Shown here piece by piece: positions 1-55,733 of a stretch of 55,733 nt of DNA. The notes beneath the pieces are model-generated. The model was not told the DNA's origin, ran no database searches, and worked only from the letters and a program-made list of their open reading frames with translations. The first letter of the stretch is position 1; every line of letters begins with the position of its first letter. The DNA is taken from positions 1-55,733 of the forward strand of contig JABAZC010000069.1 of the NCBI GenBank assembly GCA_018608625.1, written 5' to 3'. The translations under genes and the position numbers were made by a program. Source of the DNA: Flavobacteriaceae bacterium. Lineage in GTDB: Bacteria > Bacteroidota > Bacteroidia > Flavobacteriales > Flavobacteriaceae.

Positions 1-284
1 AAACACGGGAGTATCCTATGTTTTTCGAGCTGCAAATTTAATTAAATTTAATCTATCCACCTAAATTATTAGTGAATTATTTTAAATCTATCTTCTTTAG
101 TGGTACTTTTTTAGCGTAAAAATTGATGGGCCACGAAAAATCAATTTGAAACATAATATAAAACCATGGATTATATATCTTCAAACAAGCACAGATAACA
201 AAAATACAGTGAAGAATAATTGCTTTCTATTACAGTGTTTTTGAAAAGAAGTACAAAGGCTATTTGAAATAAGGGTTAATCCAT
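1..284. other. Gene-free left edge downstream of rpsJ terminator
   Basis: I see no convincing open reading frame on either strand in this AT-rich stretch. Reading leftward it holds a consensus -7 promoter box at 33-40 that would drive a minus-strand gene outside the window. In most Flavobacteriia the gene after rpsJ is rplC, only a few bases away. Here rpsJ is followed by a terminator and this spacer instead. Confidence 0.6.
33..40 (-). promoter_or_regulatory. Leftward promoter -7 box (TAAATTTG) for an off-window gene
   Basis: On the minus strand the box reads TAAATTTG and is followed by CAGCTCG. It shares 15 identical bases with the prs promoter region at 55546-55560. No clear -33 TTG is visible at the usual distance, so the call rests on the -7 box and on the similarity to the prs and rpsL promoters. 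Confidence 0.5.
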
Positions 285-318
285 AAAAAAACAGCATCCA
301 TCAGGATGCTGTTTTTTT
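285..318 (-). terminator. Intrinsic terminator of the rpsL-rpsG-fusA-rpsJ operon
   Basis: An 8-bp perfect stem (CAGCATCC / GGATGCTG) with a 4-nt loop is flanked by seven A on the left and seven T on the right, so it can act in both directions. It lies 47 nt after the rpsJ stop codon. Confidence 0.9.
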
Positions 319-364
319 ATGCATTTAATGTTAGTCTGTGGTAGTTACAGATCTACAAAAATAA

Positions 365-670
365 TTATACTTTAATCTCTACTTCAACGCCACTAGGTAA
401 TTCTAGCTTCATCAAAGCATCAATTGTTTTTGATGATGAACTATAAATATCCAGTAATCTCTTGTAAGAGCTTAATTGAAATTGTTCTCTCGACTTTTTG
501 TTAACGTGAGGAGAGCGTAATACAGTGAATAGTTTTTTGTGTGTTGGTAATGGAATTGGACCCGTTACTACAGCACCTGTACTTTTAACTGTTTTTACAA
601 TCTTATCAGCAGACTTATCTACTAAGTTGTAATCGTAAGACTTTAATTTTATTCTGATTTTTTGACTCAT
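365..670 (-). CDS. rpsJ: 30S ribosomal protein S10
   Basis: This 101-residue protein is full length for S10, a 30S head protein that is also the transcription antitermination factor NusE. The N-terminal [10 protein letters not shown] and the segment [11 protein letters not shown] are typical of the family. It is the last gene of the str operon, 11 nt after fusA. In most Bacteroidota S10 leads into rplC and the long ribosomal protein operon. Here a strong terminator follows it directly, so in this genome S10 appears to be expressed only with S12, S7 and EF-G. Confidence 0.97.
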
Positions 671-681
671 GTTCTTAACTT

Positions 682-2808
682 TTAAGATTGGATTCCTTTA
701 GCTTCTTTAATAACTTCTTCTGAGATGTTTGAAGGCGTCTCAGCATAGTGTGAAAATTCCATTGTGGAAGTTGCACGTCCAGATGACAACGTTCTTAAGG
801 TTGTTACATAACCAAACATTTCTGAAAGAGGTACTGTAGCTTTTACAGTTTTGGCTCCTGCTCTATCGCCCATGTCACTAACTTGACCACGACGACGGTT
901 AAGGTCTCCTACAATATCACCCATGTTTTCTTCGGGTGTAATTACTTCTAATTTCATGATAGGCTCCATGATCACTGCTTTAGCTGCTTTTGCTGAATTT
1001 TTAAACCCAAGCTTAGCTGCTAACTCAAATGAAAGCTGATCAGAATCGACATCGTGATAAGATCCATCTTTCAATGTGACTTTAACAGAGTCTACTTCAT
1101 ATCCCGCTAACGGCCCATTGACCATTGCCATTTTGAATCCTTTTTCAATCGAAGGGATAAATTCTTTAGGAACATTACCACCTTTAATTGCAGATTCAAA
1201 CTGAAGTCCTACAACACCTTCGTCTGCAGGTTCAATTGTGAAAACAATATCTGCAAATTTACCACGTCCACCAGATTGTTTTTTGTAAACTTCTCTATGG
1301 TTAGCAGCTTGCGTAATTGCTTCTTTATATTCAACTTGTGGCTGACCTTGGTTAACCTCAACTTTAAATTCTCTACGTAAACGATCTACAATAACGTCTA
1401 AGTGAAGCTCACCCATTCCAGAAATAATAGTCTGTCCTGAAGCTTCATCAGATCTTACTGTAAAGGTTGGATCTTCTTCAGCTAGTTTAGCTAAGCCCAT
1501 TCCAAGTTTATCAACATCCGCTTTGGTCTTAGGCTCGACCGCAATACCAATTACAGGATCGGGGAAGTCCATCGATTCTAAAACGATAGGAAATTTTTCA
1601 GCTGATAAAGTATCGCCTGTTTTGATGGATTTAAATCCAACAGCAGCACCAATATCACCTGCTTCAATAAAATCAATTGCATTTTGTTTGTTCGCATGCA
1701 TTTGGTAGATACGTGAAATACGTTCTTTTTTTCCAGAACGGTTATTCAAAACATATGAACCTGCATCTAAACGACCAGAATAAGCTCTAAAAAATGCTAA
1801 ACGTCCTACAAAAGGATCGGTTGCAATTTTAAAGGCCAAAGCAGCGAACGGCTCCTTCACATCTGGCTTACGAATTTCTTCTAATTCAGTATCTGGATTC
1901 ATTCCAACAATACCTTCTTTATCAGTTGGGGCGGGTAAATAACGACAAACAGCATCTAATAAGAACTGAACTCCTTTATTTTTAAATGCAGAACCGCATA
2001 TCATTGGTATAATAGCCATATCCATAACCGCGGCTCTCAATGCATTGTGCACTTCTTCTTCAGTTATAGAATCTTCATCTTCCATGAATTTTTCTAAAAG
2101 GTCCTCATCGTAACTTGCAACTTCTTCTATTAGCTTAGCACGTAGAATTCTTGCTTCTTCTTTAAGTTCTTCCGGAATATCAACAATATCAAAAGTTGAT
2201 CCCATTCCTTCTTCATGCCAAACAATAGCACGGTTTTTAACTAAATCAACAATTCCTTTGAAGTTTTCTTCATCGCCAATATTTAAAACGATCGGCACCG
2301 CGTTGGAACCTAACATTTCTTTTACTTGACTACAAACCATCATAAAATCAGATCCTTGACGGTCCATTTTATTAACAAACCCGATACGGGGCACTTTGTA
2401 GTTATCCGCTAGTCTCCAGTTAGTTTCAGATTGAGGTTCAACACCATCGACTGCGCTAAATAAGAAAACTAAACCGTCGAGCACACGCAAAGAACGATTT
2501 ACTTCAACCGTAAAATCAACGTGACCTGGTGTGTCTATTATATTAAAGTGATAATCCTTAGCATCTTCAGTTGGCTCTCCATTTTCAGTTGGAAATTGCC
2601 ATTCACAGGTGGTAGCAGCAGACGTAATTGTAATACCTCTTTCTTGCTCTTGTTCCATCCAGTCCATCGTAGCAGCACCATCATGTACTTCACCGATTTT
2701 ATGAGAAACACCTGTATAGTAAAGAATACGTTCGGTTGTCGTGGTTTTTCCTGCATCAATGTGCGCAGCAATCCCAATATTTCTTGTGAATCTTAAATCT
2801 CTTGCCAT
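682..2808 (-). CDS. fusA: Elongation factor G
   Basis: This 708-residue translational GTPase moves tRNA and mRNA through the ribosome after peptide-bond formation and helps ribosome recycling. The GTP-binding motifs are visible: the P-loop AHIDAGKTT at residues 15-23, DTPGH in the switch II region and NKMD for guanine recognition. Domains II to V follow, ending in the domain V region ([18 protein letters not shown]). The length is standard. It sits between rpsG (6-nt gap) and rpsJ (11-nt gap), the classic str operon order. I see no second fusA copy in the window and no obvious alteration. Confidence 0.98.
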
Positions 2809-2814
2809 TTCTAA

Positions 2815-3291
2815 TTAGAATCTAAAGTGTGAGAATGCTTTATTCGCTTCAGCCATCTTGTGAGTGTCTGTACGTTTTTTAACAGCAGCACCTTCTTCCT
2901 TAGCCGCAGCTAAAACTTCAGAGGCTAACTTTAAAGCCATAGATTTTTCATTACGCTTTCTTGCAAAGCTAATCAACCACTTCATTGCAGTGGATATTTT
3001 ACGATCTGGTCGTATTTGCATAGGAATTTGGAAGGTTGCACCTCCAACACGACGACTACGTACTTCTACGTGGGGCATCACATTTGATAAGGCATCTTTC
3101 CAGATTTCTAAAGCTGTTTTTTCTTCGTCTGTTTTCTTTTCATCAACGATCGCAATCGCATCATAGAAAATCTTGAATGCAGTTGACTTTTTGCCATCCC
3201 ACATCATCATGTTAACGAAACGTGTTACTAATTGATCATTAAACTTTGGATCTGGTAACAGCGGTCTTTTTTTCGCTTGCTTTTTTCTCAT
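2815..3291 (-). CDS. rpsG: 30S ribosomal protein S7
   Basis: S7 (158 residues) nucleates assembly of the 30S head and binds the 3' domain of 16S rRNA near the E site. Family features include [17 protein letters not shown] near the start, the segment [14 protein letters not shown], and the basic C-terminus ending [15 protein letters not shown]. It lies 21 nt after rpsL and 6 nt before fusA, consistent with one transcript from the promoter at 3732-3762. Confidence 0.98.
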
Positions 3292-3312
3292 GTCTTCTTA
3301 ATTAAAAAATAA

Positions 3313-3687
3313 TTATTTCTTAGGGCGTTTTGCACCATACTTAGATCTACGTTGTGTACGACCTGAAACACCTGCGGTGTCTAAAGCCCCACGTACAATG
3401 TGGTATCTAACTCCTGGTAAATCTTTTACCCTTCCACCTCTAACTAATACTATCGAGTGCTCTTGTAGATTATGTCCTTCACCTCCGATGTATGCGTTGA
3501 CTTCGTTTCCATTTGTCAACCTAACTCTTGCAACTTTACGCATTGCTGAATTTGGTTTTTTTGGAGTCGTCGTGTAAACACGCGTACACACACCACGTCG
3601 CTGAGGACAAGAATCTAAAGCAGCCGATTTACTCTTCTTAGTTATTTTGGCTCTTCCTTTTCTTACTAATTGTGAAATTGTTGGCAT
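3313..3687 (-). CDS. rpsL: 30S ribosomal protein S12
   Basis: S12 (124 residues) lines the decoding centre and helps control accuracy. The diagnostic loop [12 protein letters not shown] is present, with Lys43 and Lys88 both in the unmutated state. These are the positions where substitutions commonly give streptomycin resistance, so the sequence predicts an ordinary streptomycin-sensitive S12. It is the first gene of the str operon, with a near-perfect promoter 45 nt upstream. Confidence 0.98.
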
Positions 3688-3731
3688 ATTGTATATACTG
3701 TTTTTTTTAAATACCTCTTCTTAGAGGGCTG

Positions 3732-3762
3732 CAAATGTAAACATTAAAATGAATTATTCAAA
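3732..3762 (-). promoter_or_regulatory. Promoter of the str operon (TTTG-N19-TACATTTG)
   Basis: On the minus strand a TTTG (-33; bases 3759-3762) is followed by exactly 19 nt and then TACATTTG (-7; bases 3732-3739). This matches the Bacteroidota housekeeping consensus. The bases after the box are CAGCCC, a GC-rich discriminator. Transcription would start about 38 nt before the rpsL ATG. Confidence 0.85.
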
Positions 3763-3842
3763 TCATAATCCTATATTTTTAAAATATTATTGCTTTTTTT
3801 TTGGGGATTAAATAATTAGAAACCTTTTTACGTTAAATTTAC

Positions 3843-5546
3843 ATGAAAATTAGATTTGTGACATCTCAATTAAAATTGTTTTTCCTTAATATATGTATGT
3901 TGGCTGCTTTTAATAGCGCTAATGCACAGGACCTTCAGTTAATTATTGCAAGTAGTAATACTCAAGAAACGAAGGCAATCAATACAATAGGATACTCAAA
4001 ATTATTTGATAACTACAAAACATTATTACTGGAAATAGAGCGCTTTAAAAATGTAGCTTACAGGCTAGGATATATAGAAGCTACCGTTCAGTCTACAACA
4101 AAAAATAACTTAAAAACATCCATTCAGCTTAAACTTGGACCAAAGTACGAATCTGTTCAATTATATGCAGACAAAGTGCTTTTTGAACTTTTAGACATCA
4201 AGCCAATAGAAACCACGGATTCCTTAACGTATTATCAAGCCAAAGTATCCGGATTAGAAGTGCTAATGAATCAACTTACAAATTCATTAGCAAGTAAGAG
4301 TTACCCTTTTGCATCCGTTACATTAAACAACATCAAACCCATTAGTAAGAGCATACTAAAAGCTGATCTGCTAGTGGTAACTAAAAAAGCAAGACAGCTT
4401 AATACGGTAGAGATTAAGGGTTATGACAAATTCCCGCGTTCGTTTATAAAACATTTTTTAGGGATTAAAACCAATACTCCTTTTGATCTTAAAGCCATAC
4501 AAACAAAAACTGAAACACTCGATCAACTTAACTTTACCAAACAACTCAGACCTGCAGAAGTTTTATTCACCCAGGATACAACTAGCGTCTATTTGTACTT
4601 ACAAAAAAATAAAAGCAATCGATTTGATGGTTTTATAGGATTTGGTTCTGAAGAGACTACTAGGGATTTAGAACTGAATGGATACTTGTATCTCAATCTA
4701 GTTAACAATTTAAATTATGGAGAGACATTTATACTAAACTATCGCAGTGATGAAAATGATCTAAAAACATTTGAAACCAAACTAACACTCCCCTATTTAT
4801 TCGAGTCCCCCATTGGGAGTGAACTTAAACTAAACATCTTTAAAAAAGATAGCATGTTTACAACAGCCGAACAATCTGTAAACCTATTTTATCAGCTCAA
4901 CCCAAAACAAAGACTGTTTTTAGGTATTCAGACAGCACAATCAAATGCCTTGGATCCAATCGAATCTAGCAATATCGTTGACTACAAAATAAACGCATAT
5001 GAGCTAAGATATACGTATCAAAATCGCACCCCTAAAGACATCTTGTTTCCATTGAAAAGCCAAATGGAAGTGCGCTTCTCTAGAGCTACCCGAAAAACCT
5101 CAACAGCAACTACAAATCAAAGTATATACTTATTGAAAGCATCTCACCAATTTAACCTTAATACATCTAACAGTATTTATATAGCTCTTGACGCGCAAGG
5201 TATAGACTCGAAAAACTACCTATTCAATGAACTCTTACGTTTTGGAGGGATTAGAACCATTCGAGGATTTGAAGAAAACAGCATTAATGCAAGTGCATTT
5301 ATAATGGTTGCTAGCGAATACCGCTTCCGTCTAAGCCCTTCATTATATGTTCACTCAATAATAGATGCAGCCTATTTCAACACCCCCACAAAAATAGACC
5401 AAAAACTAGTAGGAATTGGGCTTGGGTTTGGAGTAGCTACTGAAGCAGGATTGTTAAGGTTCAATATTGCAAATGGACAAGTTGAGAATCAAAACTTCAA
5501 ATTCTCAGATTCTAAAGTCCATCTTAGCTTAACAGCTACATTCTAG
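3843..5546 (+). CDS. BamA/TamA-family outer membrane barrel protein
   Basis: The 567-residue protein begins with a signal peptide cut after about residue 29 (ANAQ). Next comes a region that looks like POTRA-type repeats (for example TVEIKGYDKFPRSFIKHFLG near residues 190-210). The C-terminal half is rich in alternating beta strands and ends in Phe. Near residue 475 the motif LRFGGIRTIRGFEEN corresponds to the loop-6 RGF signature of the Omp85 superfamily. That supports an outer-membrane insertase or translocase, but it is shorter than true BamA and has fewer POTRA domains, so it is a paralogue of unknown substrate. It is divergent from the str operon and precedes the SusCD locus with a 232-nt gap. 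Confidence 0.8.
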   Translation: MKIRFVTSQLKLFFLNICMLAAFNSANAQDLQLIIASSNTQETKAINTIGYSKLFDNYKTLLLEIERFKNVAYRLGYIEATVQSTTKNNLKTSIQLKLGPKYESVQLYADKVLFELLDIKPIETTDSLTYYQAKVSGLEVLMNQLTNSLASKSYPFASVTLNNIKPISKSILKADLLVVTKKARQLNTVEIKGYDKFPRSFIKHFLGIKTNTPFDLKAIQTKTETLDQLNFTKQLRPAEVLFTQDTTSVYLYLQKNKSNRFDGFIGFGSEETTRDLELNGYLYLNLVNNLNYGETFILNYRSDENDLKTFETKLTLPYLFESPIGSELKLNIFKKDSMFTTAEQSVNLFYQLNPKQRLFLGIQTAQSNALDPIESSNIVDYKINAYELRYTYQNRTPKDILFPLKSQMEVRFSRATRKTSTATTNQSIYLLKASHQFNLNTSNSIYIALDAQGIDSKNYLFNELLRFGGIRTIRGFEENSINASAFIMVASEYRFRLSPSLYVHSIIDAAYFNTPTKIDQKLVGIGLGFGVATEAGLLRFNIANGQVENQNFKFSDSKVHLSLTATF

Positions 5547-5719
5547 CCAAAAAACAGCACATCGTACAAAAATTAATGAATTAAACTTAAACAATAGGTA
5601 TAATGACATATTCGCAATAAACGATGTCAATACAGATGCAAATCGTAAGAATTCGCAACAATACGAGTTAATTGACTAGAAATTAGTTTAATAAAATTAT
5701 ATATTTTTAAAACAATTTG

Positions 5720-5750
5720 TTGGTTATTAGAGTTTTTATTAGCACATTTG
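5720..5750 (+). promoter_or_regulatory. Promoter of the SusCD operon (TTG-N20-CACATTTG)
   Basis: A TTG at 5720-5722 (with an overlapping TTTG just upstream at 5716) is followed by 20 nt and CACATTTG, one mismatch from TAnnTTTG. The predicted leader is about 22 nt, A-rich and without a Shine-Dalgarno sequence, which is normal for Bacteroidota. The remaining upstream gap (5547-5715) shows nothing else I can name. Confidence 0.6.
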
Positions 5751-5778
5751 CGAAGACTAATTCAAATAAATAACAAAA

Positions 5779-8700
5779 ATGAAAACAAAGTTTAGTGTTA
5801 TACTTACGCTTTTATTAGCGTTTGTGGTGCAAATTTCTTTTGCACAGGAAAAAAAAGTTTCAGGTACAGTCTCTGACGATAATGGTTTACCTCTACCGGG
5901 GTCAACAATCATAATCAAAGGAACTTCATCTGGAGTTTCTACAGATTTTGACGGAAACTACTCAATTAATGCAAATGTTGGAGATGTTCTAACATTCAAT
6001 TATGTAGGTTACGCAGATCAGGACCAAACTGTTGGAAGTTCAAACGTAATTAACGTAACAATGCTAGCTGATACTTCTCTAGAAGAAGTTATTGTGATAG
6101 GTTACGGTACAACTACTAAAGAAGCGTTTGTAGGAACTGCAACAACAATTGAAACAGAAAATATAACTGCTAAGGCAAACGGGAATTTTTCTCAAGCTCT
6201 TAGAGGTGAAGTTGCTGGTGTACAAGTTACAACAGGTTCAGGTGCTCCTGGATCAGATGCAACTATTCGTATCCGTGGAACAGGTTCAGTTAATGGTAAT
6301 AGAGCACCACTTTATGTAGTGGATGGAGCTCCTTACGCTAGTGACATTTCCGCTATCAACCCCTCTGACATTGAAAACATTACTATACTTAAGGATGCCG
6401 CAGCAACATCTATTTATGGATCTAGAGGTTCAAATGGTGTAATTCTTGTGACAACAAAGACAGGTAAATCAGGAGTTTCTAATATTTCAGTTGATGTAAG
6501 AACTAGTATTAACAGTCTTATGTTACCTCAGTATTCAGTTATAACCTCACCAGAAGAATATATCGAAACTACTTACTCTTCGTTAGTAAACAAAGGAAGA
6601 TTATTAGGTGAAGCAAATCCAAATGGATGGGCTAGTGATAACTTATACGGTACAACTGAAGGGATAAACAACGCATACAATATATGGGATGTTCCAGGAA
6701 ATCAATTGATAAATCAATCAACTGGTAAATTTAACTCTGGTATTGGCCGCAGATGGACACCAACTCTTTGGTCAGATGCAGCTTTTGGAACTGGAGTAAG
6801 ACAGGAAGCTAATATCCAATTTAGTGGAGGAAACGACAAGACTCAATATGCAGCCTCTTTTGGTTACTTAGATGACGAAGGTTATACAACTAACTCTGGG
6901 TATACAAGATATTCTACTCGAATTAATTTACAACATAAACCAAAAGAATGGTTAAGAGTTGGAGCAAATATAGCATTTACTGGTGCTCAGTATAATAATT
7001 CTTCTGGTTCAGAAGGATCAGCTGGATCATCAGGAAACATATTTGCGTTGACATCAACTACACCTTCAATTTATGATGTTTTCTTAAGAGACGCAGAAGG
7101 CACCCTAGTTGCAGATCCAATTTTTGGTGGTAATCAATATGATTACGGTAATGAATTTGGACGAAGAGCTTGGAATGCCACTAATGGTATTGCAGATTCT
7201 AGATATGACGTGTCAAGACAAAATTCAATAACAGTATTAGGTAACTTTAACATAGGAATTGATTTTACAGATTGGTTATCGCTTGATATCCGTTACAGTG
7301 GACAATTAGGCGACACTGATAGTGCCTCAAGAGGAAACCCTTACTACGGAGGTAATGCTGGAAGTGGTTTCTTATCTAAGTCGCTTAGTCAAAACATGAA
7401 CCAAAACATGAATCAGATATTGAGATTCAACAAAAGTTATGGAGAACTTAATGTTAGTGCACTTATAGGTCACGAATCAAATGAAAATAGATTCAAAAAC
7501 ATGAATGCTGCTGCTCAGAACGCGATCCTCCCTAATAATTTGGATTTGGATCAGTATACTATTCCTTTTGGAAGAGCTGGGTCATATTCTACAGCTTCAA
7601 CGCTTGAAAGTTATTTAGCGTCAGTTGATGTTAACTATATGGGCAAATATTACATGAATTTATCTGGAAGACGTGATGGTTCATCTCGATTCATCAAAAA
7701 CAAATGGGATTCATTTGGTGCTGTTGGATTAGGATGGGTTATGTCTAAAGAAAATTTCTTTCCACAAGATTCTTTCGTTGATTACCTAAAAATAAAGGGT
7801 AGTTATGGAATTGCTGGAGATCAAGGTACTAACCTACAGTACGGATGGCAAATATTTTTCATCAACCAAACACCAGACGGATCGTATTCATTTACACAAA
7901 GCTCAACTTTAGCTAACCCGGATTTAACATGGGAAAAGAAAGTTAAGTCTCAAATTGGTTTTGAATCAATCTTGTTTGATGGTAAAGTTACTCTTGACGT
8001 AGATTATTTTAGTGATAATACTAAAAATCTATTTTTCAATCAATCATTACCTGGATCTAGTGGTTCTACAATCATCCAATATAATGATGGTGTATTATTA
8101 AATAGTGGTATTGAAATTAATACTAATATTAGCTTAGTTCAAACTGAAGACTTTAGTATGTCATTAAATGTTAATGGTTCGAAGCTTTATAACGAACTGG
8201 TTGAAATGCCAACTGATTACTTCACTGGTGAAGATAAGATACTTGATGGAAATCGTTCTGCAGGAAAATCATTATATGATTTTTACATGAGAGAATGGGC
8301 GGGAGTAAATCCAGCGACTGGTCAAGCTATGTATAATTTATATTATGATGATATGAATAATGATGGGATATTTAACTCTGGTGATTCTGCTATTAATAGT
8401 ATGACTCTATACATGGATGAGTTTCCTGGTGCTAATGTACAGAAAACAACAACTGAAACTTATTCAGATGCTACTCAAAAATATGTAGGTAAAAACAATC
8501 AACCTGATTTTGCAGGTGGATTTAGACTAAACGCAGCTTATAAAAACTTCGATATTAGTGCACAATTTACATATAGTATTGGTGGTTATGTATATGACAA
8601 TGGATACAGAACTATTATGAATAACAGAAGTCTTGCTGGAAGTGATAACTTTCACACTGATGCTAGAAATGCATGGAAACAACCAGGAGATATCACAAAT

Positions 8701-8997
8701 GTTCCAAGGTTATCCGCAGGTTATAACACAGACGTTCAGCATAACTCCACTTCTACTCGTTTCCTAACTAAAGCTGATTACTTGTCGTTAAACAACGTGA
8801 GATTAGGATACACTTTACCAAGCGATGCTGTGAGTAAAGCAAAACTAGAAAATGTAAGCTTTTACGTTTCTGGAGATAACTTAATGATGTTAAGTGCTAG
8901 ACAAGGTTTAAATCCACAAACTTTAATTAGTTCTTCAGGATCAGGTATATATATGCCAATGACGACTGTTAGTATTGGTACAAAAATTCAATTTTAA
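5779..8997 (+). CDS. SusC/RagA-family TonB-dependent outer membrane transporter
   Basis: This 1072-residue outer-membrane transporter imports a large nutrient using TonB energy, with SusD as its lid. The signal peptide ends at about residue 22 (SFAQ). It is followed by a carboxypeptidase-regulatory-like domain (about 26-95: VSGTVSDDNGLPLPGSTI), then a TonB-box-like EVIVIGYGT, the plug domain (about 115-225, with VDGAPYASDISAINPSDIEN and the YGSRGSNGVILVTTK end) and a long barrel ending in Phe. There is no N-terminal STN signalling domain, so it is unlikely to talk to an anti-sigma factor directly. SusD follows after 12 nt. Confidence 0.95.
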   Translation: MKTKFSVILTLLLAFVVQISFAQEKKVSGTVSDDNGLPLPGSTIIIKGTSSGVSTDFDGNYSINANVGDVLTFNYVGYADQDQTVGSSNVINVTMLADTSLEEVIVIGYGTTTKEAFVGTATTIETENITAKANGNFSQALRGEVAGVQVTTGSGAPGSDATIRIRGTGSVNGNRAPLYVVDGAPYASDISAINPSDIENITILKDAAATSIYGSRGSNGVILVTTKTGKSGVSNISVDVRTSINSLMLPQYSVITSPEEYIETTYSSLVNKGRLLGEANPNGWASDNLYGTTEGINNAYNIWDVPGNQLINQSTGKFNSGIGRRWTPTLWSDAAFGTGVRQEANIQFSGGNDKTQYAASFGYLDDEGYTTNSGYTRYSTRINLQHKPKEWLRVGANIAFTGAQYNNSSGSEGSAGSSGNIFALTSTTPSIYDVFLRDAEGTLVADPIFGGNQYDYGNEFGRRAWNATNGIADSRYDVSRQNSITVLGNFNIGIDFTDWLSLDIRYSGQLGDTDSASRGNPYYGGNAGSGFLSKSLSQNMNQNMNQILRFNKSYGELNVSALIGHESNENRFKNMNAAAQNAILPNNLDLDQYTIPFGRAGSYSTASTLESYLASVDVNYMGKYYMNLSGRRDGSSRFIKNKWDSFGAVGLGWVMSKENFFPQDSFVDYLKIKGSYGIAGDQGTNLQYGWQIFFINQTPDGSYSFTQSSTLANPDLTWEKKVKSQIGFESILFDGKVTLDVDYFSDNTKNLFFNQSLPGSSGSTIIQYNDGVLLNSGIEINTNISLVQTEDFSMSLNVNGSKLYNELVEMPTDYFTGEDKILDGNRSAGKSLYDFYMREWAGVNPATGQAMYNLYYDDMNNDGIFNSGDSAINSMTLYMDEFPGANVQKTTTETYSDATQKYVGKNNQPDFAGGFRLNAAYKNFDISAQFTYSIGGYVYDNGYRTIMNNRSLAGSDNFHTDARNAWKQPGDITNVPRLSAGYNTDVQHNSTSTRFLTKADYLSLNNVRLGYTLPSDAVSKAKLENVSFYVSGDNLMMLSARQGLNPQTLISSSGSGIYMPMTTVSIGTKIQF

Positions 8998-9009
8998 AAA
9001 AACAAAAAG

Positions 9010-10491
9010 ATGAAAAGAAATTTAATTTATTCAATTTTACTTACATCCCTAGCATTTGTAGGGTGTAGTGAGGAGTTTTTAGATCCGCAGAGAAACACTA
9101 GTGTTCTTACTGCTGAAGATCTTTCTGGATTCTCTGACATAAATCCTGCATTAGTTGAAGGAACACTTGAAGGTATCGGGAGTTTCATGATTCAAGATTT
9201 CGGAGTTACTGGAAGTAGACACTATGACTTCGGTCAAAAAGGTGTTGATATCTGGACAGATATCGTTTCTGGAGATATGGCTTTATCAGGAAGTGCATAT
9301 GGATGGTATAACAATACAGCAAACTTAGTTAGTACTGTTGATTTCACTCGTGAAGAAAACAATATTATTTGGGAGTATTATTATAAAATTGTGAACCTAG
9401 CTAATACAGTAATTCAAACTACCGGTGGTAACGCTGGTCAGCCAGAAACTGCTGCAGCTAGAAAGATAATGGGACAGGCTAAAGCTTCTAGAGCTTATGC
9501 TTACTATTACCTAGCACAACTTTTCCAAAACAGCTATGATCCTGCACAACCAATATTACCTTACTATGATGGTGAACTTACTGAAACAGCTAAAGTTCCT
9601 GCATCACAGATATATGCATTGGTAGTTAGTGATTTAACTGAAGCTGTCGAATTATTAGACGGTTATGCTAGACCTGACAAGAGTAAAATTGACAAAACAG
9701 TTGCTCAAGGTCTTTTAGCATATGTTCACGCTGGTATGGGCAACTTCGCAGAAGCTAAAGTTATGGCTGACGCTGTAATAGCTAGTGGATACCCTGTAAC
9801 TACTGCTGGTGAGCTTGCTTACCCAGGAGCTGGATCAGGATTTAACAATGTAAACACTCCGTCATGGGTTTGGGGATTTGACTTGACTGAAGAGTTAGGA
9901 CACCAATTAATTGACTGGTGGGGACAAATGGATCCATTTACATATAGCTATGCATGGGCAGGAGATCACAAGTCTATAGATGACGGTCTTTATGCACAAA
10001 TTGCTGCAGATGATATCAGAAAAACTCAATTTGGGACTGGAACAGCTGCATTACAAGCGATTGGTAAATTCTTCGATCCCAATAGAGTAATTGGGGGACA
10101 ATACATCATTACTACTGATTTAGTATTTATGAGAGTTGAAGAGTTTTACTTATTAAGTGCTGAAAGTGCTGCAAGAACAGGAAATGAAGCAGCTGCTAAA
10201 GCGACTATGATTGAAATGTTAGATAACAGAATGCCAAATGCTGCTAGTACAGTAAATGCTCTTTCTGGGACTGCATTACAAGAATTTATTTACTTACAAA
10301 CCAGAGTAGAGCTTTGGGGAGAAGGTAAAACTTATTTTGCTATGAAGCGTAATCAAGCTACTGTAACTAGAGGGACAAATCACGTTTACCGTGCTGGAGA
10401 AACATTTGTATGGGATTCAGATGAAATGTCATTTCAAATACCAGAAAGCGAGATTAATAACAACCCTAGCATAAGCGAACAAAATAATTAA
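9010..10491 (+). CDS. SusD/RagB-family nutrient-binding lipoprotein
   Basis: This 493-residue lipoprotein is the expected partner of the SusC transporter just upstream and would form its surface-exposed substrate-binding lid. A lipobox (LAFVGC) places the lipidated Cys at residue 19. The next residues SEEFLD are acidic, as in surface-export signals described for Bacteroidota lipoproteins. The body contains SusD-type TPR-like helices (KASRAYAYYYLAQLFQ near 155-170) and the conserved end where a helix of the form RVELWGEGKTYFAMKR precedes the final segment. No catalytic domain is visible. The substrate cannot be read from sequence. Confidence 0.93.
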   Translation: MKRNLIYSILLTSLAFVGCSEEFLDPQRNTSVLTAEDLSGFSDINPALVEGTLEGIGSFMIQDFGVTGSRHYDFGQKGVDIWTDIVSGDMALSGSAYGWYNNTANLVSTVDFTREENNIIWEYYYKIVNLANTVIQTTGGNAGQPETAAARKIMGQAKASRAYAYYYLAQLFQNSYDPAQPILPYYDGELTETAKVPASQIYALVVSDLTEAVELLDGYARPDKSKIDKTVAQGLLAYVHAGMGNFAEAKVMADAVIASGYPVTTAGELAYPGAGSGFNNVNTPSWVWGFDLTEELGHQLIDWWGQMDPFTYSYAWAGDHKSIDDGLYAQIAADDIRKTQFGTGTAALQAIGKFFDPNRVIGGQYIITTDLVFMRVEEFYLLSAESAARTGNEAAAKATMIEMLDNRMPNAASTVNALSGTALQEFIYLQTRVELWGEGKTYFAMKRNQATVTRGTNHVYRAGETFVWDSDEMSFQIPESEINNNPSISEQNN

Positions 10492-10509
10492 TCTTAAAAA
10501 TTAGAAAAA

Positions 10510-11310
10510 ATGAAATATACTAAAATATTTAAACCATTTTCAGCATTTTTACTTCTTACACTAAGTGTTTTCTTAATTGGATGTGAAGGTGATATAAATG
10601 ATGATAATTTCACCAATGACAGCTTTGTATCATTTAGTTTTGATGAAACAGTTGCATTAGTAGAAGGTGAATCACAAACAATGGCTGTATCTGTATATGC
10701 TACAGCTAAAGCCTCTAGCGATAGAACAGTTAGCCTATATATTGATGAAACTGCTACTACAGCAGCAGCTGCAAATTATAGTGTAGCATCCTCTGTAACT
10801 ATACCTGCTGGAGCTATGATGGGAAGTTTTGATGTTACTATCAATAACAGTCCTGCTCTAGGATTTGGTGGTAAGACAATTGTTGTTGGAATGACTGTTG
10901 CATCTGGCTTAGACCAGCCAACTGCGTTCACAGGAACTACTGCAAATGGTGATCTTATGGTTACTGAAGATATGTTAACCATTAATGCTAAAACTCTTTG
11001 TGAGGATGAGCAGATGATGATCGAAATAACTTTAGATAGCTGGCCAGAAGAACTTTACTGGTGGATAACTAATCCAGCTGGTGATGTTGTTGCTGATCCA
11101 GGACCATATGCACAATACGCAAACCCTTATGCTGGAATGTCAGGTGATATCTTACAGGAGCTTTGTCTTCCTGCTGGAGATTACATTTTCAACATCTACG
11201 ATGATTACGGAGATGGTGGAGGACCAATTACAGTGTCAAGTGGTGGTGGTGTAATCTATTCAAGTGGCGGAGGTTACGGATCATTTGATTCCGCAGCATT
11301 CACGTTGTAA
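10510..11310 (+). CDS. Surface lipoprotein with Calx-beta-like domain, third gene of SusCD operon
   Basis: The 266-residue protein has a lipobox (FLIGC, Cys25) followed by acidic residues, suggesting display on the cell surface. Residues about 38-125 resemble a Calx-beta-type sandwich (EGESQTMAVSVYA ... YSVASSVTIPAG). The C-terminal 100 residues form a second Gly-rich beta domain with a possible calcium-loop-like IYDDYGDGGGP, a module often repeated in flavobacterial secreted proteins. By position it takes the place of SusE-like surface binding proteins, 18 nt after susD. It probably assists substrate capture, but there is no family match strong enough to name a ligand. Confidence 0.7.
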   Translation: MKYTKIFKPFSAFLLLTLSVFLIGCEGDINDDNFTNDSFVSFSFDETVALVEGESQTMAVSVYATAKASSDRTVSLYIDETATTAAAANYSVASSVTIPAGAMMGSFDVTINNSPALGFGGKTIVVGMTVASGLDQPTAFTGTTANGDLMVTEDMLTINAKTLCEDEQMMIEITLDSWPEELYWWITNPAGDVVADPGPYAQYANPYAGMSGDILQELCLPAGDYIFNIYDDYGDGGGPITVSSGGGVIYSSGGGYGSFDSAAFTL

Positions 11311-11328
11311 TTAGAAAATTGAAATTTA

Positions 11329-11363
11329 AAAAAACCGGTATTTTCTAAATACCGGTTTTTTTT
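11329..11363 (+). terminator. Intrinsic terminator of the SusCD-lipoprotein operon
   Basis: A 10-bp perfect stem (ACCGGTATTT / AAATACCGGT) with a 3-nt loop is followed by seven T and preceded by a run of A. It separates the three-gene uptake operon from the protease gene. Confidence 0.92.
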
Positions 11364-11403
11364 GTTCAAAAATCACTTTCATAATAAAATTAAAATCAAG
11401 TTA

Positions 11404-13401
11404 ATGAAGATAAAATTACTATTATTAACCTTACTATCTACATATGTATTGAATGCCCAAACAGCTGAAGAACGCGATAAGATGTTACAGACGTACGATC
11501 TTGAAAAAGTCAATAATTATATAGATGAATTAGAAGTTGGGGAAGCTAAATTAAAGCAAATGCTTGATGAGTATGTAGCATTAAATCCAGAAGTGAGAAG
11601 AGAATATTATGAGAATGGAAAACATTATGTCTTATATAATATTCTAGGAAATAAACCAATTTATATAACTACTACTAACCTAAAATCTGCTATTGCTACA
11701 CAAACAATTGCTCTAAGCCCAGGGGGTGATTTAGGGCTTGATCTTGAAGGTGAAGGTTATACTATCGGGATATGGGAATTGGACTATCCTCTTGCAACAC
11801 ATCAAGAGTTTATGAATAGTGATGGTACATCTAGAGTTTCTACAATAGATACAAATAATCCAAATGTTGGTGGTGGGCACGCCTCACATGTAGCTGGGAC
11901 ACTTGGTGCTAGTGGGGTAAGTGGTTCAGCTAAAGGAATGGCGCCCAAATCTTATATAGTAGCTGGTGATGTTGCAGGACATAAAACTGAAACTGCAAAC
12001 GAACATTTAAACTCTGGAATGCTCGTGTCTAACCATTCTTATGGAATTGCTACAGATAGTGATACAGCTAGTTGGCGCTTTGGAAGTTATTCTTCTTTTA
12101 ACTACGTAGGTAGTTCTAATGACGGAGCAAGGGCTTGGGATCAAATCCTTTATAATACTCCATATTATACAAAAGTTGAGTCGGCTGGAAATGAGGGTAC
12201 TTTCTCATATACAGGTGGATTAGGTCCTGGACTTGACAAACTAACTGGATCTTCAGTTTGTAAAAACAATATAGTTGTGGCTAATGCTAATGTTATAGTC
12301 AATATACCTCCTTTTGGTAACCCTGCTATTACAGGTGCTGCAATAGCTTCATCGAGTAGTCAAGGTCCAACTGATGATGGAAGAATAAAACCAGACATCA
12401 CTGGAAGAGGAACTAATGTATACTCATGTGATGACAGCACAGAATCATCATATGGAAATTCAACTGGAACATCTATGTCTGGTCCAGGAGTAGCAGGAAG
12501 TTTATTGTTACTGCAAGAACATTATAATAATCTAAATAGTTCTTTTATGAGGTCTTCAACTCTTAAAGGCCTTGTATGTCATACAGCTACAGACGATGCA
12601 GAAAATCCAAATGTATCAGCAATATCATACCCTGGTCCTGACCCTTTTTGGGGATGGGGTCTTTTGAATGCAAAATTTGCAGCACAAACAATAATAGATG
12701 CTCAAACAAATGCGGCAATTGTTGAAGAAAAAATACTCAATAATGGAGAAACCTATTCATTTACAGTAAACGTATCAGGTTCTGAGAAATTAATGGCTAC
12801 CATTTGTTGGACTGATTTAGCAGGACAAACACAAAACGGAATACTTAACAGTACTACCCCTGCTCTTGTAAATGACTTAGATATTCGAATAACTGACAGT
12901 GATAATAACGAATATCTTCCTTGGAAGTTAGACCTATCTAACCTACCATACGCAATAAAAGGGGATAATATCGTAGATAATATTGAACGTGTTGAAGTAG
13001 ACCTTCCAACAACAGGGCAATATACTATCACAATCTCTCATAAAGGCTTAATACCAGGAACTACGCCTGGATCGGTAGGAATTCAAGAATATTCACTGAT
13101 AGTTACAGGATCAGACTTGACTACTACACTTTCAAATGGAGAAAATGAATTGTCAGACTTTTTAGTATGGCCAAATCCTGCCAAGGAAATGATTAATTAT
13201 CAATTTGCATCTCAATCCAATCAAACTTGTTTAGTTAAGCTTATTGACTTGCAAGGGAGAGTTGTGTATTCTCAAAATGTTTTGGGAGGTTCTGCAAGTA
13301 TTCAAGGAACAATAAATACCTCCAGTTATTCAAAAGGAGTTTATTTCCTTAGTTTAAATCAAGGCAATCAAAAAACATATAAAAAAGTGTTGCTACAGTA
13401 A
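11404..13401 (+). CDS. Secreted subtilisin-like (S8) serine protease with T9SS sorting domain
   Basis: From the ATG at 11404 the protein has 665 residues and a clean signal peptide (to about residue 19, LNAQ). A TTG 42 nt upstream lies inside the terminator and is not a plausible start. The S8 core shows His159 (GGGHASHVAGT), an oxyanion Asn in ESAGNEG and Ser357 (GTSMSGPG). At the usual Asp position the sequence reads IWELD, i.e. Glu125, with Asp127 two residues later. A beta domain (about 450-570) follows. The last 80 residues (VWPNPAKEMINYQF ... KKVLLQ) are a type A T9SS C-terminal domain, so the enzyme should be exported by the type IX system and be cell-attached or released. It may feed peptides to the SusCD system upstream. 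Confidence 0.9.
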   Translation: MKIKLLLLTLLSTYVLNAQTAEERDKMLQTYDLEKVNNYIDELEVGEAKLKQMLDEYVALNPEVRREYYENGKHYVLYNILGNKPIYITTTNLKSAIATQTIALSPGGDLGLDLEGEGYTIGIWELDYPLATHQEFMNSDGTSRVSTIDTNNPNVGGGHASHVAGTLGASGVSGSAKGMAPKSYIVAGDVAGHKTETANEHLNSGMLVSNHSYGIATDSDTASWRFGSYSSFNYVGSSNDGARAWDQILYNTPYYTKVESAGNEGTFSYTGGLGPGLDKLTGSSVCKNNIVVANANVIVNIPPFGNPAITGAAIASSSSQGPTDDGRIKPDITGRGTNVYSCDDSTESSYGNSTGTSMSGPGVAGSLLLLQEHYNNLNSSFMRSSTLKGLVCHTATDDAENPNVSAISYPGPDPFWGWGLLNAKFAAQTIIDAQTNAAIVEEKILNNGETYSFTVNVSGSEKLMATICWTDLAGQTQNGILNSTTPALVNDLDIRITDSDNNEYLPWKLDLSNLPYAIKGDNIVDNIERVEVDLPTTGQYTITISHKGLIPGTTPGSVGIQEYSLIVTGSDLTTTLSNGENELSDFLVWPNPAKEMINYQFASQSNQTCLVKLIDLQGRVVYSQNVLGGSASIQGTINTSSYSKGVYFLSLNQGNQKTYKKVLLQ

Positions 13402-13426
13402 AGCATACTTTTTAATAATTTGGATT

Positions 13427-13459
13427 AAAAGCGGGTTTATTAAATAAACCCGCTTTTTT
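13427..13459 (+). terminator. Intrinsic terminator after the S8 protease gene
   Basis: A stem of GCGGGTTTA / TAAACCCGC with an AT-only loop is followed by six T and preceded by four A. It lies 29 nt after the protease stop codon. Confidence 0.9.
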
Positions 13460-13491
13460 GTTTTATTACTTTAGAATTCATGGGTAATGTG

Positions 13492-13499
13492 TATTTTTG
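13492..13499 (+). promoter_or_regulatory. rlmB promoter -7 box (TATTTTTG) 4 nt before the start codon
   Basis: TATTTTTG is a perfect TAnnTTTG box and is followed by CGGC and then the ATG at 13504. The transcript would start at or within a few bases of the start codon. The box also argues against the in-frame ATG at 13480, which lies upstream of it. Confidence 0.65.
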
Positions 13500-13503
13500 C
13501 GGC

Positions 13504-14238
13504 ATGGAGAAAGAAACCAAAATATATGGCCTTAGAGCAATTATTGAAGCCATTGAAGCGGAAAATACAATTGATAAAGTGTTTTTACAAAAAGGACTCA
13601 GCGGAGAATTGTTTACAGAGCTAGAAAAGCTATTGCGTAAGCAAAATATAAACTTCTCATATGTTCCTGTTGAAAAGCTAAACCGCTTAACACAGCACAA
13701 CCACCAAGGTGCAGTGGCCAATATGTCTCCAATTGCATTTTATGATTTGGAAGAGTTAATATCTGCCGTTAAGGAAACTAAAGAAAATCCATTATTTCTA
13801 TTACTCGATCAAATAAGTGATGTCCGTAATTTTGGCGCCATTATCAGAACTGCCGAATGTACTGGCGTAGATGGAATCATCGTTCAAAAAAGTGGTGGAG
13901 CTCCCATAAACGGGGATACAGTTAAGACTAGTGCAGGCGCGGTATTCAACATACCTATATGTAAAGTTGATCATATCAAAGACGCCATGTTTTATTTACA
14001 AGCCTCAGACATAAAAGTGGTTGCAGCAACAGAAAAAACAGAAAACACCATTTACGATGTCGATTTCAAACAAGGATGTGCTGTTATTATGGGATCTGAA
14101 GATCGAGGAATTAACCCTTCTATCTTAAAATTAGTGGACGACAAAGCAAAACTCCCTATGTACGGCAGTATTGCATCTTTAAATGTTTCTGTTGCATGTG
14201 GTGCTTTTCTTTATGAAGTAGTCAGACAACGCTTCTAA
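13504..14238 (+). CDS. rlmB: 23S rRNA 2'-O-methyltransferase, TrmH/SpoU family (RlmB-like)
   Basis: A SpoU-family enzyme of 244 residues from the ATG at 13504. An N-terminal substrate-binding domain (KIYGLRAIIEAIEAENTIDKV) precedes the SPOUT methyltransferase domain. The three SPOUT motifs are visible: DQISDVRNFGAIIRTAE, GSEDRGI and the C-terminal ASLNVSVACGAFLYEV, which form the knotted SAM site. RlmB methylates G2251 of 23S rRNA. The paralogue TrmH-like enzymes look similar, but the N-terminal domain favours RlmB. The stop codon overlaps that of the convergent rhomboid gene by 3 nt. Confidence 0.88.
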   Translation: MEKETKIYGLRAIIEAIEAENTIDKVFLQKGLSGELFTELEKLLRKQNINFSYVPVEKLNRLTQHNHQGAVANMSPIAFYDLEELISAVKETKENPLFLLLDQISDVRNFGAIIRTAECTGVDGIIVQKSGGAPINGDTVKTSAGAVFNIPICKVDHIKDAMFYLQASDIKVVAATEKTENTIYDVDFKQGCAVIMGSEDRGINPSILKLVDDKAKLPMYGSIASLNVSVACGAFLYEVVRQRF

Positions 14239-14966
14239 GGTGCCTTATTTTTAAAGCTATAATGTACTTCTAGAGATGAATCTGTAGTGTGGAGCTCTTC
14301 TTTGGGAGTTTCGATAAAATTACCTTCATCATCAAATTGTTGAAGAAAAGGGTCTTGCAAGTCATCATAATGATCATTTTCCCAATCATAACGAACAGGC
14401 TTAGCTATAGACGTTTTAAAAGCAAACGCGAAAACAAAACCTACTAAAAGACCAGATAAGTGTCCCTCCCAAGACATGTTTGCCTTGACAGGAAATACAT
14501 ACCACAACATACTTCCATATAAAAATACCACAAGTAAAGAGAGCGCTGTTAAATGATGATTCTTGGAGATTAATCCTTTAAAAAGCATGAAACTCATCAA
14601 TACGTATATAAGACCACTCGCTCCAATATGAAACGCAGGGCTCCCTATTAGCCATGTTAAAGTTCCAGAAAAAAACAAGCCCAACCCCAAAACATTCCAA
14701 GCCATCTCTCTGTAGAAATAAAAAAGAGCTGCAGATAAAATGAATAATGGCATAGAGTTATGATACAGGTGTTCCAAACTGCCGTGAATAAAGGGGCTAA
14801 AAAAAATCCCCCTTAGTCCGGATAAGGTTCTTGGAAAGATGCCCATTTCGTTGAAACGAAAACCAAATCGTAATTCAAACCAATAGACCATCCAAATAAG
14901 TAATACAAAACTTAATGGAAATACAATAACACGTGTTGAAAACTTGAATGGATCGCTAGAATTCAT
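14235..14966 (-). CDS. Rhomboid-family intramembrane serine protease
   Basis: A polytopic membrane protein of 243 residues from the ATG at 14966. A longer frame reaches 15014 but adds 16 residues not expected in the family. The catalytic Ser lies in HIGASGLIYVLM and the catalytic His in SWEGHLSGLLVG. The HGSLEHLYHNSMPLF segment supplies the conserved His/Asn that build the oxyanion hole. About six membrane segments are followed by an acidic cytoplasmic tail (residues about 195-243). Rhomboids cleave membrane proteins within the bilayer; the substrate is unknown. It is convergent with rlmB and divergent from rarA. Confidence 0.88.
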   Translation of the reverse strand: MNSSDPFKFSTRVIVFPLSFVLLIWMVYWFELRFGFRFNEMGIFPRTLSGLRGIFFSPFIHGSLEHLYHNSMPLFILSAALFYFYREMAWNVLGLGLFFSGTLTWLIGSPAFHIGASGLIYVLMSFMLFKGLISKNHHLTALSLLVVFLYGSMLWYVFPVKANMSWEGHLSGLLVGFVFAFAFKTSIAKPVRYDWENDHYDDLQDPFLQQFDDEGNFIETPKEELHTTDSSLEVHYSFKNKAP

Positions 14967-15050
14967 ATGTATAAATTTAATAAACATTAGCAAATAACCC
15001 GCTAAAAAAGGCATTATGTTAGAATGTCAACTTAATATAAAAAAATACTT

Positions 15051-15058
15051 TAATTTTG
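15051..15058 (+). promoter_or_regulatory. rarA promoter -7 box (TAATTTTG) 4 nt before the start codon
   Basis: TAATTTTG is followed by CAGA and then the rarA ATG at 15063. The spacing equals that at rlmB and at the UbiA-like gene, again predicting a leaderless transcript. No good -33 TTG is seen. Confidence 0.55.
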
Positions 15059-15062
15059 CAGA

Positions 15063-16340
15063 ATGAATGCACCTTTAGCAGAACGATTACGACCAAAAAA
15101 ATTAACTGACTATATAAGTCAATCCCATTTGATTGGACCGCAAGGGGCATTGACTCAAGCTTTAAAACAGGGACTGATTCCGTCAATGATATTCTGGGGA
15201 CCTCCAGGTATTGGTAAGACTACGCTTGCAACTATAATAGCACAAGAATCAGAACGTCCATTTTATACATTAAGTGCTATTAGTTCAGGGGTAAAAGATG
15301 TAAGGGAGGTTATTGAAAAAGCCAAACAAGGGGGCGGATTATTTACCACTAAAAATCCTATTTTATTTATTGATGAAATTCATCGTTTTAGCAAATCTCA
15401 GCAAGATTCATTACTACAAGCTGTTGAAAAAGGCTGGGTAACCCTTATAGGAGCCACTACCGAAAACCCAAGTTTTGAAGTGATCTCTGCCCTACTCTCT
15501 CGTTGCCAGGTATATACTTTAAACCCATTCAATACTGAAGATCTAGAATCTCTTTTGACACGCGCCATCAAATCTGATGAGCTACTTTCTAAAAAGAAAA
15601 TAATACTCAAAGAAACGGAAGCTCTGTTACGTTTGTCTGGAGGGGATGCACGAAAATTACTTAATATTTTCGAACTGATTATAAACTCAGAATCCGAAGA
15701 AAGTATTACTGTTACTAATGAGTTGGTTCTGAGCAAAATTCAAAATAATACTGTCTTATATGACAAAACAGGTGACCAGCATTACGATATAATATCGGCA
15801 TTTATAAAATCTATAAGAGGAAGCGATCCCAACGGAACGGTTTATTGGTTAGCACGTATGCTGGAAGGCGGAGAAGACGTGAAGTTCATTGCACGACGGT
15901 TACTAATACTTGCAAGTGAAGATATTGGCAATGCCAATCCAACAGCATTGGTATTAGCGTCAAGCACCTTTCAATCGGTTGCTGCTATTGGAATGCCAGA
16001 AGCGCGAATTGTATTAAGTCAATGTGCAATCTACTTGGCCTGTTCTCCAAAGAGTAATGCTGCTTATCAAGCAATTAATACCGCTATGGAAGTCGTAAGA
16101 AATACCGGAAATCTATCAGTGCCACTGGATATCAGAAATGCACCAACAAAACTAATGAAGGATCTCGGCTATGGAGAGGACTATAAATATGCCCACAACT
16201 ACGATTTAAATTTTGTACCACAAGAGTTTATGCCAAAAGGATTGGAGAATAAAACAATCTATAAACCTGGAAACAATACACGCGAACAATCTCAACAGTC
16301 TTTTTTAAAGCAACGCTGGAAAGACAAGTACGGTTATTAA
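15063..16340 (+). CDS. rarA: Replication-associated recombination protein A (RarA/MgsA AAA+ ATPase)
   Basis: The 425-residue AAA+ ATPase is related to clamp-loader subunits and acts at stalled forks; bacterial RarA interacts with SSB. Walker A is GPPGIGKTT at residues 46-54 and Walker B is LFIDEIH with Asp104-Glu105. The sensor 1 motif is IGATTENPS, followed by the arginine-finger region LLSRCQVY. The C-terminal tetramerisation domain (SAFIKSIRGSDPNGTVYWLARML) is complete. The stop overlaps that of the convergent downstream gene. Confidence 0.95.
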   Translation: MNAPLAERLRPKKLTDYISQSHLIGPQGALTQALKQGLIPSMIFWGPPGIGKTTLATIIAQESERPFYTLSAISSGVKDVREVIEKAKQGGGLFTTKNPILFIDEIHRFSKSQQDSLLQAVEKGWVTLIGATTENPSFEVISALLSRCQVYTLNPFNTEDLESLLTRAIKSDELLSKKKIILKETEALLRLSGGDARKLLNIFELIINSESEESITVTNELVLSKIQNNTVLYDKTGDQHYDIISAFIKSIRGSDPNGTVYWLARMLEGGEDVKFIARRLLILASEDIGNANPTALVLASSTFQSVAAIGMPEARIVLSQCAIYLACSPKSNAAYQAINTAMEVVRNTGNLSVPLDIRNAPTKLMKDLGYGEDYKYAHNYDLNFVPQEFMPKGLENKTIYKPGNNTREQSQQSFLKQRWKDKYGY

Positions 16341-17155
16341 GGCAGTATTTTTAGCGTTTCAATAATCGTTTTGTTTTGTTCGTAATATTCGCGAAACCAA
16401 GAATTCCCTCTTTTGTACATTATCCCCGATTGCGCCTCAATTATGTAGACATTTTCAAACATAGTAGCCTGTACTGAATACATGACTTTTTTGGTGATAT
16501 TATCAACAAAATCATATCCAGAAATAGTTGGTTTAATAATAAGCCCCAACAGAGCTTCTTTATTATCAATATCAGTGACTTGGGGTGCAGTAGCAAGTTT
16601 TGGCGGAGCAACAATTTGCGGCTCTGGAGCTAAAGGAGCTGGGGTATTAGGGGTTTTGCCTTCTATAATTCCCTTCTCAACAACAGACGTAAGCGGGGGT
16701 TTAGGGGAGGTAATACTACCACTATATCCATAGTTTAATTCAGTAACAGATACAAAGGTATTTCGTAATGCTTCTTGAAACGATTTCTTGAAATCTTTTA
16801 ATTTAGACTGTCCTATTTCTGATGAAAAAACGATATTATCACGACAATCGGTAAGTACTAATTGTAGTTTAGTTTTAAAAAATCCTTTGATCTTAATAAG
16901 ATCAGACTTTAAAAGCAAACAACTATTTGTCGCTAAATCAGAAGGGTAATTTTTTAACGAATTTAACACCGTAAAATTATTCTTTTCAAACAAGAAAACG
17001 GTTAAAGAATTTAACTGATATTGATCATTTCCTTTAAGGAAACTATAATTATCAGGAACATAAACATATTTGTATTCATTGACCGATGTTTGGGAAAAGC
17101 TCGAGAAGCTAATTAATAAACATAAGTACATAATAAATTGATTTAAAAACTTCAT
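16337..17155 (-). CDS. Secreted protein of unknown function with Pro-rich linker
   Basis: I do not recognise a named domain. The 272-residue protein has a signal peptide (to about residue 22, FSSFSQ). An N-terminal domain of about 120 residues has mixed beta/alpha character (YKYVYVPDNYSFLKGNDQYQ). It is followed by a linker rich in Pro, Ala and Thr (about 148-198: TPNTPAPLAPEPQIVAPP) and a C-terminal beta domain (about 200-272). The C-terminal part has YSVQATMFENVYIIEA and ends GNSWFREYYEQNKTII, suggesting a small surface or periplasmic module. It follows the yjjG-like gene by 17 nt on the same strand. A periplasmic or outer-membrane-attached role is inference from the signal peptide only. 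Confidence 0.6.
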   Translation of the reverse strand: MKFLNQFIMYLCLLISFSSFSQTSVNEYKYVYVPDNYSFLKGNDQYQLNSLTVFLFEKNNFTVLNSLKNYPSDLATNSCLLLKSDLIKIKGFFKTKLQLVLTDCRDNIVFSSEIGQSKLKDFKKSFQEALRNTFVSVTELNYGYSGSITSPKPPLTSVVEKGIIEGKTPNTPAPLAPEPQIVAPPKLATAPQVTDIDNKEALLGLIIKPTISGYDFVDNITKKVMYSVQATMFENVYIIEAQSGIMYKRGNSWFREYYEQNKTIIETLKILP

Positions 17156-17172
17156 GAGAGTTGGGTTTTATG

Positions 17173-17862
17173 TTATATATGATTTTTTAACTCTAGTAAA
17201 TGGTCTATTCCGATAATGTTAGGAGCCAGCACTTCTTTGTGGTAGTTAAAACAAATCGCATCCATCCCTATATTGAGCGCACCAAGTATATCGGCTTCCA
17301 GATTATCTCCAATCATTAAGCTGTTTGCTAAGGTTGCATTAGCCATATGTAAAGCGTGGTGGAAGATTTTAGGATTTGGCTTCTTAACTCCAACCATTTC
17401 TGAATTGGTAACAGTTAAAAAATAGTGATCAATATTTGATTGGTTAAGTTTTGCTTGTTGCGCTTCTTTAAATCCATTGGTTATTATATGCAACTTATAC
17501 TTAGCTTGTAAATACTCTAAAAGCTCAATAGTTCCATCGAATAAGTGATTAAACGTAGAGAGATATGTAATGTAATCATCGGAAAGCTTGTGGACTACTC
17601 CGGCAGAGACGTCTATTCCTAAAGCCTTAAAAGTGTCATTGAGTCGTGCAAATTTCAGGTTCTTTTTGTCTACTTTATCTTCTCTGTAAAGCTTCCAATA
17701 ATTAAAATTAATTGGCACATAAACCTCTAAAAAAGCATTTAAATCAATTTTTAGGTCGTTCAATGCAAATATCTTCTCAAATGTTAAGGCTGAGTTTTTA
17801 TCAAAATCCCATAGTGTATGATCTAGGTCGAAAAAAATATGTTCTTTATTTTGAAATTTCAT
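17173..17862 (-). CDS. HAD-family noncanonical pyrimidine nucleotidase (YjjG-like)
   Basis: A 229-residue HAD hydrolase of the YjjG type, which removes phosphate from pyrimidine nucleotides, including noncanonical ones. Motif I is FFDLDHTLWDFD (nucleophile Asp), motif II the Thr in IITNGF, motif III the Lys in GVKKPNPKIF and motif IV GDNLEADILGA. An alpha-helical cap lies between residues 20 and 85. The start overlaps the end of the DUF7033 gene by 17 nt, so the two are probably translationally coupled. Confidence 0.85.
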   Translation of the reverse strand: MKFQNKEHIFFDLDHTLWDFDKNSALTFEKIFALNDLKIDLNAFLEVYVPINFNYWKLYREDKVDKKNLKFARLNDTFKALGIDVSAGVVHKLSDDYITYLSTFNHLFDGTIELLEYLQAKYKLHIITNGFKEAQQAKLNQSNIDHYFLTVTNSEMVGVKKPNPKIFHHALHMANATLANSLMIGDNLEADILGALNIGMDAICFNYHKEVLAPNIIGIDHLLELKNHI

Positions 17863-19153
17863 TGGTGGAATCTAGAATAATATTAAACAATGATTTGAAA
17901 TCTACCCATCTTGGGATTGAGCTGAAAGCATAATTATGAAATATAAAGGTAAATAAGCCGTTCACTTTTTGAACTTCTGAAATCGCCTTTAACAAAGTTT
18001 CTTTTTTATCAAGAAAAGAAGCGTGCTTAAGCAACGCAAAATCCATTAGTTGATAAGGATAAATCTTTAAAGGAGTTTGAATTTCATAATCTAAATCATA
18101 AAACAAAAAAGGAGTACAGGTCCCAGCTCTAAAGCCAATAGTATCCGCATAGCCCATCGTGTAATCTGAATAGATTTCTAAGTCTATATAATTCCTGTAT
18201 GTGGTTGGTAAATTAACTTTTGAAAAAGACGAACGCGCCGCAGTTGTGACAGTGTTAATAACACCATCCATTAAACGTTTCTCCGATTTTAAAATAGCCA
18301 TAGAATCTAAAGCCACATAGGAAGCTTTAATTCCAACATTACAGTAATCTGCAACCGACTTAATTAAAGAACTAAATTGTTTTTTATTAATGCTGTTATT
18401 TTTATCATAGGTTGTAAAGTCGCCTATTAAGAAAAATACATTAAATCTAGTGCGACTTACTTTCTGACGATTGATAATCCATTTAAAGTTATCATAGGGA
18501 TCTTTTTTAAAACCAAACAAAACCGAAAAACGATTGTAAATAAATTTAAATCGAAAAGAAAACATATCAGACAAAGTCTCTCCAAAAGTTCTTAATAACC
18601 CTTTATTTCTAAAGTAGTATGCTACTGGCACATCAATCACGGGGTTTAAACAAAATTTACGCGTTTCAAATTCATAGTTGGGGAACTTATTTTTTAAAGC
18701 ATCTTTAAATTTATAGGCCCAAATATCAATCACAGGTTGATGTAAAAAATGATGCTTGAAAGCTAAACTTTCTTCTTTTGTAAAACGCCCATAAATATCT
18801 TTAACATGGGGTAAGTATTCTTCGTACCGACTCAAGAGATAAAAGGAGGCTGAAAATATATCAAAGGGAATTTGACTCTTTTCTCCACAACTAAAAAAAC
18901 ATTTTGTGTTCCCCCAGCCCTGTACATTCAACTCTAAATCTGACAAGCCTTGTTCAAATAAAAGACCATTACTTTTAACAAAAAATTCGCTGCCAAGCGG
19001 TTGTGGTCCGTAAGATATTTTGAGGCTGTCATGTGCAATAAACTCTTCAATTACACTAGTGAAAGAAACGGGAATATTTAGGATGCGCGTACAAATTTGT
19101 TTAAAAACAAATTTGAGTCTCGGAGTTATTTTAGAGGTATAAATTAGTAGCAT
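17846..19153 (-). CDS. DUF7033-type polysaccharide deacetylase-like protein
   Basis: This 435-residue protein resembles flavobacterial proteins with an N-terminal DUF7033 domain and a C-terminal NodB-like deacetylase fold. Segments supporting this are FDIFSASFYLLSRYEEYLPH (about 100-119), NPVIDVPVAYYF with a candidate metal-binding Asp, a region GIKASYVALDS, and FRAGTCTPFLFYDLD near residue 345. The canonical NodB HxxxH metal motif is not obvious to me, so enzyme activity is uncertain. The start codon overlaps 10 nt of the radC relic, and the end overlaps yjjG by 17 nt. A cell-surface glycan role is inferred from the family only. Confidence 0.7.
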   Translation of the reverse strand: MLLIYTSKITPRLKFVFKQICTRILNIPVSFTSVIEEFIAHDSLKISYGPQPLGSEFFVKSNGLLFEQGLSDLELNVQGWGNTKCFFSCGEKSQIPFDIFSASFYLLSRYEEYLPHVKDIYGRFTKEESLAFKHHFLHQPVIDIWAYKFKDALKNKFPNYEFETRKFCLNPVIDVPVAYYFRNKGLLRTFGETLSDMFSFRFKFIYNRFSVLFGFKKDPYDNFKWIINRQKVSRTRFNVFFLIGDFTTYDKNNSINKKQFSSLIKSVADYCNVGIKASYVALDSMAILKSEKRLMDGVINTVTTAARSSFSKVNLPTTYRNYIDLEIYSDYTMGYADTIGFRAGTCTPFLFYDLDYEIQTPLKIYPYQLMDFALLKHASFLDKKETLLKAISEVQKVNGLFTFIFHNYAFSSIPRWVDFKSLFNIILDSTNEISK

Positions 19154-19263
19154 TGTAATACGCTTTCATCGGAAAATCTAAAATAGGACTTTTCTGCGAC
19201 AATTAAATGGTCTAGATCCTTAATGTCTAAACTTTCAGTAGCTAATTTTAATTTCTGAGAGGC
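19144..19263 (-). pseudogene. radC: Relic of radC: C-terminal 39 codons only
   Basis: Between mpl and the DUF7033 gene a minus-strand frame without internal stop reads QKLKLATESLDIKDLDHL and continues IVAEKSYFRFSDESVLQCY before a TAA. This is the recognisable C-terminal tail of RadC (consensus like LDIxVLDHLIIxxxxYxSFxxE). An in-frame TAA precedes the remnant at 19264-19266. There is no start codon and no JAB catalytic motif (HxHxxSxDxxxT) in the 126 nt available. The remnant stop overlaps the next gene's start by 10 nt, as expected if radC once preceded it. The gene has lost roughly five sixths of its length by an internal deletion ending just after mpl. Confidence 0.88.
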
Positions 19264-19279
19264 TTACTTGTTCGATGCA

Positions 19280-20644
19280 TCAACTTGGATTAATAACTAA
19301 TTCTTTTATCGTATCGAGGTTTAATCCTCCGTAACTTCCAGAGCTCATTAATACAACCGCTTTATCAGCATACTCAAGCGAGGTTATGTACTGTTTGAAA
19401 TCCTCTGGATTATTGTAAATTAGTAAATTATCTCGATTAAAAGCTAACTCAATTTGATCTTTACTAACCATTTCTAATTTTTTAATTTCTACTGAATGTG
19501 GCGAATAAAAAACAACCGCTTGATCGGCGGCATCAAGAGTCCCATTGTATTGCTTAAGAAACTCTGCATTTAGGCTGCTGTAAGTATGTAGCTCTAAACA
19601 AGCAACAAGCGTTCGGTCTGGGTATTGTGCTTTGATAGCTTCCGTAGTGGCTTTGACCTTACTTGGTGAATGTGCGAAGTCCTTATAAACAACACAATTT
19701 GTGTTTGAAGCTAACTTCTCTAGACGTTTACTAGCGCCTGTAAAGCTTGAAATAGCTTCAAAAAAATCAGCTTCATCAACACCCATTTGCTGACAAATCC
19801 ATTTAGACCCTGCGAGATTATTTAAGTTATGAGCTCCAAATACTTCAAGAGGTAATGGTCCTTCTTCCGTATCTAAATACGTGACGCCTGAATCTATTGT
19901 GTATTCCGGAGTATGGTATGGAAATTTACGAATTTGATTCTCACTTTGTTCTACAATATTTTTAACATTCTTATCTTCTGTATTATAAGAAATACTCCCT
20001 CCTACAGTGATACTATCAACAAAAACCTGAAATTGTTCAAGGTAATTTTCAAATGTTGGAAACACATTAATATGGTCCCAAGCAATACCACTCAAAAGTG
20101 CAATATTAGGCTGGTATAAATGAAATTTTGGACGGCGGTCTATTGGAGAACTTAAATACTCATCTCCTTCTAAAACAATGAAATCTGCCTCATCCGTAAG
20201 CTTAACCATGACGTCAAAACCATCTAACTGTGCACCAACCATATAGTCTACTTCAATATCATGGTAATTTAGAACGTGTAATATCATTGCTGTAATCGTT
20301 GTTTTTCCATGACTCCCTCCAATAACAACACGTGTTTTATGTTTGGATTGTTCATACAAAAACTCTGGATATGAATATATTTTCAAACCAAGATCTTGTG
20401 ACTTTAAGAGTTCTGGATTGTCTTTTTTGGCATGCATACCAAGTACGACTGCATCTATTTCTTTCGTGATTTTTTCTGGATACCACCCAAAACTAGCAGG
20501 CAAAAGCCCAGACGTACTTAATCGTGACTTTGAAGGCTCAAAAACAACGTCATCACTCCCAGTCACTTTCATTCCTTTATTGTAAAGTGCTAACGCTAAA
20601 TTATGCATAGCTGCACCGCCAATGGCTATAAAATGTACATTCAT
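19280..20644 (-). CDS. mpl: UDP-N-acetylmuramate:L-Ala-gamma-D-Glu-meso-DAP ligase (Mpl)
   Basis: This 454-residue cytoplasmic Mur-family ligase recycles the murein tripeptide by joining it to UDP-MurNAc with ATP. The N-terminal nucleotide domain begins HFIAIGGAAMHNLA, and the ATP-binding P-loop is GGSHGKTTITAM near residues 108-119. The carbamate/metal region includes EGDEYLSSPIDRRPKF, a hallmark that separates Mpl from MurC. The C-terminal domain has YKDFAHSPSKVKAT. It is preceded by a 214-nt spacer after obgE, and followed by the radC relic. Confidence 0.94.
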   Translation of the reverse strand: MNVHFIAIGGAAMHNLALALYNKGMKVTGSDDVVFEPSKSRLSTSGLLPASFGWYPEKITKEIDAVVLGMHAKKDNPELLKSQDLGLKIYSYPEFLYEQSKHKTRVVIGGSHGKTTITAMILHVLNYHDIEVDYMVGAQLDGFDVMVKLTDEADFIVLEGDEYLSSPIDRRPKFHLYQPNIALLSGIAWDHINVFPTFENYLEQFQVFVDSITVGGSISYNTEDKNVKNIVEQSENQIRKFPYHTPEYTIDSGVTYLDTEEGPLPLEVFGAHNLNNLAGSKWICQQMGVDEADFFEAISSFTGASKRLEKLASNTNCVVYKDFAHSPSKVKATTEAIKAQYPDRTLVACLELHTYSSLNAEFLKQYNGTLDAADQAVVFYSPHSVEIKKLEMVSKDQIELAFNRDNLLIYNNPEDFKQYITSLEYADKAVVLMSSGSYGGLNLDTIKELVINPS

Positions 20645-20858
20645 ATTGAAAATTTATGAATAGTAAATATACGAAATGACCTTAAATTTATTTAAATCTT
20701 TAGTAAAAAGATTCTTGACACTTATTTAACATCAAACTAGAAATTCGGATGTTTAAAAGATTCTTTTTTATGAAACATTAGTATGTTTGACTTCAAAATA
20801 AGACCAGCACCAAAGTCATTAATGTACTTTGAATAAAATAGTTAACATTAGTGCCTTT

Positions 20859-21857
20859 TTAAGGATTTAACATGGCCCACAAACTATCTTTAAGTTGAAC
20901 CAATCCTGTTTGCGCCACAGAAGAAATAAACACGTAATCTACAGGCAACTCTCCATCTAATAAAGTGGTCATCTCTGCCTTTAACTCGGCATCAAGCATG
21001 TCACTTTTAGAAATAGCAATTAAACGGTCTTTATCCAGCATTTCTGGGTTATAGCGCCTTAACTCGTCTAGTAAAATATCGTATTGTTTTTTGATATCGT
21101 CCGCATCAGCAGGGATTAAAAATAAAAGTATTGAATTTCGTTCGATGTGGCGTAAGAAATAATGCCCCAGTCCTTTGCCTTCAGCAGCGCCTTCAATAAT
21201 TCCAGGGATATCCGCCATTACAAATGACTGATAATCTCTATATTCTACAATACCTAGGTTTGGCTTTAAGGTGGTAAATTCATAATCAGCAATTTTAGGC
21301 TTTGCAGCAGTTACAACCGATAAAAGCGTTGATTTTCCTGCATTTGGAAACCCTACTAAACCTACATCTGCTAGAACTTTAAGCTCTATAGTCACGTACT
21401 TCTCTTGCATTGGCAAGCCTGGCTGCGCATAACGAGGTGTTTGGTTTGTTGAGGATCTGAAGTGCCAGTTCCCCAACCCCCCTTTACCTCCTTCACAAAG
21501 AATAACTTCTTCGTTGTTTTCAGTGATTTCGAAAAGAATTTCGTTCGTATCTGTATCCCTAATAACAGACCCCAAAGGCACATCCACATAAACATCAACT
21601 CCATCGGCTCCTGTACTACGACTTTTACTTCCAGATTCGCCGTGACCGGCTCTAAAATGACGTTTAAACTTCAAATGGTGTAAAGTCCACTGGTGATCGC
21701 AACCTCTTACAATTACATGCCCCCCTCTTCCACCATCACCTCCGTCAGGTCCTCCTTTAGTGATGAATTTTTCGCGATGAAGGTGTACTGATCCCTTTCC
21801 TCCGCTTCCGGAACAAGCAAACATTTTTATATAGTCTACAAAATTACCTTCAGTCAT
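20859..21857 (-). CDS. obgE: GTPase Obg (CgtA)
   Basis: This 332-residue ribosome-associated GTPase acts in late 50S assembly and in the stringent response. The glycine-rich Obg fold fills residues 1-158 ([30 protein letters not shown]). The GTPase domain has G1 at about residue 167 (GFPNAGKST), a switch region [13 protein letters not shown]3 DIPGI and the base-recognition motif replaced in part by AISKSDML. There is no long C-terminal OCT domain, as usual in Bacteroidota. It follows adk by 15 nt. Confidence 0.96.
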
Positions 21858-21872
21858 GTAATGTTATTTAAT

Positions 21873-22445
21873 TTACAGCGTGTTTATAACTGCATTTAAT
21901 CGGACCGTTATATCTTCTACAGATCCTACGCCATCCACACCATAATACTTATTCTTATCAGAGTAATAGCTCTTTAATACAGCTGTTTCTCCGTAATATA
22001 TTTTAATTCTATTTCTCACAACTACTTCATTAGCATCGTCTGGCCTGCCACTTGTTTCTCCTCGCTTGAGCAGTCGTTGTACCAACACGTTATCATCAAC
22101 TTCTAATGCAATCATAGCACTTACTTCTGTTTCATGTGACTGAAGCAATACTTCCAAAGCATCCGCTTGTAATGTGTTTCTTGGAAAACCATCAAAAATA
22201 AAGCCATTAGAATCTAGGTTTTTACCCACTTCTGCATTTAGCATATCAATGGTTACTTGATCCGGAACCAACTCCCCTTTGTCCATAAAAGACTTGGCTA
22301 AAACACCAAGTTTTGTCTCGTTTTTAATGTTATAACGAAACACATCTCCAGTAGAAATATGGACTAAATTATAGGTCTCTTTTAAAAAAGCAGCTTGAGT
22401 TCCTTTGCCGGCTCCAGGAGGGCCAAATAACACTAGATTTTTCAT
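21873..22445 (-). CDS. adk: Adenylate kinase
   Basis: This 190-residue enzyme interconverts AMP + ATP with two ADP. The P-loop is GPPGAGKGTQ at residues 8-17, the AMP site includes HISTGDVFRYN, and the DGFPRN motif is near residue 85. The LID is short (RLLKRGETSGRPDD) with no zinc-binding cysteines. It forms an operon with obgE, a common pairing in Bacteroidota, and is divergent from purK. Confidence 0.96.
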   Translation of the reverse strand: MKNLVLFGPPGAGKGTQAAFLKETYNLVHISTGDVFRYNIKNETKLGVLAKSFMDKGELVPDQVTIDMLNAEVGKNLDSNGFIFDGFPRNTLQADALEVLLQSHETEVSAMIALEVDDNVLVQRLLKRGETSGRPDDANEVVVRNRIKIYYGETAVLKSYYSDKNKYYGVDGVGSVEDITVRLNAVINTL

Positions 22446-22582
22446 TTTTATTTGAACTTTTATTGTTTACTTATAACTATTGTCAATGTTTGCAAACAAA
22501 ATCAAGGGGCTAAGATAATCAATTGTAAAGGTTTTGATTCGTTTTGATAAGTGATTTTAGTGGTCGATTTCAATTTTAAGTG

Positions 22583-22590
22583 TATTTTTG
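22583..22590 (+). promoter_or_regulatory. purK promoter -7 box (TATTTTTG)
   Basis: A perfect TAnnTTTG box lies 37 nt before the purK ATG at 22628. A longer in-frame reading starting at 22580 would overlap this promoter, which supports the downstream start. No convincing -33 element or PurR-like operator is visible. Confidence 0.55.
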
Positions 22591-22627
22591 TAGTGCATTA
22601 TTTAAAATCGTTCTAGAAAATCTTACA

Positions 22628-23782
22628 ATGAAGTATTTTTCATCAAACTTCAAACTTGGTATTTTGGGTGGCGGTCAACTCGGGAAAATGTTACTTTACA
22701 CCACTCGAAAATTTGACATTCACACCCTTGTGTTAGACCCTAGTGCGGAAGCACCAAGCAAGCTGGCCTGTAATGAGTTTTTTCAAGGGGATTTAATGGA
22801 CTACGATACCGTTTATAATTTTGGAAAAAAAGTAGATACTCTTACTTTCGAGATTGAAAATGTAAACATCGAAGCGCTTAAAACTCTTGAAAAAGAAGGC
22901 GTTAAAGTCTACCCCTCTTCAAAAACACTTGAAAAAATTCAAAATAAAGCAACACAAAAACTGTTTTATATCGATCATAATTTGCCCACGGCTCCTTTTC
23001 AGCGGTTTGCTTACACTGAAGAAATTTATTCTGCTATTGAGCACAGTAGTATTGCCTTCCCTTTTGTGTGGAAAAGCGCTCAATTTGGGTATGATGGCAA
23101 TGGAGTTAAAGTGGTTCGCTCAAAAGAGGACCTAAAAGGGTTACCAAATGTAGAATGCGTCGCTGAAGAACTCGTACTTTTTAAAAATGAACTCGCCGTT
23201 ATTGTGTCTAGAAATATACAAGGAGATGTCAAAGCATATCCCGTAGTAGAAATGGAATTTCATCCCGAAGCTAATCAAGTTGAATATGTTTTATGTCCTG
23301 CTAGAATTTCTGATGAAATAGCAAACAAGGCAAAACAGGTCGCGCTTAAAACTTCTGCAGCATTTGACCATGTAGGGCTCTTAGCTGTCGAACTATTTTT
23401 GACACAAACTGATGAAATACTAATAAATGAAGTCGCTCCTAGACCTCACAACTCAGGACATCAAACAATTGAAGCTAGTTACACCTCTCAATTTGAACAG
23501 CACATAAGAGCCGTTTTAGGGCTGCCCTTAGGGAGTACTGAGAATAAGTTAAGTAGTGTTATGGTTAATTTGGTTGGTGCAGAGAACCACCAAGGAGAAG
23601 CTGTTTATGAAAACATCGAGAAACTAATGGAAATGGATGGCGTAACTCCGCATATTTATGGCAAAAAAGAAACACGACCGTTCAGAAAAATGGGACATGT
23701 GACTGTTGTTCATTCTAACATTGAAAATGCGAGAACAATAGCAGAAAAAGTTAAAAAGTCAATCAAAGTAATAAGTAAATAA
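22628..23782 (+). CDS. purK: N5-carboxyaminoimidazole ribonucleotide synthase
   Basis: An ATP-grasp enzyme of 384 residues from the ATG at 22628. It converts AIR, bicarbonate and ATP to N5-CAIR in purine synthesis. The N-terminal nucleotide fold has GILGGGQLGKML, and the ATP-grasp core shows FPFVWKSAQFGYDGNGVKVV. The catalytic region reads LINEVAPRPHNSGHQTIEAS. The start was placed at the second Met because upstream residues are atypical and lie on the promoter. PurE follows one base later, so the two steps to CAIR are co-expressed. Confidence 0.96.
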   Translation: MKYFSSNFKLGILGGGQLGKMLLYTTRKFDIHTLVLDPSAEAPSKLACNEFFQGDLMDYDTVYNFGKKVDTLTFEIENVNIEALKTLEKEGVKVYPSSKTLEKIQNKATQKLFYIDHNLPTAPFQRFAYTEEIYSAIEHSSIAFPFVWKSAQFGYDGNGVKVVRSKEDLKGLPNVECVAEELVLFKNELAVIVSRNIQGDVKAYPVVEMEFHPEANQVEYVLCPARISDEIANKAKQVALKTSAAFDHVGLLAVELFLTQTDEILINEVAPRPHNSGHQTIEASYTSQFEQHIRAVLGLPLGSTENKLSSVMVNLVGAENHQGEAVYENIEKLMEMDGVTPHIYGKKETRPFRKMGHVTVVHSNIENARTIAEKVKKSIKVISK

Positions 23783-23783
23783 T

Positions 23784-24269
23784 ATGGCACAAGTAGGAAT
23801 CATTATGGGAAGCGACAGCGATATGCCTGTCATGAAAGAAGCAATTTCTGTCTTAGAAGGGTTTGACATTCAAATAGAAGTCGACATCGTCTCTGCACAT
23901 CGAACCCCAGAAAAGCTCTTTGAATATGGATCTAAAGCACATGAGCGTGGACTAAAAGTGATCATCGCTGGTGCTGGCGGAGCTGCTCATTTACCTGGGA
24001 TGATTGCAGCATTAAGTCCATTACCTGTTATTGGAGTTCCTATAAAATCTAGTAATTCTATTGATGGATGGGACTCTATCCTTTCTATATTACAAATGCC
24101 AGGCGGAGTACCTGTCGCAACAGTGGCTTTAAATGGCGCCAAAAATGCTGGAATCCTAGCCGCACAAATCATTGGAGCCTCTGACAAATGTGTATTAGAT
24201 AAAGTATTATTGTACAAAGAAGGTTTGAAAACGAAAGTCCTAGAAGCTTCTAAAAAAATAAAATCATAA
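23784..24269 (+). CDS. purE: N5-CAIR mutase, class I PurE
   Basis: The 161-residue PurE moves the carboxyl group of N5-CAIR to form CAIR. Signature segments are IIMGSDSDMPVM near the N-terminus, SAHRTPEKLFEY containing the active-site His, and IAGAGGAAHLPGMIAALSPLPVIGVP. The adjacent purK shows that the two-enzyme bacterial route is used, so this is class I and not the AIR carboxylase type. It lies 1 nt after purK and 25 nt before the M3 peptidase. Confidence 0.97.
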   Translation: MAQVGIIMGSDSDMPVMKEAISVLEGFDIQIEVDIVSAHRTPEKLFEYGSKAHERGLKVIIAGAGGAAHLPGMIAALSPLPVIGVPIKSSNSIDGWDSILSILQMPGGVPVATVALNGAKNAGILAAQIIGASDKCVLDKVLLYKEGLKTKVLEASKKIKS

Positions 24270-24294
24270 ACGACCCCTACCCTAAATAATTTAC

Positions 24295-26325
24295 ATGAGT
24301 TTACTTAATAAGCGTTTTGAAACGCCTTATAATACGGCACCATTTTCAAAAATTAAAACTGAAGATTTTTTACCGGCATTTGTAAAAGCGATTGAAAATG
24401 CTAAAATTGAAATTGCTGAAATAGCAAACTCTAAAGAAACTCCCACTTTCACAAACACCATTGAAGCCTTAGACTATGCCGGGGAACAATTAGATCGAAT
24501 TTCCAGTATTTTCTTCAATTTAAATGCAGCCGAAACAAGCGAAAGCATTCAAAAAATAGCACAAGAAGTTTCACCACTATTAACAGAGTTCTCTAACGAT
24601 GTGGCTTTAAATACGCGTCTTTTTGAGCGTGTTAAATTAGTTTATAATTCTAGAAAATCGCCTACTACATCTGAAGAGCAAAAAACTCTTATGGATAAAA
24701 AATACAAAGGGTTTTCTAGAAACGGAGCCAACCTCAGCAAAAAAGACAAAGAAACACTTAGATCGATCGACAAAGAACAAAGCAAACTAAAACTCAGCTT
24801 TGGAGAAAATATTTTAGCCGAAACCAATCGCTACGAACTTTTGATAACGAACCTATCCGACCTAGATGGCTTACCAGAAGGCGCCATTGAAGCTGCTAAA
24901 CAAACCGCCGAAGAAAAACACAAGAAAGGATGGCTAATCACTTTGGATTACCCTAGCTATATCCCTTTTATGACGTATGCCAAAAATAGAGCGTTACGAA
25001 AAGAACTCGCATTGGCTTTTGGAAAAAAAGGGTTTCAAAACGATGCGTTAGATAATCAAGAAATTGTTTTAAAAATAGCTAAGTTACGTTTTAAAAGGGC
25101 GCAACTTTTAGGCTACCATACGCATGCTCATTTTGTATTAGAAGAACGAATGGCTAAAACGCCCACAAACGTTCGTGACTTTTTGGAAGACCTTTTAGAA
25201 AAAGCACTACCTGCTGCAAAAAAGGAATTTCAGGAACTGGAAGCGTTTGCAAAACAAACAGAGGGTATCAATCGTCTGGAAAAATGGGACAGTGCCTATT
25301 ATTCAGAGAAATTAAAACAAGACCGTTTTAACTTTGATGACGAACAGCTAAAGCCTTATTTTAAATTAGAAAACGTTATTGAAGGAGCTTTTATAGTGGC
25401 TCATAAACTATTTGGTATAGACTTTATAAAAACACAAGATATTGACACCTATCACAAAGATGTGATGACTTATAAGGTTGTTGATTTGGAGCGGAACCTT
25501 GTGGCTGTTTTTTATGCTGATTTTTTTCCTAGAGAAGGCAAGCGTAACGGAGCTTGGATGACCTCTTTTAAACCTCAATATGTCAAAAACGGAATACAGG
25601 AAAGGCCACACGTATCCATCGTGTGTAATTTCACAAAACCAACTGCAACAAAACCATCTTTACTGACTTTCAACGAGGTCACTACTTTTTTTCATGAGTT
25701 TGGACATGCACTGCATGGAATCCTAGCTAACACAACATATCCTAGCTTGTCTGGAACCAATGTGGCATGGGATTTTGTTGAACTACCAAGTCAAATCATG
25801 GAAAACTGGTGCTATGAAAGAGAAGCACTGGCTCTCTTTGCAAAACACTACGAAACAGGGGAGCGTATTCCTATGAATCTAATTGACAAAATTAAATCAG
25901 CCTCTACATTTCAACAAGGAATACAGACCCTAAGACAATTAAGCTTTGGGTTGCTTGACATGTCTTGGCATGGAATTGATCCAAACACAATAACAAATGT
26001 TAAACAACAAGAAAAGGCAACTTTTAAACAAACACAGCTTTTTCCAGATGTTGAACAAAACTGTATGTCAACAGCCTTCTCTCATATTTTCCAAGGGGGT
26101 TACTCTTCGGGCTATTACAGTTATAAATGGGCTGAAGTTTTAGATGCTGATGCCTTTGAATATTTTAAAGAAAATAGTCTTTTTGACCCAAAAATTGCGA
26201 ATGATTTTAAAGAATACATATTAAGCAAAGGCGGCACAGAAGACCCCTTAGAATTATACATTAAGTTTCGTGGGCAAAAACCAAAAGCAGACGCCTTACT
26301 AAGGCGCTCTGGTCTCCTAAATTAA
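24295..26325 (+). CDS. M3-family metallopeptidase (oligopeptidase A / Dcp-like)
   Basis: This 676-residue zinc peptidase of the thimet oligopeptidase family degrades short peptides. The zinc motif HExxH appears as FFHEFGHALHG near residue 460. The third ligand Glu lies in the following helix (FVELPSQIMENWCYE). A long helical N-terminal half encloses the channel. No signal peptide is seen, so it is probably cytoplasmic, although some flavobacterial relatives are secreted. The length fits either oligopeptidase A or peptidyl-dipeptidase Dcp; the sequence alone does not decide. Its stop overlaps that of the convergent UbiA-like gene by 3 nt. Confidence 0.9.
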   Translation: MSLLNKRFETPYNTAPFSKIKTEDFLPAFVKAIENAKIEIAEIANSKETPTFTNTIEALDYAGEQLDRISSIFFNLNAAETSESIQKIAQEVSPLLTEFSNDVALNTRLFERVKLVYNSRKSPTTSEEQKTLMDKKYKGFSRNGANLSKKDKETLRSIDKEQSKLKLSFGENILAETNRYELLITNLSDLDGLPEGAIEAAKQTAEEKHKKGWLITLDYPSYIPFMTYAKNRALRKELALAFGKKGFQNDALDNQEIVLKIAKLRFKRAQLLGYHTHAHFVLEERMAKTPTNVRDFLEDLLEKALPAAKKEFQELEAFAKQTEGINRLEKWDSAYYSEKLKQDRFNFDDEQLKPYFKLENVIEGAFIVAHKLFGIDFIKTQDIDTYHKDVMTYKVVDLERNLVAVFYADFFPREGKRNGAWMTSFKPQYVKNGIQERPHVSIVCNFTKPTATKPSLLTFNEVTTFFHEFGHALHGILANTTYPSLSGTNVAWDFVELPSQIMENWCYEREALALFAKHYETGERIPMNLIDKIKSASTFQQGIQTLRQLSFGLLDMSWHGIDPNTITNVKQQEKATFKQTQLFPDVEQNCMSTAFSHIFQGGYSSGYYSYKWAEVLDADAFEYFKENSLFDPKIANDFKEYILSKGGTEDPLELYIKFRGQKPKADALLRRSGLLN

Positions 26326-27140
26326 TTTAACAGAAGTGTTAAAATCAACGCCATTATCGGAACAGATTCTACTAGGAAAGAGGTATAATAACGGCTTCTA
26401 CAGCTCGTACTATTAACTAAAAAAACAGCTAAAACAGTTATTGTGAAGACCAAAACTATAGACGATTCTCTGTTTACTTGCTGTTTTAAAATTTCTAAAA
26501 TAAAACTATCTGCTAACAATGCACAACCAATTAATTTTGTGTTTTGAATTCCAATTTTTTGAGGAATAGTAGATAGGTAAGCTTCATCCAATTCTAAGTC
26601 ACGTATTTCAAAGGGTAGCATTAAAACAATAAGTGCAAATATCCGCTGAAACACAATCAATAGATGATCTAACACCAATACGCTTTGAGTTTCTAAAAGT
26701 GGTAAAATAACTGTAGTCCCCGCCCAAACAATCGCAATGATATAAATCTTAACACCCCCTATTGATCTTAAGTTACTAGGCGTTTTAATTCCTAATGGGA
26801 TAGCATACAGGAAGGTTATAAATCCTAAAAAAATTAAAAGCAGTTGACTTGGAGTTCTAAGCGTTAAGAAAGCATACAAAAAGCCAATAAGACTCAGTAA
26901 AGACACTAACTGAATGTATTTTAGTTTAGTAGTAAGTGAGCGGTAATAAAACTTAGCTAAACCAAAATACTTAACAAAGTTATAACCTGAAACAGAGGCA
27001 CAAAACAACGATATATAAAAATAGACAGATAGCTTTAAATCCAATTCAAACGCAGTCAAAAAACAAAATGAAAGTACAGCCAAAGCAACATGTATACTGC
27101 TGTTTATATAAAAGTCGAGGAAACGTTTCAAAAGAGTCAC
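26322..27140 (-). CDS. UbiA-like polytopic membrane protein with GTG start
   Basis: The 272-residue protein has about eight hydrophobic segments and looks like a UbiA-fold prenyltransferase. The second Asp-rich motif is recognisable (FEIRDLELDEAYLSTIPQKIG, residues about 178-198). The first motif, normally NDxxDxxxD, reads NFVKYFGLA at residues 54-62 and has no Asp at all. Prenyl-diphosphate magnesium binding would therefore be impaired, so it may be a divergent or non-enzymatic member. The start is GTG, 4 nt after a strong promoter box. It is divergent from gcvP. Confidence 0.6.
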   Translation of the reverse strand: MTLLKRFLDFYINSSIHVALAVLSFCFLTAFELDLKLSVYFYISLFCASVSGYNFVKYFGLAKFYYRSLTTKLKYIQLVSLLSLIGFLYAFLTLRTPSQLLLIFLGFITFLYAIPLGIKTPSNLRSIGGVKIYIIAIVWAGTTVILPLLETQSVLVLDHLLIVFQRIFALIVLMLPFEIRDLELDEAYLSTIPQKIGIQNTKLIGCALLADSFILEILKQQVNRESSIVLVFTITVLAVFLVNSTSCRSRYYTSFLVESVPIMALILTLLLN

Positions 27141-27144
27141 ACTA

Positions 27145-27174
27145 CAAAAGTAATCAAACTGTTAATAACCCCAA
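27145..27174 (-). promoter_or_regulatory. Promoter of UbiA-like gene (TTG-N19-TACTTTTG), 4 nt before GTG start
   Basis: On the minus strand TTG (27172-27174), 19 nt and TACTTTTG (27145-27152) match the Bacteroidota consensus perfectly. Only TAGT separates the box from the GTG start at 27140, so the mRNA should begin at about the start codon. Confidence 0.8.
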
Positions 27175-27226
27175 TAATTGTTTGATAACTTTCAATTACT
27201 ATGAATTAAATCGTTGTTAAATTCCT

Positions 27227-27234
27227 TAATTTTG
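27227..27234 (+). promoter_or_regulatory. gcvP promoter -7 box (TAATTTTG)
   Basis: A perfect TAnnTTTG box lies 24 nt before the gcvP ATG at 27259. The -33 element is unclear. A TTG start at 27214 would lie upstream of this box and is unlikely. Confidence 0.5.
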
Positions 27235-27258
27235 TTTCATAAATACGATCATCCTACA

Positions 27259-30111
27259 ATGAAAACAGATTTATTTGCCTTAAGACATATTGGACCGAGA
27301 CAAGAACAGCGTAAACAAATGCTAGATGCTGTTGGTGTAAATTCTATTAAGGAATTAATTGACCAGACCGTCCCCAAAAACATTAGACTTCAGTCGCCCT
27401 TAAAACTTGAAGATCCTTTGAGTGAGCAAGAGTATCTTGAGCATATTTATCACTTAGCATCTAAGAATAAAGTTTTCAGATCATTTATTGGAATGGGGTA
27501 TCATCCTTCTAACCTTCCTGCAGTTATTCAACGGAATATTTTAGAAAACCCAGGATGGTACACTGCCTATACGCCTTACCAAGCTGAAATTGCTCAAGGC
27601 CGACTCGAGGCACTACTGAATTACCAAACAATGATCACAGATCTTACCGGGATGGAGCTTGCAAACGCCTCCCTTTTGGATGAAAGTACTGCAGCTGCTG
27701 AAGCCATGGCTTTACTGTATGCCGTACGACCTAAGTCACAAACAAAATCAGGAATTGTGAACTTCTTTGTTTCTGATGAGGTCTTACCACAAACACTATC
27801 CGTATTAAAAACACGAGCAATTCCTATTGGGATTAAACTTGTCATTGGATCCGCTGAAAAATTTGACTTTTCTTCTGATTTTTTTGGTGCACTCGTTCAG
27901 TACCCTGGAAAATCTGGATTTATCATGGACTTAGAGGGTTTTATTTCTAAGGCGAATCAAAATGAAATAAAGGTAGCCGTCGCAGCAGACATTCTTAGCC
28001 TAGTGAATTTAGAAGCACCCGGTAAATTTGGAGCCGATGTCGTAGTTGGAACTACTCAAAGGTTTGGAATCCCGATGGGTTATGGCGGACCTCATGCAGC
28101 CTACTTTGCCACCAAAGAAGCCTATAAAAGATATATTCCTGGCAGGATTATTGGAGTTACCAAAGACATGGACGGAAATCGTGCCATGCGAATGGCGCTA
28201 CAAACTCGTGAGCAACACATAAAAAGAGACCGAGCAACATCCAATATTTGCACCGCTCAAGTACTGCTGGCTGTAATGGCTGGAATGTATGCAGTATATC
28301 ACGGACCTGAAGGTCTAAAATACATTGCTAATAAAGTACATAACTCCACTTCACTACTGGCAGATACTTTAGAGACATTAGGATTTGACCTTGTTCATAA
28401 AAACTTTTTTGATACAATTCAGGTAACTGTTTCAGATGCTTCGAAACTAAAAATTACAGCAGAACAAAAAGAAGTCAACTTCTATTACCCAAATGAAACT
28501 ACCGTTTCTATTGCCATAAATGAAACAACAACCCTTTCTGACCTTAATCTTATACTTTCAATTTTTTCTGAAGTTTACAATAAAGCAACAACAGAAATTA
28601 AGTCGCTGAGCGAGCACAATAGAATTCCAGACGTATCAAAACGAGTTTCCGGTTTTTTATCCAATGTCATTTTCAACTCTCACCACTCTGAAACAGAATT
28701 GATGCGATACATTAAACGATTAGAACGCAAAGATCTTGCTTTAAACTTTTCTATGATTTCATTGGGATCTTGTACAATGAAACTAAATGCAGCAGCAGAA
28801 ATGTTACCTCTTAGCTGGCCCAACTGGGGGAACATTCACCCTTTCGCTCCTTTAAACCAAGTTGAAGGCTACCGAACTGTCCTTACAAAACTAGAAGCTC
28901 AACTGACAGAAATTACTGGATTTGCTGGAACATCCCTTCAGCCAAACTCAGGGGCTCAAGGCGAGTTCGCCGGACTTATGGTCATTAGAGCCTATCATGA
29001 GTCAAGAGGAGATCAACACAGAAAGATTTGTATTATACCTTCATCCGCACACGGGACAAACCCAGCGAGTGCTGTCATGGCAGGGATGAAAGTCGTTGTT
29101 ACAAAGTCTTCTGAAAATGGAAATATTGATGTTGATGACTTAAGAGAAAAAGCGACACTACACAAAGACAACTTAGCTGCATTGATGGTGACCTACCCAT
29201 CTACGCACGGCGTTTACGAATCGGCTATAAAAGAAATTACTCAAATTATTCACGATAACGGGGGACAAGTCTATATGGACGGAGCCAATATGAATGCACA
29301 GGTTGGATTAACTAACCCTGGAAATATTGGTGCAGATGTATGTCACTTGAACTTGCACAAAACATTTGCAATCCCTCATGGTGGTGGGGGTCCTGGAGTT
29401 GGACCTATATGCGTTGCCAAACAACTAACACCATTTTTACCTGGAAATCCGCTTATTGAAACTGGCGGAACAAATGCAATTCATTCTATTTCAGGAGCAC
29501 CTTTTGGATCTGCTCTTGCTTGCTTGATATCCTATGGCTATATTAAAATGCTAGGAGATAGAGGGCTGACGGAATCTACAGAAATTGCCATCCTTAATGC
29601 CAATTATATTAAACAACGTCTCGAAGGACACTATGACACTTTATATTCTGGTGAACAGGGTCGTGCCGCACATGAAATGATTATTGATTGTCGTGACTTT
29701 AAATCCAACGGCATTGAAGTGGTTGATATCGCCAAACGGCTTATAGACTTTGGATTTCATGCACCAACCGTCTCATTTCCAGTAGCGGGCACAATGATGA
29801 TTGAACCTACAGAGAGTGAAGGAAAGGCAGAAATGGATCGGTTTTGTGATGCAATGATTACAATTAGAAAAGAAATAGACGCAGCATCAAAAGAAGCCCC
29901 CAACAACCCCTTAAAAAATGCACCTCACACCCAGGATATGGTCACCAATGACAACTGGGATTTTCCATACAGCAGAGCTACAGCAGCCTTTCCTTTGGAT
30001 TATGTGAAAAATGATAAATTTTGGCCGTCAGTTCGTCGAGTAGATGACGCTTATGGGGATCGAAATCTAATTTGTACTTGTGCTCCAATTGAAGCCTTTG
30101 CAGACGCTTAA
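27259..30111 (+). CDS. gcvP: Glycine dehydrogenase (decarboxylating), P-protein
   Basis: A PLP enzyme of 950 residues from the ATG at 27259. It decarboxylates glycine and passes the aminomethyl group to lipoyl-GcvH. This is the fused single-chain type in which an N-terminal (about 1-440) and a C-terminal (about 455-950) half correspond to the two subunits of the split form. The PLP lysine is Lys701 in LNLHKTFAIPHGGGGPG. The N-terminal start MKTDLFALRHIGPR is typical, so the ATG at 27259 was chosen over an upstream TTG. No gcvH or gcvT gene is nearby. The ketoacyl-synthase gene begins 12 nt after its stop. Confidence 0.97.
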   Translation: MKTDLFALRHIGPRQEQRKQMLDAVGVNSIKELIDQTVPKNIRLQSPLKLEDPLSEQEYLEHIYHLASKNKVFRSFIGMGYHPSNLPAVIQRNILENPGWYTAYTPYQAEIAQGRLEALLNYQTMITDLTGMELANASLLDESTAAAEAMALLYAVRPKSQTKSGIVNFFVSDEVLPQTLSVLKTRAIPIGIKLVIGSAEKFDFSSDFFGALVQYPGKSGFIMDLEGFISKANQNEIKVAVAADILSLVNLEAPGKFGADVVVGTTQRFGIPMGYGGPHAAYFATKEAYKRYIPGRIIGVTKDMDGNRAMRMALQTREQHIKRDRATSNICTAQVLLAVMAGMYAVYHGPEGLKYIANKVHNSTSLLADTLETLGFDLVHKNFFDTIQVTVSDASKLKITAEQKEVNFYYPNETTVSIAINETTTLSDLNLILSIFSEVYNKATTEIKSLSEHNRIPDVSKRVSGFLSNVIFNSHHSETELMRYIKRLERKDLALNFSMISLGSCTMKLNAAAEMLPLSWPNWGNIHPFAPLNQVEGYRTVLTKLEAQLTEITGFAGTSLQPNSGAQGEFAGLMVIRAYHESRGDQHRKICIIPSSAHGTNPASAVMAGMKVVVTKSSENGNIDVDDLREKATLHKDNLAALMVTYPSTHGVYESAIKEITQIIHDNGGQVYMDGANMNAQVGLTNPGNIGADVCHLNLHKTFAIPHGGGGPGVGPICVAKQLTPFLPGNPLIETGGTNAIHSISGAPFGSALACLISYGYIKMLGDRGLTESTEIAILNANYIKQRLEGHYDTLYSGEQGRAAHEMIIDCRDFKSNGIEVVDIAKRLIDFGFHAPTVSFPVAGTMMIEPTESEGKAEMDRFCDAMITIRKEIDAASKEAPNNPLKNAPHTQDMVTNDNWDFPYSRATAAFPLDYVKNDKFWPSVRRVDDAYGDRNLICTCAPIEAFADA

Positions 30112-30123
30112 AACAAAGAAACT

Positions 30124-31182
30124 ATGAGTATCAAAATTACAGGAACAGGGAGTTACATTCCAAAAATAGTTCAGAAGAATGAAGCCTTTCAGCAGCACAC
30201 ATTTTTAAATATTGACGGCTCTAAAATCCCTTCCTCAAACGAGATAATCGTAGAAAAATTCCAAGCTATTACAGGCATCTCGGAGCGCCGCTATGCAGAA
30301 AACCATTTAACAGCATCGGACCTTGGTGCATTGGCCGCAGAAAAAGCAATAAAAGACGCTGGTGTAGATCCAGAAACCTTAGACTATATAATTCTGGCTC
30401 ATAATTTTGGAGATGTAAAATCAGGTTCTATTCAAAGTGATATCTTACCCTGTTTGGCTGCTAGAGTAAAAAATATTTTAAAAATTAAAAACCCTAAGTG
30501 TGTCGCCTATGATATTCTATTTGGGTGTCCTGGCTGGGTAGAAGGAGTCATTCAAGGCCAAGCCTATATAAAAGCTGGTATGGCTAAGAAATGTTTAGTA
30601 ATAGGTGCTGAGACGTTGTCTCGAGTCGTTGATCCACACGATAGAGATTCAATGATTTATTCGGATGGCGCAGGAGCAACTGTTATTGAGCTTTTAGACG
30701 AGGACGGGGGGATCTTGTCCCACGAGTCTGCCTCTTATACACATGATGAAGTTTACCACTTATTCTTTGGCTGCTCCAATAACAAATCTTTAGAAGAAGA
30801 CACACGATTCATAAAAATGTATGGACGGAAGATTTATGAATTTGCGTTATCCAATGTTCCAAACGCTATGAAAACCTGCTTGGACAATAGTGGGTTTGAC
30901 ATAAAAGATGTCAAAAAAATATTAATTCATCAAGCGAATGAAAAAATGGACGAGGCTATTGTAAATCGCTTTTACAGACTATATAAAACCCCTGTGCCAG
31001 AAGGAGTAATGCCTATGAGTATTCATAAATTAGGAAATAGTTCTGTGGCAACTGTTCCGACATTGCTTGACCTCATCAAGAATAACCACATGGAAGGTCA
31101 TGAAATCAAGAAGGGAGATATCGTTATATTTGCCAGTGTGGGTGCAGGAATGCACATCAATGCGATCACTTATAAATATTAA
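30124..31182 (+). CDS. 3-oxoacyl-ACP synthase III-family protein (FabH-like)
   Basis: The 352-residue thiolase-fold protein carries the KAS III triad: Cys in LFGCPGWVEG, His in ILIHQANEKMDEAI and Asn in KLGNSSVATVP. It should condense an acyl-CoA or acyl starter with malonyl-ACP or a related donor. It differs from housekeeping FabH in its longer N-terminal region and in the Gly-Cys-Pro active-site context, so it is more likely a dedicated paralogue. The methyltransferase starts 1 nt after its stop and a glycosyltransferase follows, suggesting a specialised lipid or glycolipid pathway. Confidence 0.85.
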   Translation: MSIKITGTGSYIPKIVQKNEAFQQHTFLNIDGSKIPSSNEIIVEKFQAITGISERRYAENHLTASDLGALAAEKAIKDAGVDPETLDYIILAHNFGDVKSGSIQSDILPCLAARVKNILKIKNPKCVAYDILFGCPGWVEGVIQGQAYIKAGMAKKCLVIGAETLSRVVDPHDRDSMIYSDGAGATVIELLDEDGGILSHESASYTHDEVYHLFFGCSNNKSLEEDTRFIKMYGRKIYEFALSNVPNAMKTCLDNSGFDIKDVKKILIHQANEKMDEAIVNRFYRLYKTPVPEGVMPMSIHKLGNSSVATVPTLLDLIKNNHMEGHEIKKGDIVIFASVGAGMHINAITYKY

Positions 31183-31183
31183 T

Positions 31184-31705
31184 ATGTACGCTAATAATTT
31201 TCCTAAGAAACGCTATAACCACACTTTAAAGTTTCTTAAAACTTATATAAATACTGAAGAATCCATTTTAGACTTAGGGGTCGAAAACCCTTTATCTGAA
31301 ATTCTAAAAACCGAAGGTTTTGACGTCTGCAATACTAAAGGGGAAGACTTGGACTTTAGTACCTCTCTTTTAGAATCTAAGCCTTCAGATGTGACAACTG
31401 CTTTTGAAATATTTGAACACCTAGTCTCACCTTTTACCGTGTTAAAAAGCATCCAATCAAAAAAACTAGTCGCAAGTGTTCCGTTAAGACTCTGGTTTGC
31501 TACCGCTTATCGCAGTAAAACAGACCCAAGAGATCGTCATTTTCATGAATTTGAAGACTGGCAATTTGATTGGCTATTAGAAAAAGCAGGCTGGAAAATC
31601 ATAGCAACTGAAAAATGGACAAACCCTACTAAAAAAATCGGAATTAGACCTTTTCTTCGTTGGTTCACACCTCGATATTACATAGTTTATGCTGAAAGAA
31701 TTTGA
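31184..31705 (+). CDS. SAM-dependent methyltransferase-like protein
   Basis: A small protein of 173 residues from the ATG at 31184. It has a class I methyltransferase look: motif I as SILDLGVENPLSEILK, then DLDFSTSLLES and a helix ending TTAFEIFEHLVSPFTVLKSI, which resembles motif post-III of DUF-type methyltransferases. The usual GxGxG of motif I is not present, so SAM binding is uncertain. The stop TGA overlaps the TTG start of the next gene. A longer frame starting at 31067 overlaps the KAS III gene and is not credible. Confidence 0.65.
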   Translation: MYANNFPKKRYNHTLKFLKTYINTEESILDLGVENPLSEILKTEGFDVCNTKGEDLDFSTSLLESKPSDVTTAFEIFEHLVSPFTVLKSIQSKKLVASVPLRLWFATAYRSKTDPRDRHFHEFEDWQFDWLLEKAGWKIIATEKWTNPTKKIGIRPFLRWFTPRYYIVYAERI

Positions 31706-32559
31706 AGTTTTATATCGTCATACCAGCACATAATGAAGAAGACAACATTAGTCGCACGCTTCAATCGTTAATAAAACAAACCCTACAGCCCACTAAAGTG
31801 GTGGTGGTAGATGACAATTCAACAGACTCCACTGCATCTTTAGTAAATAAAATTGCAAAAGAAAACCCATGGATATCCTTGGTTTCTAACACTTCTTCTG
31901 AAGCACACTTACCAGGGAGTAAAATCATTAATGCCTTTTACAAAGGATATGACTCATTAGACTTCGAGTATGATGTGATATGTAAATATGATGCAGATGT
32001 TGTTTTTCCAGAAAATTATCTAGAAACAATTACCAACCATTACCGTAACAATTCCAAGCTAGGCATGGTTGCAGGTCATTGTTATATAGAAAAAAATGGC
32101 AAGTGGCAACTCGAAAACCTCACTTCAAAAGAACACATTCGAGGTCCCTTAAAGGCCTATCGAAAAGCTTGTTTTGTTGATATCGGAGGTCTGAAGAAAT
32201 CAATGGGTTGGGATACGATAGATGAATTATTAGCACTCTACTACACATGGGAATTCAAGACAGATGAATCACTTCATGTAAAACATCTAAAACCAACAGG
32301 CTTAAAATATAATCCTAAAGCAAAATACTTACAAGGAACTGCACTTTACAAAATGCGATATGGATTTGTATTGGCTTTTTTATCTGCATTAAAACTAGCC
32401 TTCAAAAAAAGGCGTCTTCGTCTATTTTGGGACTACTTAGTTGGCTATATCAAAGCACTAAAAAATCAAGAAAACTTTCTTATTAGTTCAGACCAAGGGG
32501 CTTTTATTAGGGCCTATAGATGGAAGAATATTAAACGTAAATTTAAGATTCTACCTTGA
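31702..32559 (+). CDS. Glycosyltransferase family 2 with TTG start
   Basis: The 285-residue GT-A enzyme begins directly with the GT2 core (KFYIVIPAHNEEDNISRTL), so the TTG at 31702 is the only possible start. The nucleotide-sugar motif is VVVVDDNSTD and the metal-binding DxD is the YDADVVFP segment near residue 95. GWDTIDE near residue 170 is the likely acceptor-side motif. No transmembrane helix is obvious, but the basic C-terminus (AFKKRRLRLFW) may contact the membrane. TTG overlaps the methyltransferase TGA by 3 nt, so translation is probably coupled. The end overlaps the convergent ilvE by 17 nt. Confidence 0.85.
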   Translation: MKFYIVIPAHNEEDNISRTLQSLIKQTLQPTKVVVVDDNSTDSTASLVNKIAKENPWISLVSNTSSEAHLPGSKIINAFYKGYDSLDFEYDVICKYDADVVFPENYLETITNHYRNNSKLGMVAGHCYIEKNGKWQLENLTSKEHIRGPLKAYRKACFVDIGGLKKSMGWDTIDELLALYYTWEFKTDESLHVKHLKPTGLKYNPKAKYLQGTALYKMRYGFVLAFLSALKLAFKKRRLRLFWDYLVGYIKALKNQENFLISSDQGAFIRAYRWKNIKRKFKILP

Positions 32560-33601
32560 CCATCCAGTTCAATTCATCCGCAATTTTACCAATCCTCACG
32601 CCGTTAATTGTATCCAACACTAACTGTCCAACTGGACTGATGTTAGAGACATGAATAACTGCATCTTTATATCCGATTTCCTGGATCATTGCGATTCCAA
32701 CAGCTGTGCCTGTACCAAATGCTTCTTCTAACTGACCGTTTGTTGAAGCTTCTATAATTTCATCGATTGTGATTGGTCGCTCAATTACTTCAAAACCTTT
32801 GTGGCGAAGGAAATCAATGACACTCATACGTGTAATTCCTGCTAAAATGGACCCATCTAGTGAAGGGGTTACAAATTGACCGTTGATCTTAAAAAAGATA
32901 TTCATCGTACCTACTTCCTGAATGTACTTGAACTCTTTAGCATCTAACCAAAGGACTTGATCAAAACCTTTGGATTTAGCAATTTCTGTTGGAAGAACCG
33001 CTGCTGCATAGTTTCCTGCAGCTTTTGCCTCTCCAGTACCGCCATGTGCTGCTCGAATAAACGAAGTTTCCGCATACAAACGAACACGTTCCGTATAAAT
33101 TGGTTTTGATGGAGACGCCATTACAATAAACTTATAAGAATTAGCGGCTCGCATACCAATAAAAGCTTCATCAGCAAACATAAAAGGGCGTAAATACAAC
33201 GCACTACCTTCTTGTGAGGGAATCCATTGTTGGTCCAAGCTTACTAGTTGTTTTAAAGCATCAACAAATAAGGTTTCAGAAAATTCTGGCATCCCCAATC
33301 GTCTAGCGCTAAAATTAAGGCGTTCCGCATTTTTTTCAGGACGAAAAAGTAAAGGAGCTCCGTTAGTGTCTATAGTTGCTTTCATCCCTTCAAACAAAGC
33401 CTGACCATAATGCAGTGCCATACAGGCAGGATGCATTGGAATCATCTCCATGGGTGTGATTCTAGGGTTAGACCATTGACCGTCTTGATAGTCACAGACA
33501 AACATGTGATCTGTAAACGTACGGCCTAAAGCAATGTTATCGAAATCAAGGGTCTCTACTTTTGATTGATTAATTTTTGTAATTGAAATTGAATTGGACA
33601 T
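32543..33601 (-). CDS. ilvE: Branched-chain amino acid aminotransferase
   Basis: A 352-residue fold-type IV PLP enzyme that transfers amino groups between branched-chain amino acids and 2-oxoglutarate. The probable PLP lysine lies in EAKAAGNYAAAVLP. The motif QVLWLDAKEFKYIQEVGTMNIFF is characteristic of BCATs, and GILAGITRMSVIDFL is the cofactor phosphate region. The length is right for the larger (eukaryote-like) BCAT subgroup. It follows the enoyl-CoA hydratase-like gene by 37 nt. Confidence 0.95.
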   Translation of the reverse strand: MSNSISITKINQSKVETLDFDNIALGRTFTDHMFVCDYQDGQWSNPRITPMEMIPMHPACMALHYGQALFEGMKATIDTNGAPLLFRPEKNAERLNFSARRLGMPEFSETLFVDALKQLVSLDQQWIPSQEGSALYLRPFMFADEAFIGMRAANSYKFIVMASPSKPIYTERVRLYAETSFIRAAHGGTGEAKAAGNYAAAVLPTEIAKSKGFDQVLWLDAKEFKYIQEVGTMNIFFKINGQFVTPSLDGSILAGITRMSVIDFLRHKGFEVIERPITIDEIIEASTNGQLEEAFGTGTAVGIAMIQEIGYKDAVIHVSNISPVGQLVLDTINGVRIGKIADELNWMVKVES

Positions 33602-33638
33602 AGATTTAGAGGCTTTAATTTCAGGAAAACTAAAATTA

Positions 33639-34388
33639 TTAATAGTTCTTTAATTGTTGATTCGTAAAATCACTCAGTACTAAACGACCACTTATAGCAG
33701 CCCGTTTTTTTAATAATTCACTCCATTCGCTAGTACCTTCCCAAAGAGTCTCTTTTAGCCTTGTGAGTGCTTCTGGATTATAGCTACTTAATTGTTTTGC
33801 TAGCAGCTTCACCTCCCTATCTAAGTCCTCAAGAGAAGAATAAACATTTGTATACAGCCCTTTTTGTTGCGCCCATTCAGCAGAGAAAAAATTGCTAGCT
33901 TCTAAACAAAGTTGAGACATGGCACTTAGACCAATTTTTCGTGTGACTGCCGGTTCAATTACATATGGTCCGATTCCAATCGTGAGCTCACTTAGTTTGA
34001 TTTCTGAATATCGAGTCGCCACGCAGTAATCGGTAGCGGCAGCTAAACCAACGCCGCCTCCTACTACTTTTCCTTGAATACGACCAATTGTAATTTTAGG
34101 ACAGCGACGCAGTGCGTTTATGACATTAGCAAACCCCTCAAAAAATGCAGTACCCTGTTCAGTATTTGAAATTGCCTTTAGCTCCTCAAGGCTTGCGCCA
34201 GCACAAAAAGTGCGATCGCCCCCGCTTTGCAAAACCACAACAGCAATAGAAGGATCTGACCCAGCCTTAGTGATTAAATTAGTAAGGGATGCAAGCATAG
34301 AAGCGGGCAATCCATTATGGGGTGGGTTATAGAATTCAATATAACCTACCTTATCTATTACATTTAAACGTACGTAGGAAGTTGACAT
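33639..34388 (-). CDS. Enoyl-CoA hydratase/isomerase family protein
   Basis: This 249-residue crotonase-fold protein contains the oxyanion-hole segments TFCAGASLEELKAI and GKVVGGGVGLAAATDYCVAT. The region ELTIGIGPYVIEPAVTRKIG carries the position of the catalytic Glu, although the usual PxxG(G/A) pattern there is altered. The substrate cannot be assigned; neighbours include ilvE, which would fit branched-chain amino acid breakdown, but this is only an inference. Confidence 0.85.
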   Translation of the reverse strand: MSTSYVRLNVIDKVGYIEFYNPPHNGLPASMLASLTNLITKAGSDPSIAVVVLQSGGDRTFCAGASLEELKAISNTEQGTAFFEGFANVINALRRCPKITIGRIQGKVVGGGVGLAAATDYCVATRYSEIKLSELTIGIGPYVIEPAVTRKIGLSAMSQLCLEASNFFSAEWAQQKGLYTNVYSSLEDLDREVKLLAKQLSSYNPEALTRLKETLWEGTSEWSELLKKRAAISGRLVLSDFTNQQLKNY

Positions 34389-34445
34389 ATTGCGTTGGTT
34401 TTATAGGGCTAATATACTAGATTTTTGGCGTCTTGAACCCCTATT

Positions 34446-35393
34446 TCAAAACTTCATGAAGGGATACTTACATCCCAAGGTATCTACCTCTTTAGTGAGT
34501 TTCGTTAAAAAAGCTATATGTGCTTTTGAGGAAGGGTTAAAGGGTTTATGATCCAATCCCTTCTGTAAGCGATTGACCTCATTCATTGTGAGCTCGGTGT
34601 CTGAACCAATCCAAGAAAATTGAAATTTTTCCCAGATATAGTCAATTGCAAGCTGATTTGGATGTATCATATCCTGTTTATAAAAGCGGTAGTCTCTAAG
34701 CTCATCCATTACAAGTTCAAAAGAAGGAAAGTAATGGGTGTTTTCATTATTATTGACGATAGGGTGCAGTGCGCTAAAGAGCTGAGACTTGCTGTGGTTG
34801 TTTTCAACAAAACCATCTTTTAGATGTCGAACGGGCGAGATTGTAAAAATAATCGTTACTTCTGGATTAAACGATTTTAAAATTGAAATAATAGACTCAA
34901 AGGTTTCGTTTAGCTTATCAATACTTAAAATTGATTTTTCAAATTCTTTTTGAGGTTGTTTATGGCAATTAGCCACAATTATTTGGGATTTAATATGCGT
35001 ATACACCCATGCGGTTCCAAAAGTCAATACCACATGTGAAGCAGCCATAAGCTGTGTTTTGGTTGAGTGTACTGCAGAATTCAAATCTGACATTATCTCT
35101 ATTTGTGATGCGTTGTTTAACCGAGAATGTGCAGAATAACTTTGCCAGTAACCGTTACTAAAAAAGAGGTCTTTTTCAGAGTAATCAATTCTATTCTGTG
35201 ATCTTTTTAGCAGGTCTAAAATTGCTAAAGGATGAAATAATACACCTAAGGGATTGACCTTATTTTGGAACTTGTAATATGAGAACTTACCAGCAATATT
35301 TTCTGCAAAACACGACCCTAACAAAAACAACTTTGAATTATAATCAATAGCGGGTGTTTTCTTTTCTAGAGAAATTTGAGTTTGAAGCTTCAC
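34446..35393 (-). CDS. GSCFA-domain protein
   Basis: The 315-residue protein is defined by LLGSCFAENIAGKF at about residues 25-38, the motif that names the GSCFA family. Members have an SGNH-hydrolase-like fold, where the Ser of GSC would be the nucleophile and the Asp-x-x-His near the C-terminus (DMIHPNQLAIDYIW) completes the triad. The role is not established; a lipase/esterase or acyltransferase-type activity is inferred. It follows alaS by 12 nt, an arrangement I associate with Flavobacteriia generally. Confidence 0.88.
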   Translation of the reverse strand: MKLQTQISLEKKTPAIDYNSKLFLLGSCFAENIAGKFSYYKFQNKVNPLGVLFHPLAILDLLKRSQNRIDYSEKDLFFSNGYWQSYSAHSRLNNASQIEIMSDLNSAVHSTKTQLMAASHVVLTFGTAWVYTHIKSQIIVANCHKQPQKEFEKSILSIDKLNETFESIISILKSFNPEVTIIFTISPVRHLKDGFVENNHSKSQLFSALHPIVNNNENTHYFPSFELVMDELRDYRFYKQDMIHPNQLAIDYIWEKFQFSWIGSDTELTMNEVNRLQKGLDHKPFNPSSKAHIAFLTKLTKEVDTLGCKYPFMKF

Positions 35394-35405
35394 AGTAAAT
35401 CTGAA

Positions 35406-38018
35406 TTATTCAATGTATGATTTTGATTTATCTAAGGCTTCCCGAAGACCCGCTGGGTTTTTTCCGCCAGCAGTGGCATAAAATGGTTGGCCACCTCCAC
35501 CGCCTCGAATGTAACGCCCTAACTCACCAACAATTGTTGCAGCATTGAGTGCTTTAGAGGCTACCAATTGTTTAGAAACATAACAAGATAATAACGCTTT
35601 CCCATTTTGCTCCGTTCCAAATAATAATACAGAGTTCTCAAACTGCTCTCCTAATTCAAAAGATAAATCTTTAATGCCTGAGGCATCTAAGTCTACCATT
35701 TTAGCTAAAAAATGAACCCCGTTTACAAGGGTCACTTCTTGTTTTAAATCCCCTTTCATCGACACAGCTTTGTCTTTCAAAAGAGACTCTATTTGTTTTT
35801 TAAGTTTTGAATTTTCAGATTTTAGATCTGAGATAGACTTTACTGGATCAATGGAATTATTAAGTGCTAATTTTACTAGTTCAAAACTTGCATTATTTTT
35901 AGCATAATATTCTTTTGCCGAATCATTTGTTATGGCTTCAATACGGCGGATTCCCGATGCAACGGCTCCTTCAGATTTAATTTTAAAATGCCAAATATCA
36001 GCGGTGTTTTTTACGTGAGTTCCACCACATAACTCAATAGAATTACCAAAACGAATGGTTCGTACTACATCGCCATATTTTTCACCAAAAAGAGCAATCG
36101 CTCCGTCTGAAACTGCTTGCTCCATAGGCACTGATCGCTTTTCTTCTAAGTTTAATTTCCCTTCAATTCGGGCGTTTACAAAACGTTCTACCTCTTTTAA
36201 CTCTTCACTTGTTATCTTGGAAAAGTGAGAGAAATCAAATCGCAAGTATTTTGAGTGAACCGCTGAGCCTTTTTGCTCAACATGAGTCCCTAAAACTTCT
36301 CGTAATGCTTGGTGAAGTAAGTGGGTTGCAGTATGGTTACATTCCGTACGAAATCTTTGACTCGAGTCCACGACTGCAGTAAATGTGTCTGTCAAATTAG
36401 CAGGCAAATTTTCTACTACGTGAATGGCTATATTGGTTTCTTTCTTTGTGTCTAAAACATAAATGACATCACCGTTCGCAGATTCCAAATAGCCCTTATC
36501 TCCAACTTGTCCTCCACTTTCAGAATAAAAGGGAGTCAGATTAAATACGAGTTGGTATTGAGCACCTTCTTTTGCAGAAGTAACTTTTCTATACTTAGCG
36601 ATTTTTACAGATGTTTTCAAAATGTCATACCCAACAAACTCTTGCTCAGCATCGTCAAACAATACGGTCCAATCTTCTGTAGAAACTTCGCTAGCGGCGC
36701 GAGAACGTTTTTTCTGTTTTTGAAGCTCAGCTTCAAAAGCATCCGTATCTAGGGTCATTTCTTTTTCGCTGAGGATCAAAGCCGTTAAATCAACTGGAAA
36801 CCCATACGTATCGTACAGTTCAAATGCTTTGTCTCCAGAAACATTAGAGCCTTTAGTTGTATTAATAATACGGTCTAATAAAACCAACCCTTGATCGAGA
36901 GTTCTTAAAAAAGAAGCTTCTTCTTCTTTAAGAACGTTCTGGATTAATTGTTTTTGAGCTAATAGTTCTGGGAAAAAAGTTCCCATTTGCTTTGTTAAAA
37001 CGTTAACGAGTCGATACATGAATGGCTCTTTGAGATCCAAAAACGTAAAACCATATCGAACCGCACGCCTTAGTATGCGTCGAATCACGTAGCCCGCGCC
37101 AGTGTTGCTTGGCAATTGGCCGTCAGCAATTGAAAAAGCGACAGCGCGTACGTGATCAGAAATCACACGAATCGCTATGTCTTGCTTTAATTGTTTTCCG
37201 TAGCTAAGTCCTGATATGGCCTCAATTTCTCTGATAATAGGGGTAAATACATCCGTGTCATAATTTGATGTAACATCTTGAAGCACCATACATAAACGCT
37301 CAAAGCCCATGCCTGTATCAATATGTTTTTGAGGCAAATCTTCTAAGCTTCCATTGGCTTTACGGTTGTATTCCATAAAAACAAGGTTCCATATTTCGAT
37401 AACTTGTGGATGGTCTTTATTAATTAATTCATGTCCAGAAACTTTAAATTTTTCTTTTTTGGATCGAATATCTACATGTATTTCACTACAAGGTCCGCAA
37501 GGTCCTTGTTCACCCATTTCCCAGAAATTATCTACCTTATTCCCTTTGAGAATCCGATCCTCAGGTATTAATTGTTTCCAAATATCATAGGCTTCAGAAT
37601 CCATTGGTGTCCCATCTTCTTTACAACCTTCAAATACGGTCACGTAGAGAATGTCCTTATCTATTTTATAGATCTTTATCAACAACTCCCAGGCCCACTC
37701 TATTGCATCTTTTTTAAAGTAATCTCCAAAACTCCAGTTCCCTAGCATTTCAAAAAAGGTATGGTGATAGGTGTCGTAACCTACTTCTTCCAAGTCGTTA
37801 TGCTTTCCTGAAACTCTTAAGCATTTTTGAGTGTCTGTAATTCGATTGTTTGAAGGCGTTCCATGCCCAAGAAAGAACTCTTTAAATGGCGCCATCCCAG
37901 AATTAACAAACATTAATGAAGGGTCGTCTTTTAAAACCATCGGAGAAGAGGGTAAAACTTGGTGTTTTTTTGTTTCAAAAAAGGCTAAAAATTGAGATCT
38001 AATGTCTTGAGATTTCAT
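35406..38018 (-). CDS. alaS: Alanyl-tRNA synthetase
   Basis: This 870-residue enzyme charges tRNA-Ala. The class II catalytic domain begins [20 protein letters not shown], and motif 2 lies at [20 protein letters not shown]. The editing domain has the zinc ligands [11 protein letters not shown] and CGGTHVKNT (HxxxH ... CxxxH pattern). A C-Ala domain ends with [16 protein letters not shown]. The length is full. It heads the run alaS-GSCFA-echA-like-ilvE and is divergent from the M23 peptidase gene. Confidence 0.97.
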
Positions 38019-38071
38019 GCGAAAATGTTAAGCTTAGTATAATAAATCGTTCTTTAATTAGAAACAATTTA

Positions 38072-38079
38072 TATATTTG
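38072..38079 (+). promoter_or_regulatory. Putative M23 peptidase promoter -7 box (TATATTTG)
   Basis: A consensus TAnnTTTG lies in the alaS/M23 intergenic space, 66 nt before the M23 start codon. No clear -33 TTG is seen. The same region would hold the alaS promoter on the other strand (TATTTTTG, 38124-38131, minus). Confidence 0.4.
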
Positions 38080-38145
38080 TTTAAAAGCCAGTCTTTGTAA
38101 CCAAAAGGCTAACCAATATTTAACAAAAATAGAACTTTTTAGGCA

Positions 38146-39117
38146 ATGTCTAATGTAAAATATTATTACGATTCCGAAACACTGACGTATCGCCCCATAA
38201 AGAGGGATACTAAGAGACATGCTAAAAATACTTTTGTGTTTTTATTTGCTGCAGCAATGTTTGGTTTTATAACTATTTTAATTGCTGAACAATATTTTGA
38301 ATCCCCGAGAGAAAAAGTATTAAATCGAGAACTACAAAACCTTGATCTTCAATACAATCTGCTCACTAAAAAAATGTCGGAAGCGGAAGCGGTATTAACA
38401 AATGTTGAAAATCGTGACAATGGAATTTACCGTCTTTATTTCGAGGCCAATCCTATACCAGAAGAACAACGAAAACAAGGCTTTGGAGGAGTTAACCGTT
38501 ACAAAAAGTATGAAGGTTTTAATAACTCTGAACTAATCATCAGTGCGAATAAGCGAATAGATATACTCCAAAAGCGAATCATTATTCAGTCAAAATCGCT
38601 GGATGAAATTACAGCACTCGCTAAGGATAAAGAAAAATTTTTAGCCAGAATCCCCGCCATACAGCCAATAAAAAATGAAGACTTAACGCGAATGGCGTCT
38701 GGATATGGATACCGAAGCGATCCCTTTACAAAGGTTCGTAAGTTTCATTATGGGATGGATTTTACAGCTCCAAGAGGCACCCCTATTTACGCTTCAGGTG
38801 ATGGCGTTGTTAAGCGAGCTGACGGTCGTGCTTCTGGGTATGGGAAACACATTAGAATTGACCATGGCTATGGCTATGTAAGCTTGTACGCACACCTGTA
38901 CAAGTACAATGTCAGAAGAGGTCAAAAGGTGAAACGTGGCGACCTTATTGGCTATGTAGGCAGCACTGGTCGTTCTCAAGCACCTCACCTTCACTATGAA
39001 GTTTCCATCAATAAAAAAAGAATTAATCCTGTGAACTTTTACTATGGCAACTTAAGCTCCGAAGAATTTAATAGACTTTTGAGTATTGCTTCTATAGAAA
39101 ACCAATCTTTAGACTAA
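38146..39117 (+). CDS. M23-family murein endopeptidase (LytM domain)
   Basis: The 323-residue protein has one membrane anchor (about residues 30-48, FVFLFAAAMFGFITILIA), then a coiled coil (about 55-90), and a LytM zinc domain in the last 140 residues. The zinc ligands are visible as HYGMDF and the closing HLHYEV motif (HxH). Such enzymes open peptidoglycan cross-links during growth or activate amidases. The ATG of merR overlaps its stop codon (TAATG), so the two genes are translationally coupled. Confidence 0.92.
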   Translation: MSNVKYYYDSETLTYRPIKRDTKRHAKNTFVFLFAAAMFGFITILIAEQYFESPREKVLNRELQNLDLQYNLLTKKMSEAEAVLTNVENRDNGIYRLYFEANPIPEEQRKQGFGGVNRYKKYEGFNNSELIISANKRIDILQKRIIIQSKSLDEITALAKDKEKFLARIPAIQPIKNEDLTRMASGYGYRSDPFTKVRKFHYGMDFTAPRGTPIYASGDGVVKRADGRASGYGKHIRIDHGYGYVSLYAHLYKYNVRRGQKVKRGDLIGYVGSTGRSQAPHLHYEVSINKKRINPVNFYYGNLSSEEFNRLLSIASIENQSLD

Positions 39118-39446
39118 TGCATCTAGACCTTCCAGAAAAACGATATTATAGGATTGGAGAGATTGCTAAAGCTTTTGATGTCAATGCTTCACTAATACGT
39201 TTTTGGGACAAAGAGTTTGAGGCTCTTAAACCAAAAAAAAATGCCAAGGGCAATCGTCGTTTTACTCCTGAAGATGTTCAGAACTTAAAACTTATATACA
39301 ACCTTGTTAAAGAACGAGGCTACACACTAGAAGGAGCTAAAACTTACTTGAAAGAACAAAATCAAAAGTCATTAAATGATTTTGACATTATCACAAAATT
39401 AGAACGCGTCAAAAACGAATTGATTAAAATAAAAAATCAACTCTAG
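39117..39446 (+). CDS. MerR-family transcriptional regulator, short form
   Basis: This 109-residue protein has a winged-helix MerR DNA-binding domain at the N-terminus (YYRIGEIAKAFDVNASLIRFWDKEF) followed by a coiled-coil dimerisation helix. There is no ligand or metal-binding domain and no Cys, so it cannot be a metal sensor of the classic kind. The ATG overlaps the stop of the M23 gene by one base. Target genes are not evident; control of the adjacent peptidase is only a guess. Confidence 0.9.
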   Translation: MHLDLPEKRYYRIGEIAKAFDVNASLIRFWDKEFEALKPKKNAKGNRRFTPEDVQNLKLIYNLVKERGYTLEGAKTYLKEQNQKSLNDFDIITKLERVKNELIKIKNQL

Positions 39447-39485
39447 CTAAAGAATCTAAACTGATTTGAAACTCGCTTTAGAGTT

Positions 39486-40790
39486 CTATTTTTTACGCAT
39501 ATATATTGTAATCGGCACACCTTTAAAGTCGTACAATGCTCTCAACTTATTTTCTAAGAAACGTTTGTAAGGCTCCTTAACATATTGCGGTAAATTACAA
39601 AAGAATGCAAACTGAGGCTGCGGAGTTGGTAGCTGCATAATGTATTTTATTTTTACAAACTTCCCTTTAAGGGCTGGAGGAGGATAATTTTCAATGATTG
39701 GCAATAAATCATCGTTCAATACACTTGTTTTAATGCGCTTTGCTCGGTTATTATAAACCTCTACTGCCGTTTCCATAGCTTTAAAAATACGCTGCTTAGA
39801 GAGCGCTGATATAAAAACAATAGGCACATCTGTGAAAGGCTCAATTTGTTGACGAATATGGGTCTCAAATGCTTTGGTTGTTTTTGTGTCTTTTTCAATC
39901 AAATCCCACTTATTAACCAAAATTACTACCCCTTTATGGTTTCGCTGTGCAAGCCAGAAAATATTTTGAACTTGTCCGTCAAATCCTCGTTGCGCATCAC
40001 AAACAACCAAACATACATCCGCATGTTCAATGGCACGGACTGAGCGCATCACAGAATAAAATTCTAAGTCTTCCTTCACCTTTGCTTTGCGACGAATACC
40101 AGCAGTATCAACAAGATTAAATTCAAAACCAAATCGGTTGTATTTAGTATCTATAGAATCTCGAGTAGTCCCAGCAATATCAGTAACGATATAACGATCT
40201 TCCCCAATTAATGCATTAATAAATGATGATTTACCAGCATTTGGACGACCTACTACCGCAAATCGAGGCAGAGTAACCGCTTCTACTTCTTCCACATCTG
40301 GTAATGATTTTACTAAAGCATCTAATAAATCTCCTGTACCACTACCATTGATACTCGCAATCGTATAATATTCTCCCAAACCCAAAGCATAAAACTCAAC
40401 AGCATCTTGCTCTCGCATCGCGTTGTCAACTTTATTAATAACTAGAAAAACAGGCTTGTTAACTTTTCTTAAAAGCTTGGAAACATCTTCATCCATGCCA
40501 GTTACCCCCGACTCTACATCAACCATAAAAATGATGGCATCTGCTTCTTCAATGGCTAACTCGACTTGTTTGTCAATTTCAGATTCAAAAACATCATCAC
40601 TACCAAGTACATAACCACCAGTATCAATTAATGAAAATTCTTTTCCATTCCAATCACTTTTACCGTAGTGACGGTCACGGGTCACTCCACTCACAGCGTC
40701 AACAATGGCTTCTCGCCTTTGAATCAACCGATTAAAAAACGTGGATTTACCCACGTTTGGACGTCCTACTATCGCTACAATATTGCTCAT
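39486..40790 (-). CDS. der: Ribosome biogenesis GTPase Der (EngA)
   Basis: A 434-residue GTPase with two tandem G domains, needed for 50S assembly. The first P-loop is GRPNVGKST at the N-terminus and the second GRPNAGKSS near residue 182. The other motifs include [17 protein letters not shown] and NKWD, and the C-terminal KH-like domain ends PITIYMRKK. The promoter at 40810-40817 has the same CAGC extension as rpsL and prs. It is followed by era at 128 nt upstream on the same strand. Confidence 0.96.
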
Positions 40791-40809
40791 ATGCTTTTGA
40801 AAATTGCTG

Positions 40810-40817
40810 CAAAAATA
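40810..40817 (-). promoter_or_regulatory. der promoter -7 box (TATTTTTG followed by CAGC)
   Basis: On the minus strand TATTTTTGCAGC lies about 20 nt before the der start. It repeats the extended pattern seen at rpsL (3732), prs (55553) and position 33. The -33 element is weak. Confidence 0.6.
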
Positions 40818-40918
40818 GGAAATATCCTTTTGCTAAGCTCTTTTTTGTGTAAGTTTAAAAAATATATACTCTTAAACTCATTTAACTGCACAAGTCCTAG
40901 AAGAAAAACAAAGTTGTT

Positions 40919-41800
40919 CTAAGAATTATTATAACCAAAACGCTTGAGTTGATTTTGGTTTGAACGCCAATTTTTGTTGACTTTTACATACAGTTCTAAG
41001 TGGACTTGCTTTCCAAAAAATTTCTCTAAATCTTTTCGTGCTTCAACCCCAACTCGTTTTAATGCACTTCCCTTATGTCCAATAACTATCCCTTTTTGAG
41101 TTTCACGCTCCACCATAATTACAGAACGCATGCGAATAATTTCTTCTTCTTCAAAAAATTCTTCAGTCAATACCTCAACAGCGTAAGGAATTTCTTTTTT
41201 GTAATGAATTAATATTTTTTCGCGAATACACTCATTTACAAAAAATCGTTCAGGCTTATCTGTCAACTGATCTTTTGGGTAATAGGCCGGAGATTCTGGA
41301 AGTAACTCAATAATTCGGTCTAAAACATTTTTCACATTAAAACCTTCAAGTGCAGAAATAGGGAAAAACTCGGCATTAGGCACGTTTTGCTGCCACAAGG
41401 CTGCTTGGGCCTCCAACTGCTCTTGGTTAGAGGTGTCAATTTTGTTCAACAACATTAATACCGGAGCTTTAGATGATTTTATTTTCTCAAAAAAGGCTTC
41501 ATCTTTTAGCTCCTTTTCGCCAATCTCAACCATATAGATTAAAATATCAGCATCATCAAAAGCAGACTTAACAAAATCCATCATAGAACTTTGCAGTTCA
41601 TAAGCGGGCTTTATAATTCCAGGTGTATCCGATAAAATGACTTGAAAATCATCTCCGTTCACGATTCCAAGAATACGGTGCCGTGTAGTTTGCGCTTTGG
41701 AAGTGATAATAGAAAGCTTTTCGCCCATAAAGGCATTCATCAGCGTAGACTTTCCTACATTTGGATTTCCAATGATATTAACAAAACCTGCTTTGTGCAT
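40919..41800 (-). CDS. era: GTPase Era
   Basis: This 293-residue GTPase binds the 3' end of 16S rRNA and helps mature the 30S subunit. The G domain has GNPNVGKSTLMNAF, DTPGI and NKID. The C-terminal KH domain holds VIGHKGSALKRVGVEARKDLE. It lies downstream of fbp but has its own promoter at 41817-41824. Era, Der and Obg, three ribosome-assembly GTPases, all occur within this window. Confidence 0.96.
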   Translation of the reverse strand: MHKAGFVNIIGNPNVGKSTLMNAFMGEKLSIITSKAQTTRHRILGIVNGDDFQVILSDTPGIIKPAYELQSSMMDFVKSAFDDADILIYMVEIGEKELKDEAFFEKIKSSKAPVLMLLNKIDTSNQEQLEAQAALWQQNVPNAEFFPISALEGFNVKNVLDRIIELLPESPAYYPKDQLTDKPERFFVNECIREKILIHYKKEIPYAVEVLTEEFFEEEEIIRMRSVIMVERETQKGIVIGHKGSALKRVGVEARKDLEKFFGKQVHLELYVKVNKNWRSNQNQLKRFGYNNS

Positions 41801-41816
41801 TCAATTTAAATTTAGA

Positions 41817-41824
41817 CAAAGTTA
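41817..41824 (-). promoter_or_regulatory. era promoter -7 box (TAACTTTG)
   Basis: A consensus TAnnTTTG on the minus strand lies 16 nt before the era ATG, in the 59-nt gap after fbp. The predicted leader is about 10 nt. Confidence 0.5.
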
Positions 41825-41859
41825 CAACCTTCCTTTTAGACTAGCTAAAATTTAAATAC

Positions 41860-42873
41860 TTAAGAACTTTGTGTGGCACGCACAAAACTTTCAGCTTTCT
41901 CAACCATGGACATACTGCCACAGACAAAAGGTACTCGCTGATGCAGTTCAGTTGGAATAATATCCATAATTCGGGAGCTACCATCGCTTGCTTTACCAGA
42001 CGCTTGCTCTGCTAAAAATGCCATGGGATTGCATTCGTATAACAATCTTAATTTACCCTGTGGGTTTTTGGTACTTGTAGGGTATAGATAAATACCACCC
42101 TTTATCATATTTCGATGAAAATCAGAAACTAAAGACCCTATATAGCGCGAAGTATATGGCCGATTATTTTCTTCCATTTGACAGTATTTGATGTAGTTTT
42201 TTATGCCTTGTGGAAAGTGGATATAATTTCCTTCATTGACCGAATAAATAGTTCCCTCATTTGGGAATTTGATTTGAGGGTGCGATAAGTAAAAGGTACC
42301 TATTGCAGGGTTTAGTGTAAACCCATTTACACCATCACCAGTGGTATATACGAGCATAGTTGAAGTCCCATATATAATATAACCTGCCGCCACTTGTTCG
42401 TTTCCTTTTTGTAAAAAATCCTGGAGTTTCACAGGAGTTCCTACCGGAGTTACCCTTCTGTAGATTGAAAATATAGTTCCTACAGAAACATTAACATCAA
42501 TATTAGAAGATCCATCCAAAGGGTCCATCAGAACCACATATTTATTTTGATGCTTATTATCAGAACTGTTAATTGAAATAAAATCATCTTCTTCTTCACT
42601 TGCAATCCCACAGACTATATTTCGATTGACTAGAGTTTGAATAAACTTTTCATTGGCATAAACGTCTAGTTTTTGCTGGTCCTCTCCTTGGACATTAGTG
42701 TCTCCAAATGATCCTAAAACATCTACCAACCCTGCTTTATTAACTTCATAATTAACCACTTTCGCAGCTAACCTAATGGAATTAATCAATCTGGATAATT
42801 CGCCTGAACTGTATTTAAAAGAAGATTGATTTTCTATGATAAATTCGCCAAGCGTTTGATGTTTATGAGACAT
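41860..42873 (-). CDS. fbp: Class I fructose-1,6-bisphosphatase
   Basis: This 337-residue gluconeogenic enzyme removes the 1-phosphate of fructose-1,6-bisphosphate. The metal-binding motif [10 protein letters not shown] is present near residue 115. The ATP/AMP allosteric region resembles the class I type (GEFIIENQ at the N-terminus; a conserved [12 protein letters not shown] near 285). The -7 box at 42891 fits its start. It is divergent from the GNAT gene. Confidence 0.96.
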
Positions 42874-42890
42874 GTGAATAGATGTTTATA

Positions 42891-42919
42891 CAAATATCTT
42901 AATTTTTAGACAACTACAA
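42891..42919 (-). promoter_or_regulatory. fbp promoter (TTG-N18-GATATTTG)
   Basis: On the minus strand TTG (42917-42919), 18 nt and GATATTTG, one mismatch from the consensus, lie 17 nt before the fbp ATG. Confidence 0.5.
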
Positions 42920-42964
42920 CGTTTTCGTAACTGTTTTATTAGGGAAAATTAAAAGGCTTTTGAG

Positions 42965-42972
42965 TATCTTTG
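42965..42972 (+). promoter_or_regulatory. GNAT-lysC promoter -7 box (TATCTTTG)
   Basis: A perfect TAnnTTTG box lies 19 nt before the GNAT ATG. The -33 element is not clear. Confidence 0.5.
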
Positions 42973-42991
42973 ATTTACCTAACAAAAACAA

Positions 42992-43474
42992 ATGAATTAT
43001 CATGTCCGTGTAGCTACAACTGAAGATATGGATCAGGTATTAAACCTTATTAACGAACTCGCAGTGTTTGAGAAAGAACCAAATGCAGTTGAGGTCACGG
43101 AAGCGGACTTGAAAAAGAAAGGGTTTGGTGATAGTAAAGAATTTGATTGTTTTGTGGCTGAAGTAGATCAAAAAGTGATTGGAATTGCCTTGGTATACAC
43201 CCGTTTTTCCACGTGGAAAGGTACTGTCTTACACCTAGAAGACTTGATTGTCTCGGAAAAGATGCGTGGATATGGAGTGGGCTCTTCCTTATTAGATCAA
43301 GTGATTTTATATGGAGCTGAACTAGGAGTTAAGCGTATATGTTGGGAAGTAATTGACTGGAATACTACAGCCATTGAATTTTACGAACTAAAGGGTGCAC
43401 TGGTCATGAGAGACTGGCATGTTGTTCAACTAGACGCACAAGGAATTAAGAACTATATCTCAAAAATAAACTGA
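42992..43474 (+). CDS. GNAT-family N-acetyltransferase
   Basis: The 160-residue protein has the acetyl-CoA binding signature EKMRGYGVGSSLL (motif A, about residues 90-102) and the preceding strand VLHLEDLIV. It belongs to the small diamine/amino-acid type acetyltransferase group, but the acceptor is not readable. Its TGA overlaps the ATG of the aspartate kinase gene by one base, so the two are coupled, and a substrate from lysine or threonine metabolism would fit. Confidence 0.88.
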   Translation: MNYHVRVATTEDMDQVLNLINELAVFEKEPNAVEVTEADLKKKGFGDSKEFDCFVAEVDQKVIGIALVYTRFSTWKGTVLHLEDLIVSEKMRGYGVGSSLLDQVILYGAELGVKRICWEVIDWNTTAIEFYELKGALVMRDWHVVQLDAQGIKNYISKIN

Positions 43475-44724
43475 TGCAAATTTTTAAATTTGGTGGAGCC
43501 TCCGTAAAAGATGCTGAAGGCGTAAGAAACCTAGTAAATGTTTTAAAATCTGTTGGCTACAAAAACACACTTATCATTGTATCTGCAATGGGGAAAACTA
43601 CCAATGCTATGGAAAAAGTGGTGTCAAACTATTTCGACGCTAAACACGAACTGAACAGTTCAGTACAAGAAGTGAAGAAATATCATAACCATATTCTTCT
43701 TGACTTATTTGACAATGAAACACATGATGTCTTTGAAAACATAGACAGCTTATTTCAGGAACTTTTACGGTTTTTTGATCACAATAAGTCACCTGACTAC
43801 AATTTCGTTTATGACCAAGTAATTGCGTTTGGAGAGCTCATATCTACTAGCATTATTAGTCATTATCTGAACTCTATTGGATTAACAAACTCCTGGCTAG
43901 ATGTAAGAAACTACATAAAAACAGATGATTATTACAGAAGTGCAAAAGTAAATTGGAATCAAACTCAGGAATTAATCTCTAAAAAAGTAGATACCTCAAA
44001 GTTAAATATTACTCAAGGATTTATTGGAAGTAACTCCAATAATTTCACAACTACCCTCGGTAGGGAAGGAAGTGATTATACTGCTGCGATTTTTGCATTC
44101 TGTTTGAATGCTAAATCTGTCACCATTTGGAAAGATGTTCCTGGAGTACTCAATGCAGACCCTCGTTATTTTGAAAATGCCGAGTTACTAAACCAGATTT
44201 CTTACACAGAGGCTATAGAGTTATCCTATTATGGAGCATCTGTCATCCACCCAAAAACGCTTCAACCCCTACAACGCAAAGAAATCCCCTTACTGGTTAA
44301 GTCTTTTTTAAATCCAGAAAACGAAGGATCTATCGTTGGGAAAGACCTTGAATTAACCCCAAAAATACCTTGTTACATATTAAAGCAGAATCAAACTTTA
44401 ATTTCAGTTTCATCTTTAGATTTTTCTTATATCGTAGAAGACAACATCCGCCATATTTTTGGATTACTTCATGATTATAAAATGAAAGTCAGCATGATTC
44501 AAAATTCAGCCATTAGTTTTTCTGTCTGTATTGAAGATAATTACAATAATTTAGAGCGTTTACTGTTACATTTAAAAGCTAAGTATAAAGTAAAATCACA
44601 TGAAGGTGTAAAACTTTACACCGTGCGACATTACAATGAAGCTTCTGTAACGGAAATAGAAAATGGAAAAGAGATTCTTTTGAAGCAGATTACACCTGAA
44701 ATAATGCAACTTATAACAATCTAG
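43474..44724 (+). CDS. Aspartate kinase (monofunctional)
   Basis: The 416-residue enzyme phosphorylates aspartate, the first step towards Lys, Thr and Met. The N-terminal motif KFGGASVKDAEGVRN and the segment TTLGREGSDYTAAIFA are diagnostic. The C-terminal 110 residues form ACT-like regulation (ISVSSLDFSYIVEDNIRHIF, VSMIQNSAISFSV). It is not fused to homoserine dehydrogenase. Whether it is Lys- or Thr-inhibited cannot be told from the sequence. The 115 nt after its stop hold no gene I can identify. Confidence 0.93.
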   Translation: MQIFKFGGASVKDAEGVRNLVNVLKSVGYKNTLIIVSAMGKTTNAMEKVVSNYFDAKHELNSSVQEVKKYHNHILLDLFDNETHDVFENIDSLFQELLRFFDHNKSPDYNFVYDQVIAFGELISTSIISHYLNSIGLTNSWLDVRNYIKTDDYYRSAKVNWNQTQELISKKVDTSKLNITQGFIGSNSNNFTTTLGREGSDYTAAIFAFCLNAKSVTIWKDVPGVLNADPRYFENAELLNQISYTEAIELSYYGASVIHPKTLQPLQRKEIPLLVKSFLNPENEGSIVGKDLELTPKIPCYILKQNQTLISVSSLDFSYIVEDNIRHIFGLLHDYKMKVSMIQNSAISFSVCIEDNYNNLERLLLHLKAKYKVKSHEGVKLYTVRHYNEASVTEIENGKEILLKQITPEIMQLITI

Positions 44725-44839
44725 AATAAAGAGCTAATGTTAGAGCTGTAGCGTTGGCTTAACAGATGGTTAGATACGCCCAAATGGAAGATATTCAGGC
44801 AGTACCAAAACGTAAGTTTAGACATTCGGCAAACAGTTA

Positions 44840-45256
44840 CTAAAACGTCTGGTCTACAAACGCTTTCATAAAATCTTTAATTTCAGTACGTGCTTTTAAG
44901 AATGCTGCATGTGTTTCCTTCTTTGTACCGATAAATCTAGACGGGTCATAAAAATTATGGTGCAGACGGACTGCATTAGGGCTTGCGATGAATGGACAGT
45001 TTTCTTTGGCGTGATCACAAACAGTAATTATAAAATCAAAATCAATGGCCGCATAGTCATCTATACGGTTAGACGTATAATTAGTGATGTCAATACCATC
45101 TTCTTTCATAATGGCTGCAGCTCCTGGGTTAATGCCGTGCGTTTCAATACCCGCACTGTAAATGGTTGCAAAATTAGTTGCTAATTGATTTAAATACCCA
45201 TGTGCCATTTGGCTTCGACATGAGTTTCCTGTACATAAAACGAGTATGTTTTTCAT
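44840..45256 (-). CDS. arsC: Arsenate reductase, LMW protein tyrosine phosphatase-like ArsC
   Basis: The 138-residue protein has the P-loop CTGNSCRS at residues 8-15 with the nucleophile Cys8. It also has the redox pair Cys80 and Cys87 (TVCDHAKENCPF), as in thioredoxin-coupled ArsC of the Staphylococcus type. These cysteines make arsenate reductase more likely than a plain tyrosine phosphatase. No arsenite efflux pump, arsR or arsM lies beside it, so it stands alone in this window. Confidence 0.85.
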   Translation of the reverse strand: MKNILVLCTGNSCRSQMAHGYLNQLATNFATIYSAGIETHGINPGAAAIMKEDGIDITNYTSNRIDDYAAIDFDFIITVCDHAKENCPFIASPNAVRLHHNFYDPSRFIGTKKETHAAFLKARTEIKDFMKAFVDQTF

Positions 45257-45374
45257 GGTAATTATTATTCCTTAAACTGGAGTAGGCTTCTTGTAAACTT
45301 AACAACGTAAAAATCCGATACAAGTGTACTTTATTTAATTACTAAGCGAGTTACTAAATTGTTAAGTATTTTTT

Positions 45375-46310
45375 TTAATGAAATTGGAACTTGATCTTAT
45401 CAACAATCGTTTGTGCTAGTTTTCGATGACTTTCAATAGTCCAACCAGCTATATGTGGAGAAAAAATCACATTATCAGCTTTAAGCAAGCTACTGAACGC
45501 TAGTGGTGTTTTATTTGAAAAAATAGTCTCAAAAGAGGATTTTTCATACTCCATAACATCCAAAGCTGCACCTCGAATTTTTTTCGATTCTAAAGCCTTG
45601 ACCAGGTCACTTGTGACCACGCAGTTGCCACGAGCCGTATTTAACAACCAAAAAGGGTGTTTAAAAGAGGATATAAAGTCAGTATTTACCATATTAATAG
45701 TGGCAGCAGTTTGCGGCACATGCAAACTCAAAATATGAGCCTTTTCTTGAAGCACTTCAAGTGGCACTTGCCTCGAATTTTCATCGCCCACATTTGCTTT
45801 GATATCATAGCATAATACGTCTACATCAAAGCCTTGTAACTTTTTAGAAAACGCTTTACCCATATGACCATATCCTATAATTCCGATTGTTTTTCCATCT
45901 AGTTCATTACCGCGATTGGATTCACGTTGCCAAATACCATTCCTTACTTCACGATCTGAAATAGTTAGCTTATTAAACAGCGAGAGTAACATGCCTAAGG
46001 CATGTTCTCCGACTGCGTTCTGATTGCCTTCGGGTGCGGATATGAGATGAACTCCCATAGCGTATGCATAGTCGGTATCAATATTCTCTAGTCCTGCGCC
46101 AACGCGACCAATAAATTTAAGCTGTGTTGCTTTGTCTAAAAACCCAGCATCTATACGAAAACGACTGCGAATAATAAGACCCTCGTACAAATGAATCTTA
46201 GCTTCTACCGCTTTTTTAGAGCTATTATAATCTTCATGATTAGTATGTCCTAAATCAGTTAGATGTTCTATAAGTAAAGGGTGATTGCTATCAAGATGTA
46301 AAATCTTCAT
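45375..46310 (-). CDS. D-isomer-specific 2-hydroxyacid dehydrogenase
   Basis: This 311-residue NAD-dependent enzyme has the Rossmann motif IGYGHMGKAFSKKL near residue 146. The catalytic Arg lies in LLNTARGNCVV, the Glu in ALDVMEYEKSS and the His in NVIFSPHIAGWT. It resembles phosphoglycerate dehydrogenase in general form but lacks the ACT domain, so the substrate is open. It sits 1 nt after mgtE on the same strand. Confidence 0.88.
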   Translation of the reverse strand: MKILHLDSNHPLLIEHLTDLGHTNHEDYNSSKKAVEAKIHLYEGLIIRSRFRIDAGFLDKATQLKFIGRVGAGLENIDTDYAYAMGVHLISAPEGNQNAVGEHALGMLLSLFNKLTISDREVRNGIWQRESNRGNELDGKTIGIIGYGHMGKAFSKKLQGFDVDVLCYDIKANVGDENSRQVPLEVLQEKAHILSLHVPQTAATINMVNTDFISSFKHPFWLLNTARGNCVVTSDLVKALESKKIRGAALDVMEYEKSSFETIFSNKTPLAFSSLLKADNVIFSPHIAGWTIESHRKLAQTIVDKIKFQFH

Positions 46311-46311
46311 C

Positions 46312-47682
46312 TTAGATATTTAGGATAAATTTTGCAATTGAGAAGTAAATTAATATTCCGAAGATGTCATTACAAGTAGTTATAAATGGCCCTGTAGCAA
46401 TGGCTGGGTCTATTCCTTTTTTATGTAGGAATAACGGAATAAACGTTCCTATAATTCCTGCAACAATAATGACAGCAACTAACGATAACGAGATGGCTAA
46501 GGCCGTTCCAAGATCTTGCTTCCAAACCCAAACGAATACAAATAAAAACAAGGCTAAAATAATGCCATTTAAGGCCGCTAAAAACATTTCTTTTATAAGT
46601 CGGTTATTAACGCTACCCCTAACCTCATCGTTGGCTAAACCTTGCACTATAATTGCCGAAGACTGAACGCCTACATTTCCTGCCATAGCAGCAATAAGTG
46701 GGGTGAATAATAAAATCATTGGGAAGTCTTCAATAATCGTTTCAAAACCACCCATGATAACGGCTGCACCAACACCACCTAAAAGACCTAGAAATAACCA
46801 GGGCAAACGAGCGCGTGTTAGGGCGAGAATACTATCTTCTGCATCTACGTCTTGTGTAATTCCGGCGGCCAGCTGATAATCTTTTTCAGCTTCTTCAATA
46901 ATAACATCTACAATGTCGTCAATGGTAATACGGCCCAAAAGAACTTTATCATCATTAATAACTGGAATCGCTTCTAGATCATATTTAGCCATTAACTTAG
47001 CCACTTCTTCGGAATCTTCATCTACATTGACAGAATCTACTTTAGGAATATAGATGTCATTAATTTTTGTTTCGTTATTGGCTATTAAAAGATCTTTTAA
47101 TGAGAGACGACCTATTAACTTTTCTTCCTTATTCACAACATAGATCGAATGCACTCGCTTAACATCCTTCGCTTGAGCGCGAATTTTTCTTAAACAGCCA
47201 GCAACCGTCCATGTTTCATAAACTTTTACCAACTCTTTAGCCATGAGCCCTCCAGCAGTATCCTCAGCATACGTTAAAAGCTCCTCTACATCAGCAACCA
47301 ACTCCTTATCGTCCATTTGGGCGATCACTTTTCGCTTACGCTCTGGGGATAAATCAGCTAATAAATCTGCTGCATCATCTGAATCAAGCTCTTGAATTTC
47401 TTCAACAATTTCCTTAATCGATAAGTTTTGTAATACTTTTTCACGAACGTCATCTTCCAATTCTGCCAAGATATCAGCAGTTGTTTCGCTGTCTAAAAGC
47501 TTGATAACATAAGTGGCTTGATCTAAGTTTAGATCGTCCAATATTTCAGCAATATCAGCGTAGTGCACCTCATTTAGAAGAACTAAAATGGACTTGTTAT
47601 CTTTAGAATCAATCATTCCTTTAAGCCCTTCAATTAGGGCCTGGGTGATCTCAAAAGGAATATGTTGGTTAGTTTCTTCCAA
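46312..47682 (-). CDS. mgtE: Magnesium transporter MgtE
   Basis: This 456-residue transporter is complete: the N-terminal superhelical domain (about 1-130, with HYADIAEILDDLN and LSPERKRKVIAQMDDKE), two CBS domains (about 135-260), a connecting helix and five membrane helices (about 285-456). The pore segment includes PLIAAMAGNVGVQSSAI. Binding of Mg2+ to the cytoplasmic domains closes the channel, so regulation is by the protein itself. It follows rsmA by 11 nt. Confidence 0.95.
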   Translation of the reverse strand: MEETNQHIPFEITQALIEGLKGMIDSKDNKSILVLLNEVHYADIAEILDDLNLDQATYVIKLLDSETTADILAELEDDVREKVLQNLSIKEIVEEIQELDSDDAADLLADLSPERKRKVIAQMDDKELVADVEELLTYAEDTAGGLMAKELVKVYETWTVAGCLRKIRAQAKDVKRVHSIYVVNKEEKLIGRLSLKDLLIANNETKINDIYIPKVDSVNVDEDSEEVAKLMAKYDLEAIPVINDDKVLLGRITIDDIVDVIIEEAEKDYQLAAGITQDVDAEDSILALTRARLPWLFLGLLGGVGAAVIMGGFETIIEDFPMILLFTPLIAAMAGNVGVQSSAIIVQGLANDEVRGSVNNRLIKEMFLAALNGIILALFLFVFVWVWKQDLGTALAISLSLVAVIIVAGIIGTFIPLFLHKKGIDPAIATGPFITTCNDIFGILIYFSIAKFILNI

Positions 47683-47693
47683 AATTAAACGAA

Positions 47694-48467
47694 TTAATGA
47701 TCAGTTTCTATTGCTGTAGTAAGTTTGATAAACGCTTCAACACTGAGTTGTTCTGGGCGTTTGTCAAAGATAGTATTTGCTTTTAAATTATCCGACAAAT
47801 TATAGGTTTTTAAACTATTTCTCAGGGTCTTACGACGTTGTTGAAATGCAGATTTTACGACTTTAAAAAATAATTTTTCATCACATGGCAACGAATAATC
47901 AACTTTTCGGGTCAATCTTAAAACCCCAGATTCAACCTTTGGGGGCGGAATAAATACGGAGGGTGGCACTGTAAACAAGTACTCAGCCTCATAAAAAGCT
48001 TGAACTAATACCGATAAAATCCCATAGACTTTGCTACCTTCTTTTTGGCAAATTCGCTGGGCCACTTCCTTTTGAAACATGCCAGAAAACTCTGGTATTT
48101 GATGTCTATTCTCTAATGTTTTAAATACAATTTGAGTGGATATGTTATAGGGGAAATTCCCTATTATTGCAAAAGAATCGCTTCCAAATGCCTCGCTAAA
48201 ATCATACTTTAAAACGTCTTTTTTTATAATTCTAGGTGCTAAGTTTAGGAAATTTGCCTGTAAGTATTCCACAGATTCTGGGTCAATTTCAATCACGTGT
48301 GTAGTGACTGGTTTTTTAATAATATACTTAGTAAGTACACCCATTCCAGGACCAATTTCAAGCACTTGCTTGTAGCCCTTTAAACTTAAGGTGTCAGCAA
48401 TTTTCTCAGCGATAGATTCGTCATTAAGAAAGTGTTGCCCTAAGAATTTTTTTGCTTTTACAGTCAT
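47694..48467 (-). CDS. rsmA: 16S rRNA (A1518/A1519) dimethyltransferase
   Basis: The 257-residue KsgA-type enzyme dimethylates two adjacent adenines near the 3' end of 16S rRNA during 30S assembly. The N-terminus [13 protein letters not shown], motif I as [12 protein letters not shown] and the catalytic NxPY as GNFPYNIS are present. The C-terminal helical domain has [13 protein letters not shown]. It starts directly after the DUF4286 gene without a gap. Confidence 0.96.
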
Positions 48468-48791
48468 CTATTGTTGAGTTACAGTATATTCGTCAATCCA
48501 CTCTAATTCGGTCTTAAATATAAGCATCTTATCTGCAAATAGCCTTAATTCTTCTGCTTGAAACTTCGAGGCATAAGTTTTATAATAGGATTCTAAAGCT
48601 TCTTTGGAAGGAGCTAAATACTGAATTGAGTACGTTAAGCCTCCCATAGATTCTTTTACCAAGACTTTAGTAAACGTTGCCTTTAAAAATAAGCCTGTGG
48701 AAAGAACTTTTGGAATGTGTTGCTTGATCCACTCTAACCATTTTTCGTGGATGCTATCATCTATATTAGCAGTTACGTTGTAAATTATCAT
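48468..48791 (-). CDS. DUF4286-family protein
   Basis: A 107-residue cytoplasmic protein of the DUF4286 type, recognised by IIYNVTANIDDSIHEKWLEW at the N-terminus and GGLTYSIQYLAPS in the middle. The fold looks like a ferredoxin-like dimeric alpha/beta barrel, as in small monooxygenase-like domains. No function is established. It abuts rsmA and is co-directional with the TPR gene (17-nt gap). Confidence 0.85.
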   Translation of the reverse strand: MIIYNVTANIDDSIHEKWLEWIKQHIPKVLSTGLFLKATFTKVLVKESMGGLTYSIQYLAPSKEALESYYKTYASKFQAEELRLFADKMLIFKTELEWIDEYTVTQQ

Positions 48792-48808
48792 TGGTTAACA
48801 TGTTGTGA

Positions 48809-50593
48809 TTAATTAATTAGATCGCCTCTCAATATACGATACTGATTACGAGCCTCTACAAAATGAATACTATCTTCATGATTAAAAATAATAGATTCAT
48901 AACTAAGCTGTGCTTTTTCTGAGTCTTCTAAATGAGTTCGGTATAATTCTGCCAGGTAAAAATAGGCATCATCCACTAGAATTTCTTCTTCATAGTCTTT
49001 TATAATTTGTAAATAATTAGAAGCTGCTTTCATATATTGTTTTTGAGACTCATAGAGGTGAGCTTGAAACAATAAAACTTGATCAATAATTGGATCTGTT
49101 TTATAATCTTTAAGAATTGAATCTAACAACAAAAGAGCTTCTTTTGGTTTTTTCTGAACCGATAATAAATCTGCTTTGGCATATCGCTTTAAAGCAGAGT
49201 TTAGTGAGTCAATTCCCGTATGGTCTGTAATTAACAACTGTAGTTCCAAAGCATCATTAGCTGTAAGTTGAGAAGTAGAGGACTTGAGCACTTTTAACTG
49301 TGTTTCAGCCCAATCAAAATCTCCTTTATAGTAACTAGTTTTGGCAACTTTGAAACGCGCTTGTTGAGCTAAAGGACTATTTTTAACGGCCATCTGAATT
49401 TGTGTATAGTATACCAATGCTTGATTAAATTTGTTTTGAGCTACAAATAGATCGGCCAGCTTCATTTTTAATTTAGCGGCTGTCAAAGCTGATAAGTTTT
49501 CATTCAGAGCGGTTTTTAAAAATGTAGAAGCGCCCTCTATATTATTGTCATAAAACGCCAAAAAATGTGCGTAAGATAATTGAAGTTCAATACTTTGCTG
49601 TCCCAGTTGGTATCGATCTAGCAATACTACATAAGATGCTTTTATATCTTGATAACTTTTTGAATCTGTCGCGATATCAAGCTGGATTTCTAAAAGCTTA
49701 CAGTTGGCCAAAATAAGAAATCGGGAGTCTGATGAGTTCTGAATTATAAACTCAAAAACATTAAGAGCTGTTTTATAAGCTTTTTGTTCATTCGCTAAAA
49801 CAGCAAGGTTAATAAGCCCTTGTAATGATTCAGAGCTCCGTCTATAGACTGCTTTTTCTTGAATAAAGGCTTTTGAAAACTGTTTTTGCTGGACATAAAG
49901 CCAACTTAACCATTGGTTCCATAAAGGATCCGGAGTAGCTTGCGACTTCTTGAGCAGAACTTTTTTGAATAGCTGATTATATGGCTGGCTTGAATCTTCG
50001 GAGATATAATCCGCGAGTAACCTCATAACTTGATTCATATAGGGCGGATTTGTTTTAACATAGTCCATATACCGCTCCATCATTTTTTCTATATTTTGTT
50101 GTGCAGCATATAACCCTGCAAGTTGGTAATAATAGGGTGCATTGGGGGCCACTGCCAGGCCAATTTCATAGGATTGAATCGCTTGACTAAGTAGCGAATG
50201 GGATTCAAATCGTTGTGCAACTCCATACACATATTTAGGCTCCTCTTCAACGAGCAACAAAGCTCGATCATAGCTAGACTTCGCTAATTCCAGTTTATTT
50301 TGAAGTTGGTAGTTGTAGCCTAATTCAACCAAAAACTGTGGATGTCTAGACTGAAATATCTGCGTTTCTATATGTTCTTGTGCGGCCTTAAACTGATTGA
50401 GTTGTTGGTGGCAATCGATTAATTTAAGGTTGTAATCAGGATGCAAACGGGAGGTTACTAGTAATTTTTCATAAAGCACTAATGCCTTTTCAAAATCACC
50501 TTTCAGGTAGTATTCTTTTGCTAATGCCGGATTCACTTGAGCCGAAGACACCAAGCAAAAAACACTTACAAAAAAGCAAACTACAAATTTCAT
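48809..50593 (-). CDS. Exported tetratricopeptide-repeat protein
   Basis: The 594-residue protein starts with a signal peptide (to about residue 18, LVSSAQ). TPR helices fill the rest: for example KEYYLKGDFEKALVLYEKLL near 25-45, SKAFIQEKAVYR, QNKFNQALVYYTQIQMA, SLLDSILKDYK-like and QYMKAASNYLQIIKDYEEEI near 520. It is a periplasmic or outer-membrane-associated scaffold, possibly in envelope assembly. Its partner is not evident. The 126 nt separating it from serS contain no clear promoter. Confidence 0.88.
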   Translation of the reverse strand: MKFVVCFFVSVFCLVSSAQVNPALAKEYYLKGDFEKALVLYEKLLVTSRLHPDYNLKLIDCHQQLNQFKAAQEHIETQIFQSRHPQFLVELGYNYQLQNKLELAKSSYDRALLLVEEEPKYVYGVAQRFESHSLLSQAIQSYEIGLAVAPNAPYYYQLAGLYAAQQNIEKMMERYMDYVKTNPPYMNQVMRLLADYISEDSSQPYNQLFKKVLLKKSQATPDPLWNQWLSWLYVQQKQFSKAFIQEKAVYRRSSESLQGLINLAVLANEQKAYKTALNVFEFIIQNSSDSRFLILANCKLLEIQLDIATDSKSYQDIKASYVVLLDRYQLGQQSIELQLSYAHFLAFYDNNIEGASTFLKTALNENLSALTAAKLKMKLADLFVAQNKFNQALVYYTQIQMAVKNSPLAQQARFKVAKTSYYKGDFDWAETQLKVLKSSTSQLTANDALELQLLITDHTGIDSLNSALKRYAKADLLSVQKKPKEALLLLDSILKDYKTDPIIDQVLLFQAHLYESQKQYMKAASNYLQIIKDYEEEILVDDAYFYLAELYRTHLEDSEKAQLSYESIIFNHEDSIHFVEARNQYRILRGDLIN

Positions 50594-50719
50594 TACCTAT
50601 TTTTTATAAACATAACAAATGACTTATGAAGAATTGCACTTAACTCGTAGTTTATTTCACAAAATTCTTTTGGAATCTCTGTTTTTCTACAAATCATTAC
50701 TTAGGCTTTAAACGCATCA

Positions 50720-51991
50720 TTAGTCAATAATCGAAAACCCAGTGTAAGGGACTAAAATCTCAGGCACTTGAATGCCTTGATCGGTTTGGTAGTTTTCTAA
50801 AATTCCTGCCAACACCCGTGGAAGTGCTAATGAACTTCCATTCAAAGTATGTGCTAGCTCGGATTTGCCTTCTGCATTTTTAAAACGCAGTTTCAATCGA
50901 TTGGCTTGATATGTCTCAAAATTAGAAACTGAGGAAATTTCTAACCAACGGTCTTGAGCAGTTGAAAATACCTCAAAATCATAGGTCAGTGCGGCAGTAA
51001 AACCTAAGTCTCCAGTACAGAGTTTCAGAATGCGATATGGCAATTTTAATTCTTCTAAGATTGACTTTATATGCTCTACCATGCCGTCTAAAGCAGCATA
51101 AGAATTAGAAGGATGTTCTACTCTTAAGATTTCTACTTTATCAAACTGATGCAGTCTGTTGAGGCCCCGAACGTGTGCGCCATAACTTCCTGCTTCACGT
51201 CGGAAACAAGGCGTATAAGCAGTTAGAGTTTTTGGAAGTTCACTTTCTTGCAATAAAACATCTCTAAAAATATTGGTCGCTGGCACTTCAGCCGTCGGAA
51301 TCAAATATAAGTCATCTTCACCTACATGGTACATCTGCCCTTCTTTGTCTGGCAATTGACCTGTTCCAAAGCCGGAAGCTTCATTTACTAAATGAGGCAC
51401 TTGGATTTCATTGTAGCCTGCAGCGGTATTTTTATCAAGAAAATAGTTAATTAGCGCACGTTGTAAACGAGCACCCTTTCCTTTGTAAACAGGAAAACCA
51501 GCGCCTGTTATTTTATTACCAAGCTCAAAATCTATGATATCGTATTTTTTAGCCAGTTCCCAGTGAGGGATAGCATTTTCAGAAAGCACCGGAATAGTTC
51601 CTGCGCTAAATATCTCTTCATTATCATCTTCTGTTAAGCCTTTTGGCACAATGGTATTAGGAAGGTTTGGAATTTTATATAAGAGTGCTTGTAGGGAGTC
51701 TGCGGCTGTGTTTAATTCTTCTGAAAGTGTTGCTTTCGTCTCTTTTAAGTCAGTGGTCTTTTGTTTAAACTCATTTGCCTTTTGAGCTTGTCCTGTTTTA
51801 AATAACTCACCGATTTCTTTAGAAATAACATTCAATTCAGATGAAATTACATCTACTTTGGTCTGTAGAGCTCTTCGCGACTCATCAAGCTCCAGAACCG
51901 CTTCTATTAATGAATTGGCTTCATTGGTCCGCTTACTAAGACGTTCAATAACTTCCGCTTGGTGTTCTCTTATGTAAGATACTTGTAGCAT
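50720..51991 (-). CDS. serS: Seryl-tRNA synthetase
   Basis: A class II synthetase of 423 residues from the ATG at 51991. It charges tRNA-Ser. The N-terminal coiled coil (about 1-110) that grips the long variable arm precedes the catalytic domain. Motif 2 is FRREAGSYGAHVRGLNRLHQF and motif 3 is SLALPRVLAGILEN. The upstream extension to 52036 has no family support, while MLQVSYIREHQAEVIERL is a typical SerRS start. It follows ribF by 70 nt. Confidence 0.95.
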   Translation of the reverse strand: MLQVSYIREHQAEVIERLSKRTNEANSLIEAVLELDESRRALQTKVDVISSELNVISKEIGELFKTGQAQKANEFKQKTTDLKETKATLSEELNTAADSLQALLYKIPNLPNTIVPKGLTEDDNEEIFSAGTIPVLSENAIPHWELAKKYDIIDFELGNKITGAGFPVYKGKGARLQRALINYFLDKNTAAGYNEIQVPHLVNEASGFGTGQLPDKEGQMYHVGEDDLYLIPTAEVPATNIFRDVLLQESELPKTLTAYTPCFRREAGSYGAHVRGLNRLHQFDKVEILRVEHPSNSYAALDGMVEHIKSILEELKLPYRILKLCTGDLGFTAALTYDFEVFSTAQDRWLEISSVSNFETYQANRLKLRFKNAEGKSELAHTLNGSSLALPRVLAGILENYQTDQGIQVPEILVPYTGFSIID

Positions 51992-52061
51992 GCTGATTAT
52001 TTTATGTGGTAAATTTAAACATTTAGAACAAAACAAGAATTGGTTTTAGCTCTAAATCGAA

Positions 52062-53000
52062 TTAGTTTTTAGTTAATAGCTCAATTTTATCTAAAGCCGC
52101 TTGACGGTCAGATTCTAGTTGTAACTTTAATTCTTGGAGTCCAGGAAATTTTATTTCGTCTCGAATCCGATCTAACAATTGGACTGTTAACTCTTGACCA
52201 TAAAGCGATTGGTCAAAATTAAACAAAAAGACTTCTATCGAAACTTCTTCAGAGTCACTAACGGTAGGATTGATTCCGATATTCATCATTCCATAAACCA
52301 ATTGAGTATCTATGAGTGATTTAACCAAGTAAACTCCTTTTTTTGGAATTAATTTATAGGACGCCTCAATTTTTAAATTAGCTGTAGGAAATTGAATAGT
52401 TTTACCAAGGCCACGTCCTTTTACAACTAACCCACTTAGCATGAAGTTATAGCCCAAAAACTGGTTTGCTGTTGTAATATCTCCATTTTCTAAAGCCAAT
52501 CTGATTTTGGTAGAGCTTACTGCCACATCCCCTACTTCGTGCGCATCAATTTCGGTAACTTTAAACCCATAAAACGCTCCAAACTCTTTAAGGTCTTTAA
52601 TATTTGCCGTGCGATTACGTCCAAAATGATGGTCATACCCAATTATAATATGCTTTATATGAAGCTTGTTTACTAAAACATCGCGTACGTACTCAAGAGC
52701 CGATAATCTAGAAAAATCTTTAGTAAAAGCTTTAATTACAAGATGATCTACGCCAAGGTTTTGCATTAGACTTGCTTTTTCGTCTATCGTATTAATAAGT
52801 TTTATAGACGAGTCTTCTTGAACGATCATTCGTGGGTGTGGAAAAAAAGTCAACACCAGTGCTTGAAGTTGATCTACTTTTGCTATCCCTACAAGTTGGT
52901 TAATAATCTTTTGATGCCCTAGGTGAACACCATCAAAGGTTCCTATGGTTACAATAGAGTCTTTAATTTGATCGTAATCGGCGGCAGATTTTATTTTCAA
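52062..53000 (-). CDS. ribF: Bifunctional riboflavin kinase / FAD synthetase
   Basis: The 312-residue enzyme makes FMN and then FAD. The N-terminal nucleotidyltransferase domain begins IVTIGTFDGVHLGHQKII with the GxFDGxHxGH signature. The C-terminal kinase domain (about 185-312) has VKGRGLGKTIQFPTANLK and GVYLVKSL. The start is TTG at 53000; no ATG is available and the reading begins as expected for the family. Its promoter box TATCTTTG lies at 53033-53040. I see no FMN riboswitch in the 200-nt spacer upstream. Confidence 0.95.
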   Translation of the reverse strand: MKIKSAADYDQIKDSIVTIGTFDGVHLGHQKIINQLVGIAKVDQLQALVLTFFPHPRMIVQEDSSIKLINTIDEKASLMQNLGVDHLVIKAFTKDFSRLSALEYVRDVLVNKLHIKHIIIGYDHHFGRNRTANIKDLKEFGAFYGFKVTEIDAHEVGDVAVSSTKIRLALENGDITTANQFLGYNFMLSGLVVKGRGLGKTIQFPTANLKIEASYKLIPKKGVYLVKSLIDTQLVYGMMNIGINPTVSDSEEVSIEVFLFNFDQSLYGQELTVQLLDRIRDEIKFPGLQELKLQLESDRQAALDKIELLTKN

Positions 53001-53032
53001 ACGGTCGTTTTGAATTGGAAATAATGAATTAA

Positions 53033-53040
53033 CAAAGATA
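53033..53040 (-). promoter_or_regulatory. ribF promoter -7 box (TATCTTTG)
   Basis: A perfect TAnnTTTG on the minus strand lies 32 nt before the TTG start codon of ribF. The rest of the 200-nt spacer to pth shows no gene and no riboswitch-like conserved sequence. Confidence 0.5.
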
Positions 53041-53200
53041 AAAAAGGTAAATACATTTAGAGTGATGGTTTTTGTTTTTTTTAGATCAAATAATTAGACT
53101 CTAAGTAAAAATATATCACACCTTAGCGTTTTTAAAGGAAAGGCTATTATTTGTTATATCCTTGTTAAATTAATATTTAAAAACATTATGGATCTTCTTT

Positions 53201-53821
53201 TTATGTGTTATTATAAGTATTCATAGTGTTTTTCACCCCAGCCATTACAAAGCTTTTGATTAGCTCAGCACAATGGTCTAGACGCTCTTTAAGTTTTTCA
53301 GACTCCTCTGTTGTCCATTCACCTAGAACATAGTCGACTTGTCGTCCTTTTGAGAACTCATCACTAATCCCAAAGCGAAGTCTGTTGTACTGACTTGTAT
53401 TTAATTTATATTGAATGTCTTTAAGACCATTATGGCCCCCATCACTACCCTTCATTTTAAGACGCAAACTTCCAAAGGGCAAATTGAGGTCGTCCGTAAC
53501 AACAAGTAAATTTTCTTGAGGAATTATTTCTTTTTCAAGCCAATACTTTACCGCTTTGCCACTTAGGTTCATATAGGTGTTTGGCTTTAAAAGTGTAAAA
53601 ACACGTCCCTTAAAACGAAACGTTGCTAAGTCTCCTAGCTTTTTGGTTTCAAAAACTGCCCCATTAAGGATTGCCAACTGCTCCACAACCTTAAAGCCAA
53701 TGTTGTGACGGGTACCTACATAGTCAGCACCGATATTCCCCAACCCAACAATTAAGTATTTTTTTGACATCTCAACAGCGTTATTTGACTTACGTTTATT
53801 TCTAAATATCCAATTAAACAT
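53201..53821 (-). CDS. pth: Peptidyl-tRNA hydrolase
   Basis: This 206-residue enzyme frees peptides from drop-off peptidyl-tRNA. Signature segments are [22 protein letters not shown], with the catalytic His in TRHNIG, and [30 protein letters not shown]. The usual GLGNPG appears here as GLGNIG. The N-terminal 17 residues are a short basic extension seen in other flavobacterial copies. A terminator lies between rplY and this gene, so it probably has its own weak promoter (TATTTTTA 4 nt before the ATG). Confidence 0.94.
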
Positions 53822-53832
53822 AATGTAAAAAT

Positions 53833-53865
53833 AAAAAAAGCATTCTGAATAACAGAATGCTTTTT
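53833..53865 (-). terminator. Intrinsic terminator after rplY
   Basis: An 8-bp perfect stem (GCATTCTG / CAGAATGC) with a 5-nt loop is flanked by seven A on the left and five T on the right. Read on the minus strand it ends in seven U, so it should end the prs-rplY transcript before pth. Confidence 0.88.
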
Positions 53866-53888
53866 AAAATAATGATTTAAATAGAAGT

Positions 53889-54536
53889 TTATGCGTCTGC
53901 TGGAGCAGGAGCGCCTTCCGCTGGAGCAGCACCTTCAGCTGGAGCAGCACCTTCAGCTGTTCCTTCTTCAACCTCTTCTTCTTCATCTATAGAAACTCTA
54001 GAACGTTTCACCTGGCAAACAACAGTATTATCTGAGTGTAAAAACTTAAAACTTTTGTTTGCTAACTCAGTGATATATAGTTTACCTCCGATCTTAAGTG
54101 GCGTCACATCTGCCTCAATAAAATCTGGCAGGTTAGATGGTAATGCTTTAACTCTAAGTTTACGTTTGTTTTTTCTTAAAGACCCCCCATTAGCAACCCC
54201 TAAAGATTTTCCGATAAAATGTACTGGAATGTCCATAGCGATTTCTTTATCATTAAATAATTGATAAAAATCGACGTGTAAAATACGATCTGTTACTGGG
54301 TGAAATTGAATATCCTGTAAAACAGCATTCAAAGTATCACTTCCTAAAGCAATCACAACGGTGTGTGCATTGGGTGTATATACTAGCTTGGAGAATGCCA
54401 ATTCTTCTGCTGAGAAATGTACTGGCTTGTCTCCTCCGTATATAACGCAAGGTACCTGTCCAGCATTACGTAAGGCTTTTGTTGATTTTTTGCCCACGCT
54501 TTCTCTTTTCGATCCATTAATTGTAATTGATTTCAT
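53889..54536 (-). CDS. rplY: 50S ribosomal protein L25/general stress protein Ctc
   Basis: The 215-residue two-domain L25 (TL5/Ctc type) binds 5S rRNA. The N-terminal domain (about 1-95, [18 protein letters not shown]) is followed by a second beta domain (about 96-180). The C-terminal 35 residues are acidic and then rich in Glu, Gly, Ala and Pro, with the hexapeptide EGAAPA repeated. The tail is probably disordered and not part of the RNA-binding fold. It follows prs by 25 nt. Confidence 0.95.
53920..53955. repeat. Two perfect tandem 18-bp repeats in the rplY tail
   Basis: The unit GCTGGAGCAGCACCTTCA is repeated twice without mismatch. Degenerate copies flank it (21 bp at 53899-53919 and a partial copy from 53956). 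Each unit encodes EGAAPA on the minus strand, so copy-number change would lengthen or shorten the tail without a frameshift. Confidence 0.85.
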
Positions 54537-54561
54537 GTTTGTATATTAATTATTTAGTTAT

Positions 54562-55503
54562 TTACATTACAAATTTTGAGCTAATAGATTCATTGTTATG
54601 TACCTTTTTCATTACATCCGCAAATAAATCTGCACAACTCAAGACTCTAATTTTAGAGGATTTCTGAGTGACTGCAATTGAGTCTGTTGTAATCAGTTCT
54701 TCTAATTTAGAATTTTCAATACGCTTATAAGCATTCCCAGATAAAATAGGATGCGTACAAATAGCTCTTACACTCAAAGCACCTCGTTCCATCATAAGGT
54801 CGGCTGCTTTGGTAAGAGTTCCGGCAGTATCTACCATATCATCCACTAGCACTACGTTTTTTCCTGTCACATCTCCTATCAATTCCATGTGAGAAATCAC
54901 ATTGGCTTTAGCTCGTTGCTTGTAGCAGATTACCACATCGCTTCGTAACGCTTTTGAATAGGCATAGGCTCTTTTTGAACCGCCCATATCCGGAGATGCA
55001 ATGGTTAAATTGTCTAAGTTTAAACTCTGCAGATAAGGTAAAAAGATGGTCGAGGCGAACATGTGATCAACAGGTTTTTCAAAAAAACCTTGAATTTGAT
55101 CGGCATGCAAGTCCATAGTGATGATGCGAGTTGCTCCAGCTGTTTCTAGCATTTTTGCAACTAATTTTGCTGCTATAGGCACTCTCGGTTTGTCTTTTCG
55201 ATCTTGTCTAGCCCAACCAAAGTAAGGTATCACAGCTGTGATATGTCTTGCTGAAGCACGTTTGGCCGCATCCAACATTAGCAATAATTCCATTAAATTT
55301 TCTGGCCCAGGATTAGTAGAGGCAATTATAAAAATACGTGTGCCCCGAATAGATTCTTCATAAGAAGGTTGAAACTCACCATCACTATATGTTGATGTAA
55401 TGACGTTTCCCAAATCGATGCCGTAAGCAGCAGCGATGTTTTTCCCAAGAACCATGGAGTTGGTGCAGGCAAAAATTTTGGGAGGTAAATTTACAATCGA
55501 CAT
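54562..55503 (-). CDS. prs: Ribose-phosphate pyrophosphokinase
   Basis: This 313-residue enzyme makes PRPP from ribose 5-phosphate and ATP, supplying purine, pyrimidine, histidine and NAD synthesis. The PRPP loop is VVLVDDMVDTAGTL near residues 218-231, and the ATP-binding region includes YFGWARQDRKDKPR. DLHADQIQGFF is also characteristic. The promoter at 55553 shows the TTTGCAGC pattern shared with rpsL. It forms an operon with rplY. Confidence 0.96.
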   Translation of the reverse strand: MSIVNLPPKIFACTNSMVLGKNIAAAYGIDLGNVITSTYSDGEFQPSYEESIRGTRIFIIASTNPGPENLMELLLMLDAAKRASARHITAVIPYFGWARQDRKDKPRVPIAAKLVAKMLETAGATRIITMDLHADQIQGFFEKPVDHMFASTIFLPYLQSLNLDNLTIASPDMGGSKRAYAYSKALRSDVVICYKQRAKANVISHMELIGDVTGKNVVLVDDMVDTAGTLTKAADLMMERGALSVRAICTHPILSGNAYKRIENSKLEELITTDSIAVTQKSSKIRVLSCADLFADVMKKVHNNESISSKFVM

Positions 55504-55552
55504 GATAGTATTCTGTTTTTGAGTGCTTTAAACTAATTTTTTAAGCGAGCTG

Positions 55553-55560
55553 CAAATTTA
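55553..55560 (-). promoter_or_regulatory. prs-rplY promoter -7 box (TAAATTTG followed by CAGC)
   Basis: On the minus strand TAAATTTGCAGCTCGC lies 50 nt before the prs ATG. Fifteen bases here are identical to those at the leftward promoter near position 33. A -33 TTG is not evident. Confidence 0.65.
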
Positions 55561-55601
55561 TAACTTTATTTGAACTGGAAAAGGATATAAGTGACTATTT
55601 T

Positions 55602-55633
55602 TTGTTATTAACAGAATTAATTTTATAGTTTTG
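55602..55633 (+). promoter_or_regulatory. tRNA-Leu promoter (TTG-N21-TAGTTTTG)
   Basis: TTG at 55602-55604, 21 nt and TAGTTTTG at 55626-55633 match the Bacteroidota consensus within its accepted spacing. The tRNA begins 16 nt after the box. Confidence 0.75.
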
Positions 55634-55648
55634 CATTCCAATAAAATT

Positions 55649-55730
55649 GCTCAAGTGGTGGAATTGGTAGACACGTTGGATTCAAAATCCAATGTCGCAA
55701 GACGTGTGGGTTCGATTCCCACCTTGAGTA
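55649..55730 (+). tRNA. tRNA-Leu (anticodon CAA)
   Basis: The 82-nt sequence folds into a class II tRNA. The 7-bp acceptor stem is GCTCAAG/CTTGAGT with a terminal G-U pair. The anticodon stem TTGGA/TCCAA holds the loop TTCAAAA with the anticodon CAA at 55683-55685. A long variable arm (GTCGCAAGAC) and a T-arm with GGTTCGATTCC follow. The discriminator is A. The following bases are CAA at the window's edge, so the CCA end is not encoded as seen here. It reads UUG codons. Confidence 0.95.
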
Positions 55731-55733
55731 CAA

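Follow-up and report, generated by a model that had tools for sequence, protein, structure and literature searches.

Truncated pseudogenes, or gene remnants, are a feature of reduced bacterial genomes. The locus described here is compared with such remnants and with the RadC family (PF04002, TIGR00608 and NF000642; JAB/JAMM fold), whose JAMM ligands we take to be H-x-H-x7-S-x2-D. To our knowledge, the role of RadC is unsettled. According to the accessible part of one report, a radC mutant of V. cholerae transforms like the wild type, and transformation of S. pneumoniae and H. influenzae is likewise said not to require RadC (PMC6237807). A literature search, which omits most subscription journals, found no paper on the loss of radC in Flavobacteriaceae.

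We analyzed a stretch of 55,733 nucleotides (hereafter, the window) from a Flavobacteriaceae bacterium whose assembly measures 1.9 Mb in 92 contigs and is 90.7% complete. On the minus strand of the window, a spacer of 126 nt separates mpl from a gene encoding a DUF7033 protein. Sequence comparisons indicate, with a probability of about 0.92 for the explanation as a whole, that this spacer is a dead 3' remnant of radC. The relic is like the RadC family in its C-terminal end sequence and in its genomic position, and unlike it in having no catalytic core, N-terminal part or start codon and in scoring, as a fragment, 21.9 bits against a cut-off of 22.1. From the truncated pseudogenes of reduced genomes it shows no essential difference: it is syntenic and lesioned, its decay is graded among relatives, the sister genome is intact, and the genome is small. 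Its one unusual point, set against such pseudogenes, concerns the intact gene, whose strongly conserved 3' block overlaps with the sequence upstream of the neighbouring gene. Overall, the remnant is an ordinary and modest one, and it is well supported. The features of the locus are as follows.

17846..19153, minus strand: DUF7033 gene, 435 aa, intact (PF23019, E = 6.2e-36)
19144..19146, minus strand: present end (TAA) of the relic frame, within the DUF7033 gene, whose ATG is at 19151-19153
19153..19155, minus strand: position of the ancestral radC stop; TAA within TAATG in relatives, CAA in the window
19154..19279, minus strand: radC relic, mpl-DUF7033 intergenic, approximately the last 42 radC codons (from nhmmer, the search with the RadC protein of the sister genome G010, and PF04002)
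19165..19203, minus strand: 39-nt block, possible cis element, -50 to -12 from the DUF7033 ATG (from synonymous-site conservation of the intact radC counterparts)
19178..19185, minus strand: TATTTTAG, promoter-like, -32 to -25, one mismatch from the Bacteroidota -7 box TAHHTTTG
19264..19266, minus strand: in-frame stop TAA; CAA (Gln) in the intact sister G010
19280..20644, minus strand: mpl (Mur ligase family; the murC and mpl models match, both below their cut-offs), with its own stop TGA kept

Identity and coding capacity of the remnant

The minus strand of 19144-19263 holds a 39-residue stop-to-stop frame, ASQKLKLATESLDIKDLDHLIVAEKSYFRFSDESVLQCY. The first-pass annotation had described it as an uninterrupted tail in the 126-nt spacer, preceded by an in-frame stop and corresponding to the C-terminal end of RadC. 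The description of the frame is correct, with the TAA at 19264-19266 just before the tail, and so is the assignment, for which the lack of a profile match had been named beforehand as a possible refutation. The 39 residues match positions 89-119 of PF04002 (E = 1.7e-4, 21.9 bits) as well as the RadC models NF000642 and TIGR00608 (E = 2.3e-4 and 5.6e-4, respectively). A DNA profile of the 13 intact radC genes of the genus (nhmmer) gives a single match in the window, at 19154-19289 (E = 1.9e-28), and the final 10 bases of this alignment lie inside mpl. When the RadC protein of G010 is compared with the whole genome at E <= 1, its sole match is the remnant itself, at 19156-19284 (E = 1.8e-11), over residues 188-230 with 70% identity and one internal TAA. 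A second radC, for which a full-genome search had been proposed at the outset, was found neither with the G010 protein nor with the PF04002 profile, which has no match at E <= 0.001 in the whole assembly. Against the remnant explanation, a second copy could lie in the missing part of this 92-contig, 90.7%-complete assembly.

Compared with G010, the window lacks approximately 605 nt, from just past the mpl stop to about radC codon 188. The missing portion comprises the start codon, the N-terminal part and the catalytic core, in agreement with the early proposal that the deletion had taken the JAB metal-binding core: the JAMM ligands, which read HNHPSGSLVASVSD in G010, are gone with it. RadC is kept only from about residue 188, with A-S-N in place of the V-S-D of G010 (Asn for the last Asp). 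A functional RadC would need a start codon, an open frame of some 230 residues and a score above the Pfam cut-off; the window has 39 residues from stop to stop, with a score just below it. Significant radC homology at the syntenic position is accompanied by disabling lesions, since about 605 nt are missing, a TAA interrupts the tail and the stop is lost; Val to Asp and Ser to Arg changes add to these. Relaxed constraint on the protein is also apparent, albeit from few codons. Out of 19 tail residues that are invariant in the 15 radC-bearing loci of the genus, 2 are changed in the window, 4 in the related genome G012 and 13 in the related genome G008, including 3 by alignment gaps. No RadC product would be made from such a locus.

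The 39-codon frame is open and its sequence is still RadC-like, as would be expected if it encoded a functional short peptide. We regard this as extremely improbable, because the frame contains no ATG, GTG or TTG (its first table-11 start is an ATT), its last 34 codons hold one stop in G012 and three in G008, and the catalytic residues are gone.

The stop of the relic frame overlaps the DUF7033 ATG by 10 nt, which the first-pass annotation had taken as the coupling of an intact ancestor. The arithmetic is right, but the coupling is not ancestral: all 15 intact or frameshifted radC copies of the genus end in TAATG and thus overlap DUF7033 by 1 nt. In the window TAA has become CAA (the junction reads CAATG), and the relic frame runs on to a later stop. 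Judged against these relatives, the 10-nt overlap is therefore derived. DUF7033 would now be initiated without a ribosome arriving from radC.

The locus in relatives and the age of the deletion

We compared the locus across 18 genomes of the window's genus and 11 genomes of a second genus, that of G061. In the window's genus, a PF04002 match lies directly before DUF7033 in 15 of the 18 genomes and is absent in the window's genome, G012 and G008. By reading frame, the 18 loci divide into 13 with intact radC, 2 with frameshifted copies (G014 and G005a) and 3 relics. The distance between mpl and DUF7033 is 126 nt in the window, 114 nt in G012 and 187 nt in G008, and 727-743 nt in the other 15. 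The expected order mpl-radC-DUF7033 with an intact radC is thus found in the relatives (13 of 18 loci), and the prospect that close relatives would lack radC here, which would have counted against a loss, is contradicted by the 15 genomes that carry it in place.

DUF7033 is present in 10 of the 11 genomes of the second genus, where radC is intact at six loci, frameshifted in G420, decayed or cut in G421 and G415, and erased in G416. The radC of G421 has decayed at full length, with 10 stops among the final 230 codons of its frame, and that of G415 is cut to approximately its last 85 residues. Since these two genomes are sisters (support 100, one gene), decay probably came before deletion in their lineage. 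Because sequencing errors may account for the frameshifts in G014, G420 and G005a, these were left out of the loss count; mpl of G014 also matches only in part. Taken together, the two related genera display stages in the decay of one gene at one place, from intact copies through frameshifted ones and one decayed along its whole length to truncated and erased ones.

Three further observations concern individual genomes. In G416 (L186:2790-2860, minus strand), radC is wholly erased and the mpl stop forms TAATG with the DUF7033 start, an overlap of 1 nt as radC formerly had. In G012 (L038:4340-4365), Mpl ends in YAEFFK as compared with SNPS in G010; this end seems to be read partly from radC-derived DNA, so that the deletion would also have altered the Mpl C-terminus. 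Assembly G005 (8% contamination) carries a second copy of the locus, of the second genus (L055 / G005:C62), which is probably a contaminating contig because its last 34 RadC residues are identical to those of G414.

To place the loss in time, we used a tree of 27 genes (alignment of 30,240 nt, in which some taxa are without some genes). The window, G012 and G008 form one clade, with G010, which has an intact radC, and the outgroups outside (100/100). An AU test, run with 1000 replicates, below the program's advice, rejected all 8 of the tested topologies in which this clade is broken up and left 2 of the 3 in which it is kept. The four neighbouring genes alone give only weak resolution among the window, G012, G008 and G010. 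On the phylogenetic evidence of the 27 genes, the loss of radC predates the split of the three genomes and is not recent, contrary to the first impression of a recent-looking loss. The tail of the window does look fresh; of the three branches, that of the window is the shortest (0.053, compared with 0.106 for G012 and 0.164 for G008). Tail decay increases from the window to G012 to G008, which is also the order of the branch lengths. Within this three-genome group, the DUF7033 proteins are 87-90% identical to that of the window.

Homology to radC begins at profile position 561 in the window and 564 in G012, and the two junctions differ on the mpl side. G008 gives no match to the radC DNA profile at E <= 10, and its putative relic was identified by position and alignment alone. 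A radC-less clade with an intact sister and a near-identical breakpoint on the radC side makes a single ancestral deletion the simplest explanation, and one deletion in the common ancestor of the window, G012 and G008 fits these sequences best. Three independent losses would account for the different spacer lengths and mpl-side junctions, and radC has been lost repeatedly elsewhere. We nevertheless consider them unlikely, given that the three genomes form one clade and that the radC-side breakpoints of the window and G012 lie within a few nucleotides of each other. The window's assembly is fragmented, so the deletion might also be an assembly error in a species with an intact radC. This is very unlikely: two further genomes are without radC at this position and have decayed remnants of their own, and a misjoin would not produce the lesions of the window's tail (the internal TAA, the lost stop and the two substitutions). 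As to how the ancestral deletion arose, the word AATCCAAGT at the end of mpl resembles radC at the junction, and radC of G004 has AATCCAAGT there. This likeness suggests that the deletion may have occurred by slippage between near-identical short words, namely AATCCAAGT at the end of mpl and AATCCAAGT or a close variant in radC.

Elsewhere in the window, the genes at 3843-10488 match the neighbouring regions of relatives at 61-65%, at 30-32% or not at all, unlike most of the window, and this stretch is possibly a variable region.

Synonymous constraint in the radC tail and a possible cis element

At the end of radC, intact copies from the two genera hardly vary, and this extends to third codon positions. 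We measured synonymous identity between 11 of the 13 intact sequences of the first genus and the 6 intact sequences of the second. The best 8 of 982 13-codon windows all fall in the radC tail (best excess 0.35, mean 0.03, standard deviation 0.07). These 982 windows derive from DUF7033 (396), the second half of mpl (208), HAD (196) and radC (182); obg entered the comparison and yielded none. The same measure was applied to loci of other genera, taken from a set of 56. Where radC abuts DUF7033 (23 loci), the tail is above average, at ranks 9-39 of 220; the effect is moderate and the best windows lie outside the tail. The effect is absent from the 24 loci in which at least 60 nt separate radC from DUF7033, the tail there being below average (ranks 149-197). 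Four loci with gaps of 26-47 nt belong to neither group. Five more, L104, L106, L113, L120 and L152, were omitted from the ranks and kept in the comparison of promoter boxes described below; L104 and L106 also appear as G422 and G265.

TAHHTTTG is given as the Bacteroidota -7 element in the accessible part of PMC6847099. It occurs exactly in 12 of the 24 spacers of at least 60 nt (2.6 expected from shuffles), so that in those genera DUF7033 probably has, by this sequence signature, a promoter of its own. All 12 exact boxes, in spacers among L082-L176, are at -22 to -44 before DUF7033. A box with one mismatch is found in all 28 abutting loci (12.6 expected), at -32 or -33 in 21 of them, and an exact box in none of the 28. 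Across the two genera, all 27 loci that retain radC or a remnant of it, the five relics among them, carry TATTTTAG; this conservation is post hoc because the register was picked after inspection of the data. The median leader given for F. psychrophilum in the accessible part of PMC9723704 is 24 bp, with which transcription starting about 20 nt ahead of the DUF7033 ATG would agree.

One may ask whether the remnant has been retained because it serves some function. The 3' end of radC could double as a promoter, initiation or other cis element for DUF7033, with deletions that reach it selected against and purifying selection preserving it after the loss of radC. We hold this only tentatively, as somewhat less probable than its negation. 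The concentration of the best synonymous windows in the tail speaks for it, as do the conservation of the tail where radC abuts DUF7033 and its absence behind spacers of at least 60 nt, the one-mismatch boxes in every abutting locus, and the constancy of TATTTTAG. Other observations speak against it. No abutting locus has an exact box, the Tyr-Phe-Ser motif of the protein itself dictates TAYTTTAG, and the register of TATTTTAG was chosen after seeing the data. G416 keeps DUF7033 even though its radC is wholly erased. The last 50 nt might decay more slowly as part of the DUF7033 initiation or promoter region, which is less certain than the single deletion or the lack of a RadC product. Among the three relics of the window's clade, 14 of 117 positions changed in the block and 26 of 123 in the flanks (P-value = 0.059, with the block defined from codon conservation). 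No slower decay of the block was detected in the second genus (2/39 in the block and 3/41 outside it in G421; 3/39 and 2/41 in G415).

Several related ideas were abandoned. A clearer slowdown, 12/117 in the block against 20/75 just upstream, came from post hoc bins and was superseded by the test above. Deletions do not always spare the tail: only two independent ones do, those of the window's clade and of G415, and G416 lost everything. An RNA hairpin in the conserved block is unsupported. RNAalifold on five sequences pairs two invariant halves, yet the stability is not unusual against synonymous-codon controls in any of 17 intact sequences (lowest fraction 0.11), and a search against Rfam gave no match. 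A first promoter register, TTG-N19-TAGTTTTG, was weakened because its second half is broken in G006, G015, G421, the window and G008, and because F. johnsoniae hardly ever has G at the relevant position of the -7 box, as stated in the accessible part of PMC6847099. Before the window's genes at large, the paired -33/-7 pattern is not clearly enriched (1 of 10, 0.7 expected); the -7 box alone occurs in 12 of 81 (5.6 expected). A sigma-70 scan returned nothing useful.

Loss of radC and persistence of DUF7033 in the family

Among family genomes of at least 85% completeness, PF04002 is found in 274 of 299. The view of radC as a widely conserved gene thus stands, but its loss recurs in small genomes and is less surprising than had been implied. 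Of the 25 genomes without radC, 20 were listed, and 17 of those listed measure at most 2.2 Mb; 23 genomes of at most 2.2 Mb have radC (sizes tallied by eye). The absence of radC is associated with small genome size even if the 5 unlisted genomes are all large (P-value = 2e-11, to be read with the caveat that related genomes are not independent and that small assemblies may be less complete).

DUF7033 is matched in 11 of the 19 other radC-less genomes listed. Gene order was compared over the DUF7033 loci of named genomes, 80 in all. Among the 52 nearest (L056-L106 and L111), radC or a remnant precedes DUF7033 in 51, the exception being L058, which is that of G008; the same holds in 2 of the 28 distant loci (L113 and L120). 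DUF7033 itself has kept an open frame in each of the three genomes of the window's genus that lack radC (two residues shorter in G012), and on this sequence evidence DUF7033 seems not to need RadC.

The DUF7033 protein has a weak match to NF053580 (VimE; E = 8.3e-38, 130 bits against a cut-off of 440) and is a distant relative of this deacetylase. A large protease-like protein is encoded near the DUF7033 gene, at 11362-13401; by eye, its C-terminus resembles what we take to be a type IX secretion sorting domain. The nearby DUF7033 protein, in turn, is distantly related to VimE, which the accessible part of PMC7468200 places in the sugar pathway for type IX secretion anchors.

In this family, the loss of radC is tied to small genomes. 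Although radC and DUF7033 directly adjoin in many members, DUF7033 is maintained when RadC is gone. If the radC 3' end does act as a cis element, the tail of a gene would outlive the gene because its neighbour needs it, and the relic would be a surviving regulatory element carved from a dead gene.
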